Shown: piece after piece, positions 1 to 64,000 of the stretch | Numbering within the stretch: position 1 is the stretch's first letter | How the letters are laid out: every line of letters begins with the position of its first letter | NCBI RefSeq assembly: GCF_014526325.1 | Contig: NZ_JACNMJ010000008.1 | Span: 62,001 to 126,000, forward strand | Source: Psychroserpens algicola | GTDB lineage: Bacteria > Bacteroidota > Bacteroidia > Flavobacteriales > Flavobacteriaceae | Length of the DNA: 64,000 bases | Reading direction: 5' to 3' | Notes under the pieces: model-generated | What the model was told of the DNA's origin: nothing | Seen by the model: only the letters and a program-made list of their open reading frames with translations | Database searches by the model: none | Position numbers and translations under genes: made by a program

Positions 1-2413
1 CGCCTGTTGGGTTCCAGGAACAGACCATGCATCTATTGCTACAGAGGCGAAAGTTGTAGCAAAATTGAAAGCGCAAGGTATTGATAAAAACGATTTAACT
101 CGTGAAGAGTTTTTGAAGCATGCCTGGGAATGGACAGAAGAATACGGAGGCGTCATTTTAGAACAGTTGAAAAAATTAGGATGTTCCTGTGATTGGGATC
201 GTACTAAATTTACAATGGATGATGATATGAGTGAAGCCGTAATTAAGGTTTTTGTTGATTTGTACAACAAAGGTCTTATTTATAGAGGTTATCGTATGGT
301 TAACTGGGATCCTGAGGCTAAGACCACATTGTCTGATGAAGAAGTTATTCATGTTGAAAAACAAGGACTGCTGTACTACTTAGAGTATCAGGTTGAAGGT
401 AGTGATGAAAAATTAACTATTGCGACAACGCGACCAGAAACTATTTTTGGCGATACAGCAATTTGTATTAATCCAACAGATGACCGTTTTAAACATTTAA
501 AAGGTAAAAAGGCTATTGTTCCTATTTGTGGCAGAGTAATCCCTATAATTGAAGATGACTATGTCGATATCGAATTCGGTACTGGTTGTCTAAAAGTTAC
601 ACCAGCTCATGATGAAAATGATAAAGTTTTAGGTGATAAACACAATTTAGAAATTGTAGATATTTTTAATGCTGATGCTTCCCTTAATAGCTACGGAATG
701 CATTACGAAGGACAAGATCGTTTTGCTGTTAGAAAAGCCATAGCTAAAGAATTAGAAGCTGCAGGCCTATTGGTAAAAACGGAGAACCATATCAATAAAG
801 TAGGAACGTCAGAACGTACTAAAGCTGTCATAGAACCACGTTTAAGTGATCAGTGGTTTTTGAAAATGGAAGAATTAGCTCAACCTGCTATTGATGCCGT
901 TTTAAATACTGGAGATGTAAAGCTCTTTCCTAAGAAATTTGAAAATACCTACAGACATTGGATGGAGAATATTCGTGACTGGAATATCTCACGTCAATTG
1001 TTATGGGGACAACAAATTCCAGCATATTTTTATGGTGATGGAAAAGAAGATTTTGTTGTTGCAGAAACCATTAATGAAGCACTTGATTTAGCAAAAGAAA
1101 AAACAGGTAATTCAGGTTTAACTGCTGAAGATTTAACTAAAGATACTGATGCTTTAGACACTTGGTTTAGCTCGTGGTTATGGCCAATGAGTGTTTTTGA
1201 CGGTATTCGTAATCCTGAAAATGAAGATATTAAATATTACTACCCAACAAATGATTTGGTAACAGGACCAGATATTTTATTTTTCTGGGTAGCGAGAATG
1301 ATTATTGCAGGTTACGAGTATAAAGACCAGAGACCTTTTGAAAATGTTTATCTCACAGGTTTAGTAAGAGATAAGCAACGACGAAAAATGTCTAAATCTT
1401 TGGGTAACTCTCCTGACGCTCTAAAATTGATAGAAGATTATGGCGCAGATGGGGTTCGCGTTGGACTCTTATTAAGTTCGGCTGCTGGAAATGATTTGAT
1501 GTTTGATGAAGCACTGTGTCAACAAGGAAGAGGTTTAGCAAATAAAATATGGAGCGCTTTTTATTTAACGACCCTTTGGGAGGTTGAAGATATAGAACAA
1601 CCTAATTCTAGCAAAATAGCTTTAGACTGGTATGAGTCTAAATTTCAAGCAGCATTAGTAGAGATAGAAGATCATTTTAGTAAGTATCGTTTAAGTGATG
1701 CTTTGATGGTGATTTATAAATTAATTTATGATGATTTTTGTGGTTGGATGTTAGAAATGGTCAAGCCAGCATATCAACAACCAATAGATTCTAAAACCTA
1801 TAAAAAGGTGATGTCTATTTTTGAAGAAAATTTAAAAATTGTACACCCGTTTATGCCGTTTATTACCGAAGATATCTGGCAAAGAATAAGCGACCGTTCA
1901 CCCGAAGAGGCATTAATTATTGCTAAATGGCCAGAAGCTAAACCGGTTAAAACAGAATTGATCGCAGAATTTGATTTTGCCTCTGAAGTAATTTCAGGTG
2001 TTAGAAATATCAGAAAACAAAAGAATATTGCTTTCAAAGATGCTATTGGTTTTTCAGTAGTAAACAATGAACATGTAGCGTCAACTTTTGATGAGGTAAT
2101 TTCTAAACTAGGTAATTTAGAGAGTTTTAATTATGTCAATGAACCTGTAGAAGGAGCTTTGACTTTTAGGGTTAAATCTAACGAGTATTTTATTCCTATG
2201 GAAGGAAGTATTGATGTAGATGCTGAAATAAAGAAGCTTACCGACGAGTTGACTTATACAGAAGGTTTTCTGAAATCGGTTCAAAAGAAATTGTCTAACG
2301 AACGTTTTGTAGCTGGAGCTCCAGAGCAAGTTGTAGCTTCTGAAAAGAAAAAAGAAGCAGACGCCTTAGCTAAAATTGAGACGTTAAAGTCTAGTTTAGC
2401 CAGTTTGAAATAA
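1..2413 (+). CDS. valS: Valyl-tRNA synthetase, 5'-truncated by window edge
   Basis: Class I aminoacyl-tRNA synthetase that charges tRNA-Val. The reading frame is open from base 2, so the gene enters from the left edge; the first visible residues include [11 protein letters not shown], a conserved ValRS block just after the HIGH region, and the HIGH motif itself lies outside the window. The editing domain follows, with [12 protein letters not shown]. The KMSKS signature is encoded at about 1385-1399 ([11 protein letters not shown]). The anticodon-binding domain comes next, and the protein ends in the Lys/Glu-rich coiled coil typical of ValRS (encoded from about 2220 to the stop). About 800 of the usual 870-880 residues are visible. 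An intrinsic terminator follows the stop at once. Identity is secure; only the start is missing. Confidence 0.97.
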
Positions 2414-2438
2414 ACAAATAGCAACATTTATTTTTAAG

Positions 2439-2467
2439 AAAGACCATATTTAAGTGGTCTTTTTTTA
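2439..2467. terminator. Intrinsic terminator between convergent valS and rodA
   Basis: AAAGACCA (2439-2446) pairs with TGGTCTTT (2455-2462) over an 8-nt loop, and the right arm runs into a T tract. The T tract is good on the plus strand (valS). On the minus strand it is interrupted, so termination of the rod operon here is plausible but weaker. Confidence 0.8.
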
Positions 2468-3751
2468 TTACCATTCATTGATTTTATTACTATCTAACTT
2501 TATAAAAATAAATAGCAGTATTGTAAAGCCCCAAAGTCCGGAGCCACCATAGCTAAAAAAAGGCAACGGTATACCTACTGTCGGAATGAGTCCCATCACC
2601 ATACCTGTGTTTATAGTAAAGTGGATAAATAAAATAGAGGCAACACCATAGCCATACACCCGACTGAACTGTGATTTTTGCGATTCGGCCAAAAAGAGAA
2701 CCCTAATAATTAATCCCATAAACAGAAGTACAACCAAGCTGCTTCCTAAAAATCCCCATTCTTCACCAACAGTACTAAAAATATAATCTGTCTCTTGTTC
2801 TGGTACAAATTTTCCTGTTGTTCTCGTCCCTTGCATAAAACCTTTGCCTGTCCATCCACCTGAGCTAATAGCTTGTTCAGACTGGATGAGGTTATAGGCT
2901 TCTTCTTTCTTCATTTTCTCAAGCTTTATAGGGTCTTTTTCTAAGCGTAGCCATAAACTAATTCTATTTTGCTGATGTGGTTTTAGCACATGATCATAAA
3001 ACATACGAACACCTGCCGAAAATGATATGCAAACCAATAATATTAAAATAGACTGAAGGATTGAAGCGCGTTTTTTTCTTCGGAAAAAATAAATACCAGA
3101 CACTACGATAGCTGCAGCAATAGCTGTAATGAGAATTCCAAATTTAAGAGCTAATACCGCTAAAACAATTGCCGAAATTGCAATAATTAAATAGACTTGC
3201 TGAAGTCCCTCGCGATAAAACACAAAGAAAAACGATGCATATACAATGGTACTTCCGGCATCATTTTGAAGTAGTATCAAAATGGCAGGTAATACAATAA
3301 TACCAACTGCTTTTAACTGGTCTTTGACGGTATCCATATCTGTTTGCAAATCACTCATGTATTTGGCAAGTGCCAAGGCAGTAGCAAATTTTGCAAACTC
3401 ACTGGGTTGTATGGTCATGCTTCCAATTCCGTACCAGGAACGTGCTCCATTAACATCTTTCCCAAAAATAAATAGACCTACAAGCGCAAGCATGGAGACG
3501 ATGTAAATTATACTGGCAAAGCGTTCATAAAACTTAGCCTCAACAGATAAAATTAAAATGATTAGGACAAAGGTTAGTCCGATAAATATAGCATGCTTTC
3601 CATACAGTTGACTCATGTCAAAGTAGCTCACGATGTCACCTTCATGAGAGGCAGACATGATATTAAGCCATCCAAAGCCCACAAGTAGTAAGAATAAAAC
3701 AATAGTTATCCAATCAAAACGAAACCCTCTGTGCTGCTCTCTACTATGCAT
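2468..3751 (-). CDS. rodA: Rod-shape SEDS peptidoglycan glycosyltransferase RodA
   Basis: SEDS-family membrane protein that polymerises glycan strands for lateral wall growth together with PBP2. The 427-residue protein has about ten hydrophobic segments. Family landmarks include the loop DVNGARSWYGIG followed by QPSEFAKFATALALAKY, and the C-terminal block GLIPTVGIPLPFFSYGGSG, which is diagnostic of FtsW/RodA/SpoVE. RodA rather than FtsW is chosen because it is the last gene of mreB-mreC-mreD-mrdA-rodA, starting 2 nt after the mrdA stop, which implies translational coupling with its partner transpeptidase. Confidence 0.95.
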   Translation of the reverse strand: MHSREQHRGFRFDWITIVLFLLLVGFGWLNIMSASHEGDIVSYFDMSQLYGKHAIFIGLTFVLIILILSVEAKFYERFASIIYIVSMLALVGLFIFGKDVNGARSWYGIGSMTIQPSEFAKFATALALAKYMSDLQTDMDTVKDQLKAVGIIVLPAILILLQNDAGSTIVYASFFFVFYREGLQQVYLIIAISAIVLAVLALKFGILITAIAAAIVVSGIYFFRRKKRASILQSILILLVCISFSAGVRMFYDHVLKPHQQNRISLWLRLEKDPIKLEKMKKEEAYNLIQSEQAISSGGWTGKGFMQGTRTTGKFVPEQETDYIFSTVGEEWGFLGSSLVVLLFMGLIIRVLFLAESQKSQFSRVYGYGVASILFIHFTINTGMVMGLIPTVGIPLPFFSYGGSGLWGFTILLFIFIKLDSNKINEW

Positions 3752-3753
3752 TA

Positions 3754-5715
3754 TTATAATTTGGGTGTGTTAGCATTGCTATTAATAGAATTGTTAGATT
3801 CATTATCATTTGGAGGCTTTACTTTATCTATAACCTGTAAGGTAGTTTCACCATTAATTTTAAAGGGTTCACCTGAATACGGTTTAGCATATTCGTTTTC
3901 TAGACTATGTGTTAAAATCCAGTGTTCCATATCGGTTCTAGTAATCTCACCTTTAATGTATTTTTCTATCATCAAGCTCGCCATACGGCCAGCAAAACGG
4001 CTTCCCCAATACCCGTTTTCTACAAAAACAGCAATGGCAATTTTCGGGTTGTCTTTAGGTGCAAATGCTACAAAAATAGAATGATCTGTTAATTGCGTTT
4101 TTACACTATCAATTTTAACGAAATTTTCAGCAGTTCCGGTTTTTCCGCAGATATCAATACCTGGTATTCGAAGTGTTGCTGCTGTTCCTTTATTATACAC
4201 ATCAAACATGCCCTGTATTACAGGTTCAAAATGACGTTTGTCTATTGTTGTTTCGCGTCTGGTGGTGTATTTACTCGGAATGGTATCACCTTCAATTTCT
4301 TTGATAATATGAGGTGTGTAATAATAACCTCTATTTCCTATTGCAGCTGCCATATTAGCTAATTGAATAGGAGTTGCTTCAACTTCACCTTGACCTATGG
4401 CATTAGATACGATATAAGTTGAACCCCATCGGTTATCACCATAAGCTCTATCATAATAATCACCATCAGGAATTCTACCTTTTTGCCCTACAGGTAAATC
4501 GTAACCCAGATAATTACCTAATCCAAAACTTTTAGCATGATTTGCCCAGGTATTCATGCCGTTTCCAGCATCAGGATATTTATCAATTATTTTCCGGTAT
4601 GCTGTCACAAAGTAGGCATTACAGGATTGAGCAATACCAGCATTCATGTCGACAGGGCTTTTGTGATGATGGCATCCGGTAAGTCTTCGGCTTCCATAGT
4701 AATAACCCATTCTACAAGTGACTTTTTCTTCAGGTGTAATTACACCTTCTTGCAAGCCTATAAGCGCATTGATGACTTTAAATGGAGAACCTGGAGGATA
4801 TTGTGCCTGTAGGCCTCTGTCAAATAATGGTTTTGCTATACTGTCTCTGTATAGTTTGGTAAAGTTTTTAGAACGCTCTCTTCCTACTAATAAATTTGGG
4901 TTGTAACTAGGAGCAGAGACTAATGCCAGAATTTCTCCGTTTGTTGGGTCAATTGCAACGATTCCGCCTCTTTTATTGGTCATTAATAACTCACCATATT
5001 GTTGTAATTCAGAATCAATTGTAATTTTGATATCTTTTCCTGGTTGAGGCAAAGTATCAAATCGCCCATTTTTATAGGGACCGATATTTTTATTAAATCT
5101 ATCTTTTTGGATAAACTTAATGCCTTTTACACCACGTAATACATCTTCATAGGATAGTTCAATACCTTGTTTTCCTATGAGATCACCCATTTTGTAATAA
5201 GGTTGTCTTTTTATAATACGTTGATTAACTTCTCCTAAATCTCCCAGAACATTAGCGCCTATTGAAGTTTGATAATCTCGTAATGATCGTTTTTGAATAT
5301 AAAATCCGTCAAACTTTCTCATTTTTTCTTGAAGTACAGCATAATCTTTCTTAGATAGCTGTGGAACAAATACAGAAGGAATTCTAGGAGAATAATTTTT
5401 AGCTCTTTCAAATTTCTTATAGTAATCTTCACTAGAGATTTTTAGAAGTTTACAAAACTCATTCAACTGTTCATCATCAAGAGGTTCTACTTCCCTCGGA
5501 ATTACCATGACATCGTAAGACGGCTGGTTAGCGACCAGTAATTTACCGTTGCGGTCATACACATAACCGCGTTTTGGATAGTCATAAACAGGTCTTATAG
5601 CGCTATCTTCAAAAAGGCTATATGCCTCTTTATTGTAGACTTGTAGATAAAACAGTCGTGCAATAAATAAGAATCCTACTGTAATGACCGTAAATAAAAG
5701 TAGAAGTTTTCTCAT
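3754..5715 (-). CDS. mrdA: Penicillin-binding protein 2 (elongasome transpeptidase)
   Basis: Class B PBP that cross-links peptidoglycan during elongation. One N-terminal membrane anchor (residues 4-25) precedes the PBP dimerisation domain, which has the typical RGYVYDRNGKLL start. The transpeptidase domain carries all three catalytic motifs: SPFK with nucleophile Ser310, SCN at 364-366, and KTG at 525-527. At 653 residues it is somewhat longer than E. coli PBP2, with a polar, Asn/Ser-rich tail after residue 600. Its ATG overlaps the mreD stop by 4 nt (ATGA) and it is followed 2 nt later by rodA, so it is the fourth gene of the rod operon. Confidence 0.95.
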   Translation of the reverse strand: MRKLLLLFTVITVGFLFIARLFYLQVYNKEAYSLFEDSAIRPVYDYPKRGYVYDRNGKLLVANQPSYDVMVIPREVEPLDDEQLNEFCKLLKISSEDYYKKFERAKNYSPRIPSVFVPQLSKKDYAVLQEKMRKFDGFYIQKRSLRDYQTSIGANVLGDLGEVNQRIIKRQPYYKMGDLIGKQGIELSYEDVLRGVKGIKFIQKDRFNKNIGPYKNGRFDTLPQPGKDIKITIDSELQQYGELLMTNKRGGIVAIDPTNGEILALVSAPSYNPNLLVGRERSKNFTKLYRDSIAKPLFDRGLQAQYPPGSPFKVINALIGLQEGVITPEEKVTCRMGYYYGSRRLTGCHHHKSPVDMNAGIAQSCNAYFVTAYRKIIDKYPDAGNGMNTWANHAKSFGLGNYLGYDLPVGQKGRIPDGDYYDRAYGDNRWGSTYIVSNAIGQGEVEATPIQLANMAAAIGNRGYYYTPHIIKEIEGDTIPSKYTTRRETTIDKRHFEPVIQGMFDVYNKGTAATLRIPGIDICGKTGTAENFVKIDSVKTQLTDHSIFVAFAPKDNPKIAIAVFVENGYWGSRFAGRMASLMIEKYIKGEITRTDMEHWILTHSLENEYAKPYSGEPFKINGETTLQVIDKVKPPNDNESNNSINSNANTPKL

Positions 5716-6218
5716 TGTTGTTTGTTACTAAAAAGTATCGATATTAATACACAGAGTATAATAGTAAAAATACTTGAAAATAACGTTTTCTGAAGGATTA
5801 AAATTATGTTCGAAATGTTAAAAATTTCCATCGTAAACATAATAAAATGATGAATGAAAATAAGTATTGAAAAATAGATAACCCTGTTGCCAAATTCAGT
5901 ATTACTAAACTTTATACTTTGATGTTCATACATCATTCCGAAGGCAAATTTTAATACTGTTGGTCTTACAAATGCTATGGTAACGCATGCGGCTGCATGA
6001 ACACCTCCAGAATCTGAAAATATATCTACAAATAGCCCTAGCATAAAACTTAAAAAAATAAAAAGTGTTCTGTTGTTATTTACAGGGAACAATAGTATAA
6101 ATAAAACGTATGGATACGGATTTACAGAGCCTGCAAAATTGATGTGATTACAGATCAGTACTTGTACTAAGATTAGTAGAAAAAACCTAAAGATGCTATG
6201 AAGTGTGAGGCTATTCAT
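5712..6218 (-). CDS. mreD: Rod shape-determining protein MreD
   Basis: Small integral membrane protein of the elongasome, 168 residues from the chosen start, with five or six hydrophobic segments and little sequence conservation. The call rests on size, hydrophobicity and position between mreC and mrdA. A longer frame runs up to 6254, but the ATG at 6216-6218 is preferred: it begins directly before the first membrane segment (NSLTLHSIFRFFLLILVQV) and gives a typical 8-nt overlap with the end of mreC, instead of a 44-nt overlap. Confidence 0.88.
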   Translation of the reverse strand: MNSLTLHSIFRFFLLILVQVLICNHINFAGSVNPYPYVLFILLFPVNNNRTLFIFLSFMLGLFVDIFSDSGGVHAAACVTIAFVRPTVLKFAFGMMYEHQSIKFSNTEFGNRVIYFSILIFIHHFIMFTMEIFNISNIILILQKTLFSSIFTIILCVLISILFSNKQQ

Positions 6219-7038
6219 CGATTGGGTTTTCGAGACGTTTAATTTCTTCTGCATCTAAATTTTCAATCACATATACATGTGAAAGGTTAGTCATATCGTT
6301 AAATAAATTAATTTCAACGGTATAGGTGTCACCACTTACATCTAATACAAATTCATCAATTACACCAATTGGAATGCCTTGTGGGAAAATAGAAGATTGT
6401 CCACCTGTTACAATAGTGTCACCTTCTTTAACAGGTGCGAATTTTGAAATATCGTTTAGCTGTACTTTTTGCGACGATTTACCGTTCCAAATTAAAGATC
6501 CAATATGATTAGAAGATTTTAATTGTGCGTTTATTCGGCTTTTAGTATTCAATATAGAAAGAATGCGCGCATAACCATTAGACGTATTATCTATGATACC
6601 TACAATGCCCTTTGAAGTGATTACTCCCATATCTTCTTTGATGCCAACTTTTTCTCCTTTGTTTATTGTAAGGTAATTTTTAGATGAAGCGTAATTATTG
6701 TTAATAATTTTTGCAGATTGAATTTTATATCGACCATTATACGACACACTATCTACAGAAGCATAACTTGATGAGGTAGAATCACTGCTATTTAACAATT
6801 GTGAGCGAAGTCTGTTATTCTCTTCAACTAGAATTTCATTTTGCGTTTTTAAACCGAAATAGTCTGAGATGCCGCTGGCACCTTCATAAACGCCTCCAGT
6901 GATAAAATTAGCGGAATTTATGAATTTACTTTTGTGGTAAGAATGCGATTGAATAGTTAATGCTAATGAAATAACAAACAACAGCAGAAACAAAAGGGAG
7001 GTCTTGTTTCTAAGGACAAAGTTGATAATTTGTTGCAT
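6211..7038 (-). CDS. mreC: Rod shape-determining protein MreC
   Basis: Bitopic periplasmic scaffold that links MreB and MreD to PBP2/RodA. The 275-residue protein has a short cytoplasmic N-terminus, one membrane segment (about residues 13-30), a coiled coil around residues 65-90 (NEILVEENNRLRSQLL), and the two beta domains of the family, with the conserved GVVG-like GIVGIIDN and TGGQSSIFPQGIPIGVI blocks. It lies 21 nt downstream of mreB and overlaps mreD by 8 nt. Confidence 0.94.
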   Translation of the reverse strand: MQQIINFVLRNKTSLLFLLLFVISLALTIQSHSYHKSKFINSANFITGGVYEGASGISDYFGLKTQNEILVEENNRLRSQLLNSSDSTSSSYASVDSVSYNGRYKIQSAKIINNNYASSKNYLTINKGEKVGIKEDMGVITSKGIVGIIDNTSNGYARILSILNTKSRINAQLKSSNHIGSLIWNGKSSQKVQLNDISKFAPVKEGDTIVTGGQSSIFPQGIPIGVIDEFVLDVSGDTYTVEINLFNDMTNLSHVYVIENLDAEEIKRLENPIDE

Positions 7039-7059
7039 GTTAAGCTATTCTGAATTCGG

Positions 7060-8088
7060 TTATTTAATCAATACACTTTTAAATTTTGGTAAGTTTTTAA
7101 GTGTAATTCCTGTACCTCTTACAACAGCTCTTAAAGGATCTTCAGCAATATAAACCGGTAAATCTGTTTTTTGAGACAGACGCTTATCCAGACCTCTTAA
7201 CATTGATCCTCCACCTGCTAAATAGATACCAGTATTGTAAATATCTGCAGCTAATTCAGGTGGTGTTTGAGATAAGGTTTCCATGACTGAATCTTCAATT
7301 CTTAAAATAGATTTATCAAGAGCTTTAGCTATTTCACGATATGAAATCTGAACTTGCTTAGGCTTTCCAGTCAATAAATCACGGCCTTGAACACTCATTT
7401 CTTCCGGTGGAAGGTCTAAGTCTTCAGTAGCAGCACCAATTTGAATTTTTATCTTTTCAGCAGTGCGGTCACCTACATATAAATTATGTTGCGTACGCAT
7501 GTAATAAATGATGTCATTTGTAAATACATCACCAGCAACTTTTACAGACTTATCACATACAATACCACCAAGTGCTATAACGGCTATTTCTGTTGTACCA
7601 CCACCAATATCAACAATCATATTTCCTTTAGGTTGCATAATATCGATACCAATACCAATTGCAGCAGCCATTGGCTCATGTATAAGGTAGACTTCTTTTC
7701 CGTTAACACGTTCACAAGATTCTTTTACCGCTCGCATTTCTACTTCAGTAATTCCTGAAGGAATACAAACCACCATTCGTAAGGCAGGAGTAAATAGCTT
7801 CTTTTTAAGTGCAGGTATGTTTTTAATAAACATGCTGATCATTTGCTCAGAGGCATCAAAATCGGCAATTACACCATCTTTTAATGGCCTAATTGTTTTA
7901 ATGTTTTCATGCGTTTTACCTTGCATCATGTTGGCTTCTTTACCAACGGCAATAATTTTACCAGAAATTCTATCTCTTGCAACTATCGATGGACTATCAA
8001 CAACAACTTTGTCGTTGTGAATAATTAGTGTGTTTGCTGTTCCTAAATCTATGGCTATTTCTTCGGTTAAGAAATCAAAAAATCCCAT
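7060..8088 (-). CDS. mreB: Rod shape-determining actin homologue MreB
   Basis: Bacterial actin that positions the wall-elongation machinery. The 342-residue length is normal. The phosphate-1 loop IAIDLGTANTLI is near the N-terminus, the phosphate-2 loop is VDIGGGTTEIAV, and the adenosine motif is GIYLAGGGSML. The amphipathic N-terminal segment MGFFDFL is consistent with membrane binding. It heads the mreBCD-mrdA-rodA cluster; purH lies 66 nt upstream on the same strand and might be cotranscribed. Confidence 0.97.
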   Translation of the reverse strand: MGFFDFLTEEIAIDLGTANTLIIHNDKVVVDSPSIVARDRISGKIIAVGKEANMMQGKTHENIKTIRPLKDGVIADFDASEQMISMFIKNIPALKKKLFTPALRMVVCIPSGITEVEMRAVKESCERVNGKEVYLIHEPMAAAIGIGIDIMQPKGNMIVDIGGGTTEIAVIALGGIVCDKSVKVAGDVFTNDIIYYMRTQHNLYVGDRTAEKIKIQIGAATEDLDLPPEEMSVQGRDLLTGKPKQVQISYREIAKALDKSILRIEDSVMETLSQTPPELAADIYNTGIYLAGGGSMLRGLDKRLSQKTDLPVYIAEDPLRAVVRGTGITLKNLPKFKSVLIK

Positions 8089-8154
8089 TCGTTATTCTAA
8101 TATTATGAGGGTGTTATTATCTAAAATGTTTGACGTGTTGTAAATGTAGTAAAA

Positions 8155-9687
8155 TTAATGTTTAAAATGACGTGTTCCGGTCATTACCATTGCTAAATTA
8201 TTTTCATTACAATAATCAATCGTCAATTGATCTTTAATTGAACCTCCAGGTTGTATCACTGCTGTGATTCCTGCTTTGTCTGCAATTTCTACGCAATCTG
8301 GAAACGGAAAAAATGCATCACTAGCCATGACAGCACCTTTTAGGTCAAAATTAAAAGATTGTGCTTTATGTATTGCTTGATTAAGTGCATCTACACGACT
8401 TGTTTGTCCGGTTCCACTAGCACACAACTGTTTGTTTTTTACTAAAACAATGGTATTCGATTTTGTATGCTTGCAAATTTTTGAGGCAAATATTAAATCT
8501 TCTAACTCGTTTTGAGTAGGTTTATTGTTAGTAGCATGAGTTAAATCAGCTACACTATCGGTTTTATTATCTCTATCTTGAACTAAAATGCCATTCAGAC
8601 AGGTTCTAACAGTCGTTTCACGGAAGTCGATATCATGTAAAATCAATAAGATTCTATTTTTCTTTCCTTTGAGAATGTCTAGAGCTTCTTCTGAAAAAGA
8701 AGGAGCAATAACCACTTCACAAAATAGGGTGTGAATTTTTTCGGCTGTAGCCTTGTCAATTTCAGTGTTTGCAATTAAAATCCCTCCAAAGGCAGATACA
8801 GGATCGCCAGCTAGAGCATCTACATAAGCCTGATGAATACTGTCACGTTGTGCAAAACCACAGGCGTTATTGTGTTTTAGTATCGCAAATGTTGGTGCTT
8901 CACCTTTAAATTCATTGATAAGGTTTACAGCTGCATCAACATCTAAAAGGTTATTATAGCTTAATTCTTTTCCGTGAAGTTTCGTAAATATGTCATCGAA
9001 ATTTCCGAAGAAAAAACCACGTTGATGAGGGTTCTCACCATAGCGTAGCACTTTTCCATTGGTTTCACTAATTTTTAAGGATGCAATGTCATGATTGGCA
9101 TTAAAGTAATTGAAAATAGCCGAATCGTAATGTGATGATACATTAAATGCTTTAGCTGCAAAATGTTTTCTATCGGCTTCGGAAGTTGCTCCGCTTTTTG
9201 ATGTCAGTAATTCTAAAAATTCAGAATAATCATCAACCGAAGATACGCAAACGACATCTGCATAGTTTTTTGCCGCTGCACGAATTAGAGAAATACCTCC
9301 AATATCGATTTTTTCAATGATATCCTGGTTTGAAGCTCCTGAAGCAACTGTTTTTTCAAAAGGGTATAAATCTACAATAACCAAATCAATTTGTGGAATA
9401 TCAAAATCAACCAATTCTGCTACATCGCTATCATTATTTTGACGGTTTAAAATTCCGCCAAATACTTTAGGATGTAATGTTTTAACGCGTCCTCCAAGAA
9501 TAGAAGGGTAGGATGTGACATCTTCAACTGGGATGACATCAATGCCTAAATCTTTGATAAATTTTTCTGTTCCTCCTGTAGAATAAATAGTAACGTTTTG
9601 TGCGTTGAGTTGCTTGACTATAGGTTCTAGTCCGTCTTTACTAAATACTGAAATTAATGCAGATGTAATGGTTTTGTTGTTGCTCAT
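8155..9687 (-). CDS. purH: Bifunctional AICAR formyltransferase / IMP cyclohydrolase
   Basis: Catalyses the last two steps of IMP synthesis. The N-terminal IMP cyclohydrolase (MGS-like) domain carries SALISVFSKDGLEPIV and STGGTEKFI; the C-terminal AICAR transformylase domain carries LRYGENPHQRGFFFG and the end block GSIKDQLTIDYCNEN. The preferred start is the ATG at 9685-9687, giving 510 residues and the family-standard start MSNNKTITSALISVF. The open frame extends 11 codons further upstream, but those residues (PIKTQHNNTK) look like leader sequence. mreB lies 66 nt downstream. Confidence 0.95.
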   Translation of the reverse strand: MSNNKTITSALISVFSKDGLEPIVKQLNAQNVTIYSTGGTEKFIKDLGIDVIPVEDVTSYPSILGGRVKTLHPKVFGGILNRQNNDSDVAELVDFDIPQIDLVIVDLYPFEKTVASGASNQDIIEKIDIGGISLIRAAAKNYADVVCVSSVDDYSEFLELLTSKSGATSEADRKHFAAKAFNVSSHYDSAIFNYFNANHDIASLKISETNGKVLRYGENPHQRGFFFGNFDDIFTKLHGKELSYNNLLDVDAAVNLINEFKGEAPTFAILKHNNACGFAQRDSIHQAYVDALAGDPVSAFGGILIANTEIDKATAEKIHTLFCEVVIAPSFSEEALDILKGKKNRILLILHDIDFRETTVRTCLNGILVQDRDNKTDSVADLTHATNNKPTQNELEDLIFASKICKHTKSNTIVLVKNKQLCASGTGQTSRVDALNQAIHKAQSFNFDLKGAVMASDAFFPFPDCVEIADKAGITAVIQPGGSIKDQLTIDYCNENNLAMVMTGTRHFKH

Positions 9688-9744
9688 TTTAGTGTTGTTG
9701 TGTTGTGTTTTAATCGGCAATCAGATTTGCTGAAATTTAAAGCC

Positions 9745-9752
9745 CAAAAATA
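9745..9752 (-). promoter_or_regulatory. Candidate -7 box for purH
   Basis: Reading on the minus strand, TATTTTTG fits the Bacteroidota consensus TAnnTTTG and would give a leader of about 50 nt before the purH ATG at 9687. No clean TTG -33 box is visible at the expected distance, so support is moderate. Confidence 0.4.
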
Positions 9753-9875
9753 CATAATATCATGAGTTATTATAAGTCGAAAACCGAGTTTATTTAAGTT
9801 TTTTGTAACAATAAATTGTTGAAAACGTCCTATCTTTATAATTCTAGAGAAAATCTAGTCAACCAAACCCAATTT

Positions 9876-11126
9876 ATGCTTGTTTATCTAAGGCTGTTTA
9901 AAGAAAGTTTTTCGTTTGCAATCAATGCATTACGAAATAATAAACTGCGTACTTTTCTGTCTCTTTTAGGAATTACAATAGGTATTTTTTCAATCATTGC
10001 GGTCTTAGCTGCAGTAGATTCTTTAGATAAAAGCATCAAAGACCAATTGAGTGGTATTGATAAAAATACCATGTATTTAACTAAGTACTCTTTTGGGCCC
10101 ACAGAAGTGCCTAGGTGGCAGCGTGATAATTTTCCGCAAACCGAATATGATGATTTTGAGTTTATACAGCGAAATGTGCCAGATATTAGTGCGATAGCCT
10201 ATGTTATTTTTGGAGGCTCTGAAAATTTAAAATACGAAGGCAACACGGTTTCAGGAGTTAATGTTACGCCTGTGTCGAATGGCATCTACGATATTGAAAA
10301 TTTGAAAGTCGAACAAGGACGATTTTATACCGAATCTGAATCTAATTCTGGTGCTCCAGTAATTGTTTTAGGAAGTGCAACAGCAACAAACTTATTTGAT
10401 AACCTTAACCCAATAGGAAAGACTATTCGTGTTTACGGTAGAAAATTAACAGTTATTGGTGTGCTTAAAAAAGTAGGAACAGGATTAGGCGAGTCTCCAG
10501 ATGAAAACGCTTATGTACCTGCAAACTTTGTGAGACGTTTTAAAAATGGTGGAGCCGAAGGACTGCCAGGAGCAATTATTTTAAAACCAGAAAAAGATGT
10601 TGATGTTGGTGCTTTTGAAGCCGTTTTAAAGCAAAAATTTAGAGCTTATCGCGGATTGAAAGCTGATGATCCAGATAACTTTTTTGTAAATAAAATATCA
10701 GGATTTACGCAATTTATAGATGGTATTATTTCAACTTTAAATCTCATTGGATGGATTATCAGTGGATTTTCACTTTTAGTTGGTGGTTTTGGTATTGCTA
10801 ATATTATGTTTGTCAGCGTTAGAGAACGTACTAACTTAATTGGAATTCAGAAATCTTTAGGCGCAAAAAACAGATTTATCTTGTTTCAGTTTTTATTCGA
10901 AGCAGTTATTTTATCGCTTTTAGGTGGTATTATAGGAATAATTTTAGTGTGGATAGTTTCTATTATTGCTACGGAAATGGCTGGTGATTTTGAATTTATC
11001 TTGTCCTTTTATAATATTTTCTTAGGATTTTCCCTGTCAACTTTTATCGGACTGATATCTGGTGTTATACCAGCGATTTCAGCATCCAAGCTTGATCCTG
11101 TTGAGGCCATTAGAACAGGGATGTAA
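9876..11126 (+). CDS. ABC transporter permease, MacB/FtsX type
   Basis: Inner-membrane permease of the MacB/LolCE superfamily, likely part of an ATP-driven transporter acting on envelope substrates. From the chosen ATG it has 416 residues: an N-terminal amphipathic segment and first membrane helix (TFLSLLGITIGIFSIIAVLAAV), a periplasmic MacB_PCD-like domain of about 230 residues, and a C-terminal FtsX domain of three helices with VSVRERTNLIGIQKSLGAK and the end LDPVEAIRTG typical of the family. The frame is also open to a TTG at 9816, but ATG 9876 starts just before the conserved SFSFAINALRNNKLRTFLS block. No ATPase or adaptor gene is adjacent, so its partner must be encoded elsewhere. Confidence 0.88.
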   Translation: MLVYLRLFKESFSFAINALRNNKLRTFLSLLGITIGIFSIIAVLAAVDSLDKSIKDQLSGIDKNTMYLTKYSFGPTEVPRWQRDNFPQTEYDDFEFIQRNVPDISAIAYVIFGGSENLKYEGNTVSGVNVTPVSNGIYDIENLKVEQGRFYTESESNSGAPVIVLGSATATNLFDNLNPIGKTIRVYGRKLTVIGVLKKVGTGLGESPDENAYVPANFVRRFKNGGAEGLPGAIILKPEKDVDVGAFEAVLKQKFRAYRGLKADDPDNFFVNKISGFTQFIDGIISTLNLIGWIISGFSLLVGGFGIANIMFVSVRERTNLIGIQKSLGAKNRFILFQFLFEAVILSLLGGIIGIILVWIVSIIATEMAGDFEFILSFYNIFLGFSLSTFIGLISGVIPAISASKLDPVEAIRTGM

Positions 11127-11184
11127 ATCCAGTCTCCGTATTTTATTTCAAGTACGTTGATGTAATCTTTTCTACGTGGTAGAT

Positions 11185-11646
11185 TTAGAGAATTTCTGAA
11201 ACTTGTTCACAAACAAACTCTAAAAAGCGTTCATCTTCTTCAGAAAAAGGATTTGGTGTATTTGAGTCGATATCAATTTGGCCTATGTTTTCATCATTTA
11301 AAAAAATAGGAATCACAATTTCAGCTTTTACAGTGATACTACAAGCAATATAATTGTCTTGAGCTGAAACATCAGGAACTACAAAATTTTTGTTTGAAAC
11401 AGCAACTTGTCCGCAAATTCCTTTCCCAAAAGGAATAATCGTATGATCTGTAGGTTCTCCAACGTATGGTCCTAATTTTAATTCGTTTTTGTCACCGTTT
11501 TTAAAATAAAAACCTACCCAATTATAGTAATCTATATGTTGTTCAAGGAGTTGGCAAATAGCTAACAAGCGTTCATCAACACTATTAGAGCTTGTGATTA
11601 TAGATGTAACCTGAGGTTTTAGGGCTTCAAATGTCATGGGTTTCAT
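11185..11646 (-). CDS. GAF-domain protein, free methionine-(R)-sulfoxide reductase-like
   Basis: Single GAF domain of 153 residues resembling the fRMsr/YebR family, which reduces free methionine-R-sulfoxide. The family signatures WVGFYF, GKGICGQ and IACSITVKAEIVIP are present. Cys78 and Cys102 are 24 residues apart, the same spacing as the second and third family cysteines (Cys94 and the catalytic Cys118 of E. coli YebR). No cysteine is found where the first family cysteine (Cys84) would be; that region reads GEPTDHTI. Activity is therefore plausible but the recycling disulfide must differ. It is convergent with the permease gene and apparently transcribed alone. Confidence 0.82.
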   Translation of the reverse strand: MKPMTFEALKPQVTSIITSSNSVDERLLAICQLLEQHIDYYNWVGFYFKNGDKNELKLGPYVGEPTDHTIIPFGKGICGQVAVSNKNFVVPDVSAQDNYIACSITVKAEIVIPIFLNDENIGQIDIDSNTPNPFSEEDERFLEFVCEQVSEIL

Positions 11647-11724
11647 AAATTTTGGTAAAAGTATTTAAAAAGTGCCATTTCTAGATTCATTTTATATAAT
11701 TTTAACTACATAAAATCAATTGTA

Positions 11725-12276
11725 TTGAAAGCCCTTCTTATAAAATATAAATCTGTCGTAAAGTTTATTCTGACCTTTCTATCGGTTTATTTTGTTTTAA
11801 CACTAGCTTACAAATACTATTTAGACTTGTCTGATGGGTCTAAATACTATCCAGATTATATAACTCATCTGGTCGCTAATCAAAGTGAATTGGTATTAAA
11901 CGCTTTTGGTTATGACACAGTGATTGTATCACATCCCGATGAGCCGTCGATGAAATTAATTGTTAAAAATAAGTTTGTGGCTAGAGTGGTAGAAGGATGT
12001 AACTCAATAAGTATAATTATTTTGTTTGTATCTTTTATTGCTGCGTTTTCTGCTCGGTTTAAATCTACATTCATATACATGCTTTCAGGAAGTGTACTTA
12101 TCTATTCAGTGAATTTACTTCGTATTGCAATTCTATCTATCGGTTTGTATAACTATCCGTGGCGACGAGATATATTGCACACTGTTATTTTTCCGATGAT
12201 TATTTACGGGATTGTATTTTTACTATGGATGTTTTGGGTGAATCGATTTTCTAAACAACAAAAAAAGCATGCGTAA
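11725..12276 (+). CDS. xrtF: Exosortase F (XrtF)
   Basis: Polytopic membrane protein of 183 residues in the exosortase/archaeosortase family, predicted cysteine transpeptidases that process C-terminal sorting signals. The catalytic triad typical of the family is visible: Cys92 in VVEGCNSISI, Arg133 in SVNLLRIA and His152 in RDILHTVIFP. The start is a TTG (11725-11727), because the next in-frame Met (residue 76) is far too late and MKALLIKYK fits the family start. The next gene, its specific partner, overlaps it by 8 nt. No protein with an obvious exosortase recognition tail is encoded in the window. Confidence 0.87.
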   Translation: MKALLIKYKSVVKFILTFLSVYFVLTLAYKYYLDLSDGSKYYPDYITHLVANQSELVLNAFGYDTVIVSHPDEPSMKLIVKNKFVARVVEGCNSISIIILFVSFIAAFSARFKSTFIYMLSGSVLIYSVNLLRIAILSIGLYNYPWRRDILHTVIFPMIIYGIVFLLWMFWVNRFSKQQKKHA

Positions 12277-12697
12277 TCCAATCACTTATATATTAATTCT
12301 GGTTTTATTTGGGCTGCTTGTTCTCATCCGCGTTTTTGAAAACGAATTGTTTTATGATCCTTACTTGCTGTTTTTTAAAAGTGATTATTTGCACATGGAT
12401 TTTCCGCGTCGTGAAATATTAAAACTGACACTTTATACAACATTGAGATATGTGTTAAATACCTTGATTTCACTAGGTATTATTTATCTGTTTTTTAAAG
12501 ATAAATCTATTGTGAAATTTTCGGTTATCATATACACCATTGCCTATATAATTTTGTTATCATTCTTTCTGTATTTTGTTATTCATCCACGTCAGGAAGA
12601 TTACTATCTGTTTTTTAATTTCAGGCGTTTTTTAATTCAGCCGATACTATTAATACTGCTTATTCCTGCTTTTTATTACTATAAATTAAAACAATAA
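12269..12697 (+). CDS. Exosortase F system-associated membrane protein
   Basis: 142-residue, strongly hydrophobic protein with four predicted membrane segments and an invariant-looking ENELFYDPYLLFF segment after the first, as in the flavobacterial family that co-occurs with XrtF. Its biochemical role is unknown. The ATG overlaps the end of xrtF by 8 nt, indicating translational coupling and a joint function. The protein ends in a short cytoplasmic-type tail (YYYKLKQ). Confidence 0.8.
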   Translation: MRNPITYILILVLFGLLVLIRVFENELFYDPYLLFFKSDYLHMDFPRREILKLTLYTTLRYVLNTLISLGIIYLFFKDKSIVKFSVIIYTIAYIILLSFFLYFVIHPRQEDYYLFFNFRRFLIQPILLILLIPAFYYYKLKQ

Positions 12698-12745
12698 AAA
12701 GTGTTAAGCAATTTGTAAACTGAGTGTTAGTAGTTCTTTTTTTTG

Positions 12746-12753
12746 TAAATTTG
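12746..12753 (+). promoter_or_regulatory. -7 box abutting a start codon
   Basis: TAAATTTG is a perfect match to the Bacteroidota -7 consensus, ending only 4 nt before the ATG at 12758. Transcription starting about 5 nt after the box would make a nearly leaderless mRNA. The -33 region has no exact TTG at ideal spacing. Confidence 0.5.
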
Positions 12754-12757
12754 CCTC

Positions 12758-13171
12758 ATGTTAAAACAATTTTTACATAAAGCAGCATCTACAATAATGG
12801 CATTGTTATTATTGTTGTCAACCGTATCTTTTACTGTTGAAAAGCACTTTTGTGGAGATGTTTTAATTGATGTTGCAGTGATAGGTGAAGTTGAAAAATG
12901 CCAAATGGAAGCTTTTGAAATCGAACAAGAAAAGCTTACAAAAATGTCATGTTGTAAAGATGTTCTTGATGTTATCGAAGGTCAAAATCAATTAACGCTA
13001 AAGTCGTTTGATGATTTAGATGACCATCATCAATTATTTCTTATAGCATATGCACAATCTTATCATGCATTATTTGAGGTGTTGCCTAAGCAAACGGTAC
13101 AACATTTACATTATTCTCCTCCAAAGTTGGTCGCCGACATACAAACGCGCGATCAGGTGTTTCTCATTTGA
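12758..13171 (+). CDS. HYC_CC_PP family secreted protein
   Basis: Small protein of 137 residues with an N-terminal signal peptide or membrane anchor (KAASTIMALLLLLSTVSF). It shows the three landmarks that name this Bacteroidota family: His30-Phe31-Cys32 right after the hydrophobic segment, the pair Cys65-Cys66, and Tyr119-Ser-Pro-Pro near the C-terminus. The clustered Cys and His residues suggest metal binding outside the cytoplasm, but the function is not established. It starts a run of four plus-strand genes with heavy-metal-type motifs (to 16627), which supports a metal-related role. Confidence 0.75.
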   Translation: MLKQFLHKAASTIMALLLLLSTVSFTVEKHFCGDVLIDVAVIGEVEKCQMEAFEIEQEKLTKMSCCKDVLDVIEGQNQLTLKSFDDLDDHHQLFLIAYAQSYHALFEVLPKQTVQHLHYSPPKLVADIQTRDQVFLI

Positions 13172-13243
13172 TACAATACTGTTTTCCAGACTTAACAGAC
13201 TGAAACCCTTCAGTCTTAAACGTATTATATCAAAAAAAACATA

Positions 13244-13975
13244 ATGACACATAGATATACAATTACAGGTATGACTTGTAATGGGTGTAAGGCTTCAGTA
13301 GAAAAAGCCTTGACAGCCATTGATGGTATTGAAACTGTTGCGGTTGATTTACAACAATCTGAAGCAAGGTTAACAATGTCTAAGCCTATTTCAGAAGCTA
13401 TTTTGCAAGAGGCTTTACCAGAAAAATACACCATTACAGAACAAAAAGAAAGCAATGTTTTTGCTTCAGTTTCTAATAACGATACAGATAATAAAAGTGA
13501 ACTAAAACAGTTGTTTCCGTTGTTTTTAATATTTGGTTATATCCTTATTGCTTCGTTTTTAATGAATAAAAACCCTTGGAATCCAGAAGCTTTTATGCTT
13601 GACTTTATGGGGTTGTTCTATATCGTTTTTAGCTTTTTTAAGCTTCTAGACTTAAAAGGTTTCCCCGAAAGTTTTAAAATGTATGACCCTTTAGCAAAAC
13701 AAATTCCTATATATGGTTGGATATATCCTTTCATAGAACTTGCCTTAGGCTTACTATTTTTAATGCGTATTGAAATTCCTATCGCTTTAGTGGTCACCTT
13801 AATTATTTTAGGCATTACAACGATTGGTGTTACAAAAGCATTGTTAGATAAAAAGGTGACTCAATGTGCTTGTTTAGGCACTGCTTTAAAGCTTCCTATG
13901 ACAAAGGCGACCTTTATCGAAAATACCGTTATGCTTATCATGGCAGTCATTATGCTCATAAAAACCTACAGTTAA
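13244..13975 (+). CDS. HMA domain fused to MauE/DoxX-like membrane domain
   Basis: 243-residue fusion. Residues 1-65 form a heavy-metal-associated domain with GMTCNGC (Cys12, Cys15), a site that binds Cu(I) or similar soft metals in the family. Residues 90-242 contain four membrane helices of the MauE/DoxX type, with a second cysteine pair, Cys208 and Cys210 (TQCACLGTALKLPMT), near the last helix. This suggests metal or thiol transfer at the inner membrane. Its stop codon is directly followed by the ATG of the TonB receptor (0 nt gap), so the two are almost certainly cotranslated. Substrate metal is not proven. Confidence 0.8.
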   Translation: MTHRYTITGMTCNGCKASVEKALTAIDGIETVAVDLQQSEARLTMSKPISEAILQEALPEKYTITEQKESNVFASVSNNDTDNKSELKQLFPLFLIFGYILIASFLMNKNPWNPEAFMLDFMGLFYIVFSFFKLLDLKGFPESFKMYDPLAKQIPIYGWIYPFIELALGLLFLMRIEIPIALVVTLIILGITTIGVTKALLDKKVTQCACLGTALKLPMTKATFIENTVMLIMAVIMLIKTYS

Positions 13976-16216
13976 ATGAAATACATTATATATATATTAA
14001 TAATGCTTCCTGTACTTGCCTTTTCTCAAGACAAGATAGAAGGCATCGTCACTGAAGCAACATCAGATGATAAAATTTATCCACTCGCTGGAGCCAATGT
14101 GTTTTGGCTGGATACATCAGTTGGAACGGTTACTGATATCGACGGAAAGTTTAGTATTCCCTATCAGCCCAGCTATACAAAACTTGTGATTAGTTTTGTT
14201 GGTTTTAAAACCGATACACTTACGATTACCGAACCTAAATTCATCAAACATTTACTTGAAGCTACAAGTGATTTAGACGAAATTACCTTAACGGCACGTA
14301 AACAGGCAACTTCAAGGTCTTATTTAAGTTCGCAAAATATTACGACGGTGAGTAGTGCCGAATTACTCAAAGCAGCGTGTTGTAACCTGTCTGAAAGTTT
14401 TGAAACCAATCCGTCTATTGACGTTAATTTCTCTGATGCAGTTACAGGAACGCGACAAATAAAAATGTTGGGATTAACCAGTAAGTACATTTTAATTACT
14501 ACTGAAAATATTCCATCAATCAGAGGTGCATCTCAAGCGTATGGGTTGAGTTTTATTCCTGGAACTTGGGTAGAAAGTATCCAAATCACTAAAGGAGCAG
14601 GAAGTGTCGTAAATGGCTTTGAAAGTATTGCCGGACAAATTAATGCCGAATTACAAAAGCCTACAACTGATGATAAGTTTTTCCTGAATCTCTATGGTGC
14701 AAGTAGTGAACGACTTGAGTTGAATACACATTTCAACACCAAAGTGAGTGATAAATGGAGCACAGGGATTTATCTTCATGGTAATACGCATCAAAAAGAA
14801 CATGATGTAAATCATGATGGTTTTTTAGATATGCCATTATATAATCAAATTAATGTGATGAATCGCTGGCAATATACCAATCCAGAAAAAGGTTTGGTGA
14901 GTTTTATTAATGTGCGCTACCTTAACGACAGTAAGCAGTCTGGGCAATTAGATTTTAATCCAGATACCGATCGATTAACTACTAATGCTTGGGGAAGTGA
15001 GATTGATACCGAACGCTTTGAGTTGTCTACAAAATTTGGGTATGTAAATCCTGAAGTGCCTTGGCAAAGTTTAGGTGTTCAATTTGCATTTAGTAATCAT
15101 AACCAAAATTCTTATTTTGGATTAAATACGTATGATATAAACCATAACAGTGTTTACTCCAATGTGATTTATAATAGCATAATCAGTGATTCCAGGCATA
15201 AAATTAAAACAGGCTTAGGCTTTACTTATGACCATTATGATGAGAATGCTCTTAACACGACATTTGAACGTAGTGAACGCTCTGCTGGCGCTTTTTTTGA
15301 GTATGCTTATGACGACTTAGACAAATTAACAGTCACGGCAGGATTGCGATTTGATACGCATAATTTATTAGGTGAATTTATCACGCCTCGTTTGCATGCG
15401 CGTTATACACCATGGGAAAAATCGGCTTTCCGTGCCTCAATTGGTAGAGGTAAGCGCAGTGCTAATATTTTTGCTGAAAATCAAAATATGTTCGCTACCT
15501 CGCGGTCGATTAATATTTTAAATTCTAACGGAAATATCTATGGGTTAGATCCTGAAATTGCATGGAATTATGGTGTGTCTTACCTTCAAGGGTTTAATCT
15601 CTTCGGAAGAAAAGCAGATATTACATTTGATTTTTATAGAACCGATTTTCAAAACCAGGTTGTTGTCGATTGGGAAAATCCACAGGAAGTGAATTTCTAT
15701 AATTTAGAAGGTGATAGTTTTGCTAATAGTTTTCAAGTAGAATTAAATTATAATGTGTTTGAGAATTTCGATTTTAGGACAGCTTATAAATATTATGATG
15801 TGCAAACCGATTACACCTCTGGTAGGCAAACAAAACCATTAATACCAAAACATCGTTTTTTTGCTAATGCTTCGTACGAAACACATGTAAAAGAAGGAAA
15901 AGCGAATCCTTGGAAATTTGATGTGACGTATAATTGGTTAAGTGAGCAGCGATTTGCTTCAACAAGTGCTAATCCTATAGCGCTCAGACTACCTGATGAG
16001 TCACCTACTGTGGGAACTCTGAATGCACAGGTGACTAAAGTATTTTCTCCAAAATTTGAAGTATATTTAGGTGGTGAAAATATAACAAATGTCAGGCAAA
16101 GTAATCCTATTTTAGGAGCCGATGATCCGTTTGGTTCAAATTTTGATACGACATTTGTGTATGGCCCAATTTTTGGGAGTATGTATTACGCAGGATTACG
16201 ATATAAAATTAAATAA
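13976..16216 (+). CDS. TonB-dependent outer-membrane receptor, probable metal uptake
   Basis: 746-residue receptor. A signal peptide (ending ...VLAFSQ) is followed by a carboxypeptidase-regulatory-like domain (EGIVTEATSDDKIYPLAGAN, about residues 22-100), a plug domain and a 22-strand type barrel ending in YYAGLRYKIK, with the C-terminal hydrophobic pattern of outer-membrane proteins. The plug carries a Cys-Cys pair in LLKAACCNLSESFETNPS. Its neighbours are an HMA-MauE protein (0 nt upstream) and a secreted HMA protein (57 nt downstream), which argues for transport of a transition metal such as copper, or a metal chelate, rather than a glycan; no SusD gene is near. Confidence 0.85.
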   Translation: MKYIIYILIMLPVLAFSQDKIEGIVTEATSDDKIYPLAGANVFWLDTSVGTVTDIDGKFSIPYQPSYTKLVISFVGFKTDTLTITEPKFIKHLLEATSDLDEITLTARKQATSRSYLSSQNITTVSSAELLKAACCNLSESFETNPSIDVNFSDAVTGTRQIKMLGLTSKYILITTENIPSIRGASQAYGLSFIPGTWVESIQITKGAGSVVNGFESIAGQINAELQKPTTDDKFFLNLYGASSERLELNTHFNTKVSDKWSTGIYLHGNTHQKEHDVNHDGFLDMPLYNQINVMNRWQYTNPEKGLVSFINVRYLNDSKQSGQLDFNPDTDRLTTNAWGSEIDTERFELSTKFGYVNPEVPWQSLGVQFAFSNHNQNSYFGLNTYDINHNSVYSNVIYNSIISDSRHKIKTGLGFTYDHYDENALNTTFERSERSAGAFFEYAYDDLDKLTVTAGLRFDTHNLLGEFITPRLHARYTPWEKSAFRASIGRGKRSANIFAENQNMFATSRSINILNSNGNIYGLDPEIAWNYGVSYLQGFNLFGRKADITFDFYRTDFQNQVVVDWENPQEVNFYNLEGDSFANSFQVELNYNVFENFDFRTAYKYYDVQTDYTSGRQTKPLIPKHRFFANASYETHVKEGKANPWKFDVTYNWLSEQRFASTSANPIALRLPDESPTVGTLNAQVTKVFSPKFEVYLGGENITNVRQSNPILGADDPFGSNFDTTFVYGPIFGSMYYAGLRYKIK

Positions 16217-16273
16217 TAACTTAGATTCCATAGCTTATATGGATTCAATAAAACTTTATAAAGACAATAGATT

Positions 16274-16627
16274 ATGAAAAAAGTACTTTTATTATTTTCT
16301 GTAGTATTAACAACAGCAGCATTTGCTCAAAACAAAAATGCTAAAGCTTCTATAGAAGTCGATGGTGTGTGTTTAATGTGTAAAGACCGTATAGAAAAGG
16401 CTGCCATTAGAACCAAAGGCGTAAAATCTGCCGTTTGGAATGTAGAAACGCACGAACTGAAATTGATTTTTGATGAACGCAAAACCGATTTAAAAAAGAT
16501 TAGTGCTAAAGTGGCGTCTGTTGGTCATGATACTAAAGAAATCAAGGCTACAGATGAGGCCTATAACTCCGTTCATCCGTGTTGTAGATACAGAGATGAA
16601 AATGTTGTTGGAGATCACAAAAATTAA
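16274..16627 (+). CDS. Secreted heavy-metal-associated (HMA) domain protein
   Basis: 117 residues with a clear signal peptide (MKKVLLLFSVVLTTAAFAQ). The mature part is a single HMA-like domain with Cys33-x-x-Cys36 (DGVCLMCKDRIEKAA), and an extra metal-binding-like His101-Pro-Cys103-Cys104 near the C-terminus. The MxCxxC motif of classic copper chaperones is modified to GVCLMC. It probably works as a periplasmic metal chaperone for the TonB receptor encoded just upstream. A strong terminator follows 38 nt after the stop. Confidence 0.8.
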   Translation: MKKVLLLFSVVLTTAAFAQNKNAKASIEVDGVCLMCKDRIEKAAIRTKGVKSAVWNVETHELKLIFDERKTDLKKISAKVASVGHDTKEIKATDEAYNSVHPCCRYRDENVVGDHKN

Positions 16628-17268
16628 TCTGATTTTAAAATAGATAATAAACTATCACAGTTTTTAATGCCACGTTCAGTGGCATTTTTTTTGAATACAA
16701 GCGAACCGCTCATACTCTGGAGTATATTTTTAAACTTTTGTTCATTTTTAAAACCAAATGCGCCTTGTCTCATAGCATCGTAATCGGCATAATCCATTAA
16801 ATAAGCTCCCAGATAATCTCTGTGTATGATTTCTTGTCGCTCATAATCTTTTAAGATTTTTTTATAAGCAGCATAATGAGTTTCAATTGCGGCTTTTAAT
16901 TCAAAATTATCTATAAGTTTAAAATCCCCAGAATTAATCATGGTTTGATAGGTGATGTCTTTAGGGTAAAATTCGACCAAACTAAACAGGCTGAATATAT
17001 GTCTTAAGGATTTTAGTTTTTCAGGATTATCGGTATTTATCAACGGAAGCACCTCGTTAAGAGTCTGTATTTTTGAGCCAATTTCAGCTAAATTAGCTGT
17101 AAGATTTTCCTTATCGATTGCAATATCATTTCTAATATTCGTTAAGTATTGATTTTTTGTAGCTTCATCTTTACGATTATCAGCACATTTATTCATACTA
17201 AAAGCAATAGAAATACCAACAATAACAATGAGTATTTCTCCTGTAGCGTAGCGAAATCCTTTTTTCAT
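16624..17268 (-). CDS. DUF6090-type membrane-anchored protein
   Basis: 214 residues with one N-terminal membrane helix (GEILIVIVGISIAFSMNKCAD), followed by a mostly alpha-helical, charged domain (RNDIAIDKENLTANL..., YQTMINSGDFKLIDN). This matches the widespread Bacteroidota family DUF6090, whose function is unknown. It is convergent with the HMA gene and overlaps its end by 4 nt; the terminator of the HMA gene lies inside its antisense strand. Nothing in the surrounding genes suggests a role. Confidence 0.72.
   Translation of the reverse strand: MKKGFRYATGEILIVIVGISIAFSMNKCADNRKDEATKNQYLTNIRNDIAIDKENLTANLAEIGSKIQTLNEVLPLINTDNPEKLKSLRHIFSLFSLVEFYPKDITYQTMINSGDFKLIDNFELKAAIETHYAAYKKILKDYERQEIIHRDYLGAYLMDYADYDAMRQGAFGFKNEQKFKNILQSMSGSLVFKKNATERGIKNCDSLLSILKSD
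16666..16692 (+). terminator. Intrinsic terminator of the metal-module operon, inside an antisense gene
   Basis: AATGCCAC (16666-16673) and GTGGCATT (16679-16686) form an 8-bp stem with a 5-nt loop, followed by an uninterrupted T run to 16692. It follows the HMA gene stop but lies within the C-terminal coding part of the convergent DUF6090 gene. Confidence 0.88.
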
Positions 17269-17307
17269 AATGGTTAGTTTTTTTAAAGCTATGAAAATTA
17301 ATTTAAT

Positions 17308-17341
17308 AAAAAAGCCTTTGATAAAATCAAAGGCTTTTTTT
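17308..17341 (-). terminator. Intrinsic terminator after groL
   Basis: A near-perfect inverted repeat, AAAGCCTTTGAT and ATCAAAGGCTTT, with a loop of about 3 nt, flanked by A and T runs. It sits about 50 nt past the groL stop and ends groSL transcription; the symmetry would also stop plus-strand transcripts. Confidence 0.88.
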
Positions 17342-17391
17342 GAAAAATTGGTTTACGTTTGCGTAATTGATTTACTCGCAACGGTATTATA

Positions 17392-19041
<1,650 letters not shown>

Positions 19042-19126
19042 TTAGCTTTTGGCTTTAGCCTAAGCTTAAGTTTGTAATTTAGTTTTTAACAGCTATGTCG
19101 TAAATAACTAATAGCTAAAAGCGATG

Positions 19127-19402
19127 TTAGACAATTGCTAATATGTCACTTTCTCGCATAATAAGGTAATCTTTACCTTCTAATTTAAGTTCTGTACCAG
19201 CATACTTTCCATAAAGAACAGTATCACCCGATTTTACGGTCATAGGTTCATCTTTTGTGCCTTTACCAACAGCGACAACTTTTCCTTTTTGTGGTTTTTC
19301 TTTGGCGTTGTCTGGAATAATAATTCCTGAAGCTGTTTTAGTTTCAGCCTCGACAGGTTCAATAAGAACTCTGTCTGCTAATGGTTTAATGTTTAAGCTC
19401 AT
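19127..19402 (-). CDS. groS: Co-chaperonin GroES
   Basis: 91-residue cap of the GroEL chamber. Family motifs include [19 protein letters not shown] at the N-terminus, the mobile loop [19 protein letters not shown], and the closing [16 protein letters not shown]. It precedes groL and is preceded by a consensus promoter and a 16-bp palindrome. Confidence 0.97.
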
Positions 19403-19442
19403 TGTATGTTTATTTTATTTAATTAGTATTAATGTTAAATAT

Positions 19443-19458
19443 TAACGCTTAAGCGTTA
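19443..19458. promoter_or_regulatory. 16-bp perfect palindrome in the groSL leader
   Basis: TAACGCTTAAGCGTTA is a perfect inverted repeat without a spacer, centred about 48 nt upstream of the groS ATG and downstream of the predicted promoter. It does not resemble CIRCE. It could be an operator for a dimeric regulator or an RNA hairpin in the leader. Confidence 0.55.
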
Positions 19459-19489
19459 TGCTAAAAATGTGCCAATAGAATATAACTGA

Positions 19490-19517
19490 CAAAGTTACAG
19501 TCATAAAAAAATGCCAA
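19490..19517 (-). promoter_or_regulatory. Promoter of groSL
   Basis: On the minus strand, TTG (19517-19515), a 17-nt spacer and TAACTTTG (19497-19490) match the Bacteroidota promoter consensus. Predicted leader before groS is about 80 nt. The -33 element lies inside the secG terminator stem. Confidence 0.62.
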
Positions 19518-19532
19518 CTGGAAAGTTGGCAT
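19504..19532 (-). terminator. Intrinsic terminator after secG
   Basis: ATGCCAACT and AGTTGGCAT form a 9-bp perfect stem with a 4-nt loop; on the minus strand a run of six or seven T follows. It ends the miaB-to-secG operon, 25 nt past the secG stop. Confidence 0.9.
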
Positions 19533-19557
19533 TGTATAATATGTATTGTGATTACGT

Positions 19558-19914
19558 TTAAAGTGAATCTCCAGGAGTCGCTATATCATCAGCTGAATTG
19601 TCAGCAGATGGTAAAGGTTGCGTACTGTTTGTTGTTTCGTCACCATTGATAACTTTAGACTCTGAAGCGCCACCACCAGCACCAGGAATAGCAAAATTAG
19701 ATGCTAAAATTAATGCTAATAATAAGGTTGCTAAAGCCCAAGTACTTTTGTCTAAAAAGTCTGTTGTTTTTTTAACACCACCTAATTGTTGAGTGCCTCC
19801 GCCACCAAATGAAGAAGATAAACCTCCACCTTTAGGGTTTTGTACCATAACGACTACGACTAGTAAAAAAGATACTAGGACGATTAAGATTAAAAATATA
19901 GTAAACGTATTCAT
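19558..19914 (-). CDS. secG: Protein translocase subunit SecG
   Basis: 118-residue accessory subunit of SecYEG. Two membrane segments (FTIFLILIVLVSFLLVVVVM and TWALATLLLALILASNFAI) flank the conserved cytoplasmic loop QNPKGGGLSSSFGGG. The C-terminal tail is polar and acidic, as in other Bacteroidota SecG. Its ATG shares a base with the stop of the preceding gene, so it is the last gene of the operon. Confidence 0.93.
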   Translation of the reverse strand: MNTFTIFLILIVLVSFLLVVVVMVQNPKGGGLSSSFGGGGTQQLGGVKKTTDFLDKSTWALATLLLALILASNFAIPGAGGGASESKVINGDETTNSTQPLPSADNSADDIATPGDSL

Positions 19915-20870
19915 TAGTTCTGCGTATTATTTTCTTGTAATTCTTTTACTGCTTTAATTTGGTCTGCAAAGAAACCACTTTTTTCTGGATATTTCAAACT
20001 TAAAATTTTATAAGATTGAATTGCTTTTTCATAATTGTTTTGCTCGAGATAAATTCGGGCTAAAGTTTCTGTCATTAATCCGTCATGAGCCACTTTATCT
20101 TCGGTGTCAATATGTATTTTAGGTGCATTTTTAGAAGGGATAATCTTAGGGTTCGTTTCTAAAAACTTATCGATAAGTTCAAACTTCTTATGCACTTCTG
20201 TTGGTGTTTGATCTTGAGATACTTCTGTTTGTTCTTCGGAAATAGTCTCGTCTTCAATACGTTCAATAGGTTTGAAACTTGTTATTTTTAACCATTCGGC
20301 AAATGAATGCGTTTCTTCTTTATCAAATGTAAGAGGTTTTCCGATTTGAAGTTTCTCCTCTGGTGTTTCCTCTATGTGTTTGGCATCAATATCGAGAATC
20401 ACCTGTTCAGGAGTGTTTTCCGGAAGGGATAAAAAATGAGCAACATCTTCAGGTTTTACTTTTTGTTCAAAAAGATTTGGATCCAGAACACCTTCTGTAT
20501 TTTTGATATGCTCTTTTAAAGCATCATCTATGGTAACACTTTTATCTACTGAAATATCATCAAGATCATGAACAGTAATGTCTTTAAGATGTTCGGAGTT
20601 TTGCTTTATCGCTTTAGAAATTTCATTTTGATTAAAATCATCCGAAGTGATATAGTCAAATAGTATACTACGATCTGTTGTGTAGGCTGCTGTTATTTTT
20701 AATTCTTGATTGTATTTGTAGCTTTCTTTATTTTTAAGCCCTTTAAGATATAATGCTCTTGCCGATTGAAAATAGGGATACTTAACAGTAAACTCTTGTA
20801 TGGCATTGATTTGTTCCTCGGTAATGTGTTGAGGGTTTTGAAGACAATATGTAAAATCGGCACTATTCAT
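19914..20870 (-). CDS. Tetratricopeptide-like protein of the lptE-secG operon
   Basis: 318 residues, no signal peptide. The C-terminus contains one clear TPR-like helix pair (ETLARIYLEQNNYEKAIQSY, KILSLKYPEKSGFFADQI); the N-terminal 110 residues are helical with another possible TPR (EFTVKYPYFQSARALYLKGL), and the middle (about 110-250) is acidic and probably disordered. The function is unknown. Its ATG follows the lptE stop with no gap and its stop overlaps the secG start by 1 nt, so a role in envelope or export biogenesis is a reasonable guess from context only. Confidence 0.75.
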   Translation of the reverse strand: MNSADFTYCLQNPQHITEEQINAIQEFTVKYPYFQSARALYLKGLKNKESYKYNQELKITAAYTTDRSILFDYITSDDFNQNEISKAIKQNSEHLKDITVHDLDDISVDKSVTIDDALKEHIKNTEGVLDPNLFEQKVKPEDVAHFLSLPENTPEQVILDIDAKHIEETPEEKLQIGKPLTFDKEETHSFAEWLKITSFKPIERIEDETISEEQTEVSQDQTPTEVHKKFELIDKFLETNPKIIPSKNAPKIHIDTEDKVAHDGLMTETLARIYLEQNNYEKAIQSYKILSLKYPEKSGFFADQIKAVKELQENNTQN

Positions 20871-21377
20871 TTACCATTTGGCTAAGGTTTCGTTAAATAT
20901 ATCTTGTGTGATGCGCTCAAAAATTTCTTCATGAGCAGTATCTTTTTGTGCGCCTTGTAATAGTGCGCTTCCTGCATAGTCATAAAAAAATGAAAACCGC
21001 TTTTCAAATTCTTCATCAGGTAAGTTCTTGTCAAAAAAACGAACGTTAACCGAAACTGTTAATCTATTTTGCGCAGCTGTACTATTAGCTTGTGCAGTAG
21101 TAGGAGAGATGCGGTATTCGATGATTTCACCTTCGTAAACCAAATCGCCATTTGAATTGGTAAGATTTAAATTGGTTTGATTTTGAATAAGATCCTGAAG
21201 GGCTAAAGTAAAATCTCTATCAAAACCAGGTTCTATTAAATCGGCAGTATTTTGAAAATAATTAACCTGAAAAGTTTTTATATTATCGGCAATAGAAGTT
21301 CCTGTAAAAGAATAAGGTCCGCACCCTAAAATAATGAAGGAGAAAACTAAAAATAAGCTGTATCGTGTTGATTTCAT
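20871..21377 (-). CDS. lptE: LPS assembly lipoprotein LptE family
   Basis: 168-residue outer-membrane lipoprotein that plugs and assists LptD during LPS insertion. The lipobox Ile-Leu-Gly-Cys gives Cys19, followed by GPYSFTGTSI, a common start in Bacteroidota LptE. The domain shows the expected alternation of strands and helices (LQDLIQNQTNLNL, VYEGEIIEYRISP, FFDYAGSALLQG). It lies in a tight operon, 4 nt after a small ORF and directly before the TPR-like gene. Confidence 0.87.
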   Translation of the reverse strand: MKSTRYSLFLVFSFIILGCGPYSFTGTSIADNIKTFQVNYFQNTADLIEPGFDRDFTLALQDLIQNQTNLNLTNSNGDLVYEGEIIEYRISPTTAQANSTAAQNRLTVSVNVRFFDKNLPDEEFEKRFSFFYDYAGSALLQGAQKDTAHEEIFERITQDIFNETLAKW

Positions 21378-21381
21378 TTAA

Positions 21382-21579
21382 TTAATACGTGTTTGGACGT
21401 TTCATAGTTATAAAAGCGTAGATATAGCCAGCATTATCGGCAATATCAAAATCGATATTGATGACTCTGTAACCTTGATAATGTTTTTCGTTGACGAAAT
21501 CTTCGGCCTCTTTTCTAATCGCTTCAGAACTATTTCTTCCAAACGATTTTCGTATCATAAATATTTCTATTGCACGCAT
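21382..21579 (-). CDS. Small hypothetical protein between sigma-54 activator and lptE
   Basis: 65-residue open frame filling the space between the regulator (9 nt) and lptE (4 nt) with normal operon spacing. It reads like a compact alpha/beta protein: a strand (RAIEIFMIRKSF), a helix (SEAIRKEAEDFVNEKHY), then two strands (YRVINIDFDIA, AGYIYAFITMK). This shape resembles short Cse60-like proteins, but that is only an impression. No signal peptide or motif is visible. Coding status is supported by spacing and composition. Confidence 0.62.
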   Translation of the reverse strand: MRAIEIFMIRKSFGRNSSEAIRKEAEDFVNEKHYQGYRVINIDFDIADNAGYIYAFITMKRPNTY

Positions 21580-21588
21580 AAACTTTTG

Positions 21589-22854
21589 TTAAAGATCGTA
21601 TTGTTTGATTTTTCTGTATAAAGTACGTTCACTAATACCTAATTCGGCAGCAGCTAATTTACGTTTGCCTTGGTGACGTTCTAATGATTTTTTAATCAGT
21701 TCTAATTCTTTATCATGTAAAGATAAGGTTTCTTCTTCTTCAATTTCTTCGGCAAAATGATATTTGTCCTGAGTTTTGATATCCGAGTGATAATCTTCGT
21801 CTGCTTGTTCAGGTATGGCAAGAACCTCTAAATCTTCAAATTCTTCGGTATAGTTATCTTTTTGCGACTCACCATAAATTTTCTGAATCAGGCCTTCATT
21901 GTCTTTTTCGACTTCAGAAACGTTACCACTTTTCATCAACTCCATAGTCAATTTCTTGAGGTCATTTAAATCACTCTTCATATCAAAAAGGACTTTGTAT
22001 AAAATTTCACGTTCGTTGCTAAAATCACTTTCCGATTTCGATGTATTAATAACAGCAGGAAGGTTATTGCTGCCGTTAGGCAGATAGCCTTGTAAGGTCG
22101 AAGCACTAATAGTACGATTTTGTTCTAAAACTGAAATTTGCTCAGCTACATTTCGCAACTGACGAATGTTACCATTCCAACGGTGTTTTTGTAAGATTGG
22201 GACAGCGTCATCAGCAAGCTTTATAGTTGGCATTTTATATTTTAAAGCGAAATCACTGGAAAATTTCCGGAACAACAAATGTATATCCTCTTTGCGTTCA
22301 CGAAGTGGTGGAATATTAATATCTACAGTACTTAAACGGTAGTATAAATCTTCACGAAATTTCTCTTTTTTTATGGCATCAAACATATTAACGTTTGTGG
22401 CAGCTACAATTCTAACATTGGTTTTTTGAACCTTACTAGAACCCACTTTAATAAATTCACCATTTTCTAATACACGTAATAAACGTACTTGAGTAGTTAA
22501 GGGTAATTCGCCAACTTCATCGAGGAAAATGGTTCCGCCATCAGCAACTTCAAAGTATCCAGAACGGGTTTGAGTCGCTCCTGTAAACGCTCCTTTTTCG
22601 TGACCAAATAATTCACTGTCAATAGTTCCTTCGGGAATGGCACCACAGTTTACGGCAATATATTTTCCGTGTTTGCGATGAGATAATTGGTGTATAATTT
22701 TCGGAATACTTTCTTTTCCAACACCACTTTCACCTGTGACCAGTACCGAAATATCGGTTGGAGCCACCTGTATCGCTTTTTCAATTGCGCGGTTGAGTTT
22801 TGGGTCGTTTCCAATAATTCCGAAACGTTGTTTTATGGCTTGAATGGATTCCAT
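21589..22854 (-). CDS. Sigma-54-type AAA+ transcriptional activator without receiver domain
   Basis: 421 residues. The AAA+ domain occupies about residues 15-250, with Walker A GESGVGKES, the sigma-54 contact loop GAFTGAT, Walker B GGTIFLDEVGEL and the arginine-finger region REDLYYRLSTVDINIPPLRER. A linker of about 110 acidic residues follows, then a Fis-type helix-turn-helix at the C-terminus (LAAAELGISERTLYRKIKQY). There is no N-terminal receiver or sensor domain, so its control must come from abundance, the linker or partner proteins. It lies between miaB and the lptE group. Confidence 0.92.
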   Translation of the reverse strand: MESIQAIKQRFGIIGNDPKLNRAIEKAIQVAPTDISVLVTGESGVGKESIPKIIHQLSHRKHGKYIAVNCGAIPEGTIDSELFGHEKGAFTGATQTRSGYFEVADGGTIFLDEVGELPLTTQVRLLRVLENGEFIKVGSSKVQKTNVRIVAATNVNMFDAIKKEKFREDLYYRLSTVDINIPPLRERKEDIHLLFRKFSSDFALKYKMPTIKLADDAVPILQKHRWNGNIRQLRNVAEQISVLEQNRTISASTLQGYLPNGSNNLPAVINTSKSESDFSNEREILYKVLFDMKSDLNDLKKLTMELMKSGNVSEVEKDNEGLIQKIYGESQKDNYTEEFEDLEVLAIPEQADEDYHSDIKTQDKYHFAEEIEEEETLSLHDKELELIKKSLERHQGKRKLAAAELGISERTLYRKIKQYDL

Positions 22855-22868
22855 GTATTTCTTTCTTT

Positions 22869-24314
22869 TTAGTTGTACTTAGAATATCCGAGAGCTGTAC
22901 CAATAAGTGTTGCACTGGTACAATCTTTTACGTGTACATTGACCAAATCACCAATGTTGTAATGCTCCTTAGGAAATACAGCTACAATATTTTGTGAAGT
23001 ACGTCCAGACCATTGATCTTCAGATTTTTTCGATTGGCGTTCGATTAACACTTCTACTGTTGTATTAAGATATTCTTTAGTTCTTATTTCGCTATGTTCG
23101 CGTTGGCGTTGTACAATTTCAGCAAGTCTGCGCTTTTTTGTGTCTTCAGGAACGTCATCTTCCATTTTACGTTCGGCCATTGTTCCTGGTCGTTCTGAAT
23201 AGGTGAACATGTATCCGAAATTGTACTTTACATAGTCCATCAAACTTAAGGTGTCTTGATGATCTTGTTCTGTTTCCGTAGGAAAACCAGAGATTAAATC
23301 CTGACTAATGGCACATTCGGGTAGTATACGACGGATATGATCAATCAATTCAAAATACTCTTCGCGAGTATGTAAACGGTTCATTTCTTTTAAAATACGA
23401 TTGCTTCCGCTTTGTACTGGCAAATGAATATGCTTGCAAATATTATCGTATTTCGCCATCGTTTCAATCACATCAAGCGTTAAATCCTGAGGATTAGAAG
23501 TCGAAAATCGAATACGCATTTTAGGTTGTGCTTTAGCACACAATTCTAATAATTGGGCAAAATTAACAGCAGTTGCCTTTTGCATATCACTGGCTTTAAC
23601 GAAGTCTTTTTTAAGTCCGCCACCATACCATAAATAGCTATCTACATTCTGACCTAAGAGTGTAATTTCTTTATAACCTTTAGACCATAAGTCATTGACT
23701 TCTTCAATAATACTTTGAGGATCTCTACTACGCTCGCGCCCACGTGTAAAAGGCACGACGCAAAATGTACACATATTGTCACAACCACGAGTAATAGATA
23801 CAAAGGCGGTCACACCATTAGAGTTTAAACGTACAGGAGCAATATCGCCATAGGTTTCTTCTTTTGAGAGGATGACGTTAATGGCGTCTCTACCTTCATC
23901 AACTTCTGCTAAGAGATTTGGTAAATCTTTATAAGCATCAGGTCCTACAACAAGATCTACAATTTTTTCTTCTTCTAAAAATTTAGTTTTTAAGCGTTCG
24001 GCCATACAGCCAAGGACGCCAACTTTCATTTTTGGGTTAATCCGTTTTACGGCATTGTATTTTTCAAGACGTTTTCTAACGGTTTGTTCTGCCTTGTCAC
24101 GAATAGAGCATGTATTGACTAAAACCAAATCGGCATCTTCTAAGCTTTGAGTGGTATTAAAACCTTGCTCTGAAAGTATAGAAGCCACAATTTCACTATC
24201 ACTAAAATTCATAGCGCAGCCATAACTTTCTATAAAAAGTTTTCGTGTATTGCCTTCTTTTTGTTCTAATACAAGGTGTTGACCTTGCTTACTTTCGTCA
24301 ATTGTTTTCTCCAT
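22869..24314 (-). CDS. miaB: tRNA-2-methylthio-N6-dimethylallyladenosine synthase MiaB
   Basis: Radical-SAM methylthiotransferase that modifies A37 of tRNAs reading UNN codons. The N-terminal UPF0004 domain has the three cluster cysteines in [19 protein letters not shown] and [10 protein letters not shown]. The radical SAM motif [20 protein letters not shown] identifies MiaB. The C-terminal TRAM domain runs from about residue 410. At 481 residues it is slightly longer than E. coli MiaB through its N-terminus. It heads the six-gene operon ending with secG. Confidence 0.96.
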
Positions 24315-24368
24315 AATCCTTTTTAGCAGAAACTGAAATTTCGTTAAATTGTGCTGTCAATAAGCATG

Positions 24369-24400
24369 CAAAGATAGTATATTTTTGAGTATTGTGACAA
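24369..24400 (-). promoter_or_regulatory. Promoter of the miaB-secG operon
   Basis: On the minus strand, TTTG/TTG (24400-24398), a 21-nt spacer and TATCTTTG (24376-24369), a full match to the Bacteroidota consensus. The predicted leader to the miaB ATG is about 48 nt. Confidence 0.68.
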
Positions 24401-24440
24401 AGTGTCATAGCCTAATTTAGTTTGAGCTTAAGTGATTTTT

Positions 24441-24473
24441 TTGTTACTTAACGCAACCATTTCCATAGTTTTG
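24441..24473 (+). promoter_or_regulatory. Promoter of the lipoprotein pair
   Basis: TTG (24441-24443), a 22-nt spacer and TAGTTTTG (24466-24473) fit the consensus, giving a leader of under 20 nt to the ATG at 24497. It is divergent from the miaB promoter. Confidence 0.6.
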
Positions 24474-24496
24474 CATCTATATATAAATTGAACACC

Positions 24497-24934
24497 ATGA
24501 AAACACCTAAACTACTCTTATCATTTTTTTGTTTTATGTTGCTTTTTATGAATACTCAATGTGACGACGACGATGAGGTTCAGGAACCTTGCGGACAAAT
24601 GGTAGTTGTTGATTCTGGGTTTTATGATTCAGCCGAATCCGGTTTCTATGACTTAATTAGTGCTGAAATTGAAGACAATTGTCTTAATATTAATATTTCT
24701 GCTAGCGGTTGCGATGGAAGTACATGGAGTATGGTTTTAGTAGATTCTGGAGCTGTTGCCGAATCTTCTCCAGAACAACGCTTTTTAAAATTTGTATTTA
24801 CAAATCAAGAAGTCTGTTTAGCAGTATTTACTCAAGAGCGATCATTTGATTTGTCTACGCTACAAATAGATGGTAGTCATGAGATTATTTTAAATATTGA
24901 AGATTTCCCAGAGCCTTTAACTTATACCTATTAA
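24497..24934 (+). CDS. Hypothetical lipoprotein
   Basis: 145 residues. A lipoprotein signal (LLLSFFCFMLLFMNTQC) is followed by an acidic stretch Asp-Asp-Asp-Asp-Glu, which in Bacteroidota often promotes surface export of lipoproteins. The mature part has four further cysteines, possibly disulfides, and a beta-rich pattern. The ATG at 24497 is chosen over a TTG at 24488. It shares its promoter with the LVIVD lipoprotein 16 nt downstream. No family is recognised. Confidence 0.68.
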   Translation: MKTPKLLLSFFCFMLLFMNTQCDDDDEVQEPCGQMVVVDSGFYDSAESGFYDLISAEIEDNCLNINISASGCDGSTWSMVLVDSGAVAESSPEQRFLKFVFTNQEVCLAVFTQERSFDLSTLQIDGSHEIILNIEDFPEPLTYTY

Positions 24935-24950
24935 CTTTAGTTTGTAAATC

Positions 24951-26165
24951 ATGAGAAAACTTATTCTACTCTTAGTTATAGTGTGTTGCTGGTCATGTAA
25001 AAATGATGATAGCCAATTTGAAATAGTTACAGTAGCTATTCCAGAAACCATTAGCAAAATGGAATTCAGATCGTCAGTGGTAGTCGAAGCACCTAAACCA
25101 ATTTTGAATGTCGGAAAAATTTACGCCTATCAAAACTATATATTCATCAATGAAAAATATAAAGGTGTTCATATTATTGATAACACAAACCCATCTTCAC
25201 CACAAACCATTGCCTTTATAAACATACCTGGCAATGAAGATATTTCTATTAAAAATGATGTGTTATATGCTGATAGCGCAGTAGATTTGGTAGTGATTGA
25301 TATTTCAGATGTGAATTCAATTAGCGAAATAGAGCGCATTGAAGATGTGTTTAGTGTCTATGATTATCAAATTCCTAATGAAGCACAAGAAGTAGATTTT
25401 GGTAATTTTAATGCTGAAACTGATGTTATCATAGGATGGACACTCGACCAACAGCAACGTGAATTCAATGATATTAATACCATCGATACTTTTGATGGCG
25501 CTGAAGCTTCAAATGGTGTTGGAGGTTCTTTAGCGCGTTTTCAAATTGTAGATAACTACCTTTATACTGTTGGTGAATTTGAAATGACAGTATTTAGTAT
25601 AGCTAACCTTTCTGAACCAACGCTTGTATATACTGATTATGCTGGCTGGAATATTGAAACCATGTTCTATGCAGATGGTTATTTGTATTTAGGAGGTACA
25701 AACGGTATGTTCATTCATAGTCTAGAAAATCCTGCAGCGCCGCAAATGATTTCAGAATTTACGCACTGGGAAGGCTGTGACCCTGTTGTTGTAGATGGCG
25801 ATTATGCTTACCTTACGTTAAGAGGTGGTAACGATTGTGGTCAGGATTTAAGTGTGCTTGAAGTAATTGATGTGAGTGATAAAACGCAACCAACATTAGT
25901 AGCTCAGCATACTTTAGATAATCCTTACGGACTAGGTTTTAAAGGGAGTCAGCTTTTTGTGTGCGACGGCACTTCTGGTCTTAAAATATTTGATAAAACC
26001 AATCCTTTAGATTTACAAATTATAGATACGTTTACGAATGTACAAGTAACCGATGTGATTCCTTTAGAGGATAGATTGTTGATGATTTCTGATACGGCTT
26101 TATATCAATATGAATATGAAACAGAAAGTTCTATTGTATTGGTAAGTACTTTTATTTTGAATTAA
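24951..26165 (+). CDS. LVIVD-repeat beta-propeller lipoprotein
   Basis: 404 residues. The signal peptide ends at Cys16 (VIVCCWSC), followed by KNDDS. The mature protein is built from repeated blades with the LVIVD-type pattern, for example YKGVHIIDNTNPSSPQTIAF, DLVVIDISDVNSISEIERI, MTVFSIANLSEPTLVYTD, GMFIHSLENPAAPQMISEF and LKIFDKTNPLDLQIIDTF. Such propellers are common extracellular scaffolds in Bacteroidota, with unknown ligands. It is the second gene of a two-gene unit and is followed by a strong terminator. Confidence 0.82.
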   Translation: MRKLILLLVIVCCWSCKNDDSQFEIVTVAIPETISKMEFRSSVVVEAPKPILNVGKIYAYQNYIFINEKYKGVHIIDNTNPSSPQTIAFINIPGNEDISIKNDVLYADSAVDLVVIDISDVNSISEIERIEDVFSVYDYQIPNEAQEVDFGNFNAETDVIIGWTLDQQQREFNDINTIDTFDGAEASNGVGGSLARFQIVDNYLYTVGEFEMTVFSIANLSEPTLVYTDYAGWNIETMFYADGYLYLGGTNGMFIHSLENPAAPQMISEFTHWEGCDPVVVDGDYAYLTLRGGNDCGQDLSVLEVIDVSDKTQPTLVAQHTLDNPYGLGFKGSQLFVCDGTSGLKIFDKTNPLDLQIIDTFTNVQVTDVIPLEDRLLMISDTALYQYEYETESSIVLVSTFILN

Positions 26166-26188
26166 AAAAACAAATCATTTAAAATATA

Positions 26189-26215
26189 AGCCTGAAATTT
26201 TTCAGGCTTTTTTTA
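26189..26215 (+). terminator. Intrinsic terminator after the LVIVD gene
   Basis: AAGCCTGAA (26189-26197) pairs with TTCAGGCTT (26201-26209) over a 3-nt loop, followed by a T run to 26215. Confidence 0.9.
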
Positions 26216-26302
26216 TTGAAATTCACTAGACGAAATCTACTTTTTTTAAGTTAAAATGCAATCGAAATTGACTAAAATTAGGAAGATAACTTTTTTTTCA
26301 CA

Positions 26303-26310
26303 TACATTTG
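26303..26310 (+). promoter_or_regulatory. Candidate -7 box for topA
   Basis: TACATTTG matches TAnnTTTG and lies 19 nt before the topA ATG. A clear TTG at the -33 position is not present, so only the -7 element is claimed. Confidence 0.48.
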
Positions 26311-26329
26311 TAGCCTCAAAAAATCATAT

Positions 26330-28834
26330 ATGCCGAAGAATTTAGTCATTGTAGAGTCACCAGCTAAAGCCAAAACCATAGAGAAATTTCTAGGAAAAGA
26401 TTTTAAAGTGGAATCTAGTTTTGGACATATTGCCGACTTGCCTTCAAAAGAATTAGGAGTTGATGTAGAGGGTGATTTTAAACCAAAATATCAAGTTTCA
26501 AAAGATAAAAAAGACGTAGTTAAAAAACTTAAGGAACTTGCAAAAAAAGCAGAAACTGTATGGCTGGCGAGTGATGAGGATCGAGAAGGAGAAGCTATTG
26601 CATGGCACTTGGCTGAAACCCTTGGTTTAGATAAAGCTAAAACCAAACGAATTGTATTTCATGAAATTACAAAGTCTGCAATTAATAAAGCTATTGAAAA
26701 CCCAAGAGGTATAGATTATGATTTAGTTGATGCACAGCAGGCTCGTCGTGTTTTAGATCGTATTGTAGGTTACGAATTATCTCCAGTACTATGGAGAAAA
26801 GTAAAAGGAGGTTTATCAGCAGGACGTGTGCAATCGGTCTCTGTGAGGTTGATTGTTGAGCGTGAACGCGAGATTATAGATTTTACACCTCAAGCTTCAT
26901 ATAGAATTGATGCTGAATTTTCTAATGAAGACGGACAAACTTTTAAGGCAAAACTTCCGAAAAATTTTGCTACTAAAGAAGAAGCTTATCAGTTTTTGGA
27001 AACTAACGCTAAAGCAAGTTTTAAAGTTTCAGATTTAGAAAAAAAACCAGCTAAAAAATCGCCAGCGGCACCATTTACAACTTCTACTTTACAACAGGAA
27101 GCTTCTAGAAAATTAGGGTTTTCCGTAAGTAGAACAATGAGTAATGCACAACGATTATATGAAGCAGGTTTGATTACTTATATGAGAACAGATAGTGTCA
27201 ACTTATCTGATGAAGCCCGAAAAGGTGCTCAGGCAGAAATTGAAGATGCTTACGGTTCAAAATTTAGTAAACCAAGAAATTATAAAGGGAAATCTAAAGG
27301 TGCACAAGAAGCTCACGAAGCTATACGACCAACAGATTTTAAATTACATACTGCTGATGTTGAAAGAGATCAAGCACGCTTATATGATTTAATCTGGAAA
27401 CGAGCTATTGCATCGCAAATGAGTGATGCTCAGTTAGAGCGTACCAATGTTAAAATTGAAGCATCAACACATAACGAGACCTTTTCAGCAAATGGTGAAG
27501 TGATTACTTTTGAAGGTTTTTTAAAAGTATACCTCGAAGGTACCGATGATGAAGATACAGAGCAAGAAGGAATGCTTCCTGCAATGAAAGTTAATGAGAC
27601 CTTGCTCAATAGTTACATTACGGCGACAGAGCGTTTTTCTCGTGCTCCATATAGATATACAGAAGCCTCTTTAGTAAAACAATTAGAAGAATTAGGTATT
27701 GGTAGACCATCTACTTATGCGCCAACTATTTCTACAATTCAAAATAGAAATTACGTAGAAAAAGGTTCTAACGAAGGTGAAGTACGTGAGTACTCTCAAT
27801 TACTCCTTCAGGAAGGAAAAGTTACCGATAAACAATTGTCTGAAAAAGTAAATAGTGACAAAGGGAAATTAGTGCCAACAGATATTGGTATGATTGTTAC
27901 TGATTTTTTAGTGAATCACTTCGGAAATATTCTGGACTATAACTTTACGGCTAAAGTAGAAGCCGATTTTGATGAGATCGCTGAAGGTAAAGAGGATTGG
28001 ACAAAAATGATGAAAGAGTTTTACAAGAGCTTTCATCCAAGAGTAGAAGATGTTCAGGAAAATGCAGATCGTGAATCTGGCGAACGTGTTTTAGGAACCG
28101 ATCCAAAAACAGGAAAGCAAGTAAGTGTACGTTTAGGTAAATTCGGACCTATGGTGCAAATAGGGACTGTTGATGATGAAGAGAAACCTCAATTTGCCAG
28201 CTTGTCTCCAGATCAGCAATTAACGACAATTACCTATGAGGAAGCTATGGAACTTTTTAAGCTTCCAAAGCAATTGGGAACTTATGAAGGAGAAACTATA
28301 GAAGTGAATAACGGACGTTTTGGACCTTATGTGAAATTTGGTAAGAAATACATATCTCTTCCAAAAGGGACTAATCCAACAGACGTTGAAATGGACCAGG
28401 CTGTTGAGCTTATCAAAGAGAAGCAAAAAGCAGATGCTCCTATATATACATATAAAGAGTTGCCAGTTCAAAAAGGTAAAGGACGTTTTGGACCATTTAT
28501 TAAATGGAACAATATGTTTATAAACGTTAATAAAAAATACGATTGGGACAATCTTTCTGATTCTGATATTGTAGAATTGATTGAAGATAAAATTCAGAAA
28601 GAAAAAGATAAACTTATTCACCACTGGGAAGAAGAAGGCATTCGTGTAGAAAAAGCAAGATGGGGAAGACACAATGTTATTAAAGGTAAAGTGAAAGTTG
28701 AACTACCTAAAACTGTTGATGTTTCTGAAATGACTTTAGAAGAAGCAAAGGCCCATATCGAAACAAAAGCACCTAAGAAAAAAGCTGCTGCCAAAAAGAA
28801 GACCACTAAAAAGAAAACCGCTACAAAAAAATAA
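26330..28834 (+). CDS. topA: DNA topoisomerase I
   Basis: Type IA topoisomerase that relaxes negative supercoils, 834 residues. The Toprim domain has Glu9 (IVESPAKAKTI) and the acidic triad Asp82-Glu-Asp84. The nucleophile is Tyr284 in EAGLITYMRTDS. In place of zinc fingers, the C-terminus carries three topoisomerase C-terminal repeats (RLGKFGPMVQIG, NNGRFGPYVKFGKKYISL, GKGRFGPFIKWNNMFIN). The protein ends in a Lys/Ala-rich tail (KKKAAAKKKTTKKKTATKK) suited to nonspecific DNA binding. The arginase-fold gene starts 6 nt after the stop, so the two are probably cotranscribed. Confidence 0.97.
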   Translation: MPKNLVIVESPAKAKTIEKFLGKDFKVESSFGHIADLPSKELGVDVEGDFKPKYQVSKDKKDVVKKLKELAKKAETVWLASDEDREGEAIAWHLAETLGLDKAKTKRIVFHEITKSAINKAIENPRGIDYDLVDAQQARRVLDRIVGYELSPVLWRKVKGGLSAGRVQSVSVRLIVEREREIIDFTPQASYRIDAEFSNEDGQTFKAKLPKNFATKEEAYQFLETNAKASFKVSDLEKKPAKKSPAAPFTTSTLQQEASRKLGFSVSRTMSNAQRLYEAGLITYMRTDSVNLSDEARKGAQAEIEDAYGSKFSKPRNYKGKSKGAQEAHEAIRPTDFKLHTADVERDQARLYDLIWKRAIASQMSDAQLERTNVKIEASTHNETFSANGEVITFEGFLKVYLEGTDDEDTEQEGMLPAMKVNETLLNSYITATERFSRAPYRYTEASLVKQLEELGIGRPSTYAPTISTIQNRNYVEKGSNEGEVREYSQLLLQEGKVTDKQLSEKVNSDKGKLVPTDIGMIVTDFLVNHFGNILDYNFTAKVEADFDEIAEGKEDWTKMMKEFYKSFHPRVEDVQENADRESGERVLGTDPKTGKQVSVRLGKFGPMVQIGTVDDEEKPQFASLSPDQQLTTITYEEAMELFKLPKQLGTYEGETIEVNNGRFGPYVKFGKKYISLPKGTNPTDVEMDQAVELIKEKQKADAPIYTYKELPVQKGKGRFGPFIKWNNMFINVNKKYDWDNLSDSDIVELIEDKIQKEKDKLIHHWEEEGIRVEKARWGRHNVIKGKVKVELPKTVDVSEMTLEEAKAHIETKAPKKKAAAKKKTTKKKTATKK

Positions 28835-28840
28835 CACCAA

Positions 28841-30007
28841 ATGAATTTTAATTTTTTGTCTCCAGTCTCTGATGCCGTTTTAGCTCATAACGAGTTATTG
28901 TCAGAACAAGCACTTGGTAAAAAAATAAAAATTCATTCTTCTCAACTTGGTATTCCAGATTTAGATAAGGTCAAATTAGCAATCATTGGTGTAAAAGAAA
29001 ATCGAAATGATGTCAACTATATGGGTGAAGCCTTAAGCTTTGATACCATTAGAACAGCATTATATTCATTATTTCCAGGAAATTGGCATACCGCAATTGC
29101 CGATTTGGGTGATATTCCTGCAGGTTCATCTATAGAGGATACCTATTATGCTTTACGGACGATAATTTCAGTTTTAATTGAAAAAAAAATCATTCCTATT
29201 ATCATAGGTGGAAGTCAAGATTTAACCTATGCCAATTATCGTGCTTATGATACGATGGCTCCAATGGTTAATATCGTTAATGTAGATAGTAATTTTGATT
29301 TAGGTGATGCATCTGTTGAAATGAAAAACAATAGTTTCCTCGGAAAAATCATTCTCGAACAACCATATAATTTATTTAACTACTCGGCAATTGGATATCA
29401 AACCTATTTTAATTCACAGGAAGAAATTGATTTGATGGAAAAGCTTTATTTTGAAGCTTACCGATTAGGAGATGTCACTCATAATATCAATAAAGTTGAA
29501 CCTGTGATGAGAGATGCTCATATTGTGACTATGGATTTAAAATCTGTCAGAGCAGCTGAGGTAGGTGCAAAGCAAAAGTTTTCGCCAAATGGTTTTAACG
29601 GAAAAGAGATTTGTACAATCTCAAGATATGCAGGTATAAGTAATAAAGTATCCTCTTTTGGGATTTATGAATTTAAATCGACACATGAATTGGATGCGAC
29701 ACCAATGTTGATTTCTCAAATTATATGGTATTTTATTGAAGGTGTTAATTGTCGGATTAACGATGATGATTTTACCAACGATGATCACTATCAAAAGTAT
29801 AATGTATTGATTGAAGATGAAGAACTTATATTCTATAAGAGTATTAAAACCGGGCGATGGTGGATTGAAATACCTTTTTTGCCAAATGTTAATAATAAAT
29901 TAAAAAAGCATACGTTATTACCATGCACGCATGACGATTATATTGAGGCAAGCCAAGGGAAAATACCAGAAAGATGGTATAAAGCTTACAGAAAGAACAG
30001 TTTTTAG
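28841..30007 (+). CDS. Arginase/formimidoylglutamase-fold protein with degraded metal site
   Basis: 388 residues of the ureohydrolase (arginase) superfamily, usually labelled formimidoylglutamase. The three metal-ligand blocks can be located but are altered: GGDHS is GGSQD (123-127, His to Gln126), DAHxD is DSNFD (149-153, His to Asn151), and the SxDxD block is TMDLK (230-234, second Asp to Lys234). Three of six Mn ligands are thus lost, which makes hydrolase activity doubtful. A tail of about 60 residues (from 325) follows the fold. It is 6 nt after topA and 186 nt before gldK, with no histidine-degradation genes nearby. A structural or regulatory role is possible but unproven. Confidence 0.78.
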   Translation: MNFNFLSPVSDAVLAHNELLSEQALGKKIKIHSSQLGIPDLDKVKLAIIGVKENRNDVNYMGEALSFDTIRTALYSLFPGNWHTAIADLGDIPAGSSIEDTYYALRTIISVLIEKKIIPIIIGGSQDLTYANYRAYDTMAPMVNIVNVDSNFDLGDASVEMKNNSFLGKIILEQPYNLFNYSAIGYQTYFNSQEEIDLMEKLYFEAYRLGDVTHNINKVEPVMRDAHIVTMDLKSVRAAEVGAKQKFSPNGFNGKEICTISRYAGISNKVSSFGIYEFKSTHELDATPMLISQIIWYFIEGVNCRINDDDFTNDDHYQKYNVLIEDEELIFYKSIKTGRWWIEIPFLPNVNNKLKKHTLLPCTHDDYIEASQGKIPERWYKAYRKNSF

Positions 30008-30093
30008 CCAATTTGGCTAAAAACATTTAACACTTTTTTAATCGACGAAATGTTAACTTTTTGGGTTTAAGTGCAAAAAAGATGTAAAAAAAA

Positions 30094-30124
30094 TTGTTTT
30101 TTACTAAATATATATATATGTTTA
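30094..30124 (+). promoter_or_regulatory. Candidate promoter of gldKLMN
   Basis: TTG (30094-30096), a 20-nt spacer and TATGTTTA (30117-30124), one mismatch from TAnnTTTG. It is preceded by an alternating TA tract. Predicted leader to gldK is about 65 nt. Confidence 0.5.
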
Positions 30125-30193
30125 CTGCCTTGAAAAAAATCAAGACGGTATTTAATACATAATTACAACTAAATAATTTAACCTCGAGTTTCT

Positions 30194-31564
30194 ATGAATA
30201 TTAAGAAGTTTGCTTTATTAACAGCTGTTTTAGCCCTAATGGTTGGATGTAACTCTGGTGACAGAGGACAACTTGTAGGCGTTAAAGGAAAGAAATGGCA
30301 TCCCGAAAAACCCTATGGTATGGTACTTGTTCCTGGTGGAGCATTTATTATGGGAAAGTCTGATGATGATCTAGCTGGAGTACAAGATGCTCCAACACGT
30401 ACTGTCACAGTAAGAGCCTTTTACATGGACGAAACAGAAATCACCAATAGTGAGTATCGTCAATTTGTAGAATGGGTAAGAGATTCTACGCTTAGAACAA
30501 AATTAGCAATTCTTGCTGATGAAATAGGAGAAACTCCAGGAAACGGAGGTATTGGTGAATTTGCATTTAGTGATGCAGATCCAGAAAATATGTCGGTTTA
30601 CGAAAAATACATGTACAATAATTACAGTGGTCTTGGACCAACTGGTTATGAAGGTAGAAAACTAAACAAGGATGTTGATTTAATTTTCGATACTGCTGAT
30701 TATCCAGATGAATACTACGCTGAAGTTATGGATACCATGTATTTACCAATAGAAGAATCATATAATGGTCAGCGTACTTGGGATGTTGATAAATTTAAAT
30801 TCCAATATACATATATGGACATCAAAAAAGCGGCTAAGGATAGAAGCTTAAGACGTAAAGATGTGCTAGTAACTGAGGAGGTTAAAGTTTACCCTGATAC
30901 AACAGCTTGGATTAGAGATTTTTCTTACTCGTATAACGAACCAATGCACAATGACTATTTCTGGCATGATGCTTATGGCGATTATCCAGTTGTAGGTGTG
31001 TCTTGGAAGCAAGCTAATGCATTTTGTCAATGGAGAACCTTATATCACAATAGCTACAGAAAATCAAAAGGAAGACATTTTGTAAATTCTTATAGATTAC
31101 CTTCGGAAGCAGAATGGGAATATGCTGCGAGAGGTGGTTTGCAAGGAGCGACATTTCCTTGGGGTGGACCATATGCTAAAAATGACAGAGGTTGTTTTAT
31201 GGCAAACTTTAAACCTTTACGTGGAGATTATGCTGCAGATCAAGCATTGTATACTGTAGAAGCAGATGCTTATGAGCCTAATGACTTTAATCTTTACAAC
31301 ATGGCAGGAAATGTTTCAGAATGGGTTCAAGGATCTTATGAAGCATCATCATATGAATATATGGCATCATTTAATCCTACAGTAAATGATCCAGATAACG
31401 AGCGTAAAGTAGTTCGTGGAGGTTCATGGAAAGATGTTGCTTACTTCTTACAAGTGAGTTCAAGGGATTATGAATATGCTGATTCAGCGAGAAGCTATAT
31501 CGGTTTCAGAACTGTACAAGATTACATGGGAACAGAAGTTACTAAAAACGCTGCAACCAACTAA
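30194..31564 (+). CDS. gldK: Gliding/type IX secretion lipoprotein GldK (PorK)
   Basis: Outer-membrane lipoprotein that forms the periplasmic ring of the type IX secretion system with GldN. The 456-residue protein has a lipobox ending at Cys19 (VLALMVGC). The body is a formylglycine-generating-enzyme/sulfatase-modifying-factor fold: VPGGAFIMGKSDDD, YRLPSEAEWEYAARGG, NMAGNVSEWVQG, VVRGGSWKD. In this family the fold serves as a structural part rather than an enzyme. It is first of gldK-gldL-gldM-gldN, in the standard order. Confidence 0.96.
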   Translation: MNIKKFALLTAVLALMVGCNSGDRGQLVGVKGKKWHPEKPYGMVLVPGGAFIMGKSDDDLAGVQDAPTRTVTVRAFYMDETEITNSEYRQFVEWVRDSTLRTKLAILADEIGETPGNGGIGEFAFSDADPENMSVYEKYMYNNYSGLGPTGYEGRKLNKDVDLIFDTADYPDEYYAEVMDTMYLPIEESYNGQRTWDVDKFKFQYTYMDIKKAAKDRSLRRKDVLVTEEVKVYPDTTAWIRDFSYSYNEPMHNDYFWHDAYGDYPVVGVSWKQANAFCQWRTLYHNSYRKSKGRHFVNSYRLPSEAEWEYAARGGLQGATFPWGGPYAKNDRGCFMANFKPLRGDYAADQALYTVEADAYEPNDFNLYNMAGNVSEWVQGSYEASSYEYMASFNPTVNDPDNERKVVRGGSWKDVAYFLQVSSRDYEYADSARSYIGFRTVQDYMGTEVTKNAATN

Positions 31565-31644
31565 ACAATTAAATAATTAACTCAACTAAATAAATATTAA
31601 TCTACTTAAGTTTACTATTGACTTAAAAACTAAAAATTAAAATT

Positions 31645-32280
31645 ATGGCACAGAAAGGAAACATCACAATCACAAACATGGTCTACGGACTAGGAGCAGC
31701 AATCGTAATTGTTGGAGCTTTATTTAAAATTCAACACTGGCCTTTTGGTTCAGAGATTTTAACTGTTGGTATGATTGTAGAAGCCTTAGTATTTACATAT
31801 TCAGCATTTGAAAGACAACAATCTGAACTTGATTGGTCATTAGTATATCCAGAATTAGCTGGAGGAGCATCTTCTGCTAAGAAATTAAAGAAAGAAGAGC
31901 CTAAAGATGCTGAAGGATTATTATCTAAAAAATTAGATAACTTATTAAAAGAAGCTAAAATTGATGGAGAATTAATGGCTAGCTTAGGATCAAGTATCAA
32001 AAACTTTGAAGGTGCTGCAAAAGGAATTAGCCCAACAGTTGATGCTATGGCTGCTCAAAAGAAATACAGCGAAGAAATGTCTTTAGCTGCAGCTCAAATG
32101 GAATCATTAAACAGCCTTTATAAAGTACAAATGGAAAGTGCTAACCGTCAGGCGGCAATTAATGAAGAATCTGTTGCCAATGCAGAAAAGTTAAAAGAGC
32201 AAATGCAATCTTTAGCATCTAACTTATCATCATTAAATGGTGTTTATGGTGGAATGTTATCTGCAATGAACAAAAACTAA
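31645..32280 (+). CDS. gldL: Gliding motor/type IX secretion protein GldL (PorL)
   Basis: Inner-membrane proton-channel subunit of the GldLM rotary motor. The 211-residue protein has two N-terminal membrane helices (MVYGLGAAIVIVGALFKI, ILTVGMIVEALVFTYSAF) and a cytoplasmic coiled-coil region (about 90-205). The segment KIQHWPFGSE between the helices is the family hallmark. It lies between gldK (80 nt) and gldM (52 nt). Confidence 0.96.
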   Translation: MAQKGNITITNMVYGLGAAIVIVGALFKIQHWPFGSEILTVGMIVEALVFTYSAFERQQSELDWSLVYPELAGGASSAKKLKKEEPKDAEGLLSKKLDNLLKEAKIDGELMASLGSSIKNFEGAAKGISPTVDAMAAQKKYSEEMSLAAAQMESLNSLYKVQMESANRQAAINEESVANAEKLKEQMQSLASNLSSLNGVYGGMLSAMNKN

Positions 32281-32332
32281 TTAGTTTTTTGAACTATAAT
32301 TAATATTAATTAACTACTAAAAACTAATTAAC

Positions 32333-33895
32333 ATGGCAGGAGGAAAATTATCTGCAAGGCAGAAAATGATTAACTTAATGTACTTAGTCTTCATTGCAAT
32401 GATGGCTATGAACATGTCGAAAGAAGTATTATCGGCTTTCGGTTTAATGGAAGCTAAGTTCGCAGACTCAAATGAATTAACAGGCGAGCGTAACGAAGCA
32501 TTACTTGCTGATCTCGAAAAGAAATCAACTGAAAAGCCAGAGGAATTTATGGTTCCGGCGGCAAAAGCAAAGCAAGTGAGTTTAGCATCAGCAAAATTCT
32601 ATAACTATATCGAAACTTTAAAAGCAGATCTTCTTAGAGAAGGGAAATATTCTATTGACCCTGAAACAGGAAAATTACCTTTTGAAGCAATGGATAAAAC
32701 AGATATTCTTGATGAAGCTTGGTTTACTGGAGACAGATTAACTAAAAAAGGTGAAGAAGTGATGTCTAAAATTGAAGGTTATAAAACTGAAATTAGAGAT
32801 ATCCTTGGTAAAGATGTTAAAGCTCAAAAAGTTTTAGCAAACTTCGAAAAAACATTTAGCACTGAAAAAGTTGAAAATAAAGACGGGAAGAAAATTGATT
32901 GGTTAGATTACCATTTCCAGGGATTCCCTGCAATTGCATCTTATACTAAATTAACAGCTTTCCAAAATGATGTAGAAGTAACCGAGGCTAATATCATTAA
33001 CTATTACTTAGGTAATGTATTAACCGATGCGGTATCACTTGATAAATACAAAGCAATTATTCTTGCTGATAAATCAGCGTTTTTTGCTGGAGAGAAATTT
33101 CAAGGAAAAGTTGTAATCGGTAAGTATGCTAAAGTGCCTCCTACTGGATTAAGTATTGGAGGGCAATCTATCGACTTAAATGAAGCTATAGATTCTACTG
33201 GTGCTGCACGTTTAGATTTTAACGTTGGTGGTGTTGGTGAGCATGAAATTGACGGAACTTTTACGTTCATGGAAGATGGTAAGCCATTAGAAATTCCAAT
33301 TAAAGGAAACTATGTGGTAGTACCTCGTCCAAATTCAGCTACAATTTCTGCTGATAAAATGAATGTAGTATATCGTGGTGTTGTTAACCCAATGACTATT
33401 TCTTTTGCTGGTGTTCCTGATAATAAGGTTTCAGCTTCTGGAGCTGGACTAAAAAGAGCTTCTGGTATGGGTAAATATAATATGGTTCCTACATCTGGTA
33501 GAGAAGTAACAATTAATGTTACTGCAACATTAGACGATGGTTCTAAAGTAAGTGATAAAGCGGTATTCAGAATTAAAGATATTCCTAAGCCAACAGGGAA
33601 AATTGTTGGACAAAGTGATGGAAAGTTACCAAGAAACAATGTTGAAATTGGTAAAGTTTCTGCTGAATTAGAAGACTTTGATTTCGATTTACCTTTAACA
33701 GTTACTAGCTTTAAATTTAAAGTGCCAGGTCAACCATCTGTAACATGTTCAGGTAACCGACTAAGTGGAGCAGCCAAAGCAGCTTTACGTAAAGCAAAGC
33801 GTGGTGCGACAGTTCAAATTTTTGATATCAAATCAAGAAGTAACGGTCCAGCAATTAAGCCTGCTACACCAGCGGTTATTGAATTAGCAAACTAA
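32333..33895 (+). CDS. gldM: Gliding motor/type IX secretion protein GldM (PorM)
   Basis: Inner-membrane protein with a single N-terminal helix (MINLMYLVFIAMMAMNMSKEVL) and a long periplasmic shaft of stacked domains reaching toward the GldK-GldN ring. Length is 520 residues, as expected. With GldL it forms the proton-driven motor of type IX secretion and gliding. The N-terminal MAGGKLSARQKMINLMYLV is nearly invariant in the family. Confidence 0.96.
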   Translation: MAGGKLSARQKMINLMYLVFIAMMAMNMSKEVLSAFGLMEAKFADSNELTGERNEALLADLEKKSTEKPEEFMVPAAKAKQVSLASAKFYNYIETLKADLLREGKYSIDPETGKLPFEAMDKTDILDEAWFTGDRLTKKGEEVMSKIEGYKTEIRDILGKDVKAQKVLANFEKTFSTEKVENKDGKKIDWLDYHFQGFPAIASYTKLTAFQNDVEVTEANIINYYLGNVLTDAVSLDKYKAIILADKSAFFAGEKFQGKVVIGKYAKVPPTGLSIGGQSIDLNEAIDSTGAARLDFNVGGVGEHEIDGTFTFMEDGKPLEIPIKGNYVVVPRPNSATISADKMNVVYRGVVNPMTISFAGVPDNKVSASGAGLKRASGMGKYNMVPTSGREVTINVTATLDDGSKVSDKAVFRIKDIPKPTGKIVGQSDGKLPRNNVEIGKVSAELEDFDFDLPLTVTSFKFKVPGQPSVTCSGNRLSGAAKAALRKAKRGATVQIFDIKSRSNGPAIKPATPAVIELAN

Positions 33896-33938
33896 TCAAC
33901 TTTATATAGTGATTAACCCAAATTAAAATTAAATTAAG

Positions 33939-34838
33939 ATGAATTATAAATTTTTATTATCAATCATTGCCGCAGTTGGATTTACATCTAGTATGTACGC
34001 TCAGGCAAATCTTTTAAATGCTAAAGCACCAGAAGAAATTGGTGTTAAAACTGAAGCTCAGTTGGCATTAGATAATGACAAGCCTTTAGAATATGGTTAT
34101 GTTGATGATAGAGACATACTGTTTTCTAAAATGACTTGGGAAAAAGTAGTTTTAGACGAACGTGTAAATTTTCCATTATACTTTCCAGTAGATACTAATA
34201 ATATCGGTAAAGAAAGACGCTCACTATATCATACATTGATATCTGCAGTTAAAGATGGACGAATTAAAAATGTTTATAATGATTCTTATTTCACTGAAAA
34301 ACGTTCAATGAAGGAACTTAAAGACATCACAACTAAAACAGATACTTTAGATATTGGTTACGACCAGTTAAATGCTGATGGTTATGTAGATCCTGAATAT
34401 GTTAGAACAAGAAACATTGAAGCATTCGATATTAGTGCTTATCTAATCAAAGGACTTTGGTATTTTGACAAACGTCACGGAGAATTAAAGTATAGAGTAC
34501 TTGGTATAGCTCCTGCTGCACCAGACATTAACTTTATTGATTCTGAAGACGAAGCTAATAAAGTGCCTAATGCTTTATTCTGGGTGTTCTTTCCAGAAGC
34601 AAGACAAGCATTACACGAAGGAAAAGCGTTTAATAATAAAAATAGCGCCATGCCTTTGACTTTTGATCATTTATTAAATTCTAGACGTTTTAATGGATAC
34701 ATGTACAAAGAAGAAAATGTATATGGAGACAGAGAAGTTAAAGAATATATAGCTGATAACGCTTTAATGCAATTGTTAGAATCTGATCGTATCAAAGATA
34801 AGATTCGTAATTTCGAACAAGATATGTGGGCTTACTAA
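33939..34838 (+). CDS. gldN: Gliding/type IX secretion periplasmic protein GldN (PorN)
   Basis: 299 residues with a signal peptide (LLSIIAAVGFTSSMYAQ) and the GldN/PorN domain, which pairs with GldK in the periplasmic ring. Recognisable segments are DDRDILFSKMTWEKVVLDERVNFP, YFDKRHGELKYRVLGIAP and NALFWVFFPEARQ. It closes the operon and is followed 19 nt later by a strong terminator. Confidence 0.95.
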   Translation: MNYKFLLSIIAAVGFTSSMYAQANLLNAKAPEEIGVKTEAQLALDNDKPLEYGYVDDRDILFSKMTWEKVVLDERVNFPLYFPVDTNNIGKERRSLYHTLISAVKDGRIKNVYNDSYFTEKRSMKELKDITTKTDTLDIGYDQLNADGYVDPEYVRTRNIEAFDISAYLIKGLWYFDKRHGELKYRVLGIAPAAPDINFIDSEDEANKVPNALFWVFFPEARQALHEGKAFNNKNSAMPLTFDHLLNSRRFNGYMYKEENVYGDREVKEYIADNALMQLLESDRIKDKIRNFEQDMWAY

Positions 34839-34857
34839 GTTAAACCCAATCCTAATA

Positions 34858-34890
34858 AAAAACGCTCACTAAAACAAGTGAGCGTTTTTA
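34858..34890 (+). terminator. Intrinsic terminator of gldKLMN
   Basis: AACGCTCACT (34861-34870) and AGTGAGCGTT (34877-34886) form a perfect 10-bp stem extended by A-T pairs, with a 6-nt loop and a T run. The next gene starts 21 nt downstream. Confidence 0.92.
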
Positions 34891-34910
34891 TTTGCTTTAC
34901 TTTTACATAT

Positions 34911-35966
34911 ATGACAGATGTTGATTATATTATTGTTGGTTGTGGATTAGCTGGTATTGCTTTTTGTGAGCAATTACGAACTCATCAAAAAAGCTTTGTC
35001 GTATTTGATAACCAATCACAACAGTCGTCTAAAGTAGCAGCAGGATTATATAATCCTGTCATATTAAAACGATTTACACAAGTTTGGAATGCGAAGTCCC
35101 AATTAGAATTAGCTGCTCCAAAATATAAAGCGCTTGAGGCATTGCTCGATGTGAAGTTGGATTGTAAATTGCCTGTCTATAGGAAATTTACGTCTGTAGA
35201 AGAGCAAAATGAATGGTATATCGCTTCTGAAAAACCGGTTTTAAGCGACTTTATGTCTCCTAACATTGTTAGTAATACAAATGCGTTTATTGATGCACAA
35301 TTTGGATTTGGTGAAGTGATGCATTCCGGAAGAGTTAATACAACTCAACTTGTTACATCTTATCGGGATTACCTTCAAAATTGCGATAGATTAATTTCTG
35401 AAGAATTTCAGTTTTTATCATTACAAATTAATTCTGAAACGATTAATTATAAGAAAATCAAAGCTAAGCATGTTGTTTTTGCTGAGGGATTTGGGTTAAC
35501 AAAAAATCCTTTTTTTAAACATTTGCCTTTACAGGGAACAAAAGGGGAAATGCTAACTATAAAAGCTCCAGATTTGAATATTGATTTTATCTTAAAATCA
35601 GCTGTGTTTATAGTGCCTTTAGAAAAAGATTTGTATTGGGTTGGGGCAACCTATGAACACCATGATAAAACATATGAGGTTACTGAATCTGCTAAAGAAG
35701 ACCTTATTAATAAACTAAAACAATTCATCACCTGCGATTTTGAAATTGTAGATCAGGTTGCCGGAATTCGTCCTACTACAAGAGATAGACGACCATTGGT
35801 TGGTTCGCATTCAGAATATAAAAACATACATGTTTTAAACGGCTTAGGAACGCGAGGTGTTATGATCTCTCCGTTTGTGGCAGAACAATTATTTAACTAC
35901 ATCGAAAATGGAAATCCTTTAGATCCTGAAATTGATATTAAAAGATTTGAATCAAAACCATACTAA
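34911..35966 (+). CDS. FAD-dependent oxidoreductase, DAO family
   Basis: 351-residue flavoprotein of the D-amino-acid oxidase/glycine oxidase superfamily. The Rossmann motif YIIVGCGLAGIAFCEQL is at the N-terminus, and the C-terminal flavin-binding segment VAGIRPTTRDRRPLVGSH...GLGTRGVMISPF is typical of the family. The substrate is unknown. ATG 34911 is preferred because the upstream part of the open frame (from 34878) lies inside the gldN terminator. A TACTTTTA -7-like box (34898-34905) nearly touches this ATG, so the transcript may be close to leaderless. Confidence 0.83.
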   Translation: MTDVDYIIVGCGLAGIAFCEQLRTHQKSFVVFDNQSQQSSKVAAGLYNPVILKRFTQVWNAKSQLELAAPKYKALEALLDVKLDCKLPVYRKFTSVEEQNEWYIASEKPVLSDFMSPNIVSNTNAFIDAQFGFGEVMHSGRVNTTQLVTSYRDYLQNCDRLISEEFQFLSLQINSETINYKKIKAKHVVFAEGFGLTKNPFFKHLPLQGTKGEMLTIKAPDLNIDFILKSAVFIVPLEKDLYWVGATYEHHDKTYEVTESAKEDLINKLKQFITCDFEIVDQVAGIRPTTRDRRPLVGSHSEYKNIHVLNGLGTRGVMISPFVAEQLFNYIENGNPLDPEIDIKRFESKPY

Positions 35967-35975
35967 TTATATAGT

Positions 35976-36365
35976 TTATTGATTAGCTTTTTTAACTAAT
36001 GTTTTGTCATAACTCATAAATAAGTTAATCCATATATTTCGCGATAACCTCATGATTATCGGACCAAAAAGAAGCATTGTAAGTACAATAACGATAAATG
36101 ATGTTAGCAATGTAGTTCCTATAAATAAATAACTGATAATAAAAGCAGCAACAGCAAATGCAATACCAACACCGTAACTCACGTACATAGATCCATAGAA
36201 AAAAGATGGCTCCAAACGGTAACGTGTTCCGCAGTGTGAGCAATTATCATTAATTTTTAAAACATCACTCAAAACATATGGGTTTTTGTTTTGATACATT
36301 GATTCTTGATGACATTTAGGACAAGCGCCTGTGAAAATGCTGTAAATTTTTGTGCCTTTTAACAT
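35976..36365 (-). CDS. DUF983 membrane protein with zinc ribbon
   Basis: 129 residues. The N-terminal half holds two Cys-x-x-Cys knuckles (ACPKCHQ at about residue 15, NCSHCGTRY at about 42), likely a zinc ribbon, and the C-terminal half has two membrane helices (YGVGIAFAVAAFIISYLFI, TSFIVIVLTMLLFGPIIM). This architecture fits DUF983, a family of unknown function. It is encoded alone, convergent with the FAD oxidoreductase and divergent from the ABC-F gene. Confidence 0.82.
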   Translation of the reverse strand: MLKGTKIYSIFTGACPKCHQESMYQNKNPYVLSDVLKINDNCSHCGTRYRLEPSFFYGSMYVSYGVGIAFAVAAFIISYLFIGTTLLTSFIVIVLTMLLFGPIIMRLSRNIWINLFMSYDKTLVKKANQ

Positions 36366-36477
36366 GAGTTAAATTTGTTTACTTTTGTTGCTTTTACGGA
36401 TTACAAAATTAATTTTTTTGCGCATACGATTGTAGAAAATTGTACTGTTTATTGCAATTGTAATATTTGAAAAAACT

Positions 36478-38385
36478 ATGCTTAATATACATAATCTTTC
36501 TATCTCATTTCAAGGTGAATATCTATTTGAAGATATCACTTTTAAACTTAGTCCAGGTGATCGTATTGGCTTAATTGGAAAAAATGGCGCTGGAAAATCA
36601 ACGATGCTCAAAATTTTATCTAAAGAATTAGAGCCAGATTCAGGTCAAATTGCTGCTGATAAAAATTTAAGTTTTGGGTTTTTAAAACAAGATATTGATT
36701 TTGTCTTCGGAAGAACAGTTCTAGAAGAATCGTATGAAGCTTTTAGCGAGATTAAAGAACTCGAAGCTAAAATGGAGTTTGTAAATACGCAATTAGCTGA
36801 GCGTACCGATTATGAAACTGAAAGTTATAATCAATTAATGATTGACCTCAATGATATTCAGCACCAATATGAAATCATAGGTGGTTATAACTATCAAGGT
36901 GAAACTGAAAAAATATTACAGGGTCTCGGGTTTAAACGAGAGGACTTCGATAAACTTACAGATACGTTTTCAGGAGGATGGCGAATGCGTATAGAATTGG
37001 CAAAACTGCTTTTGCAAAACAATGATATTTTACTACTCGATGAGCCAACCAACCATCTGGATATTGAATCTATTATTTGGTTAGAAAGTTTTTTAAAAAA
37101 TTATTCGGGAGCAGTTGTTATTGTATCTCACGATAAAATGTTTTTAGATAATGTTACCAACCGTACTATCGAAATTTCTCTCGGAAGGATTTATGATTAT
37201 CCTAAACCGTACTCTAAATTTCTTATTCTGAGAAACGAGATTAAGGCACAACAATTGGCATCACAAAAAAATCAACAGAAGCAAATAGAACAAACCGAAA
37301 AGCTTATTGAAAAGTTTAGAGCCAAAGCAAGTAAAGCCACAATGGCTCAATCACTCATTAAGAAGTTAGATCGCATGGATCGCATTGAAGTTGATGAAGA
37401 TGATAACAGTGTGATGACGCTTAACTTTCCTGTTTCAGTAATTCCTGGAAAAGTGGTTATAGAAGCCGAAAATGTGTCTAAAAGCTATGATGATAATCAA
37501 GTGTTATCTGATGTTAGTTTGATGATTGAACGCGATAGTAAAACAGCATTTGTAGGACAGAACGGACAAGGTAAATCAACGCTGGCAAAGATAATCGTTG
37601 GTGAACTCAAACATAAAGGACAGTTAAAACTCGGTCATAATGTTCAAATAGGATATTTTGCACAAAATCAAGCCGAATACCTTGATGGAAGTAAAACAGT
37701 ACTAGATACAATGATTGATGCTGCAAACGAAACCAATAGAAGTAAGGTTCGTGATATTCTTGGGTCATTTTTATTTAGAGGTGAAGAAGTAGAAAAGTAT
37801 GTACGTGTATTATCAGGAGGTGAACGTAACCGATTAGCTTTAGCAAAGCTCATGCTAAAACCACTTAATGTTTTAGTGATGGATGAGCCGACAAATCACT
37901 TGGATATTAAATCTAAAAACGTGCTAAAAGAAGCTCTGAAAAAGTTTGAAGGGACACTCATTCTCGTGTCTCATGATAGAGATTTTCTTCAAGGGCTTTC
38001 AAATATTGTTTACGAATTTAAAGACCAGAACATAAAAGAATATTTAGGTGATATCGATTATTACCTAGAGCAAAGAAATGTTGAAAATCTTAGAGAAGTT
38101 GAGCGACGTACTGTTATTAAAGAAGAACCAAAGGCCAATAATAAGCAGTCTTACGAAGATCAGAAGAAATTAAAATCCTTAAATAATAAATTAAGCAACA
38201 TTGAGTCAAAAATAAGTCAGCTTGAAAAAGATATCAAGCAAGATGATGTCGAATTGGCTACAAATTATGATGCTACTGTTGCTGATACTACATTTTTTGA
38301 TCGATATCAATCCAAAAAAGAACAATTAAAACAACTCATGGAAGATTGGGAAACCATCCAGTACCAATTAGAGGAGTTGTCTTAA
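36478..38385 (+). CDS. ABC-F family ribosome-associated ATPase
   Basis: 635-residue soluble protein with two ABC ATPase domains: Walker A GKNGAGKST, signature SGGWRMR and Walker B LLLDEPTNHLD in the first; GQNGQGKST, SGGERNR and LVMDEPTNHLD in the second. An interdomain linker of about 80 residues, rich in Gln and Lys, and a C-terminal coiled coil (from about 555) match the Uup/YdiF group of ABC-F translation factors. No membrane domain is present, so it is not a transporter. Which ABC-F subgroup it belongs to cannot be settled by eye. Confidence 0.92.
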   Translation: MLNIHNLSISFQGEYLFEDITFKLSPGDRIGLIGKNGAGKSTMLKILSKELEPDSGQIAADKNLSFGFLKQDIDFVFGRTVLEESYEAFSEIKELEAKMEFVNTQLAERTDYETESYNQLMIDLNDIQHQYEIIGGYNYQGETEKILQGLGFKREDFDKLTDTFSGGWRMRIELAKLLLQNNDILLLDEPTNHLDIESIIWLESFLKNYSGAVVIVSHDKMFLDNVTNRTIEISLGRIYDYPKPYSKFLILRNEIKAQQLASQKNQQKQIEQTEKLIEKFRAKASKATMAQSLIKKLDRMDRIEVDEDDNSVMTLNFPVSVIPGKVVIEAENVSKSYDDNQVLSDVSLMIERDSKTAFVGQNGQGKSTLAKIIVGELKHKGQLKLGHNVQIGYFAQNQAEYLDGSKTVLDTMIDAANETNRSKVRDILGSFLFRGEEVEKYVRVLSGGERNRLALAKLMLKPLNVLVMDEPTNHLDIKSKNVLKEALKKFEGTLILVSHDRDFLQGLSNIVYEFKDQNIKEYLGDIDYYLEQRNVENLREVERRTVIKEEPKANNKQSYEDQKKLKSLNNKLSNIESKISQLEKDIKQDDVELATNYDATVADTTFFDRYQSKKEQLKQLMEDWETIQYQLEELS

Positions 38386-38505
38386 TTTATATTTTGTTTT
38401 AAGTTTTTTTTAACTCCATACCATTTAGTATTTAAATATTTTTGTTCTGCATTAACTTAAGTTTCAAAGAGAAAACTAAAGTAATGCCTAACCATCTTTA
38501 TACTT

Positions 38506-39642
38506 ATGCGTAATATTATTCTTTCCATACTTGGAATTATCTTAATTATTGGCTCATTCTTTTTTGCTAAATATTTAATTGATAACAAAAACAAACCGAA
38601 ACCAGTTGTCCCTAAAGTCGTTAAAACCGTACTTGTAGATACAGTTCAAAATAGCTTGGTGCCTATTGTGATTTCAGCAAATGGTAACCTCAATGCAAAA
38701 CAACGTGTCGAATTGTATTCTGAAGTACAAGGCGTTTTTAAAACAGGAAGTAAGCTTTTTAAACCAGGTCAAAAATTTAATAAAGGTGAAACCCTAATTC
38801 GTTTGGATGCTTCGGAGTATTATGCAAGTGTTCAATCTGCAAAAAGTGATTTATACAATAATATTGCGGCAATTATGCCCGATTTACGATTAGACTTTCC
38901 TAATGTGTTTCAGAAATGGCAAAACTATTTAAACAATTTCGATTTAAATAAAAGCACACCGCAATTGCCTGAAATATCAGATGAGAAAGAAAATTATTTT
39001 ATCACAGGTCGAGGCATAGTAAGTGCTTATTATAATGTAAAAAATTTAGAGCAACGGCTTTCAAAGTATAGAATTTCAGCACCTTTTACAGGAATTTTAA
39101 CCGAAGCTTTAGTTACTGAAGGAACATTAGTAAGAAGCGGACAAAAACTAGGAGAGTTTATCAATCCGTCAGTTTACGAAATGGAAGTAGCCATTAGTAA
39201 ATCATTTGCTGATGTCTTAAAGGAAGGTGAAAAGGTGAGTTTAACCAATCTGGAAAAAACTAAAAATTATAACGGAATCGTGTCCAGAGTTAATGGAAGT
39301 ATTGATGCCACAACACAAACCATAACGGCTTATGTTGAAGTACAACACCCAGATCTTAAAGAAGGCATGTATTTAGAAGCAAACCTGAATGCCGAAAAGG
39401 TTGAAAACGCCATAGAAATAGACAGGAACTTGTTATTGGATAGTGAAGAAATATATGTCGTTAGAGATAGTTTGCTTGATGTTATTTCTGTTAAGCCTGC
39501 ACATTTTTCAAATGAAAAGGTTGTTTTACAAAATGTACCAAATGGATCGATAATTTTGAGAAAACCTGTGCCAGGAGCTTATGCAGGCATGCAGGTTAAG
39601 GTCGCCGAAATTAATTCGTCAACTAATGATTCTATTCAATAA
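38506..39642 (+). CDS. RND efflux periplasmic adaptor subunit
   Basis: Membrane fusion protein of 378 residues with an N-terminal anchor (IILSILGIILIIGSFFFAKYL). A lipoyl-like half-motif (GNLNAKQRVELYSEVQGVF and SAPFTGILTEALVTEGTLV) and a beta-barrel domain (VSRVNGSIDATTQTITAYVEV) identify the HlyD/MFP family. The alpha-hairpin is short. Its last base is shared with the first base of the RND gene, giving tight coupling within a three-gene efflux operon. Confidence 0.92.
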   Translation: MRNIILSILGIILIIGSFFFAKYLIDNKNKPKPVVPKVVKTVLVDTVQNSLVPIVISANGNLNAKQRVELYSEVQGVFKTGSKLFKPGQKFNKGETLIRLDASEYYASVQSAKSDLYNNIAAIMPDLRLDFPNVFQKWQNYLNNFDLNKSTPQLPEISDEKENYFITGRGIVSAYYNVKNLEQRLSKYRISAPFTGILTEALVTEGTLVRSGQKLGEFINPSVYEMEVAISKSFADVLKEGEKVSLTNLEKTKNYNGIVSRVNGSIDATTQTITAYVEVQHPDLKEGMYLEANLNAEKVENAIEIDRNLLLDSEEIYVVRDSLLDVISVKPAHFSNEKVVLQNVPNGSIILRKPVPGAYAGMQVKVAEINSSTNDSIQ

Positions 39643-42600
39643 TGAGAAAAGTAATTGAATATTTTATTAGATATCATGTTGCGGTCAATGTGGTAATTAT
39701 CGCGTTTTTTATTTTCGGAATTATTGGTGCATTATCATTAAAATCCTCGTTTTTTCCACTAACGGAGTCTAAAATAATAAATGTCACAATCACATATCCT
39801 GGAGCCTCACCTCAGGAAATTGAAGAAGGGATTGTACTTCAAATTGAAGATAATTTAAAAGGGTTAAAAGGAATCGATAGAGTCACCTCTACATCTCGTG
39901 AAAACAGTGGAAGTATCACTGTAGAAATAGAAAAAGGTGAAAGTTTAGACTTTATGTTGCTTGAGGTGAAAAATGCTGTTGATAGAGTGCCTTCATTTCC
40001 AACAGGAATGGAGCCTCTGGTAGTTTCAAAACAAGAAGCTGTAAGAGAAACGATATCATTTGCAATTAGTGGTAAAAATATTCCGTTAGTTACGTTAAAG
40101 CAATTAGCACGTCAGGTAGAAACCGATTTACGTGCTATTGATGGGATTTCTCAAATTGAAATTTCAGGGTTTCCTGAAGAAGAAATTGAAATAGCAGTTA
40201 ACGAAACCGATTTGTTAGCCTATAATTTAACCTTCAATGAAGTAGCTGAAGCAGTAAGCAGTTCAAATATTTTGGTTACAGGTGGAAATGTAAAAACAGA
40301 AGCCGAAGAATATCTAATTAGAGCAAATAACAGAGAATATTATGGTAGTGAGTTATCAAATATTATTGTAAGAGCTACTTCCGACGGAAAAGTAATCAGA
40401 CTGAAAGATGTGGCAATTATTAGAGACCGCTTCTCTGAAACACCAAATTCTACCTATTTCAATCAGGAACTGGCAGTCAATATATCTATTACAAGTACCA
40501 ATAATGAAGATTTAATTACGTCGGCTGATAAAGTTGTAGAGTTTATTGAAACTTACAATCAAAAGTATGATAATATTAAAATTGATGTGGTCAATGATAG
40601 GTCGATTACACTAAAACAACGTACTCAGTTATTAACTGAAAATGCGGTAGTGGGTATGATTTTGGTATTATTATTCCTATCTATCTTCTTAAATACAAGA
40701 CTCGCATTATGGGTGGCCTTTGGTTTGCCGATATCATTCTTGGGCATGTTTATGTTTGCTGGTCAGTTTGATGTTACCATTAATGTATTATCACTTTTCG
40801 GAATGATTATCGTAATTGGTATTCTGGTAGATGACGGAATTGTAATAGCAGAAAATATCTATCAGCATTATGAAAAAGGGAAAAAACCAATACAAGCTGC
40901 AATTGATGGTACTCTTGAGGTTATTCCACCTGTCGTATCTGCAATCATCACGACAATTTTAGCCTTCTCCTTATTTTTCTTTTTAGACAGCAGAATAGGT
41001 GAGTTTTTTAGTGAAGTCGCCGTAATTGTGATTCTAACCTTAGCCGTTTCCTTATTTGAAGCGCTTATAATTTTACCAGCCCATTTAGCCCATTCTAAGG
41101 CATTGCGCATAAAAAAAGAAGATTTATATGCTAAGAAATCAAAAGGATTTTTTGCGGTAATGCGTGGTATTAATAAAACGGGTGACAATTTTATGGCTTT
41201 TCTTAGAGATAAAGTCTACACGCCAATTTTGAACTTTGTATTGAAATTTAAATTATTTGCTTTAGGAATTTTTGTGATGTTATTGGTACTTACGTTTGGT
41301 TCTCTTGGTGGCGGAATTATTGGAGTTACATTATTTCCAAGAATAGCAAGTGATGCAGCAAACATTGAGTTGGTGATGCCAGCAGGTACGAATGTAAAAA
41401 TTACAGATTCTATAATTTCGATGATTGAAGAGAAATCTTTCATTGTGAATAAAGAACTTACAGATAAGTACTTAAAAGGTACCGGAAAACAATTGTTTGA
41501 AAATACAATTGTCGATATCACCAGTAGTTCAAGTGCCAGACTACGAATTAACCTTTTACCTGGTGAGGAGCGTCCAGATGCGATACAATCCTTTTTGGTA
41601 ACTAATCGCCTCGAAGAATTAGTCGGTCCAGTACTTGGTACAGAGCGTCTTATCTATGGTTCTGGCGGAAATTTTGGAGGAAATCCTGTTTCAGTATCCT
41701 TATTAAGTAATAATATTGAAGAGCTAAAAGCATCTAAGGAAGAATTAAAAACTTATATGGAGTCAAACCCATTGCTTAAAGATATTGGTGACAATGATCC
41801 GGCTGGAATTAAAGAAATTAGGCTTGAGCTTAAAGAAAGTGCCTACTTATTAGGCTTAGATTTGAGAACAGTTATGGCTCAGGTCCGTTCAGGTTTTTTT
41901 GGAGCACAGGCGCAACGTTTTCAGCGTGGACAAGATGAAATTAGAGTTTGGGTACGTTATGATAAGAACAACAGAAGTTCTATCAATGATTTAGATGATA
42001 TGCGAATAGTGACTCCATCAGGAGAGCGCGTGACTTTAAAAGATATAGCAAGCTATAGTATTGCAAGAGGCGATGTCGCTATTAACCATTTAGAAGGAAA
42101 ACGAGAAATACAAGTGTATGCCGATTTAAAAGATCCTAGTACCAGTGCTACAGATATTATTGATGATATTAAAACAACGTTTATTCCACAGTTGCAATCT
42201 AAGTATCCAACAATCAACGCATCTTATGAAGGTCAAAATAGAGAAGCAGGTAAACTAACCAGTTCTCTGGCAGTAGCTGGTCCAATTATATTATTACTCA
42301 TATATATCACTATTGCTTTTACATTTAGAAGTTATTCTCAACCACTATTACTCATATTGCTTATTCCATTTAGCCTTACTGCTGTAGCTTGGGGTCACTG
42401 GTTGCTGGATTTTCAAGTTAATGTTTTATCCTTATTAGGAATCATTGCTTTAATTGGTATTATGGTGAATGATGGTTTGGTGTTAATAGGAAAATTTAAT
42501 ACCAACCTAAGAGAAGGGATGAATTTTGATTTGGCGCTGTCTGAAGCCGGTAAATCACGATTTAGAGCTATTTTTCTAACCTCACTCACCACTATTGCTG

Positions 42601-42839
42601 GTTTAGCACCATTGTTATTAGAAAAAAGCAGACAGGCTCAGTTTTTAAAGCCTATGGCCATTTCAATTTCATTTGGTATTGGATATGCTACTGTGTTAAC
42701 ATTACTGGTGTTACCATTGTTCCTATCTTTTAGTAATAGTATTAAAAAGAATAGTAAGTGGTTGGCAACAGGAAAAGATATCACGAAAGAAGAAGTAGAA
42801 CGTGCAATTAAAGAACAAAATGAAGGTAATGAGCATTAG
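39642..42839 (+). CDS. RND superfamily efflux permease
   Basis: 1065-residue inner-membrane proton antiporter of the AcrB/HAE1 type. Twelve membrane helices and two large periplasmic loops are evident. The proton-relay aspartate pair is in TM4 (GILVDDGIVIAENIY), and the second half repeats the pattern (LIGIMVNDGLVLIGKFN, where one Asp is Asn). Motif YPGASPQEIEEGIVLQIED is typical of the porter domain. Substrate cannot be predicted. It lies between its adaptor (1-nt overlap) and a TolC-family gene (20-nt overlap). Confidence 0.94.
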   Translation: MRKVIEYFIRYHVAVNVVIIAFFIFGIIGALSLKSSFFPLTESKIINVTITYPGASPQEIEEGIVLQIEDNLKGLKGIDRVTSTSRENSGSITVEIEKGESLDFMLLEVKNAVDRVPSFPTGMEPLVVSKQEAVRETISFAISGKNIPLVTLKQLARQVETDLRAIDGISQIEISGFPEEEIEIAVNETDLLAYNLTFNEVAEAVSSSNILVTGGNVKTEAEEYLIRANNREYYGSELSNIIVRATSDGKVIRLKDVAIIRDRFSETPNSTYFNQELAVNISITSTNNEDLITSADKVVEFIETYNQKYDNIKIDVVNDRSITLKQRTQLLTENAVVGMILVLLFLSIFLNTRLALWVAFGLPISFLGMFMFAGQFDVTINVLSLFGMIIVIGILVDDGIVIAENIYQHYEKGKKPIQAAIDGTLEVIPPVVSAIITTILAFSLFFFLDSRIGEFFSEVAVIVILTLAVSLFEALIILPAHLAHSKALRIKKEDLYAKKSKGFFAVMRGINKTGDNFMAFLRDKVYTPILNFVLKFKLFALGIFVMLLVLTFGSLGGGIIGVTLFPRIASDAANIELVMPAGTNVKITDSIISMIEEKSFIVNKELTDKYLKGTGKQLFENTIVDITSSSSARLRINLLPGEERPDAIQSFLVTNRLEELVGPVLGTERLIYGSGGNFGGNPVSVSLLSNNIEELKASKEELKTYMESNPLLKDIGDNDPAGIKEIRLELKESAYLLGLDLRTVMAQVRSGFFGAQAQRFQRGQDEIRVWVRYDKNNRSSINDLDDMRIVTPSGERVTLKDIASYSIARGDVAINHLEGKREIQVYADLKDPSTSATDIIDDIKTTFIPQLQSKYPTINASYEGQNREAGKLTSSLAVAGPIILLLIYITIAFTFRSYSQPLLLILLIPFSLTAVAWGHWLLDFQVNVLSLLGIIALIGIMVNDGLVLIGKFNTNLREGMNFDLALSEAGKSRFRAIFLTSLTTIAGLAPLLLEKSRQAQFLKPMAISISFGIGYATVLTLLVLPLFLSFSNSIKKNSKWLATGKDITKEEVERAIKEQNEGNEH

Positions 42840-44145
42840 TAACAAAATCATAGTCCTGTTTGTATTGTGTTGCCTAAGCACACAAGCACAAGACGTGCTA
42901 ACTAAGGAGCAAGCTGTTGCTTTAGCTTTAGAACATAATTACGGAATTAAAATAGCTAATAATTCGGTTGAAATTGCTGACAATAATACAGGAATTCTCA
43001 ATACAGGATTTCTGCCAACGCTTACAGGTAATGCTGGAGCTACTTACAATTTAGACAATACTGAAGCAGAATTTTCTAATGGAGAATCGACGACATTAAA
43101 TGGCGCTGAAAGTAATCGGTATAATGCTTCCATAAATTTAAATTACACACTTTTTGATGGTCTTGGCCGAAGATATAATTACAAACGTCTCAAGGAAGAA
43201 TATCAATTGTCTGAACTTGAAGCTCGTGAAACTATTGAAACTACAGTGCTTCAGTTGTTTTCAATTTATTATACTGTAGCACAACTATCAGAAAACTCTG
43301 AAGCTCTTGAGCAAACTATAGCCATATCAAGAGATAGATTAACCCGAGCTGGTTACCAGTTTGATTATGGACAAACCACTAAATTAGATGTGTTAAATGC
43401 CGAAGTAGACATCAATAATGATAGTATTAATTTAATTAATATCAAGCAACAATTAAAAAATACAAAGCGTGATTTAAATGTGGTAATGGGAAATAAGCTC
43501 AGTGATATATTTGATGTTGATACAGATGTGAGTTTTTTACTTCAGTTAAATAAACAAGAACTGTATGAAAAAACAATAGCTAATAATGTGTCCTTACTAC
43601 AAGCAGAAAAGAATATAGCTATTAGTCAGTATGATATAAAAACAAATAAAGCTCAGTTTTTACCAACAATTGGTTTAACTGGGACTTATGGCTGGAATAA
43701 AAATAATAACAATGCTGCATCCTTTGTTGCAGTTTCTACTAATTCCGGACTTTCGGGAGGTTTAAATTTAACCTGGAATATATTTGATGGAGGAAGCACA
43801 ATCACAAGTGTTCAAAATGCAAAAATCAGTTTAGAAAATCAAAAACTACAAAAAGAACAGTTGCGTATAGATATAGAACGAAATTTTAATAATGCCTGGG
43901 ATGATTATGAGAATAAATTGGTTATATATCAGGTGCAAGAGGATAATATCAAAACGTCTCAAAATAACTTTGATCGAACCCAGGAAAAATTTAAAATAGG
44001 ACAAGTTACTTCAATCGAATTTAGACAAGCCCAACTCAATCTATTAAATGCTGAGTTAAGTCGTAATCAAGCAAAATATGATGCTAAACTAGCCGAATTA
44101 ACTGTCCTTCAATTAAGTGGTGATTTATTAAATACTGAACTTTAA
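42820..44145 (+). CDS. TolC-family outer-membrane efflux protein
   Basis: 441 residues from the chosen ATG; a second ATG at 42829 is equally possible. A signal peptide (IIVLFVLCCLSTQAQ) precedes two outer-membrane efflux protein repeats with long helices, for example TKEQAVALALEHNYGIKIANN, TTKLDVLNAEVDINND and RTQEKFKIGQVTSIEFRQAQ. It overlaps the RND gene and completes a tripartite pump. The GTG at 42802 in the same frame is less likely because it adds charged residues before the signal. Confidence 0.92.
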   Translation: MKVMSISNKIIVLFVLCCLSTQAQDVLTKEQAVALALEHNYGIKIANNSVEIADNNTGILNTGFLPTLTGNAGATYNLDNTEAEFSNGESTTLNGAESNRYNASINLNYTLFDGLGRRYNYKRLKEEYQLSELEARETIETTVLQLFSIYYTVAQLSENSEALEQTIAISRDRLTRAGYQFDYGQTTKLDVLNAEVDINNDSINLINIKQQLKNTKRDLNVVMGNKLSDIFDVDTDVSFLLQLNKQELYEKTIANNVSLLQAEKNIAISQYDIKTNKAQFLPTIGLTGTYGWNKNNNNAASFVAVSTNSGLSGGLNLTWNIFDGGSTITSVQNAKISLENQKLQKEQLRIDIERNFNNAWDDYENKLVIYQVQEDNIKTSQNNFDRTQEKFKIGQVTSIEFRQAQLNLLNAELSRNQAKYDAKLAELTVLQLSGDLLNTEL

Positions 44146-44163
44146 ACTTTATAACAACGACTA

Positions 44164-44346
44164 ATGTTAGAGCACTTTTTTCAATGCCCTTATTGCTGGG
44201 AAACCATTTCGATGCTCATTGATATTTCACAATCTAATCAGCTGTATATTGAAGATTGCGAAGTCTGTTGTAACCCAATTCAACTCCGAATAAGTACTGA
44301 TAAACAAGAAATTACGGGTTTTGAGGCTTTAGATATCGAACAGTAA
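44164..44346 (+). CDS. CPXCG-motif cysteine-rich small protein
   Basis: 60 residues. The Cys8-Pro-Tyr-Cys11 and Cys32-Glu-Val-Cys35-Cys36 pairs form a probable zinc ribbon, matching the CPXCG family of unknown function. It starts 18 nt after the TolC stop, so it may be transcribed with the efflux operon, though it is usually found as a stand-alone small gene. Confidence 0.8.
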   Translation: MLEHFFQCPYCWETISMLIDISQSNQLYIEDCEVCCNPIQLRISTDKQEITGFEALDIEQ

Positions 44347-44487
44347 AATTGTTTAAGTGCCTAATTTACAGGTATTTATATATTTTAATGTTAAAGAAAA
44401 GTGTATTTCGTCGAAAATAATTGTATTTCATCTGTTGTTGCGCTATTTTCGTAACAGAAATTGTTGTCCCAAAAACAATCTACTATT

Positions 44488-45399
44488 ATGAAAACCGCTA
44501 AAATTACATTATTACTTTGCTTAGTTACCTTATTGTCCTATGGTAACGTTTCTACAAAGGAAAAAGAAGCACTAAAGGCTTTATACACATCAACAAATGG
44601 AGATCTCTGGAGAACATCATGGGATTTTAACAAGCCTGTTCAAGACTGGCATGGCGTTGTTGTGAAAGATGACAAAGTGATAGAGCTTAACTTAGAATTC
44701 AACAATTTAAGAGGCACACTTCCAGATGCTATTGGTGATTTAGTGTATCTAAAGCACATCAATTTTTTTAGAAATAAAATTAGTGGAGGTATACCAGCAA
44801 CCATATCAAATTTAAAATCATTAGAAACATTAAATATTTCTTTTAATATGCTGAGCTCAGCATTGCCAAATGAAATAGGTGAATTGAAGTCCTTGAGAAA
44901 ATTAAAGTTGTTTATGAATACGATTAATGGAGAAATCCCATCATCTATCGGACAACTTACAAATCTTAATTCATTAGAATTATATAACAATCAGTTGACA
45001 GGTGAATTACCTTCATCAGTTGGTGAATTAGTGAACTTAAAAGAAATGTTATTAAGTAGTAATAAACTTTCAGGGAAACTTCCATCAACTATAGCAAATG
45101 CTAAAGAACTAAAAAAGCTTAGTGTTTTTGATAATAATTTTTTCGGAACATTGCCAAACTCAATTTGTAGTTTAACCCAGCTTGAAGAATTAGTAATTTC
45201 TGATAATGCTTTCTACGGAAAATTACCTAACGCTATGGCTAATCTTGTCAATTTAAAAGTATTGCTTTTAGGTAACAATGATTTTAAAGGAGAGTTGGTT
45301 CAACTTAAAGAACAACTTCCGGAATTAGTTCAGTTTGACTTCGTAAATATGAATTCAGAAGGTGTTATAGTGACTCTTGATGAAGAAGATGATAATTAA
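44488..45399 (+). CDS. Secreted leucine-rich-repeat protein
   Basis: 303 residues with a signal peptide (ITLLLCLVTLLSYG). An N-terminal cap (EKEALKALYTSTNGDLWRTS, DWHGVVV) resembles plant-type LRR proteins. About nine 23-24-residue repeats follow, with the pattern LxxLxxLxLxxNxLxGxIPxxIG, for example LNLEFNNLRGTLPDAIGDL and LELYNNQLTGELPSSVGEL. A short acidic tail (LDEEDDN) ends the protein and no type IX sorting domain is present. ATG 44488 is used because it starts the signal peptide; an upstream TTG at 44461 is in frame. Confidence 0.85.
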   Translation: MKTAKITLLLCLVTLLSYGNVSTKEKEALKALYTSTNGDLWRTSWDFNKPVQDWHGVVVKDDKVIELNLEFNNLRGTLPDAIGDLVYLKHINFFRNKISGGIPATISNLKSLETLNISFNMLSSALPNEIGELKSLRKLKLFMNTINGEIPSSIGQLTNLNSLELYNNQLTGELPSSVGELVNLKEMLLSSNKLSGKLPSTIANAKELKKLSVFDNNFFGTLPNSICSLTQLEELVISDNAFYGKLPNAMANLVNLKVLLLGNNDFKGELVQLKEQLPELVQFDFVNMNSEGVIVTLDEEDDN

Positions 45400-45421
45400 C
45401 ATATAGTTTTAAATTAGTTAG

Positions 45422-45460
45422 AATAACTCTCAATATCTAGGTGTTGAGAGTTATTTTTTT
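45422..45460 (+). terminator. Intrinsic terminator after the LRR gene
   Basis: AATAACTCTCAA (45422-45433) and TTGAGAGTTATT (45444-45455) form a 12-bp stem with a 10-nt loop and a T run. The next 140 nt show no coding frame before the tRNA promoter. Confidence 0.88.
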
Positions 45461-45600
45461 ATGAGACAATAAAAATTTGTTATTAAATGATTCTTGTGTT
45501 AACTCATTGTCACTGTATAGTATAGATGTGCTGATTGTTCTCCTCTTTAAAGCATGATAGAAAAACATCAAAATTATAGATGTGATATTTAGAGATTAAA

Positions 45601-45631
45601 TTGGTATTCTCTAAAAAAGCTATTATATTTG
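45601..45631 (+). promoter_or_regulatory. Promoter of the initiator tRNA gene
   Basis: TTG (45601-45603), a 20-nt spacer and TATATTTG (45624-45631), a perfect Bacteroidota promoter. The tRNA begins about 75 nt downstream, leaving a 5' leader that RNase P would remove. Confidence 0.75.
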
Positions 45632-45705
45632 CAGTCCTAAAATGATAGAGTCGGTATTATGAGCCGAAAGTTTAAAGCTAAGTTCAAATCATTTTTTGAT
45701 TAAAT

Positions 45706-45778
<73 letters not shown>

Positions 45779-45782
45779 CAAC

Positions 45783-45816
45783 AAGCCAAACACGAAAGTG
45801 TTTGGCTTTTTTTTTA
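45783..45816 (+). terminator. Intrinsic terminator of tRNA-fMet
   Basis: AAGCCAAACAC and GTGTTTGGCTT form a perfect 11-bp stem with a GAAA tetraloop, followed by a run of seven or more T. Confidence 0.93.
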
Positions 45817-46024
45817 AAGCTTCATGTTTAAAAAATTTACTAACTGACCATCTGAGCCCTTTTGGTAGATGTCATATTTCCGTCACTTTTTCTTAGGCAA
45901 TCAACAATGATATCATATGTGTGTAATTGTTAAGACTTACTATTTTTTCATGATTTTAACAATAGTTTTATAATAACCAATTTGAGTAATTGATATTTGA
46001 GGATTTCTAAACTTTACACGCAAT
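45817..46024. other. Non-coding spacer between tRNA-fMet and the alginate locus
   Basis: About 210 nt of AT-rich DNA without a credible reading frame, repeat or hairpin. It separates the housekeeping side from the alginate cluster and ends at the promoter of the first lyase gene. Confidence 0.5.
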
Positions 46025-46027
46025 TTT

Positions 46028-46057
46028 TTGCACAATTAATAAATATGATTATATTTG
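46028..46057 (+). promoter_or_regulatory. Promoter of the first alginate transcription unit
   Basis: TTG (46028-46030, within a T run), a 19-nt spacer and TATATTTG (46050-46057), a perfect consensus. The last three bases of the -7 box are the first bases of the operator, so a bound regulator would block RNA polymerase. Confidence 0.8.
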
Positions 46058-46080
46058 GTAAACCAGATTGGTAAACCAAT
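46055..46080 (+). promoter_or_regulatory. Double operator, site 1 (alginate regulon)
   Basis: Two copies of TGGTAAACCA (starting 46056 and 46069) separated by GAT, with flanking TT and AT that extend the second to ATTGGTAAACCAAT. The same 13-bp-spaced pair occurs at 57556 and 60449, each at a promoter of the locus. TTGGTnnACCAA resembles sites of GntR-family UxuR/ExuR-type regulators. Confidence 0.82.
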
Positions 46081-46090
46081 TTTGATTATA

Positions 46091-47023
46091 ATGAAAAACA
46101 CACTAAAATTTAATCTTACAGTACTCTTCATAAGTTTGTTTTTTTTTCCAAATTTTGGATGCTCTAGCGATACTGATAATGAAGGTGATCCACAGATTAT
46201 TGATGAAGTTATTGAGGAGGAGGAAGAAGAGGAAGAGAGTCCTGTTTATGCAGAAGTTGACTTTTCAAATTGGAAAGTGACACTCCCTGTTGATGAAAAT
46301 AATAATGGGAGTCCTGATGAATACCAGCCAAACGTATTGATTAATTATGGTTACCAAACCTTAGAGCCAGTTCAGCCATATATGTATGATGATATTTCTG
46401 ATAGTTCATTAGTGTTTTATACATTTCCTGATGTGTCTACAACCAATAGTTCGTATTCTAGAACCGAATTGAGAGAGCTTATAAATCCGAGTAATTCAAG
46501 AGAAAATTGGACGCTTTTAGAAGGAGGAGAAATGACAGGAAGACTTAAAGTTGATGCGGTCTCAGAAAATAACGAGTCTAGTGATGACTATCACAAAGTC
46601 ATAGTAATGCAAATTCATGGTATTATTTCAGAAGATGATATGAATACTCATGGTTTTTCATCGAATAACGGGCCACCTTTAATTAAGATTTACTGGAAAG
46701 ATGGACATGTTTGGTGTCACAAAAAATCGCTTGTTGATGAATCGACTTCAGGAGATGATTTATATGATGTTTATAATGGAACTTGGGCTGATATAAAAGT
46801 GAATTTAGGATACGTTGGTTTTGAACCATTTAATTTTAGAATAACAGCTTCTGATGCCCGAATAGAAGTGCAATTAAATGAAGACGAGCCTTATATATAT
46901 GAAGATATTAGTTTAGAAAAATGGCCTTTTGAAAATTATTTTAAAGCAGGAAATTATTTAACCTCCACTAATGCTGATGCATTTTCATATGTGAAATATT
47001 ATAATTTGAGTATCACCCACTAA
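46091..47023 (+). CDS. Alginate lyase, PL7 family, lipoprotein
   Basis: Endolytic alginate lyase, 310 residues. The lipobox ends at Cys24 (PNFGC), followed by an acidic linker with a run of about ten Glu/Asp residues before the catalytic domain, which suits surface display. The PL7 active-site motifs are RTELRE, QIHG (Gln-x-His) and YFKAGNYLTS, the last being the conserved C-terminal strand. The catalytic domain begins near FSNWKVTLPVDE. The ATG at 46091 is used; the in-frame TTG at 46055 is part of the operator. It is the first gene of the main alginate unit. Confidence 0.92.
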   Translation: MKNTLKFNLTVLFISLFFFPNFGCSSDTDNEGDPQIIDEVIEEEEEEEESPVYAEVDFSNWKVTLPVDENNNGSPDEYQPNVLINYGYQTLEPVQPYMYDDISDSSLVFYTFPDVSTTNSSYSRTELRELINPSNSRENWTLLEGGEMTGRLKVDAVSENNESSDDYHKVIVMQIHGIISEDDMNTHGFSSNNGPPLIKIYWKDGHVWCHKKSLVDESTSGDDLYDVYNGTWADIKVNLGYVGFEPFNFRITASDARIEVQLNEDEPYIYEDISLEKWPFENYFKAGNYLTSTNADAFSYVKYYNLSITH

Positions 47024-47049
47024 TATATAACAAACAAAACAGCACGTTT

Positions 47050-48882
47050 ATGAAAACAAAATTACTTTTAATAGCAATACTTTTTTCAAGTTTTGCTTAT
47101 TCGCAAACAACACTTACCTTAGGTACAGAGACGTCTTCTTCTGCTACTAGAGGTCCTTTTCAACGTTCTAGCAGCTCATCGAGTTCAGTGTATTCTCGTG
47201 CAAGTATGTTGTATTCAGCTACTGAATTGGCTTCGTTGCCATCTTCAGCAACCATATCTCAAATAAATTTTGATTTAGGTTCAACAAATATTATCACAGC
47301 TTCAGGTGATGCTACCATGACAGTTTATATGAAAAATTCTAGTGCAACAGAAGTCGTTGCTTTAGATAGTTCATGGGATGATGCTATAGCTGGTGCTACT
47401 ATTGTTGGGACATATACATTTAATACAACTAACAATTTTCCTGGTGCAGAAGGCTTTATGAGCTTTGTTTTATCTTCAGGTTTTAACTATACAGGAGGCG
47501 CTTTAGAAATCGCTGTAGATTGGGATTGCTCTAATTTGATTCCTGCAGATCCAGGACAGCCTAATCTGTTGTTTTCTGATAACGGTTCATTAAATTGGCA
47601 TTGGAGCCCCACAGCAAACCAATCTCTAAATTACAGAGCTGGTTCATCATCAGCACCAAGTACATTAAACCAAAGAAAAGCAGAACGTGTAAATACGCAA
47701 ATTGTATATACAGGTGGTACTACACCTCCAGCAGTTGGTCAAGTAATTGGAGAGTTTCCTGAGATGGATGGTGGTATGGAAATGCAAACAGCTGATGATA
47801 CCATGAGTTCTGCCGGAAGTTGTCAAATTGATACTGCTCAAACGGAATGGACGGTGTCTTCAACAGGAAACTCAGCCGTAAGAGAAATGACAGATGATGC
47901 ATCATTGGCAAGAACGGGTACGTTTTCAGCTGCATGGGCTGTTAATCCAGGTTCTAATAATGTTCGTATGCAGTCGCCTTCACCGACAAATCCTACAATT
48001 CAAACAGATACAGAATATACTGTTCAATACTTTTACTCAGCACCAACAGATCCTGGTAATGATTTAGATGCAGGTATTTATTTAAATAATACGTCTAGTG
48101 GTGTTGCTGGAAACACAACGGATGTCACACCATTTGCTGCAAACACCTATACTAAAGCCTATAGAACTATAACAACGGGCTCTGTGTTTAATGCATCAAA
48201 TTGGGCTGTTGCACGTCTTGATGGCGACGATAATGGATATACAGATACAGTACGTATAGATGATTTTGTAGTGTATTCAGGTGCTTATGACGATAGTGCT
48301 CCAAGTGACCCAACTAGTGGTACTTATGCAAATAATTCGGGTACAGCCACAATTGGATGGACTGCACCTGCAGGCGGTGTTGATGGCGGCGGCTATGTTG
48401 TTTTTAAATATACTACAATGCCAAATGCTGATAATGATCCGAATCAAAATGGCATTTATCAATTTGGAAGTACAACTACAAACGGTACCGATGGTCTTAC
48501 AGGAACAGTCGTGTATATTGGGACTGATACTAACTTTACAGAGACGTATTCTGCAGGTAATTATTATAAGATTTATGCTGTTGATAAAGCATTTAACTAT
48601 TCTGGTGAAATCGTGGTTTCTGATGCAACTTTAGGCTTAGCTGAGACTGATATTACTGATTTTAGAATGTATCCTAATCCTGCAAAAGAGTATGTTATAA
48701 TTGAAGCTAATACTTTAGAAATAACTTCGATAGTGATGTACGATGTATTAGGAAAAAAGGTACTTTCCCAAGATAAATTAACAAATAACCGTATTGATGT
48801 GTCTGACTTAAATAATGGGATGTATTTTTTAAAGATTCAATCTAACGGAAACAGTATTACAAAAAAACTTATCATAGAGTAA
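47050..48882 (+). CDS. Type IX-secreted protein of unknown function in the alginate locus
   Basis: 610 residues. A signal peptide (LLLIAILFSSFAYSQ) is followed by a Ser/Thr-rich beta-type domain (about 20-225), a second jelly-roll-like region with ACQID/WTVSSTG features (about 240-415), a fibronectin-III-like module (about 420-520) with GYVVFKYTT and YYKIYAVDKAFNYSG, and a C-terminal type A sorting domain (about 535-610: FRMYPNPAKEYVIIEA, YDVLGKKVL, NNGMYFLKIQSNG, KLIIE). The sorting domain sends it through the GldKLMN-dependent system. No catalytic family is recognised. It begins 26 nt after a PL7 gene, so a role as an alginate-binding or surface protein is likely but unproven. Confidence 0.83.
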   Translation: MKTKLLLIAILFSSFAYSQTTLTLGTETSSSATRGPFQRSSSSSSSVYSRASMLYSATELASLPSSATISQINFDLGSTNIITASGDATMTVYMKNSSATEVVALDSSWDDAIAGATIVGTYTFNTTNNFPGAEGFMSFVLSSGFNYTGGALEIAVDWDCSNLIPADPGQPNLLFSDNGSLNWHWSPTANQSLNYRAGSSSAPSTLNQRKAERVNTQIVYTGGTTPPAVGQVIGEFPEMDGGMEMQTADDTMSSAGSCQIDTAQTEWTVSSTGNSAVREMTDDASLARTGTFSAAWAVNPGSNNVRMQSPSPTNPTIQTDTEYTVQYFYSAPTDPGNDLDAGIYLNNTSSGVAGNTTDVTPFAANTYTKAYRTITTGSVFNASNWAVARLDGDDNGYTDTVRIDDFVVYSGAYDDSAPSDPTSGTYANNSGTATIGWTAPAGGVDGGGYVVFKYTTMPNADNDPNQNGIYQFGSTTTNGTDGLTGTVVYIGTDTNFTETYSAGNYYKIYAVDKAFNYSGEIVVSDATLGLAETDITDFRMYPNPAKEYVIIEANTLEITSIVMYDVLGKKVLSQDKLTNNRIDVSDLNNGMYFLKIQSNGNSITKKLIIE

Positions 48883-48901
48883 GTAAGTTTAAATTGATGC
48901 T

Positions 48902-48938
48902 AAACAGGAAACTTTTGAAAAAAAAGTTTTCTGTTTTT
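48902..48938 (+). terminator. Terminator-like hairpin inside the alginate unit
   Basis: AAACAGGAAACTTTT (48902-48916) pairs along 15 bp, with one G-U, with 48922-48936; loop 5 nt. The T tract is short and overlaps the stem, so it may only attenuate transcription into the PL6 gene at 48973. Confidence 0.6.
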
Positions 48939-48972
48939 GTATCTTAATGTTTTAAATACCAAATAATTAGTT

Positions 48973-51279
48973 ATGAAAAAAATCATTTATCTATGTTTTA
49001 TAACACTCCTTTGGTTAGGCTGTGAAGAAAAGTCAAATAAAAATTCTATTGTAGTTCATGATGCAGAAGAATTAAATCAGGCGATAACAAATTGTAAAGC
49101 AGGAGATGAAATTATTTTAAGTAATGGCGTTTGGAAAGATGTAGAAATTAAATTTACTGGTGAAGGCACTAAAGACAAGTCAATTACCTTAAAAGCAGAA
49201 ACTGCTGGAAAAGTGTTTATTGAAGGAGAATCAAGTTTAGAAATTAGCGGAAATTACTTAGAAGTTAATGGTTTGTTTTTTAGAAACGGACATTCGCCAA
49301 AAGATAATGTTATTGCGTTTAGAACCAGTCAAAAAGACGTCGCTAACCATTCTAAAGTAACCAATTGTGTGATTTTAGATTTCAACAATTTAGAGCGCGA
49401 TCAAGACAATCTTTGGGTGCAGCTTTACGGAAAGCATAACGAATTAAGTAACTGTTATATTGCTGGTAAGACCAATGGCGGACCAACAGTAAGAGTGGAT
49501 TTAAAAGGAAACCAAAGTATAAGAAATTATCACAAAATAATTAATAATCACTTTGGTCCTAGACCACGAAAAGGTGGTGCAAGAGGTGAAACCATTCAGT
49601 TAGGAAGTAGTTTCACGTCTATGAGTCCGAGTAACACATTAATCGCAAATAATTTATTTGAGGAATGTAACGGCGAAGTTGAAATCATTTCAAGTAAAAC
49701 CAATTTCAATATCATTAAAAACAATGTGTTTTACAAAAGTGAAGGCTCCGTAGTTACAAGACATGGTAACTATGTTGCTGTTGATGGCAACTATTTTATT
49801 GGCAATGGTGAAAACGATCAGTATGGTGGCATTAGAATTATCAATACTGGTCACTGGGTGACGAATAACCTGTTTTACAAAATAAAAGGCAAGAATTTTA
49901 GAAGTCCGATTGCAATTATGAACGGCATTCCAAAATCGCCTTTAAATAGATACAACCAAGTGACTGATGTTGTTGTGGCTTACAATACCTTTGTAGATTC
50001 CGATTCGCCATGGCAATTTGGTGTTGGTACAAATATATCACAGGCAGATGTATTGCCAGAGTCTGAAATTCGCTCAGCAAGAGCTTTAAGAACTGAAGTC
50101 GTCAATAACATTATTTATAATTCTGAAGGTGATCCAAACCCAATAATTGAGCATGATAAAGCTGATGGTGTCACCTTTGCGAGTAATATTATTGATAACA
50201 ATGGTGTGCCATTCGAAAAACGTGAAGGTTTAACAGCTTTGGAATTAACGCTGACAGATATAGGCTCAGATCTACGTGTGCCTATTTCAGGATATAGTGA
50301 TGTTGAAGTGTATAACGGTTTTGATTTTGAAACGATCACGGAAGACTTACTAGGAAACTCAAGAAGTAAATCCAATCAAATTGGAGCGATTTTAAAAGGA
50401 GACAACATCAATTTAGACCTCTTAGATAAATCAAAATATGGTGCAGATTGGTATTCAAATGAAGTTGAAGCTAAAGACCCTAAAACGCATACTGTTTCAA
50501 ATGCTTCAGAATTAGTGGCTAAACTTAAAGAAGCCGAAAGTGGTGATATTATAGCTTTAAATGATGGTGTTTTTAAGATTTCAGAATCCTTAGTCATTGA
50601 CAAAACGATCACTTTTCAATCCAATGGGAATTCAGAAATTAAATATGAAGGTGCAGCAAATACACCAGCATTTTCATTACAACCTTACGGAAAATTAACA
50701 GTTAAAAACATCAAGTTAAAAGGGAATAATACTAATTATGCCTTTGCGAGTTTAAAAAAGAATATGTCTAATCATTTTGGTTTAGAAGTTTTTGATGCTG
50801 AAATCAGTAATTTTAATTATGCATTAAGGGTTTATAAACAAGCCTTTTCTGAAGAAATCACATTCAAAAACACGTCTATTTCCGACTGTGAAAATGGGAT
50901 TGAATTATCTGAAGAAACCAACGACAGAGGCGATTATAACACCGAGTATCTTACCATAGATAATTGTAATTTCAATAATGTCAAACAAAATGTCATCGAT
51001 TATTATCGAGGTGGTTATGACGAGTCTACCATTGGAGGAAATCTTTTAATAACCAACAGCACCTTTACAAATTGCGGAGAAAATGAAAAAAACAAAAGGT
51101 TATTTAACCACAACGGAATTGTAAATGTGAACATCAATAACAACACCTTCAAAAACAATAAAGTAAAATTTGTCTCTATTCTTTGGGGCGCAAAAAATAA
51201 TGTAGAATCAAATAATACAGTCATTAATTCAGGTGAAATTAAGACCGAAGAAAATTTAGTTATGACATTGATGTATTAA
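48973..51279 (+). CDS. Alginate lyase, PL6 family, two-domain lipoprotein
   Basis: 768-residue protein with a lipobox ending at Cys17 (TLLWLGC). Residues 25-490 form a PL6 chondroitinase-B-like beta-helix. Lys242 (EIISSKTNF) and Arg263 (VVTRHGNY) have the spacing of the catalytic Lys/Arg pair of PL6 AlyGC, and Glu235 and Glu237 match its calcium ligands; the asparagine ligand appears to be Ala203. Residues 500-768 form a second beta-helix (SNASELVAKLKEAESGDIIA), as in dimeric two-domain PL6 lyases. It likely cleaves poly-G or mixed blocks. It is followed 18 nt later by a PL7 gene. Confidence 0.9.
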   Translation: MKKIIYLCFITLLWLGCEEKSNKNSIVVHDAEELNQAITNCKAGDEIILSNGVWKDVEIKFTGEGTKDKSITLKAETAGKVFIEGESSLEISGNYLEVNGLFFRNGHSPKDNVIAFRTSQKDVANHSKVTNCVILDFNNLERDQDNLWVQLYGKHNELSNCYIAGKTNGGPTVRVDLKGNQSIRNYHKIINNHFGPRPRKGGARGETIQLGSSFTSMSPSNTLIANNLFEECNGEVEIISSKTNFNIIKNNVFYKSEGSVVTRHGNYVAVDGNYFIGNGENDQYGGIRIINTGHWVTNNLFYKIKGKNFRSPIAIMNGIPKSPLNRYNQVTDVVVAYNTFVDSDSPWQFGVGTNISQADVLPESEIRSARALRTEVVNNIIYNSEGDPNPIIEHDKADGVTFASNIIDNNGVPFEKREGLTALELTLTDIGSDLRVPISGYSDVEVYNGFDFETITEDLLGNSRSKSNQIGAILKGDNINLDLLDKSKYGADWYSNEVEAKDPKTHTVSNASELVAKLKEAESGDIIALNDGVFKISESLVIDKTITFQSNGNSEIKYEGAANTPAFSLQPYGKLTVKNIKLKGNNTNYAFASLKKNMSNHFGLEVFDAEISNFNYALRVYKQAFSEEITFKNTSISDCENGIELSEETNDRGDYNTEYLTIDNCNFNNVKQNVIDYYRGGYDESTIGGNLLITNSTFTNCGENEKNKRLFNHNGIVNVNINNNTFKNNKVKFVSILWGAKNNVESNNTVINSGEIKTEENLVMTLMY

Positions 51280-51297
51280 TCTTAAGGCTATAAACAA

Positions 51298-52320
51298 ATG
51301 AAGAAATCGCTATTTATTTTCCTTATTCTTTTAACAATATTGTCTTGTAAGGACGAAGCAAAAAAAACTGAAACTAACACTGAAGTTGAAACTGAAACAA
51401 CTGTAAAATATCCAAGTGACGTTATTCCGTTTATGGACAAATGGAAAATACTTTTGGGTGATGGGACTTATGTAGACAGCTTAGTCAACTATCAAAAAGA
51501 CGATTTCTTTTATGTTGAAAACGACGGTCAAACCGATTGGGTTGTCTACAAAACGCCAAATTCTGGAGTCACTTCTAGAACCTCTAGTAATACAAGAACT
51601 GAGTTAGGTGAAAAAGCACATTGGATTCCAGAAGAAGGCGGAAAGCTAACGGGAACACTCAAAGTGCAGCACGTGTCCACTACAGGACATGCCAATGTTT
51701 CATCCTCTTTTTCAGTAGTTATTGGGCAAATTCATAGTGACGAAGGTCATGAAAATGAACCGCTTAAAATCTTCTATAAAAAATTCCCAGGCCATACAAA
51801 AGGCTCTGTGTTTTGGAATTACGAAATCAATACTGAAGGTGATAATTCAGGACGATGGGATTATTCTACCGCAGTTTGGGGTTATGACTTTTCGGTTAAA
51901 GGACCAGATGAAACTACTAATCCTGAAGAGCCAAAAGATGGCATTGCTTTAGGTGAAGCGTTTAGTTATGAAGTAAATGTTCATAAAGGAATCATGTATT
52001 TAACGTTTACAAGTGAAGGTCATGACACAAAAACGTTTACTAAAAGTTTAATCAAATCAGATTTTTCTACACAAGAAGCAATTCCACAACAGATTATTGA
52101 TGTGTATGCTTCCAGAAGAACACCAGGTGTAGAACGAGAAATTGCTTATGCTGGTGAGATTAATTATTTCAAACAAGGTGCTTATAATCAGGCTAACGGA
52201 AAGAGTACCAAGTCTGAAACCTATGGAGGCGATATTGCAAAGCAGTATGAAAATGGAAGTTATGCTGAGGTTTGGTTTAAAGAGGCGACGGTTGGTCCAT
52301 CTACTGACCCCAATAAATGA
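51298..52320 (+). CDS. Alginate lyase, PL7 family, lipoprotein (paralogue B)
   Basis: 340 residues with a lipobox at Cys17 (LLTILSC). The PL7 motifs are NTRTELGE, VIGQIHSDEG and YFKQGAYNQ. A long insert relative to the first PL7 contains KIFYKKFPGHTKGSVF and RWDYSTAVWGYDFSV, shared almost identically with the lyase at 55536. The two are clear paralogues within one operon. The GntK-Gnd fusion starts 11 nt after its stop. Confidence 0.92.
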   Translation: MKKSLFIFLILLTILSCKDEAKKTETNTEVETETTVKYPSDVIPFMDKWKILLGDGTYVDSLVNYQKDDFFYVENDGQTDWVVYKTPNSGVTSRTSSNTRTELGEKAHWIPEEGGKLTGTLKVQHVSTTGHANVSSSFSVVIGQIHSDEGHENEPLKIFYKKFPGHTKGSVFWNYEINTEGDNSGRWDYSTAVWGYDFSVKGPDETTNPEEPKDGIALGEAFSYEVNVHKGIMYLTFTSEGHDTKTFTKSLIKSDFSTQEAIPQQIIDVYASRRTPGVEREIAYAGEINYFKQGAYNQANGKSTKSETYGGDIAKQYENGSYAEVWFKEATVGPSTDPNK

Positions 52321-52331
52321 AATAAGGAACA

Positions 52332-54224
52332 TTGAATAAAGTCATATTTATAATGGGTGTTTCTGGTTGTGGTAAAAGTACCATCGGAACATTACTTGCT
52401 GAAGAATTAAAGATTCCTTTTTTTGATGGTGACGATTTTCATCCTAAGGAAAATATAAAAAAAATGGCAAGTGGTCAGCCTTTGAATGATGAGGATAGAC
52501 AAGGTTGGCTGGAGACATTAAATACATTAGCGACACAGCAACTAGCTAAAAACAGTTGCGTTATTGTATGTTCTGCATTAAAACAAAAGTATCGTGATAT
52601 ATTAAGTTTAGATATTAAATCCAGAACAAAATGGGTGTTTTTGTCTGGGTCTTTTAATGAGATTTTTATAAGGGCAAATGCTAGGAAAGATCATTTTATG
52701 CCTTCGGAATTATTACAATCACAGTTTGATATTTTAGAAGAACCCGAAGGTGCCTTAAAGATTAATATTGAAGTAACACCAGAAAACATTGTAAAAAGGA
52801 TAAAAAGCAAATTAATGAATACTTCAGAATTTGGATTGTTTGGCTTAGGTGTTATGGGAAAAAGCCTGTGCCGAAACTTAGCTAAGAACAGTTTTAAAAT
52901 TGCTATGTTCAACAGGCATGTTGATGGTGTTGAAGTTGATGTGGCTAAAAACTTTAAAGCTGAGCATCCCGAATTATCTGAAGCTGCTGCTTTTGATAAT
53001 ATTTCAGCATTTGTAAATGCCTTAGAAACACCAAGAAAAATTATGCTCATGGTGAATGCAGGTAAAACAATCGATTACGTCATTGAAGATTTGCTACCTC
53101 ATTTATCTGTTGGTGATATTTTAATTGATGGTGGAAATTCCAACTATAAAAAAACAAAAGAACGCTTCGAGTATTTAAAATCTAAAGGCATTCATTTTAT
53201 AGGAACAGGTGTTTCTGGTGGTGAAGAAGGTGCTCTAAAAGGACCATCTATTATGCCAAGTGGAGATCAAGAAGCGTATAACAATGTGAAGCCTTTTCTG
53301 GAAAAAATTTCTGCAAAAGACCAAAATAACTTACCGTGTTGCACCTATGTTGGACCCGAAGGTAGTGGTCATTTTATTAAAATGGTACACAATGGTGTCG
53401 AGTATGTTGAAATGCAATTACTGGCTGAAGTTATCACTATTTTGGAAGCTTCGGGTCATAACTTAGATGCGATTGCTAACATTTTAGAAACCTGGAAAAA
53501 CACGGCGAATAGCTATTTGTTAGAAATAACTATAGATATTTTAAGAACAAAAGAAGGTAATGATTGGCTGGTAAAAAAGATACTGGATAAGGCAGGAAAT
53601 AAAGGCACAGGAAACTGGACAACTATTGCTTCAGCCGAATTGGGCGTACCGAGTACATTAATCGCTTCGGCGTTGTTTGCAAGATATACCTCATTTTATA
53701 AAGAGGAACGTATGCAGTTAGATGCTAATTTTAAAAGTGAAACCATTTCAGATGTACAGGTGTCTTCAACCGAAATTTTAGAAGCCTATCAGTTTGCAAG
53801 AATTATCAATCATTATCAAGGTTTTAAACTCATTGCTGAAGCTTCAGATAAATTCTCATGGAACTTAAATTTAAGTGAAATTGCTAGAATCTGGACAAAC
53901 GGTTGCATCATAAGATCAACATTAATGGAAGCATTAGTTGAAGTCTTCAAAAAGACAACGAATATATTAACCGACTCGCAATTGATAGCATCAATAAAAC
54001 ACTACAAACCATCTGTTAAAAAGGTGGTGTCGCAATGTGTGCTTAATGATATTACAGCATCATGTCTGAGTGAATCTATTCAGTTTTTTAACGGAATGAC
54101 AACTGTAGATTCTTCAGCAAATATCATTCAGGCGCAACGTGATTATTTTGGAGCGCATACATACAAAAGAAATGATGATGATGGCGTGAAAAGTCATCAC
54201 ACCATTTGGAATAAAACAAACTAA
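52332..54224 (+). CDS. Fused gluconokinase / 6-phosphogluconate dehydrogenase
   Basis: 630-residue bifunctional protein. Residues 1-160 are a GntK-type kinase with P-loop GVSGCGKST (9-17) and DGDDFHPKENIKKM; they would phosphorylate gluconate. Residues 165-630 are a decarboxylating 6-phosphogluconate dehydrogenase with the NADP motif GLGVMG (171-176), DGGNSNYKKT, GVSGGEEGALKGPSIMPSG, KMVHNGVEY and GNKGTGNWT. Product: ribulose 5-phosphate. The TTG start (52332) is supported by AAGGA just upstream; the next Met, residue 8, would remove the first strand. Met162 at the junction (ATG 52815) may mark the former gnd start. Such a fusion in an alginate operon is unexpected. Confidence 0.9.
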   Translation: MNKVIFIMGVSGCGKSTIGTLLAEELKIPFFDGDDFHPKENIKKMASGQPLNDEDRQGWLETLNTLATQQLAKNSCVIVCSALKQKYRDILSLDIKSRTKWVFLSGSFNEIFIRANARKDHFMPSELLQSQFDILEEPEGALKINIEVTPENIVKRIKSKLMNTSEFGLFGLGVMGKSLCRNLAKNSFKIAMFNRHVDGVEVDVAKNFKAEHPELSEAAAFDNISAFVNALETPRKIMLMVNAGKTIDYVIEDLLPHLSVGDILIDGGNSNYKKTKERFEYLKSKGIHFIGTGVSGGEEGALKGPSIMPSGDQEAYNNVKPFLEKISAKDQNNLPCCTYVGPEGSGHFIKMVHNGVEYVEMQLLAEVITILEASGHNLDAIANILETWKNTANSYLLEITIDILRTKEGNDWLVKKILDKAGNKGTGNWTTIASAELGVPSTLIASALFARYTSFYKEERMQLDANFKSETISDVQVSSTEILEAYQFARIINHYQGFKLIAEASDKFSWNLNLSEIARIWTNGCIIRSTLMEALVEVFKKTTNILTDSQLIASIKHYKPSVKKVVSQCVLNDITASCLSESIQFFNGMTTVDSSANIIQAQRDYFGAHTYKRNDDDGVKSHHTIWNKTN

Positions 54225-54228
54225 TATT

Positions 54229-55503
54229 ATGGAAACAACATCACCGAAGACATCGTTACTTAAAAAAATTATTGCCATAGTATTAGGGTTTGGTCCTGGT
54301 ATTTTTGCCATAGGTTATACCATAGGTACAGGTAGTGTGACGTCTATGATTGTTGCAGGAAGCAAATTTAATATGCAACTGCTTTGGGTGCTTTTATTAA
54401 GTTGTATCTTCTCTGGTGTACTTATGTTTGCTTATGGAAACTACGGATTGATAACAGGTGAAACAGCACTCTACGGATTTAAAAAACACCTAAAATATGG
54501 TAAAGCTTTAGCCATATTAATCATTATAGGTATCACCTTTGGGCAATGGAATTCCTTAATGGGAATTCTGGGGATTTCTTCAAATATCATTTATGAAATC
54601 TTAAATGTAAACTTTGATGGTTTAGCAGATTATAAATATCAAACTGTTTTAATAACAGCCATGATCATCATCATTACATTCTACCTCTTAATGCTTGTTG
54701 GTAAGTACACGTTTTTTGAAAAAATACTGGTCATTTTTGTTACCTTAATGGGATTCTCATTTATACTTTCGTTGTGTTTTGTGCAACCACTTCCAATGGA
54801 TGTTGTAAAAGGATTAATTCCAACCATCCCAGATGTTCCTGGTGGTAAAATGCTAGTAGCTGCTTTTGTTGGTACGACGATGGCTTCAGCTACCTTTTTA
54901 TCCAGACCCTTATTTGTAAAAGGAAAAGGTTGGACGATTAAAAACTTAGATCAACAAAAAAAGGATTCTATTACAGCTGCGATTTTAATATTTATTATTA
55001 GTGGCGTCATTATGGCAGTCGCTGCAGGTGCTTTATATTATCAAGGTAAAGAGGTGAGTCAAGTACTAGATATGGCAAATACTTTAGAACCAGTAGCAGG
55101 TAAATGGGCGGTTACTATTTTCTTTTTTGGAGCGTTAAGTGCAGGTTTATCTTCTATTTTTCCGTGTTTATTAATAGCCCCTTTATTAATTGCCGATTAC
55201 CAATCTGGAGAGTTAGATACCAATTCTAAACAATTCAGGATTATAACCTTTATCGCTTGTTTGGTGGCTTTAATTGGTCCAGCTTTTGGTGCCAATCCTA
55301 TTGAAGTTCAAATTCTTTCTCAAGTATTTAATGTATTTGTATTGCCAGCCGTTGTATTAGGAATCATTTTAATGGTCAATAGTAAAAAAATAATGAAAAA
55401 CTATAAAACAGGGTTGGGCGTTAACATCGGACTTTTTGCAGCACTGTTCTTTTCATTAGTCATTTCATATAACGGGATAGTTGCACTAACAGAATATTTC
55501 TAA
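54229..55503 (+). CDS. Nramp-fold transporter lacking canonical metal motifs
   Basis: 424-residue membrane protein with about eleven helices and the N-terminal pattern of the Nramp/APC fold (GFGPGIFAIGY). The metal-binding DPGN of helix 1 is replaced by GTGS (33-36), and the helix 6 Met-Pro-His motif by Met218-Ala-Ser220. True Mn/Fe transport is therefore unlikely. It lies 4 nt after the GntK-Gnd fusion and 32 nt before a PL7 lyase, inside the alginate unit, so uptake of an alginate-derived or other sugar acid, such as DEH, KDG or gluconate, is a reasonable hypothesis. Database labels would probably say divalent metal transporter. Confidence 0.75.
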   Translation: METTSPKTSLLKKIIAIVLGFGPGIFAIGYTIGTGSVTSMIVAGSKFNMQLLWVLLLSCIFSGVLMFAYGNYGLITGETALYGFKKHLKYGKALAILIIIGITFGQWNSLMGILGISSNIIYEILNVNFDGLADYKYQTVLITAMIIIITFYLLMLVGKYTFFEKILVIFVTLMGFSFILSLCFVQPLPMDVVKGLIPTIPDVPGGKMLVAAFVGTTMASATFLSRPLFVKGKGWTIKNLDQQKKDSITAAILIFIISGVIMAVAAGALYYQGKEVSQVLDMANTLEPVAGKWAVTIFFFGALSAGLSSIFPCLLIAPLLIADYQSGELDTNSKQFRIITFIACLVALIGPAFGANPIEVQILSQVFNVFVLPAVVLGIILMVNSKKIMKNYKTGLGVNIGLFAALFFSLVISYNGIVALTEYF

Positions 55504-55535
55504 AAAAATAAAACATAAAATTAAATAATACCACC

Positions 55536-56639
55536 ATGAATAAAAAAACAAGCACAATAGCACTTTGTATTTTATGTGCCATTTTTACACTGAATAGCTG
55601 TAAGAATGCAGCTGAAAAGGTAGAAGAAACAACTGAAGGAAAAGAGACTGAAAAAACAGTATTTGCCAGTGATGTCATTCCGTTTTTTGATCATTGGAAA
55701 TTAATTTTAGGTGATGGATCTAATGTTGGAATTGCCAATAACTTTGAAAACAAGGATTACTTTTATACAACTAACGATGGTAAAAATAATTGGGTGGTTT
55801 TTAAAACACCTAATGGAGGCAATACACATGGCACCTCAAATAATACAAGAACCGAATTAGCACAAACCAAAAAATGGTATCCTAAAACAGCAGATGATAA
55901 ATTAACAGCAACCTTAAAAGTTATGAATGTATCTGCTACTGGAGATGCACGCGTTGCGGCTTCGCATGCGGTTGTTGTAGGACAAATTCATAGTGCAGAT
56001 AAGCACGAAAATGAACCTTTAAAAATTTTCTACAAAAAATTTCCAGGTCATACCAAAGGCTCTGTGTTTTGGCATTATGAAATCAATACAGCTGGTGATG
56101 ATAATTCAGGACGCTGGGATTTTTCTTCTGCAGTTTGGGGACATGATTTTTCAGTAGTTGGTGATACAGAAAACACCTATCCTGAAGAACCAAAAGATGG
56201 GATTGCTTTAGGTGAAGAATTTAGTTATGAAGTGGTAGTTAAGGATGGTATTATGACTTTGAAGTTTACAAGTGAAGGTCATGAAACCAAGACCTTTACT
56301 AAAAACTTAATTGAATCCGAATACACAACAAAAGCAGATATCCCAGAGCAAACGCAAAAACTATTTGTACCTATTGGTCAGGATGGTGTGGAACGGAAAG
56401 AAGCTTATGCAGGTGAAGGCTGTTTTTTTAAACTTGGTGCCTACAATCAAACCAATGGAAAATCACCAAAAGTAAATAGAAACTGGTGTTCTGGAGCTGA
56501 AACCCATGATGGTGATGTTCAAAAACAATATGCCGACGGAAATTACGCGGAAGTTTGGTTTAAAACGGGAAGTATTTCAGTAAGCGACAATGCTGTATCT
56601 AACGAAGGCTATTTTAGTAAAAATGATAAAGTAAAATAA
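55536..56639 (+). CDS. Alginate lyase, PL7 family, lipoprotein (paralogue C)
   Basis: 367 residues with a lipobox at Cys22 (FTLNSC). PL7 motifs are NTRTELAQ, VVGQIHSADK and FFKLGAYNQ. Long segments match the paralogue at 51298, including NEPLKIFYKKFPGHTKGSVF, but the C-terminus carries an extra loop (NRNWCSGAETHDGD) with a cysteine and a short extra tail. It lies between the Nramp-fold gene and the SDR gene (12 nt). Confidence 0.92.
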   Translation: MNKKTSTIALCILCAIFTLNSCKNAAEKVEETTEGKETEKTVFASDVIPFFDHWKLILGDGSNVGIANNFENKDYFYTTNDGKNNWVVFKTPNGGNTHGTSNNTRTELAQTKKWYPKTADDKLTATLKVMNVSATGDARVAASHAVVVGQIHSADKHENEPLKIFYKKFPGHTKGSVFWHYEINTAGDDNSGRWDFSSAVWGHDFSVVGDTENTYPEEPKDGIALGEEFSYEVVVKDGIMTLKFTSEGHETKTFTKNLIESEYTTKADIPEQTQKLFVPIGQDGVERKEAYAGEGCFFKLGAYNQTNGKSPKVNRNWCSGAETHDGDVQKQYADGNYAEVWFKTGSISVSDNAVSNEGYFSKNDKVK

Positions 56640-56651
56640 ATTAGAATAGAG

Positions 56652-57419
56652 ATGATAAATAATAAACTTTCAGGAAAAAACATATTAATCACAGCAGGAG
56701 CACAAGGAATAGGCGAAGCCATTACCAAGCATTTTATAGATAGTGGCGCTAATGTTGCCATTCACTACTTTTCGAGTGCCGATACTGCCAATACCTTGGT
56801 TGATTACGCAACTAGTAAAGGACTAAAAGCAGTTGCCATTAGTGGTGATTTAACAAAAGAATCGGATGCAAATGCTTTAGTTGAAAAAACAGTGGAAACC
56901 TTGGGAAGCTTAGACATACTTATTAATAACGCAGGTTCATTGGTTGCTCGCAAAATGCTTAATGAATTAGAAGCTGACTTCTGGCATAAAGTTATGGATA
57001 TAAACATGACATCTATGCAATTTGTAACGCGAGCTGCTGCTCCTTATTTGGCAAAAAATGGCAACAGTAGTATTGTTAATTTGGCATCACTTGCAGGACG
57101 AAAAGGCGGACATCCAGGTTCATTAGTGTATGCAACTAGTAAAGGAGCCATCCTAACTTATACGCGTGCACTTTCAACGGAACTTGGTCCAAAAGGGATC
57201 CGTGTTAATGCGGTTGCACCTGGTTTAATTTTAGGAACATCATTCCATAATACACACACAACAAAAGAATCTGCAGCCAAAACAATTGAAGGTATACCTA
57301 TTAATCGCGCAGGAAATGCTGACGATGTTGCTAGAGCAGTTTTATATCTAGCATCTGAATATGATGGCTTTATTACAGGTGCAACGCTTGATATTAATGG
57401 TGGTGTGTACAATATGTAG
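56652..57419 (+). CDS. SDR oxidoreductase, probable DEH reductase
   Basis: 255 residues of the classical short-chain dehydrogenase family. The NAD(P) motif is TAGAQGIG (14-21), NNAG is at 92-95, and the catalytic residues are Ser146, Tyr160 and Lys164 (YATSK). In alginate catabolism this family reduces 4-deoxy-L-erythro-5-hexoseulose uronate (DEH) to 2-keto-3-deoxygluconate, and the position at the end of the lyase operon supports that role. A generic SDR of other function cannot be excluded by sequence alone. Confidence 0.82.
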   Translation: MINNKLSGKNILITAGAQGIGEAITKHFIDSGANVAIHYFSSADTANTLVDYATSKGLKAVAISGDLTKESDANALVEKTVETLGSLDILINNAGSLVARKMLNELEADFWHKVMDINMTSMQFVTRAAAPYLAKNGNSSIVNLASLAGRKGGHPGSLVYATSKGAILTYTRALSTELGPKGIRVNAVAPGLILGTSFHNTHTTKESAAKTIEGIPINRAGNADDVARAVLYLASEYDGFITGATLDINGGVYNM

Positions 57420-57526
57420 TGTGGTACTGAATTATAATAAGGACAAAATCACAAATACATATTAAAGTTTTTCTATCTGTCAGAAATCAAAATAGAATAG
57501 ATTTCAGTTAAATATCTATACTTTAT
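57420..57526. other. Spacer between SDR and PL17 units
   Basis: Short AT-rich stretch without coding potential or an obvious terminator hairpin. The promoter and operator of the next unit follow. Confidence 0.4.
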
Positions 57527-57558
57527 TTGGAATTAAGCAAAAAAATCCCTTATATTGG
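57527..57558 (+). promoter_or_regulatory. Promoter of the PL17-kdgF unit
   Basis: TTG (57527-57529), a 21-nt spacer and TATATTGG (57551-57558), one mismatch from the consensus. As at the first alginate promoter, the -7 box overlaps the operator. Confidence 0.6.
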
Positions 57559-57580
57559 TAAACCAATCTGGTAAACCAAT
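57554..57580 (+). promoter_or_regulatory. Double operator, site 2 (alginate regulon)
   Basis: ATTGGTAAACCAAT (57554-57567), then TGGTAAACCA (57569-57578) and AT. Spacing between the two TGGT starts is 13 bp, as at sites 1 and 3. The operator ends 8 nt before the start codon, so the transcription start must lie within or next to it. Confidence 0.82.
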
Positions 57581-57588
57581 TTATTTGT

Positions 57589-59859
57589 ATGAAAAATCTA
57601 TCATCATTTGTATTCATTTTAGTTGCTGTTTTAGCAACCACATTTTCATGTAAAGATGAGGTTACCTCTGATCCAGCTAATGAGAATCAAACAATTTCTG
57701 ATGAACACCCAAAACTAATTTTGACTGCTCAAGGCGTCAACGATATTAGAGCTCAGTTAGGAACCATCCCAATTTTTGATAACACCTTAGCCAAGGTAAA
57801 AGAAGAAATAGATGCCGAAATTGAAGCAGGTATCGAAGTGCCAATTCCAAAAGATTATTCTGGTGGTTACACGCATGTACGACACAAACGTAATTGGGTC
57901 GTATTGCAAAAAGCAGGTGTATTATATCAAATTTTAGATGATGAAAAATATGCCAAATATGTCAAAGACATGTTAATGCAATATGAAGCTTTGTATAAAA
58001 CTTTACCGCTTCATCCAAAAACAAGATCTTATGCTAGAGGTAAATTATTCTGGCAATGTTTAAATGATTCTAATTGGTTAGTGTATGTGAGTCAGGCCTA
58101 CGATTGTATTTATAATTATTTGTCTGAAGAAGAGCGCAACAAATTAGAAACAAATCTGTTTAGACCATTCGCAGATCATATTTCAATTGATAGTCCGCAG
58201 TTTTATCAGAGAGTTCACAATCATAGTACCTGGGGAAATGCAGCAGTAGGTATGATTGGTTTAGTAATGGACGATCAGGAATTGATTGATCGTGCTTTAT
58301 ACGGCATTAAAGATTTAAAACTGGATGCTACAAAAAAAGATGATGATGGCGGATTTTTAAACAAAGATGGAAAAGCCGGTTTTTTAGCCAATATAGAAGA
58401 ACCTTTTTCACCAGATGGCTATTATAATGAAGGACCATACTACCAACGCTACGCTATGTATCCTTTTTTAATTTTTGCAGAAGGTTTGCATAATGTAAAA
58501 CCCGAATTAAAAATATTTGAATACAAAGAAGGCGTATTACTAAAATCAATAAATGCCTTATTGAACTTATCAGATGCCGATGGTGATTTTTTTCCGCTTA
58601 ATGATGGTCAAAAAGGTATGTCATATTACAATAGCGCTTTAGTTACAGCAGTAGATATTTCATATCATTATGGAGACCAAGATCCTGGTTTATTAAGTAT
58701 TGCCAAAGAGCAAAACCAAGTATTGTTAGACGATTCTGGTTTGGCTGTAGCTTTAGGTATTAAAAACGGAGAATCTAAACCCTTCACTAAAACATCTATC
58801 AACTTATCTGATGGACAAAATGGAACTCAAGGTGGCGTGGCTATTTTAAGGAACGAGAATATTGAGTTGGTGTTTAAGTATGCAGCACAAGGCTCTAGCC
58901 ATGGTCATTATGATAAATTGTCCTATTCATTATATGAAAACGGAGAAGAGGTTATTCAAGATTATGGCTTAGCTCGTTTTGTAAATATCGAGCAAAAAGG
59001 AGGCGGAAATTACCTAAAGGAGAACAAAACTTGGGCAAAACAAACCATTGCGCATAACACCTTAATACAAAACGAAAACTCTCATTTTAATGCGAAATAT
59101 GATATAGGAAGTCAGCATCATTCGGTACTACATTATTTTTCTTCAGAAAATGAAAATGTACAAGCAGCAAGTGCCAAAGAACCTAATGCCTATCCTGGAA
59201 CAGAAATGCTTCGTACGATGGCTGTCATTAAAGATGAAGATTTTGAAAAGCCATACATGCTGGATATTATGAAGGTAACTTCGGCTTCAACGAACCAATA
59301 TGATTTTCCTTTTTATTATTTCGGACAAGTATTACAAACTAATTTTGAATACAAGACAAAAGAAACTTTACAAGCTTTGGGGAGTAAAAATGGATATCAA
59401 CATTTATATTTAGAAGCTAGAGCAAAAGCAAATAGTGATAATTCTAAATTTTCATGGTTCAACAATAATAAATTTTATACACTAACAACTGTAACTAATA
59501 ATAATGATGAATTGTTATTCACAAGAATTGGTGCTAACGATCCTGAATTTAATTTACGTCGTGATCCAGCATTAATACTTAGAGCAAAAACTACAAAAAA
59601 CAGAATATTTGTTTCTGTAATAGAAGCACATGGAAGTTATAGTCCAGTGACAGAATCTGCTAAGAACTCAAACAGTAATATCAAAAAATTAGATGTTGTT
59701 TTAGATACTGAAGATTATACTGCAATTTCTATCACCACTATAAACGATAATACTAAACTATTTATAACATCAAATACCAATGCTTCAAAAGAGGCAAAAC
59801 ATAACATAACAATCAACGATAAGAACTATGAGTGGTCGGGTTCTTATTATTTCAAATAA
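57589..59859 (+). CDS. Oligoalginate lyase, PL17 family, lipoprotein
   Basis: 756-residue exolytic lyase that releases unsaturated uronate monomers. The lipobox ends at Cys21 (ATTFSC). An N-terminal alpha-barrel domain (about 40-380) carries VHNHSTWGNAAVG (Asn211, His212) and the Tyr-rich YYNEGPYYQRYAMYPF segment (278-293), which match the catalytic region of PL17 enzymes such as Alg17c. The C-terminal heparinase II/III-like beta domain has GSSHGHYDKLSYSLYENG and AHNTLIQNE. It is the first gene of a two-gene unit with kdgF. Confidence 0.92.
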   Translation: MKNLSSFVFILVAVLATTFSCKDEVTSDPANENQTISDEHPKLILTAQGVNDIRAQLGTIPIFDNTLAKVKEEIDAEIEAGIEVPIPKDYSGGYTHVRHKRNWVVLQKAGVLYQILDDEKYAKYVKDMLMQYEALYKTLPLHPKTRSYARGKLFWQCLNDSNWLVYVSQAYDCIYNYLSEEERNKLETNLFRPFADHISIDSPQFYQRVHNHSTWGNAAVGMIGLVMDDQELIDRALYGIKDLKLDATKKDDDGGFLNKDGKAGFLANIEEPFSPDGYYNEGPYYQRYAMYPFLIFAEGLHNVKPELKIFEYKEGVLLKSINALLNLSDADGDFFPLNDGQKGMSYYNSALVTAVDISYHYGDQDPGLLSIAKEQNQVLLDDSGLAVALGIKNGESKPFTKTSINLSDGQNGTQGGVAILRNENIELVFKYAAQGSSHGHYDKLSYSLYENGEEVIQDYGLARFVNIEQKGGGNYLKENKTWAKQTIAHNTLIQNENSHFNAKYDIGSQHHSVLHYFSSENENVQAASAKEPNAYPGTEMLRTMAVIKDEDFEKPYMLDIMKVTSASTNQYDFPFYYFGQVLQTNFEYKTKETLQALGSKNGYQHLYLEARAKANSDNSKFSWFNNNKFYTLTTVTNNNDELLFTRIGANDPEFNLRRDPALILRAKTTKNRIFVSVIEAHGSYSPVTESAKNSNSNIKKLDVVLDTEDYTAISITTINDNTKLFITSNTNASKEAKHNITINDKNYEWSGSYYFK

Positions 59860-59921
59860 AACAAGAACAATAAATCAATAATCACACTGAGCTAAGAGGA
59901 GCTCATAAAATTAAAAAACAT

Positions 59922-60302
59922 ATGAAACGATTTAGTGAAAAGTATATCATTACTAAAGATATGGAATGGGAAGAACTTGGAGGAGGAGTCTCAAGAAAGT
60001 TTTTAGGATATGATAACCAAATCATGATGGTAAGAGTAAAATTTGAAAAAGGTGCATTAGGTTCACCGCATCAACATTTTCATACACAAGCTACATTTTG
60101 TGTGTCTGGTAAATTTGAATTTGAAATTGATGGTGTAAAGCAAATTGTTGAAGCAGGAGATGGCGTGTATATTGAGCCTAATTTGTTACATAGTGCTGTT
60201 TGTTTAGAAGAAGGTGAGTTGATTGACACATTTAGCCCAGTAAGAGAAGATTTCTTAAGTGGTGACGGAGTATCTTATTTTGGAGACAAGAATTCAAAAT
60301 AA
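59922..60302 (+). CDS. kdgF: KdgF-type cupin, unsaturated uronate ring opening
   Basis: 126-residue cupin. The metal ligands expected for KdgF are His50, His52, Gln56 and His90 (SPHQHFHTQATF, PNLLHSAVCLEEG). KdgF converts the cyclic 4,5-unsaturated monouronates made by exolyases to linear DEH. It follows the PL17 gene by 62 nt and precedes the susC promoter, in line with the known co-occurrence of KdgF with alginate and pectin pathways. Confidence 0.9.
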   Translation: MKRFSEKYIITKDMEWEELGGGVSRKFLGYDNQIMMVRVKFEKGALGSPHQHFHTQATFCVSGKFEFEIDGVKQIVEAGDGVYIEPNLLHSAVCLEEGELIDTFSPVREDFLSGDGVSYFGDKNSK

Positions 60303-60420
60303 AATTTTACTACACCTATATCTTAGCGCTTGATTTGTGGTAATATTCTTACAAAAAAGAAAATGTTTGCTATATTAACCTGATTATTTTCTTTTTTAAC
60401 ATATAAAATTTACGAAAACG
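60303..60420. other. Spacer between kdgF and the susC promoter
   Basis: 118 nt of AT-rich non-coding DNA. No terminator with a good stem is visible here, so the first hairpin met by kdgF transcripts is the one at 60487. Confidence 0.4.
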
Positions 60421-60450
60421 TTGGAATTAACAAAATTTTATATATATTTG
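60421..60450 (+). promoter_or_regulatory. Promoter of the susCD unit
   Basis: TTG (60421-60423), a 19-nt spacer and TATATTTG (60443-60450), a perfect consensus with the same overlap with the operator as at 46050. Confidence 0.8.
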
Positions 60451-60473
60451 GTAAACCAATCTGGTAAACCAAT
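60448..60473 (+). promoter_or_regulatory. Double operator, site 3 (alginate regulon)
   Basis: TTGGTAAACCAAT (60448-60460), C, then TGGTAAACCAAT (60462-60473); identical across 26 bases to site 2. It lies on the -7 box and predicted start site of the susC promoter. Confidence 0.84.
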
Positions 60474-60486
60474 TTATTTTTAAAGA

Positions 60487-60515
60487 AAAAAGGACAGGGT
60501 GGGCCTATCCTTTTT
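60487..60515 (+). terminator. Terminator-like hairpin in the susC 5' leader
   Basis: AAAAAGGACAGG (60487-60498) pairs with CCTATCCTTTTT (60504-60515), one C-A mismatch, 5-nt loop. The T run is part of the stem. It lies downstream of the susC promoter, so it may be an attenuator. It is followed by two further hairpins, TTACTTC/GAAGTAA (60522-60528/60538-60544) and TTACTG/CAGTAA (60554-60559/60563-60568). Confidence 0.6.
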
Positions 60516-60657
60516 CTAACATTACTTCAATAAGACCGAAGTAAAAAAAGTAATTACTGAAGCAGTAAATACATAAGCAAAGATACAAATTTATTTGCTA
60601 TGCATTGAGCTTTGGTAATTGTAAATACTAACTAATTTTAATTATAAAAGATTAATT

Positions 60658-63600
60658 ATGAATTTAAAAAACAAACTACCGCTACTCTTTGCACTGTTGT
60701 TTAGTGTGACAGTGTTAGCACAAGAAAGCTTCTTGCTTAGAGGTACAGTTGTTTCAGAAGTTGAAAAGCAACCTATTCCAGGTGTGAACGTTTTAGTTCT
60801 TAACACTACAAGAGGTGCATCCACAGATTTTGATGGGAACTTTGAAATCAGAGTTTCAAGTGGTGAAGTCCTACAATTTTCTTATTTAGGATACGTCACA
60901 AAAACAGTAATTATTGATAACCAGACAACTTTAACAGTCTCATTAGCCGAAGATGCAGCTAAATTAGATGAAGTTGTTGTTATTGGTTATGGTACTCAAA
61001 AGAAAAGCCATTTAACTGGAGCGATATCGAAAGTTAAAAATGAGAAGCTTGATCAAATTCCTGTTTCAAGGGTTGATGATGCTTTAATTGGTCAGGTTTC
61101 TGGGGTTAATATTCAAGCGACAAATGCTGAAGCAGGTGGAGCGCCTACTATTACCATTAGAGGTGTAGGGTCAATTACCGCCGACTCTGGTCCAGCAGTA
61201 GTGGTTGATGGTGTTGTTGTAAGTTCTGATTTCTTAGGAAACTTAGATATGAACGATATTGAGTCTTTTGAAGTTTTAAAGGATGCTGCATCTGCAGCAA
61301 TTTATGGTAGTGAAGGATCTAATGGTGTAATTCTTATTACAACAAAAAGTGGTAAGGAAGGAAAAACCAGATTTAGCTACCAAACATATACAGGTTTTAA
61401 AGAAGCTCACGGAAGTGATGATTATAGAAAAAGTGTGGCTGATTGGGCTAGAATTGAACAAGCAGCAACAGGAACATTATCAGGTGAAACTCTTTATGCA
61501 CAATTACTAGTTGCAACTACAGGTGTTGATAGAGATTGGCAAGATGTATTTTTTGATGGAGGGACGGTAACAAGTCATTCATTTGCTGCTAGAGGTGGTT
61601 CAGAAACTACTAAGTTTAGTACATCTTTAAGATATCTTCATGATGAAGGTGTTGTTATTACAGATGATTTTAAATTATATACAGGATCATTAAAAGTAGA
61701 TTCTAAATTAGGAGAAAAATTTAAATTCGGTATTCGTGCAACTCCGTCTTATACAGAGCAAAGACGATTACCAACATCTATACACAATCCAATACGTCAA
61801 TCACCATGGTTACCTATTTACCATACCGAAGAGACGCTTCAATTTGTTAATCAAGATACTTATCCAGATATTGGTGTAGGGGATTACTTCTACGAAAACC
61901 ATTTAATTAATTTAGATTTGGATAATGATGGTAACAATGAAAGACCTCGTACTTCAGGTGATTCTAACCCATATGCACAATATGTAGAAAGAGAGCATTA
62001 TGAATATAATACTAAATTATACGGGTCTACATTTTTAAGCTATGAGATTTTAGAAGGCTTAACTGCAAAAACATCACTTGGTGTTACTTTAGAGCAGCGT
62101 AAAAGAACAAGATGGGATGGTACACAACATCATGCCGCTGGAGCTAGTAGAGCGCAATATAATTTGCAAAATAGATTCCGAACGAGATTAGTTTCTGATA
62201 ATACACTATCTTATAATAAGATATTTAATGATGATCATGAAATCAATGTGTTAGCAGGTTTAACTGTTCAACAAAGAAAAAGTGAAGACAGTGATATTAC
62301 TGGAAATGGTTATTCAAATGATTTACTTCCAAACCTTCAGGGAGCAACTTCAATTTCTGAGTATGGAGAAATCAATACTGAGCTAAAAAAAGTAGGTTAC
62401 TTTGCTAGGGTAAATTATGCTTATAAAGATAAATATTTATTTAATGCTTCTTTTAGACGTGATGGTAGTTCTGTTTTTGGTATCAATTCAAAGTGGGGTA
62501 ATTTCCCTGCAGCATCGATAGGTTGGAATGTTCATAATGAAGATTTCTTAATCGATAGTGATGTGATAAACAACTTAAAACTAAGAGTAAGTTATGGTTT
62601 TACTGGTGCTGAGAATTTTAATGTAGGTAATGATATCGTAAATGTATGGCCTTACTTAGCATTATTGCAAAATTCAAATGCTATTACAGAAGGAAGTATA
62701 TCTCCTGGTGTTTCTCCTCTTAACATTGCAAATGCTTTATTACAATGGGAAGCTTCTGAAGAATTTAACCCAGCAATTGATTTTGGATTTTTTAATAACA
62801 GAATATCAGGATCTTTAGATTACTACCAAAGAACTAGTGACGAGTTACTATTAGAAAATCCTGTATCTTATATTACTGGATTTACAAGTGGTATTGTAAA
62901 TTTAGGTGAGGTGCAAAACAGAGGATGGGAATTAGAATTAAGAACTAAAAATGTGGCTAAAGAGAATTTCTCTTGGAATACAACGTTAATTGCGTCTACT
63001 AACCAAAATGAATTATTAAGTTTTGGAGATTCTAACAATGCTCTTATCGAAGATACTTATGGTAGAAACTCACAATGGATTAACCGAATTGGAGAGCCAA
63101 TATCATCGTTTTGGGGATATGTTGTAGATACAGAAGCATATAACGAAACTGAATTTAGAACAACTTATGTTGATAACCCTTGGAATCGTATTAACGGTCA
63201 GGCAGATGATACTATCGTAAAGGATTTAAATGGTGATGGAATTATTACAGAAGAGGATAAAACAATTCTTGGTGATCCTTACCCAGATTTAGTATATAGT
63301 TTAACTAACGAATTTAAATTCGGAGCCTTTGATTTTTCTTTCATGATTCAAGGTAGCGTAGGTGCTCAAGTAAATAATATTGGTGATCAATATTTCTACA
63401 ACTGGTTTGGAAATAGAACTAGAAGTGGTGGTGAAGCTCAAGCCGTAGCTGATGGACTTGTACCACATGAATCTTTTATACAAGAAAAGGTGTTAACAAG
63501 CGAGGTTATCGCAAGTGCTGATTACTTCTCATTACGTAATGTAAGTCTTGGTTTCAATTTGCCAGAGGATTTAACATCAGAATTAGGTATCGAAGGATTG

Positions 63601-63765
63601 AGACTTTATGCAACTGCACAAAACCTGATTTATATCACTGCTGATGATTATCACGGTTTTAACCCAGAGCATATCGATGGAACTAACCCTAGAGCTTATG
63701 GTTCTCAAAGAGCGGGTACACCTATATTTAAAACAGTAACATTCGGTCTGAATATCGACTTTTAA
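60658..63765 (+). CDS. SusC-type TonB-linked outer-membrane transporter, alginate
   Basis: 1035-residue TonB-dependent transporter of the SusC/RagA family. A signal peptide (LLFALLFSVTVLAQ) is followed by a carboxypeptidase-regulatory-like domain (RGTVVSEVEKQPIPGVNVLV, about 28-105), the TonB box and plug start (LDEVVVIGYGTQKKSHLTGA), and plug motifs including VVDGVVV and ASAAIYGSEGSNGVILITTK, both typical of SusC. The barrel ends in FKTVTFGLNIDF. It lies directly before a SusD-like gene, and shared operators tie it to the lyase units, so alginate oligosaccharides are the likely substrate. Confidence 0.93.
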   Translation: MNLKNKLPLLFALLFSVTVLAQESFLLRGTVVSEVEKQPIPGVNVLVLNTTRGASTDFDGNFEIRVSSGEVLQFSYLGYVTKTVIIDNQTTLTVSLAEDAAKLDEVVVIGYGTQKKSHLTGAISKVKNEKLDQIPVSRVDDALIGQVSGVNIQATNAEAGGAPTITIRGVGSITADSGPAVVVDGVVVSSDFLGNLDMNDIESFEVLKDAASAAIYGSEGSNGVILITTKSGKEGKTRFSYQTYTGFKEAHGSDDYRKSVADWARIEQAATGTLSGETLYAQLLVATTGVDRDWQDVFFDGGTVTSHSFAARGGSETTKFSTSLRYLHDEGVVITDDFKLYTGSLKVDSKLGEKFKFGIRATPSYTEQRRLPTSIHNPIRQSPWLPIYHTEETLQFVNQDTYPDIGVGDYFYENHLINLDLDNDGNNERPRTSGDSNPYAQYVEREHYEYNTKLYGSTFLSYEILEGLTAKTSLGVTLEQRKRTRWDGTQHHAAGASRAQYNLQNRFRTRLVSDNTLSYNKIFNDDHEINVLAGLTVQQRKSEDSDITGNGYSNDLLPNLQGATSISEYGEINTELKKVGYFARVNYAYKDKYLFNASFRRDGSSVFGINSKWGNFPAASIGWNVHNEDFLIDSDVINNLKLRVSYGFTGAENFNVGNDIVNVWPYLALLQNSNAITEGSISPGVSPLNIANALLQWEASEEFNPAIDFGFFNNRISGSLDYYQRTSDELLLENPVSYITGFTSGIVNLGEVQNRGWELELRTKNVAKENFSWNTTLIASTNQNELLSFGDSNNALIEDTYGRNSQWINRIGEPISSFWGYVVDTEAYNETEFRTTYVDNPWNRINGQADDTIVKDLNGDGIITEEDKTILGDPYPDLVYSLTNEFKFGAFDFSFMIQGSVGAQVNNIGDQYFYNWFGNRTRSGGEAQAVADGLVPHESFIQEKVLTSEVIASADYFSLRNVSLGFNLPEDLTSELGIEGLRLYATAQNLIYITADDYHGFNPEHIDGTNPRAYGSQRAGTPIFKTVTFGLNIDF

Positions 63766-63782
63766 TTAAAAAAAAATAAATT

Positions 63783-64000
63783 ATGAAACATATAAAATAT
63801 TTAGTCTTAGCTATTACAGGTTTTATTTATACGTCCTGTAATGATGAGTTTTTAAATCCACTGCCAGACTCTGCAGTAGCAGTAGAAGCGTTTTTCCAGT
63901 CTGATGACGATGTACTGGCAGGTGTGATCGGAATTTATGATGCCATTCAAGGTGTTAATGAGAATACTGAAACAAATATTGGTCGTGCTAATAGAGGTGT
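63783..64000 (+). CDS. SusD-like surface glycan-binding lipoprotein, cut by window edge
   Basis: Open frame of 72 codons running off the right edge, starting 17 nt after susC. The lipobox ends at Cys20 (GFIYTSC), followed by NDEFLNPLPDSAVAVEAFFQ and DDVLAGVIGIYDAIQG, a typical SusD/RagB N-terminus. It would form the lid of the SusC barrel and bind alginate oligosaccharides. Only the signal and first helices are visible. Confidence 0.9.
   Translation, partial: MKHIKYLVLAITGFIYTSCNDEFLNPLPDSAVAVEAFFQSDDDVLAGVIGIYDAIQGVNENTETNIGRANRG

Follow-up and report, generated by a model that had tools for sequence, protein, structure and literature searches.

A probable sugar-acid carrier with an Nramp fold and without the canonical metal ligands in an alginate operon of Psychroserpens algicola

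An alginate operon of Psychroserpens algicola encodes a protein with an Nramp fold (424 aa, 54229-55503; positions refer to the window, the whole 64,000-nucleotide stretch of DNA analysed, in which all genes described lie on the + strand), raising the question of what such a protein carries among alginate lyases. It matches PF01566 (Nramp superfamily) across the whole domain with 219 bits against a cut-off of 29.8, EleNRMT and DraNramp are the top Z matches of its structure model (pLDDT 66), and its NCBIfam label is ‘Nramp family divalent metal transporter’ (83 bits, cut-off 50). The absence of the metal ligands and the sugar-acid context described below are both real and conserved. Judged from motifs and neighbours, the best reading of the protein is most likely a sugar-acid carrier; it would be a secondary carrier of the inner membrane, probably moving a sugar-acid anion (uronate or aldonate) and not a metal.

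The operon comprises, in order, a PL7 alginate lyase (46055-47023), a secreted protein, a PL6-type lyase (Pfam Chondroitinase B, 48973-51279), a second PL7 lyase (51298-52320), a gluconokinase of the GntK/IdnK type fused to an NADP 6-phosphogluconate dehydrogenase (GK-6PGDH, 52332-54224), the carrier, a third PL7 lyase (55536-56639), the short-chain reductase SDR1 (56652-57419), a PL17-type oligoalginate lyase (57589-59859; NF042990, 672 bits, below the 1400-bit cut-off), a cupin (59922-60302) that may be KdgF-like given its position, and a SusC-like TonB-dependent receptor whose sequence was read by eye (60658-63765). Both halves of the fusion score above their models’ cut-offs (TIGR01313, 175 bits over 113.75; TIGR00873, 510 over 426.7). 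The carrier had been described as lying 4 nt after a sugar-acid enzyme and among lyases, and so it does: the enzyme is the GK-6PGDH fusion, and PL7, PL6 and PL17 genes surround the pair. SDR1 is a candidate uronate reductase, acting on L-guluronate or DEH; in a comparison with sequences of solved structures, many FabG-like enzymes resembled it as closely as known DEH reductases did.

The same polysaccharide utilization locus (PUL) continues past the window end (locus L139) with genes for a SusD-like protein, a PL7 lyase, a GntR-type regulator, an MFS transporter, a second short-chain reductase (SDR2), a PfkB-type kinase and a KDPG aldolase. The aldolase scores above its model’s cut-off, and the PfkB protein is nearest to KDG kinase models with scores below their cut-offs. 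By sequence, SDR2 is probably the DEH reductase DehR and the PfkB protein probably KDG kinase, so that this PUL probably contains the common DEH route together with an MFS importer to serve it. The original prediction, that no other inner-membrane importer accompanies the lyases, is thus contradicted just past the window, and the carrier would belong to something additional to the DEH route.

Neighbourhoods were tallied for the best 80 of 259 loci with close relatives of the carrier (best segments 81-99% identical), genes being matched to the window proteins by BLAST and some loci ending at contig ends. The nearest 5′ gene was the fusion in 60 loci, 6PGDH in 5, GK in 4, PL7 in 7 and another gene in 4. 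That GK, 6PGDH or their fusion stands nearest upstream in 69/80 of these relatives is a new observation; together with PL7 the figure is 76/80, the opposite of the predominance of metal-homeostasis genes that the original prediction had named as counter-evidence. The other four 5′ genes were a CorA metal-transporter gene ~780 nt away (L035), a DHFR gene (L071) and opposite-strand genes in L066 and L067; with one CorA and one DHFR neighbour, a metal-gene context did not emerge as the rule. Downstream, the nearest gene was PL7 (41), GntR (14), PL6-like (14), SDR1 (6), PL17 (3) or another gene (2). A lyase-like gene occurred within the locus in 73/80 and an SDR1-labelled gene in 65/80, and some of the 15 loci missing the latter end at contig ends.

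Five of the seven loci without a lyase keep the fusion, the carrier and SDR1 together. Seven genomes were searched for PL7, six whose carrier locus shows no lyase and one with linked lyases, and all seven have it; the occurrence of the trio in genomes without an alginate lyase was therefore ruled out. Among the 11 genomes without GK/6PGDH beside the carrier, both are found elsewhere in 10, the exception being L035, the locus with the CorA gene, and an SDR1-labelled gene is retained in 10 of the 11 loci. The kinase and dehydrogenase beside the carrier form one ORF in 60 of the 80 loci and two overlapping ORFs in five (L004, L005, L052, L070, L072), while the kinase stands alone in four (L034, L060, L074, L081). 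In Winogradskyella echinorum (L004) the carrier is 99% and the 6PGDH 95% identical to those of P. algicola, the split kinase only 74%.

These neighbourhoods bear on a first alternative, a substrate variant of the sugar-acid reading whose odds overlap with it: the carrier could move KDG, DEH or an unsaturated oligomer and so repeat what the MFS importer does for the main DEH pathway, with GK-6PGDH as a bystander. Besides the persistence of SDR1-labelled genes where GK/6PGDH is not beside the carrier, such a role is suggested by loci from a more distant search, in which 57 of 395 genomes from the phylum had a match at 1e-20, GPGT and DPGN types (see below) included. In L117 (72% identical) the carrier follows genes for an MFS transporter, a short-chain reductase, a KDG-kinase-like PfkB protein, PFK and KDPG aldolase; by ORF clustering, L118 shares these genes and L116 all but the aldolase, kinase and PFK included. 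However, the gene nearest upstream in most close relatives encodes GK and/or 6PGDH, and an MFS importer with a probable DehR, KDG kinase and aldolase is already at hand in the same PUL, so we consider this alternative unlikely.

The site columns of the carrier were read after aligning it to 28 canonical Nramps from the same phylum. The canonical D-P-G-N columns of TM1 hold G33-T34-G35-S36, which bears out the predicted GTGS in place of DPGN. In TM6, whose sequence is GTTMASATFLSR with Arg226, the canonical T-V-M-P-H-N columns hold T217-M218-A219-S220-A221-T222; the earlier reading of MAS for MPH was off by one, and the aligned residues are ASA, the Met metal ligand being replaced by Ala. Arg226 occupies the TM6 His column of the DPGN and GPGT groups (H237 of DraNramp by count), and a search for an acidic residue in TM3, residues 101-118, found none. 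Canonical metal Nramps (clades A-C) are defined by DPGN in TM1, MPH in TM6 and a Glu near the site in TM3, and the carrier has none of the three. The view that the metal-coordinating residues are gone while the fold is kept is thus upheld by the changed ligand columns, the PF01566 match and the structural proximity to Nramps. The protein also proved distinct, as proposed, from the Mg-type Nramp-related carriers (NRMTs), which are reported to retain the TM1 Asp and a DxxG-TxxA/T pattern (PMC8806188); the carrier reads GxxS-TxxA, fitting the TM6 half and not the TM1 half.

In an unrooted IQ-TREE tree of 80 proteins, one branch with 100/100 support separates 36 GTGS rows; long branches were flagged, including three within the GTGS group (L103, L104 and the row from E. 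coli). Motif classes partition the 80 rows exactly: GTGS with Arg (36), DPGN with His (28), GPGT with His (13) and others (3). All 36 clade members lack the metal ligands of TM1 and TM6 and carry GTGS and the TM6 Arg, a combination that, as a new observation, marks a single clade apart from the DPGN metal Nramps and the GPGT type. A Glu in the TM3 segment occurs in 12 of the 36, the P. algicola carrier not among them. Across 17 aligned members, the 16 others being 34-88% identical to the carrier, I32-G33-T34-G35-S36, G215-T216-T217 and R226 are invariant, and by alignment these residues appear to coincide with the positions that hold the substrate in Nramps. The original suggestion of an uncharacterised sugar-acid transporter survives as a probable sugar-acid carrier with an Nramp fold. 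Its derivation from Nramp is not supported: our tree is unrooted, and according to the available part of a preprint Nramp-related proteins without the motifs are paraphyletic and fall outside the canonical metal Nramps (PMC12873925), so that the metal site may have arisen later.

A second alternative, which we judge improbable, holds that the carrier imports a divalent metal (Mn, Fe or Mg) through an altered site and supplies a cofactor to the lyases, the kinase or 6PGDH of the operon. It would agree with the NCBIfam label and with the CorA gene preceding the carrier in L035. The P. algicola genome holds three Nramp-family genes, none with DPGN, which leaves room for a metal role; and, in the portion of the study available to us, DraNramp D56A retains binding of both Mn and Cd, so loss of the Asp need not abolish Mn2+ binding (PMC10185341). 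On the other side, the same variant transports neither metal (PMC10185341), the NRMTs keep the TM1 Asp that the carrier lacks together with the TM1 Asn, the TM6 Met and a TM3 acid, and the gene nearest upstream in close relatives is GK/6PGDH or PL7 in 76/80 loci. A working divalent-cation site therefore appears unlikely on sequence grounds.

The question of acid or metal is the same for another Nramp type. The available text of one report describes PxpT, a YcsG homologue of the Nramp family, as required for growth of Corynebacterium glutamicum on 5-oxoproline, its authors leaving metals possible (PMC13274462), and B. subtilis YcsG, a further point in favour of a metal role, is called a Mn2+ importer in the excerpt of another (PMC10448178). 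Like the carrier, PxpT and YcsG belong to the Nramp family and to operons of carboxylate catabolism, although the acid concerned is N-heterocyclic and not a sugar acid; the likeness is drawn through the second Nramp-family gene of P. algicola (L001, C9:445257-446414), not through the PxpT or YcsG sequences. Next to L001 lie two carboxyltransferase-domain genes, pxpB/C-like, and a gene that by eye resembles pxpA, by sequence a 5-oxoproline arrangement. It shares with the carrier a Gly at the TM1 Asp position and differs in its GPGT / VVPYN / His signature, 28% identity and separate clade. The carrier is not of this Pxp type, lying on the GTGS and not the GPGT branch (100/100); the GPGT signature comprises 13 rows of the tree, which holds no PxpT or YcsG sequence, L001 and L138 standing beside pxp- or oxoprolinase-type genes. 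The third Nramp-family gene (L003, C15:51924-52952), ~9 kb left of the window, has the loops GVSH / MPAPLD; its two neighbours, identified by eye, are a sigma-70-like gene and a lipoyl-synthase-like one.

Returning to the reading as a sugar-acid carrier, the P. algicola genome was searched for glucose-6-phosphate dehydrogenase (G6PDH) and for GntP (PF02447), and neither gave a match, while the fusion is the only 6PGDH found in it. Barring some unknown enzyme, 6-phosphogluconate should then come from the kinase, and 6PGDH looks like part of a gluconate-type catabolism and not of the ordinary oxidative pentose phosphate pathway. A G6PDH search of 12 further carrier-bearing genomes likewise returned no match in any (0/12), so that all 13 searched have a 6PGDH match and no G6PDH match. 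In an even draw of 199 Flavobacteriaceae genomes scored for GK/6PGDH matches and PL7, 88 had GK/6PGDH matches, 33 of the 47 with PL7 versus 55 of the 152 without (p 5e-5). Strict alginate specificity of GK/6PGDH was thus borne out only in part, since the pathway also occurs outside alginate users. For the GK/6PGDH type of at least 65% identity, PL7 was present in 10/10 such genomes compared with 37/189 of the others in the same draw.

From the observed motifs, clade and gene context we infer the carrier’s fold detail, anion binding, direction, coupling ion and substrate. The GTGS loop of TM1 and the GTT loop of TM6, with the Arg further along that helix, would stand where Nramps have the unwound segments that grip Mn2+, and a carboxylate would find backbone amides and a positive charge there; in APC amino-acid transporters the GSG loop makes a comparable carboxylate contact. 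A sugar acid brought into the cytoplasm would, if a uronate, be reduced at its aldehyde by SDR1, and the aldonate would be phosphorylated by GK and decarboxylated by 6PGDH to ribulose 5-phosphate with formation of NADPH. In the alginate operon the preferred substrate would be L-guluronate, from saturated alginate ends, or D-gluconate. Checked by configuration, reduction of L-guluronate at C1 and renumbering gives D-gluconate, as D-mannuronate gives D-mannonate. The available parts of two reports state that a Sphingomonas DEH reductase oxidises D-gluconate, giving L-guluronate, with 79% of the efficiency it shows on KDG, a value for that direction alone (PMC6011931), and that saturated disaccharides yield an equimolar saturated monomer with a PL17 lyase (PMC12336832). 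With this chemistry, SDR1 and GK-6PGDH could plausibly recover the saturated residue that remains from the non-reducing end of each chain, and the cluster may salvage saturated ends for which the DEH route has no use; these should be a small amount, a minor product of alginate. The specific route from L-guluronate to D-gluconate is nevertheless doubtful.

Several distant members of the clade adjoin KDG- or KDGal-type kinases and aldolases or a beta-glucuronidase, and the E. coli member belongs to a CoA-transferase operon, which is new here. L120 (56%) has the carrier with a KDGal kinase, an aldolase and an SMP-30 lactonase, and L119 (59%) has PL6-type and PL7 lyases upstream. A beta-glucuronidase gene lies directly 3′ of the carrier in 6/6 loci of one subgroup (L122-L125, L128, L129; 37-38%), all from a single family. 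PDB searches identified it in L123 and L124 (E 9e-130 and 1e-134), clustering in the other four; each protein has an N-x-K-G motif and, by eye, no obvious signal peptide, and GH20/GH84-like neighbours also occur. Directly upstream of the carrier, the same six loci encode a protein of 845-861 aa; the 861-aa protein of L123 had no match in Pfam or among PDB sequences, nor had a 433-aa neighbour among PDB sequences. GH88/GH127-like (weak) or GH84/GH20-like genes and a xylose-isomerase-like protein adjoin the carrier in L127 and L131-L133. The E. coli order (L150) is LacI, CoA transferase, enoyl-CoA hydratase, GTGS carrier and FAD oxidoreductase, the operon being at least 80% present in 546 of 5426 complete genomes and present in some part in 825. 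A carboxylate would be the common factor of most of these neighbourhoods. Against the sugar-acid reading stand the TM3 Glu in a third of the clade rows and four distant members that adjoin other genes and no sugar-acid enzyme (L126, asparaginase-type; L130, amidohydrolase; L134, histidine kinase; L121, phosphoesterase), as do the second importer of the PUL, the 15 close-relative loci missing an SDR1-labelled gene and the GK/6PGDH matches in genomes without PL7. A role as sugar-acid exporter or in acid-stress relief (overflow of gluconate or KDG) is very improbable, for although transport direction is not readable from sequence, the partner kinase and dehydrogenase are catabolic and distant loci hold a beta-glucuronidase without an obvious signal peptide.

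We tentatively propose, as a scheme with less than even prospects, that GTGS proteins are widespread carriers of carboxylates, mostly sugar acids, from Bacteroidota to E. coli; that, taken with the 5-oxoproline type, they point to an origin of metal Nramps from organic-acid carriers; and that in alginate degraders they feed a second, undescribed branch in which the SDR would reduce saturated L-guluronate to D-gluconate, GK would phosphorylate this to 6-phosphogluconate and 6PGDH would turn the product into ribulose 5-phosphate, yielding NADPH in cells without G6PDH. Gluconate permeases GntP/GntT and the glucuronide carrier GusB are partners of gluconokinase or beta-glucuronidase, a comparable genomic role filled by families different from that of the carrier. 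Canonical Nramp/MntH proteins (DraNramp, BfraNramp) share its fold and have the DPGN, MPH, TM6 His (Arg in the carrier) and TM3 acid that it lacks, and the Mg2+ carrier EleNRMT (7qia), in the part of its description available, keeps a TM1 Asp and TM3 Glu where the carrier has Gly and no acid. In open-licence PMC text, the only mention found of an Nramp in alginate systems, in the accessible portion of one paper, is an Alteromonas protein labelled a metal-ion transporter (PMC6431674). Alginate models, in the sections available, treat the monomer as unsaturated (DEH) (PMC6353982, PMC13390454, PMC5334617); the gluconate branch, if true, would add to them and provide a source of NADPH. Two GTGS members, the P. 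algicola carrier (NCBIfam) and the E. coli copy (RefSeq), are labelled divalent metal transporters; should the clade prove to move sugar acids, labels of this kind are wrong, several polysaccharide loci gain a named candidate for their inner-membrane step, and the origin of Nramp metal selectivity becomes testable by comparing GTGS, GPGT and DPGN proteins.

Some minor features of the family were also recorded. The E. coli GTGS operon (L135, L150) has dnaB and qorA on either side; strain STO_Bone7 has its GTGS gene split in two ORFs, and in one listed strain ISEcp1 and CTX-M-14 genes lie within the locus. Two canonical DPGN Nramps, L154 (626 aa) and L161 (622 aa), carry a fused C-terminal universal stress protein domain.
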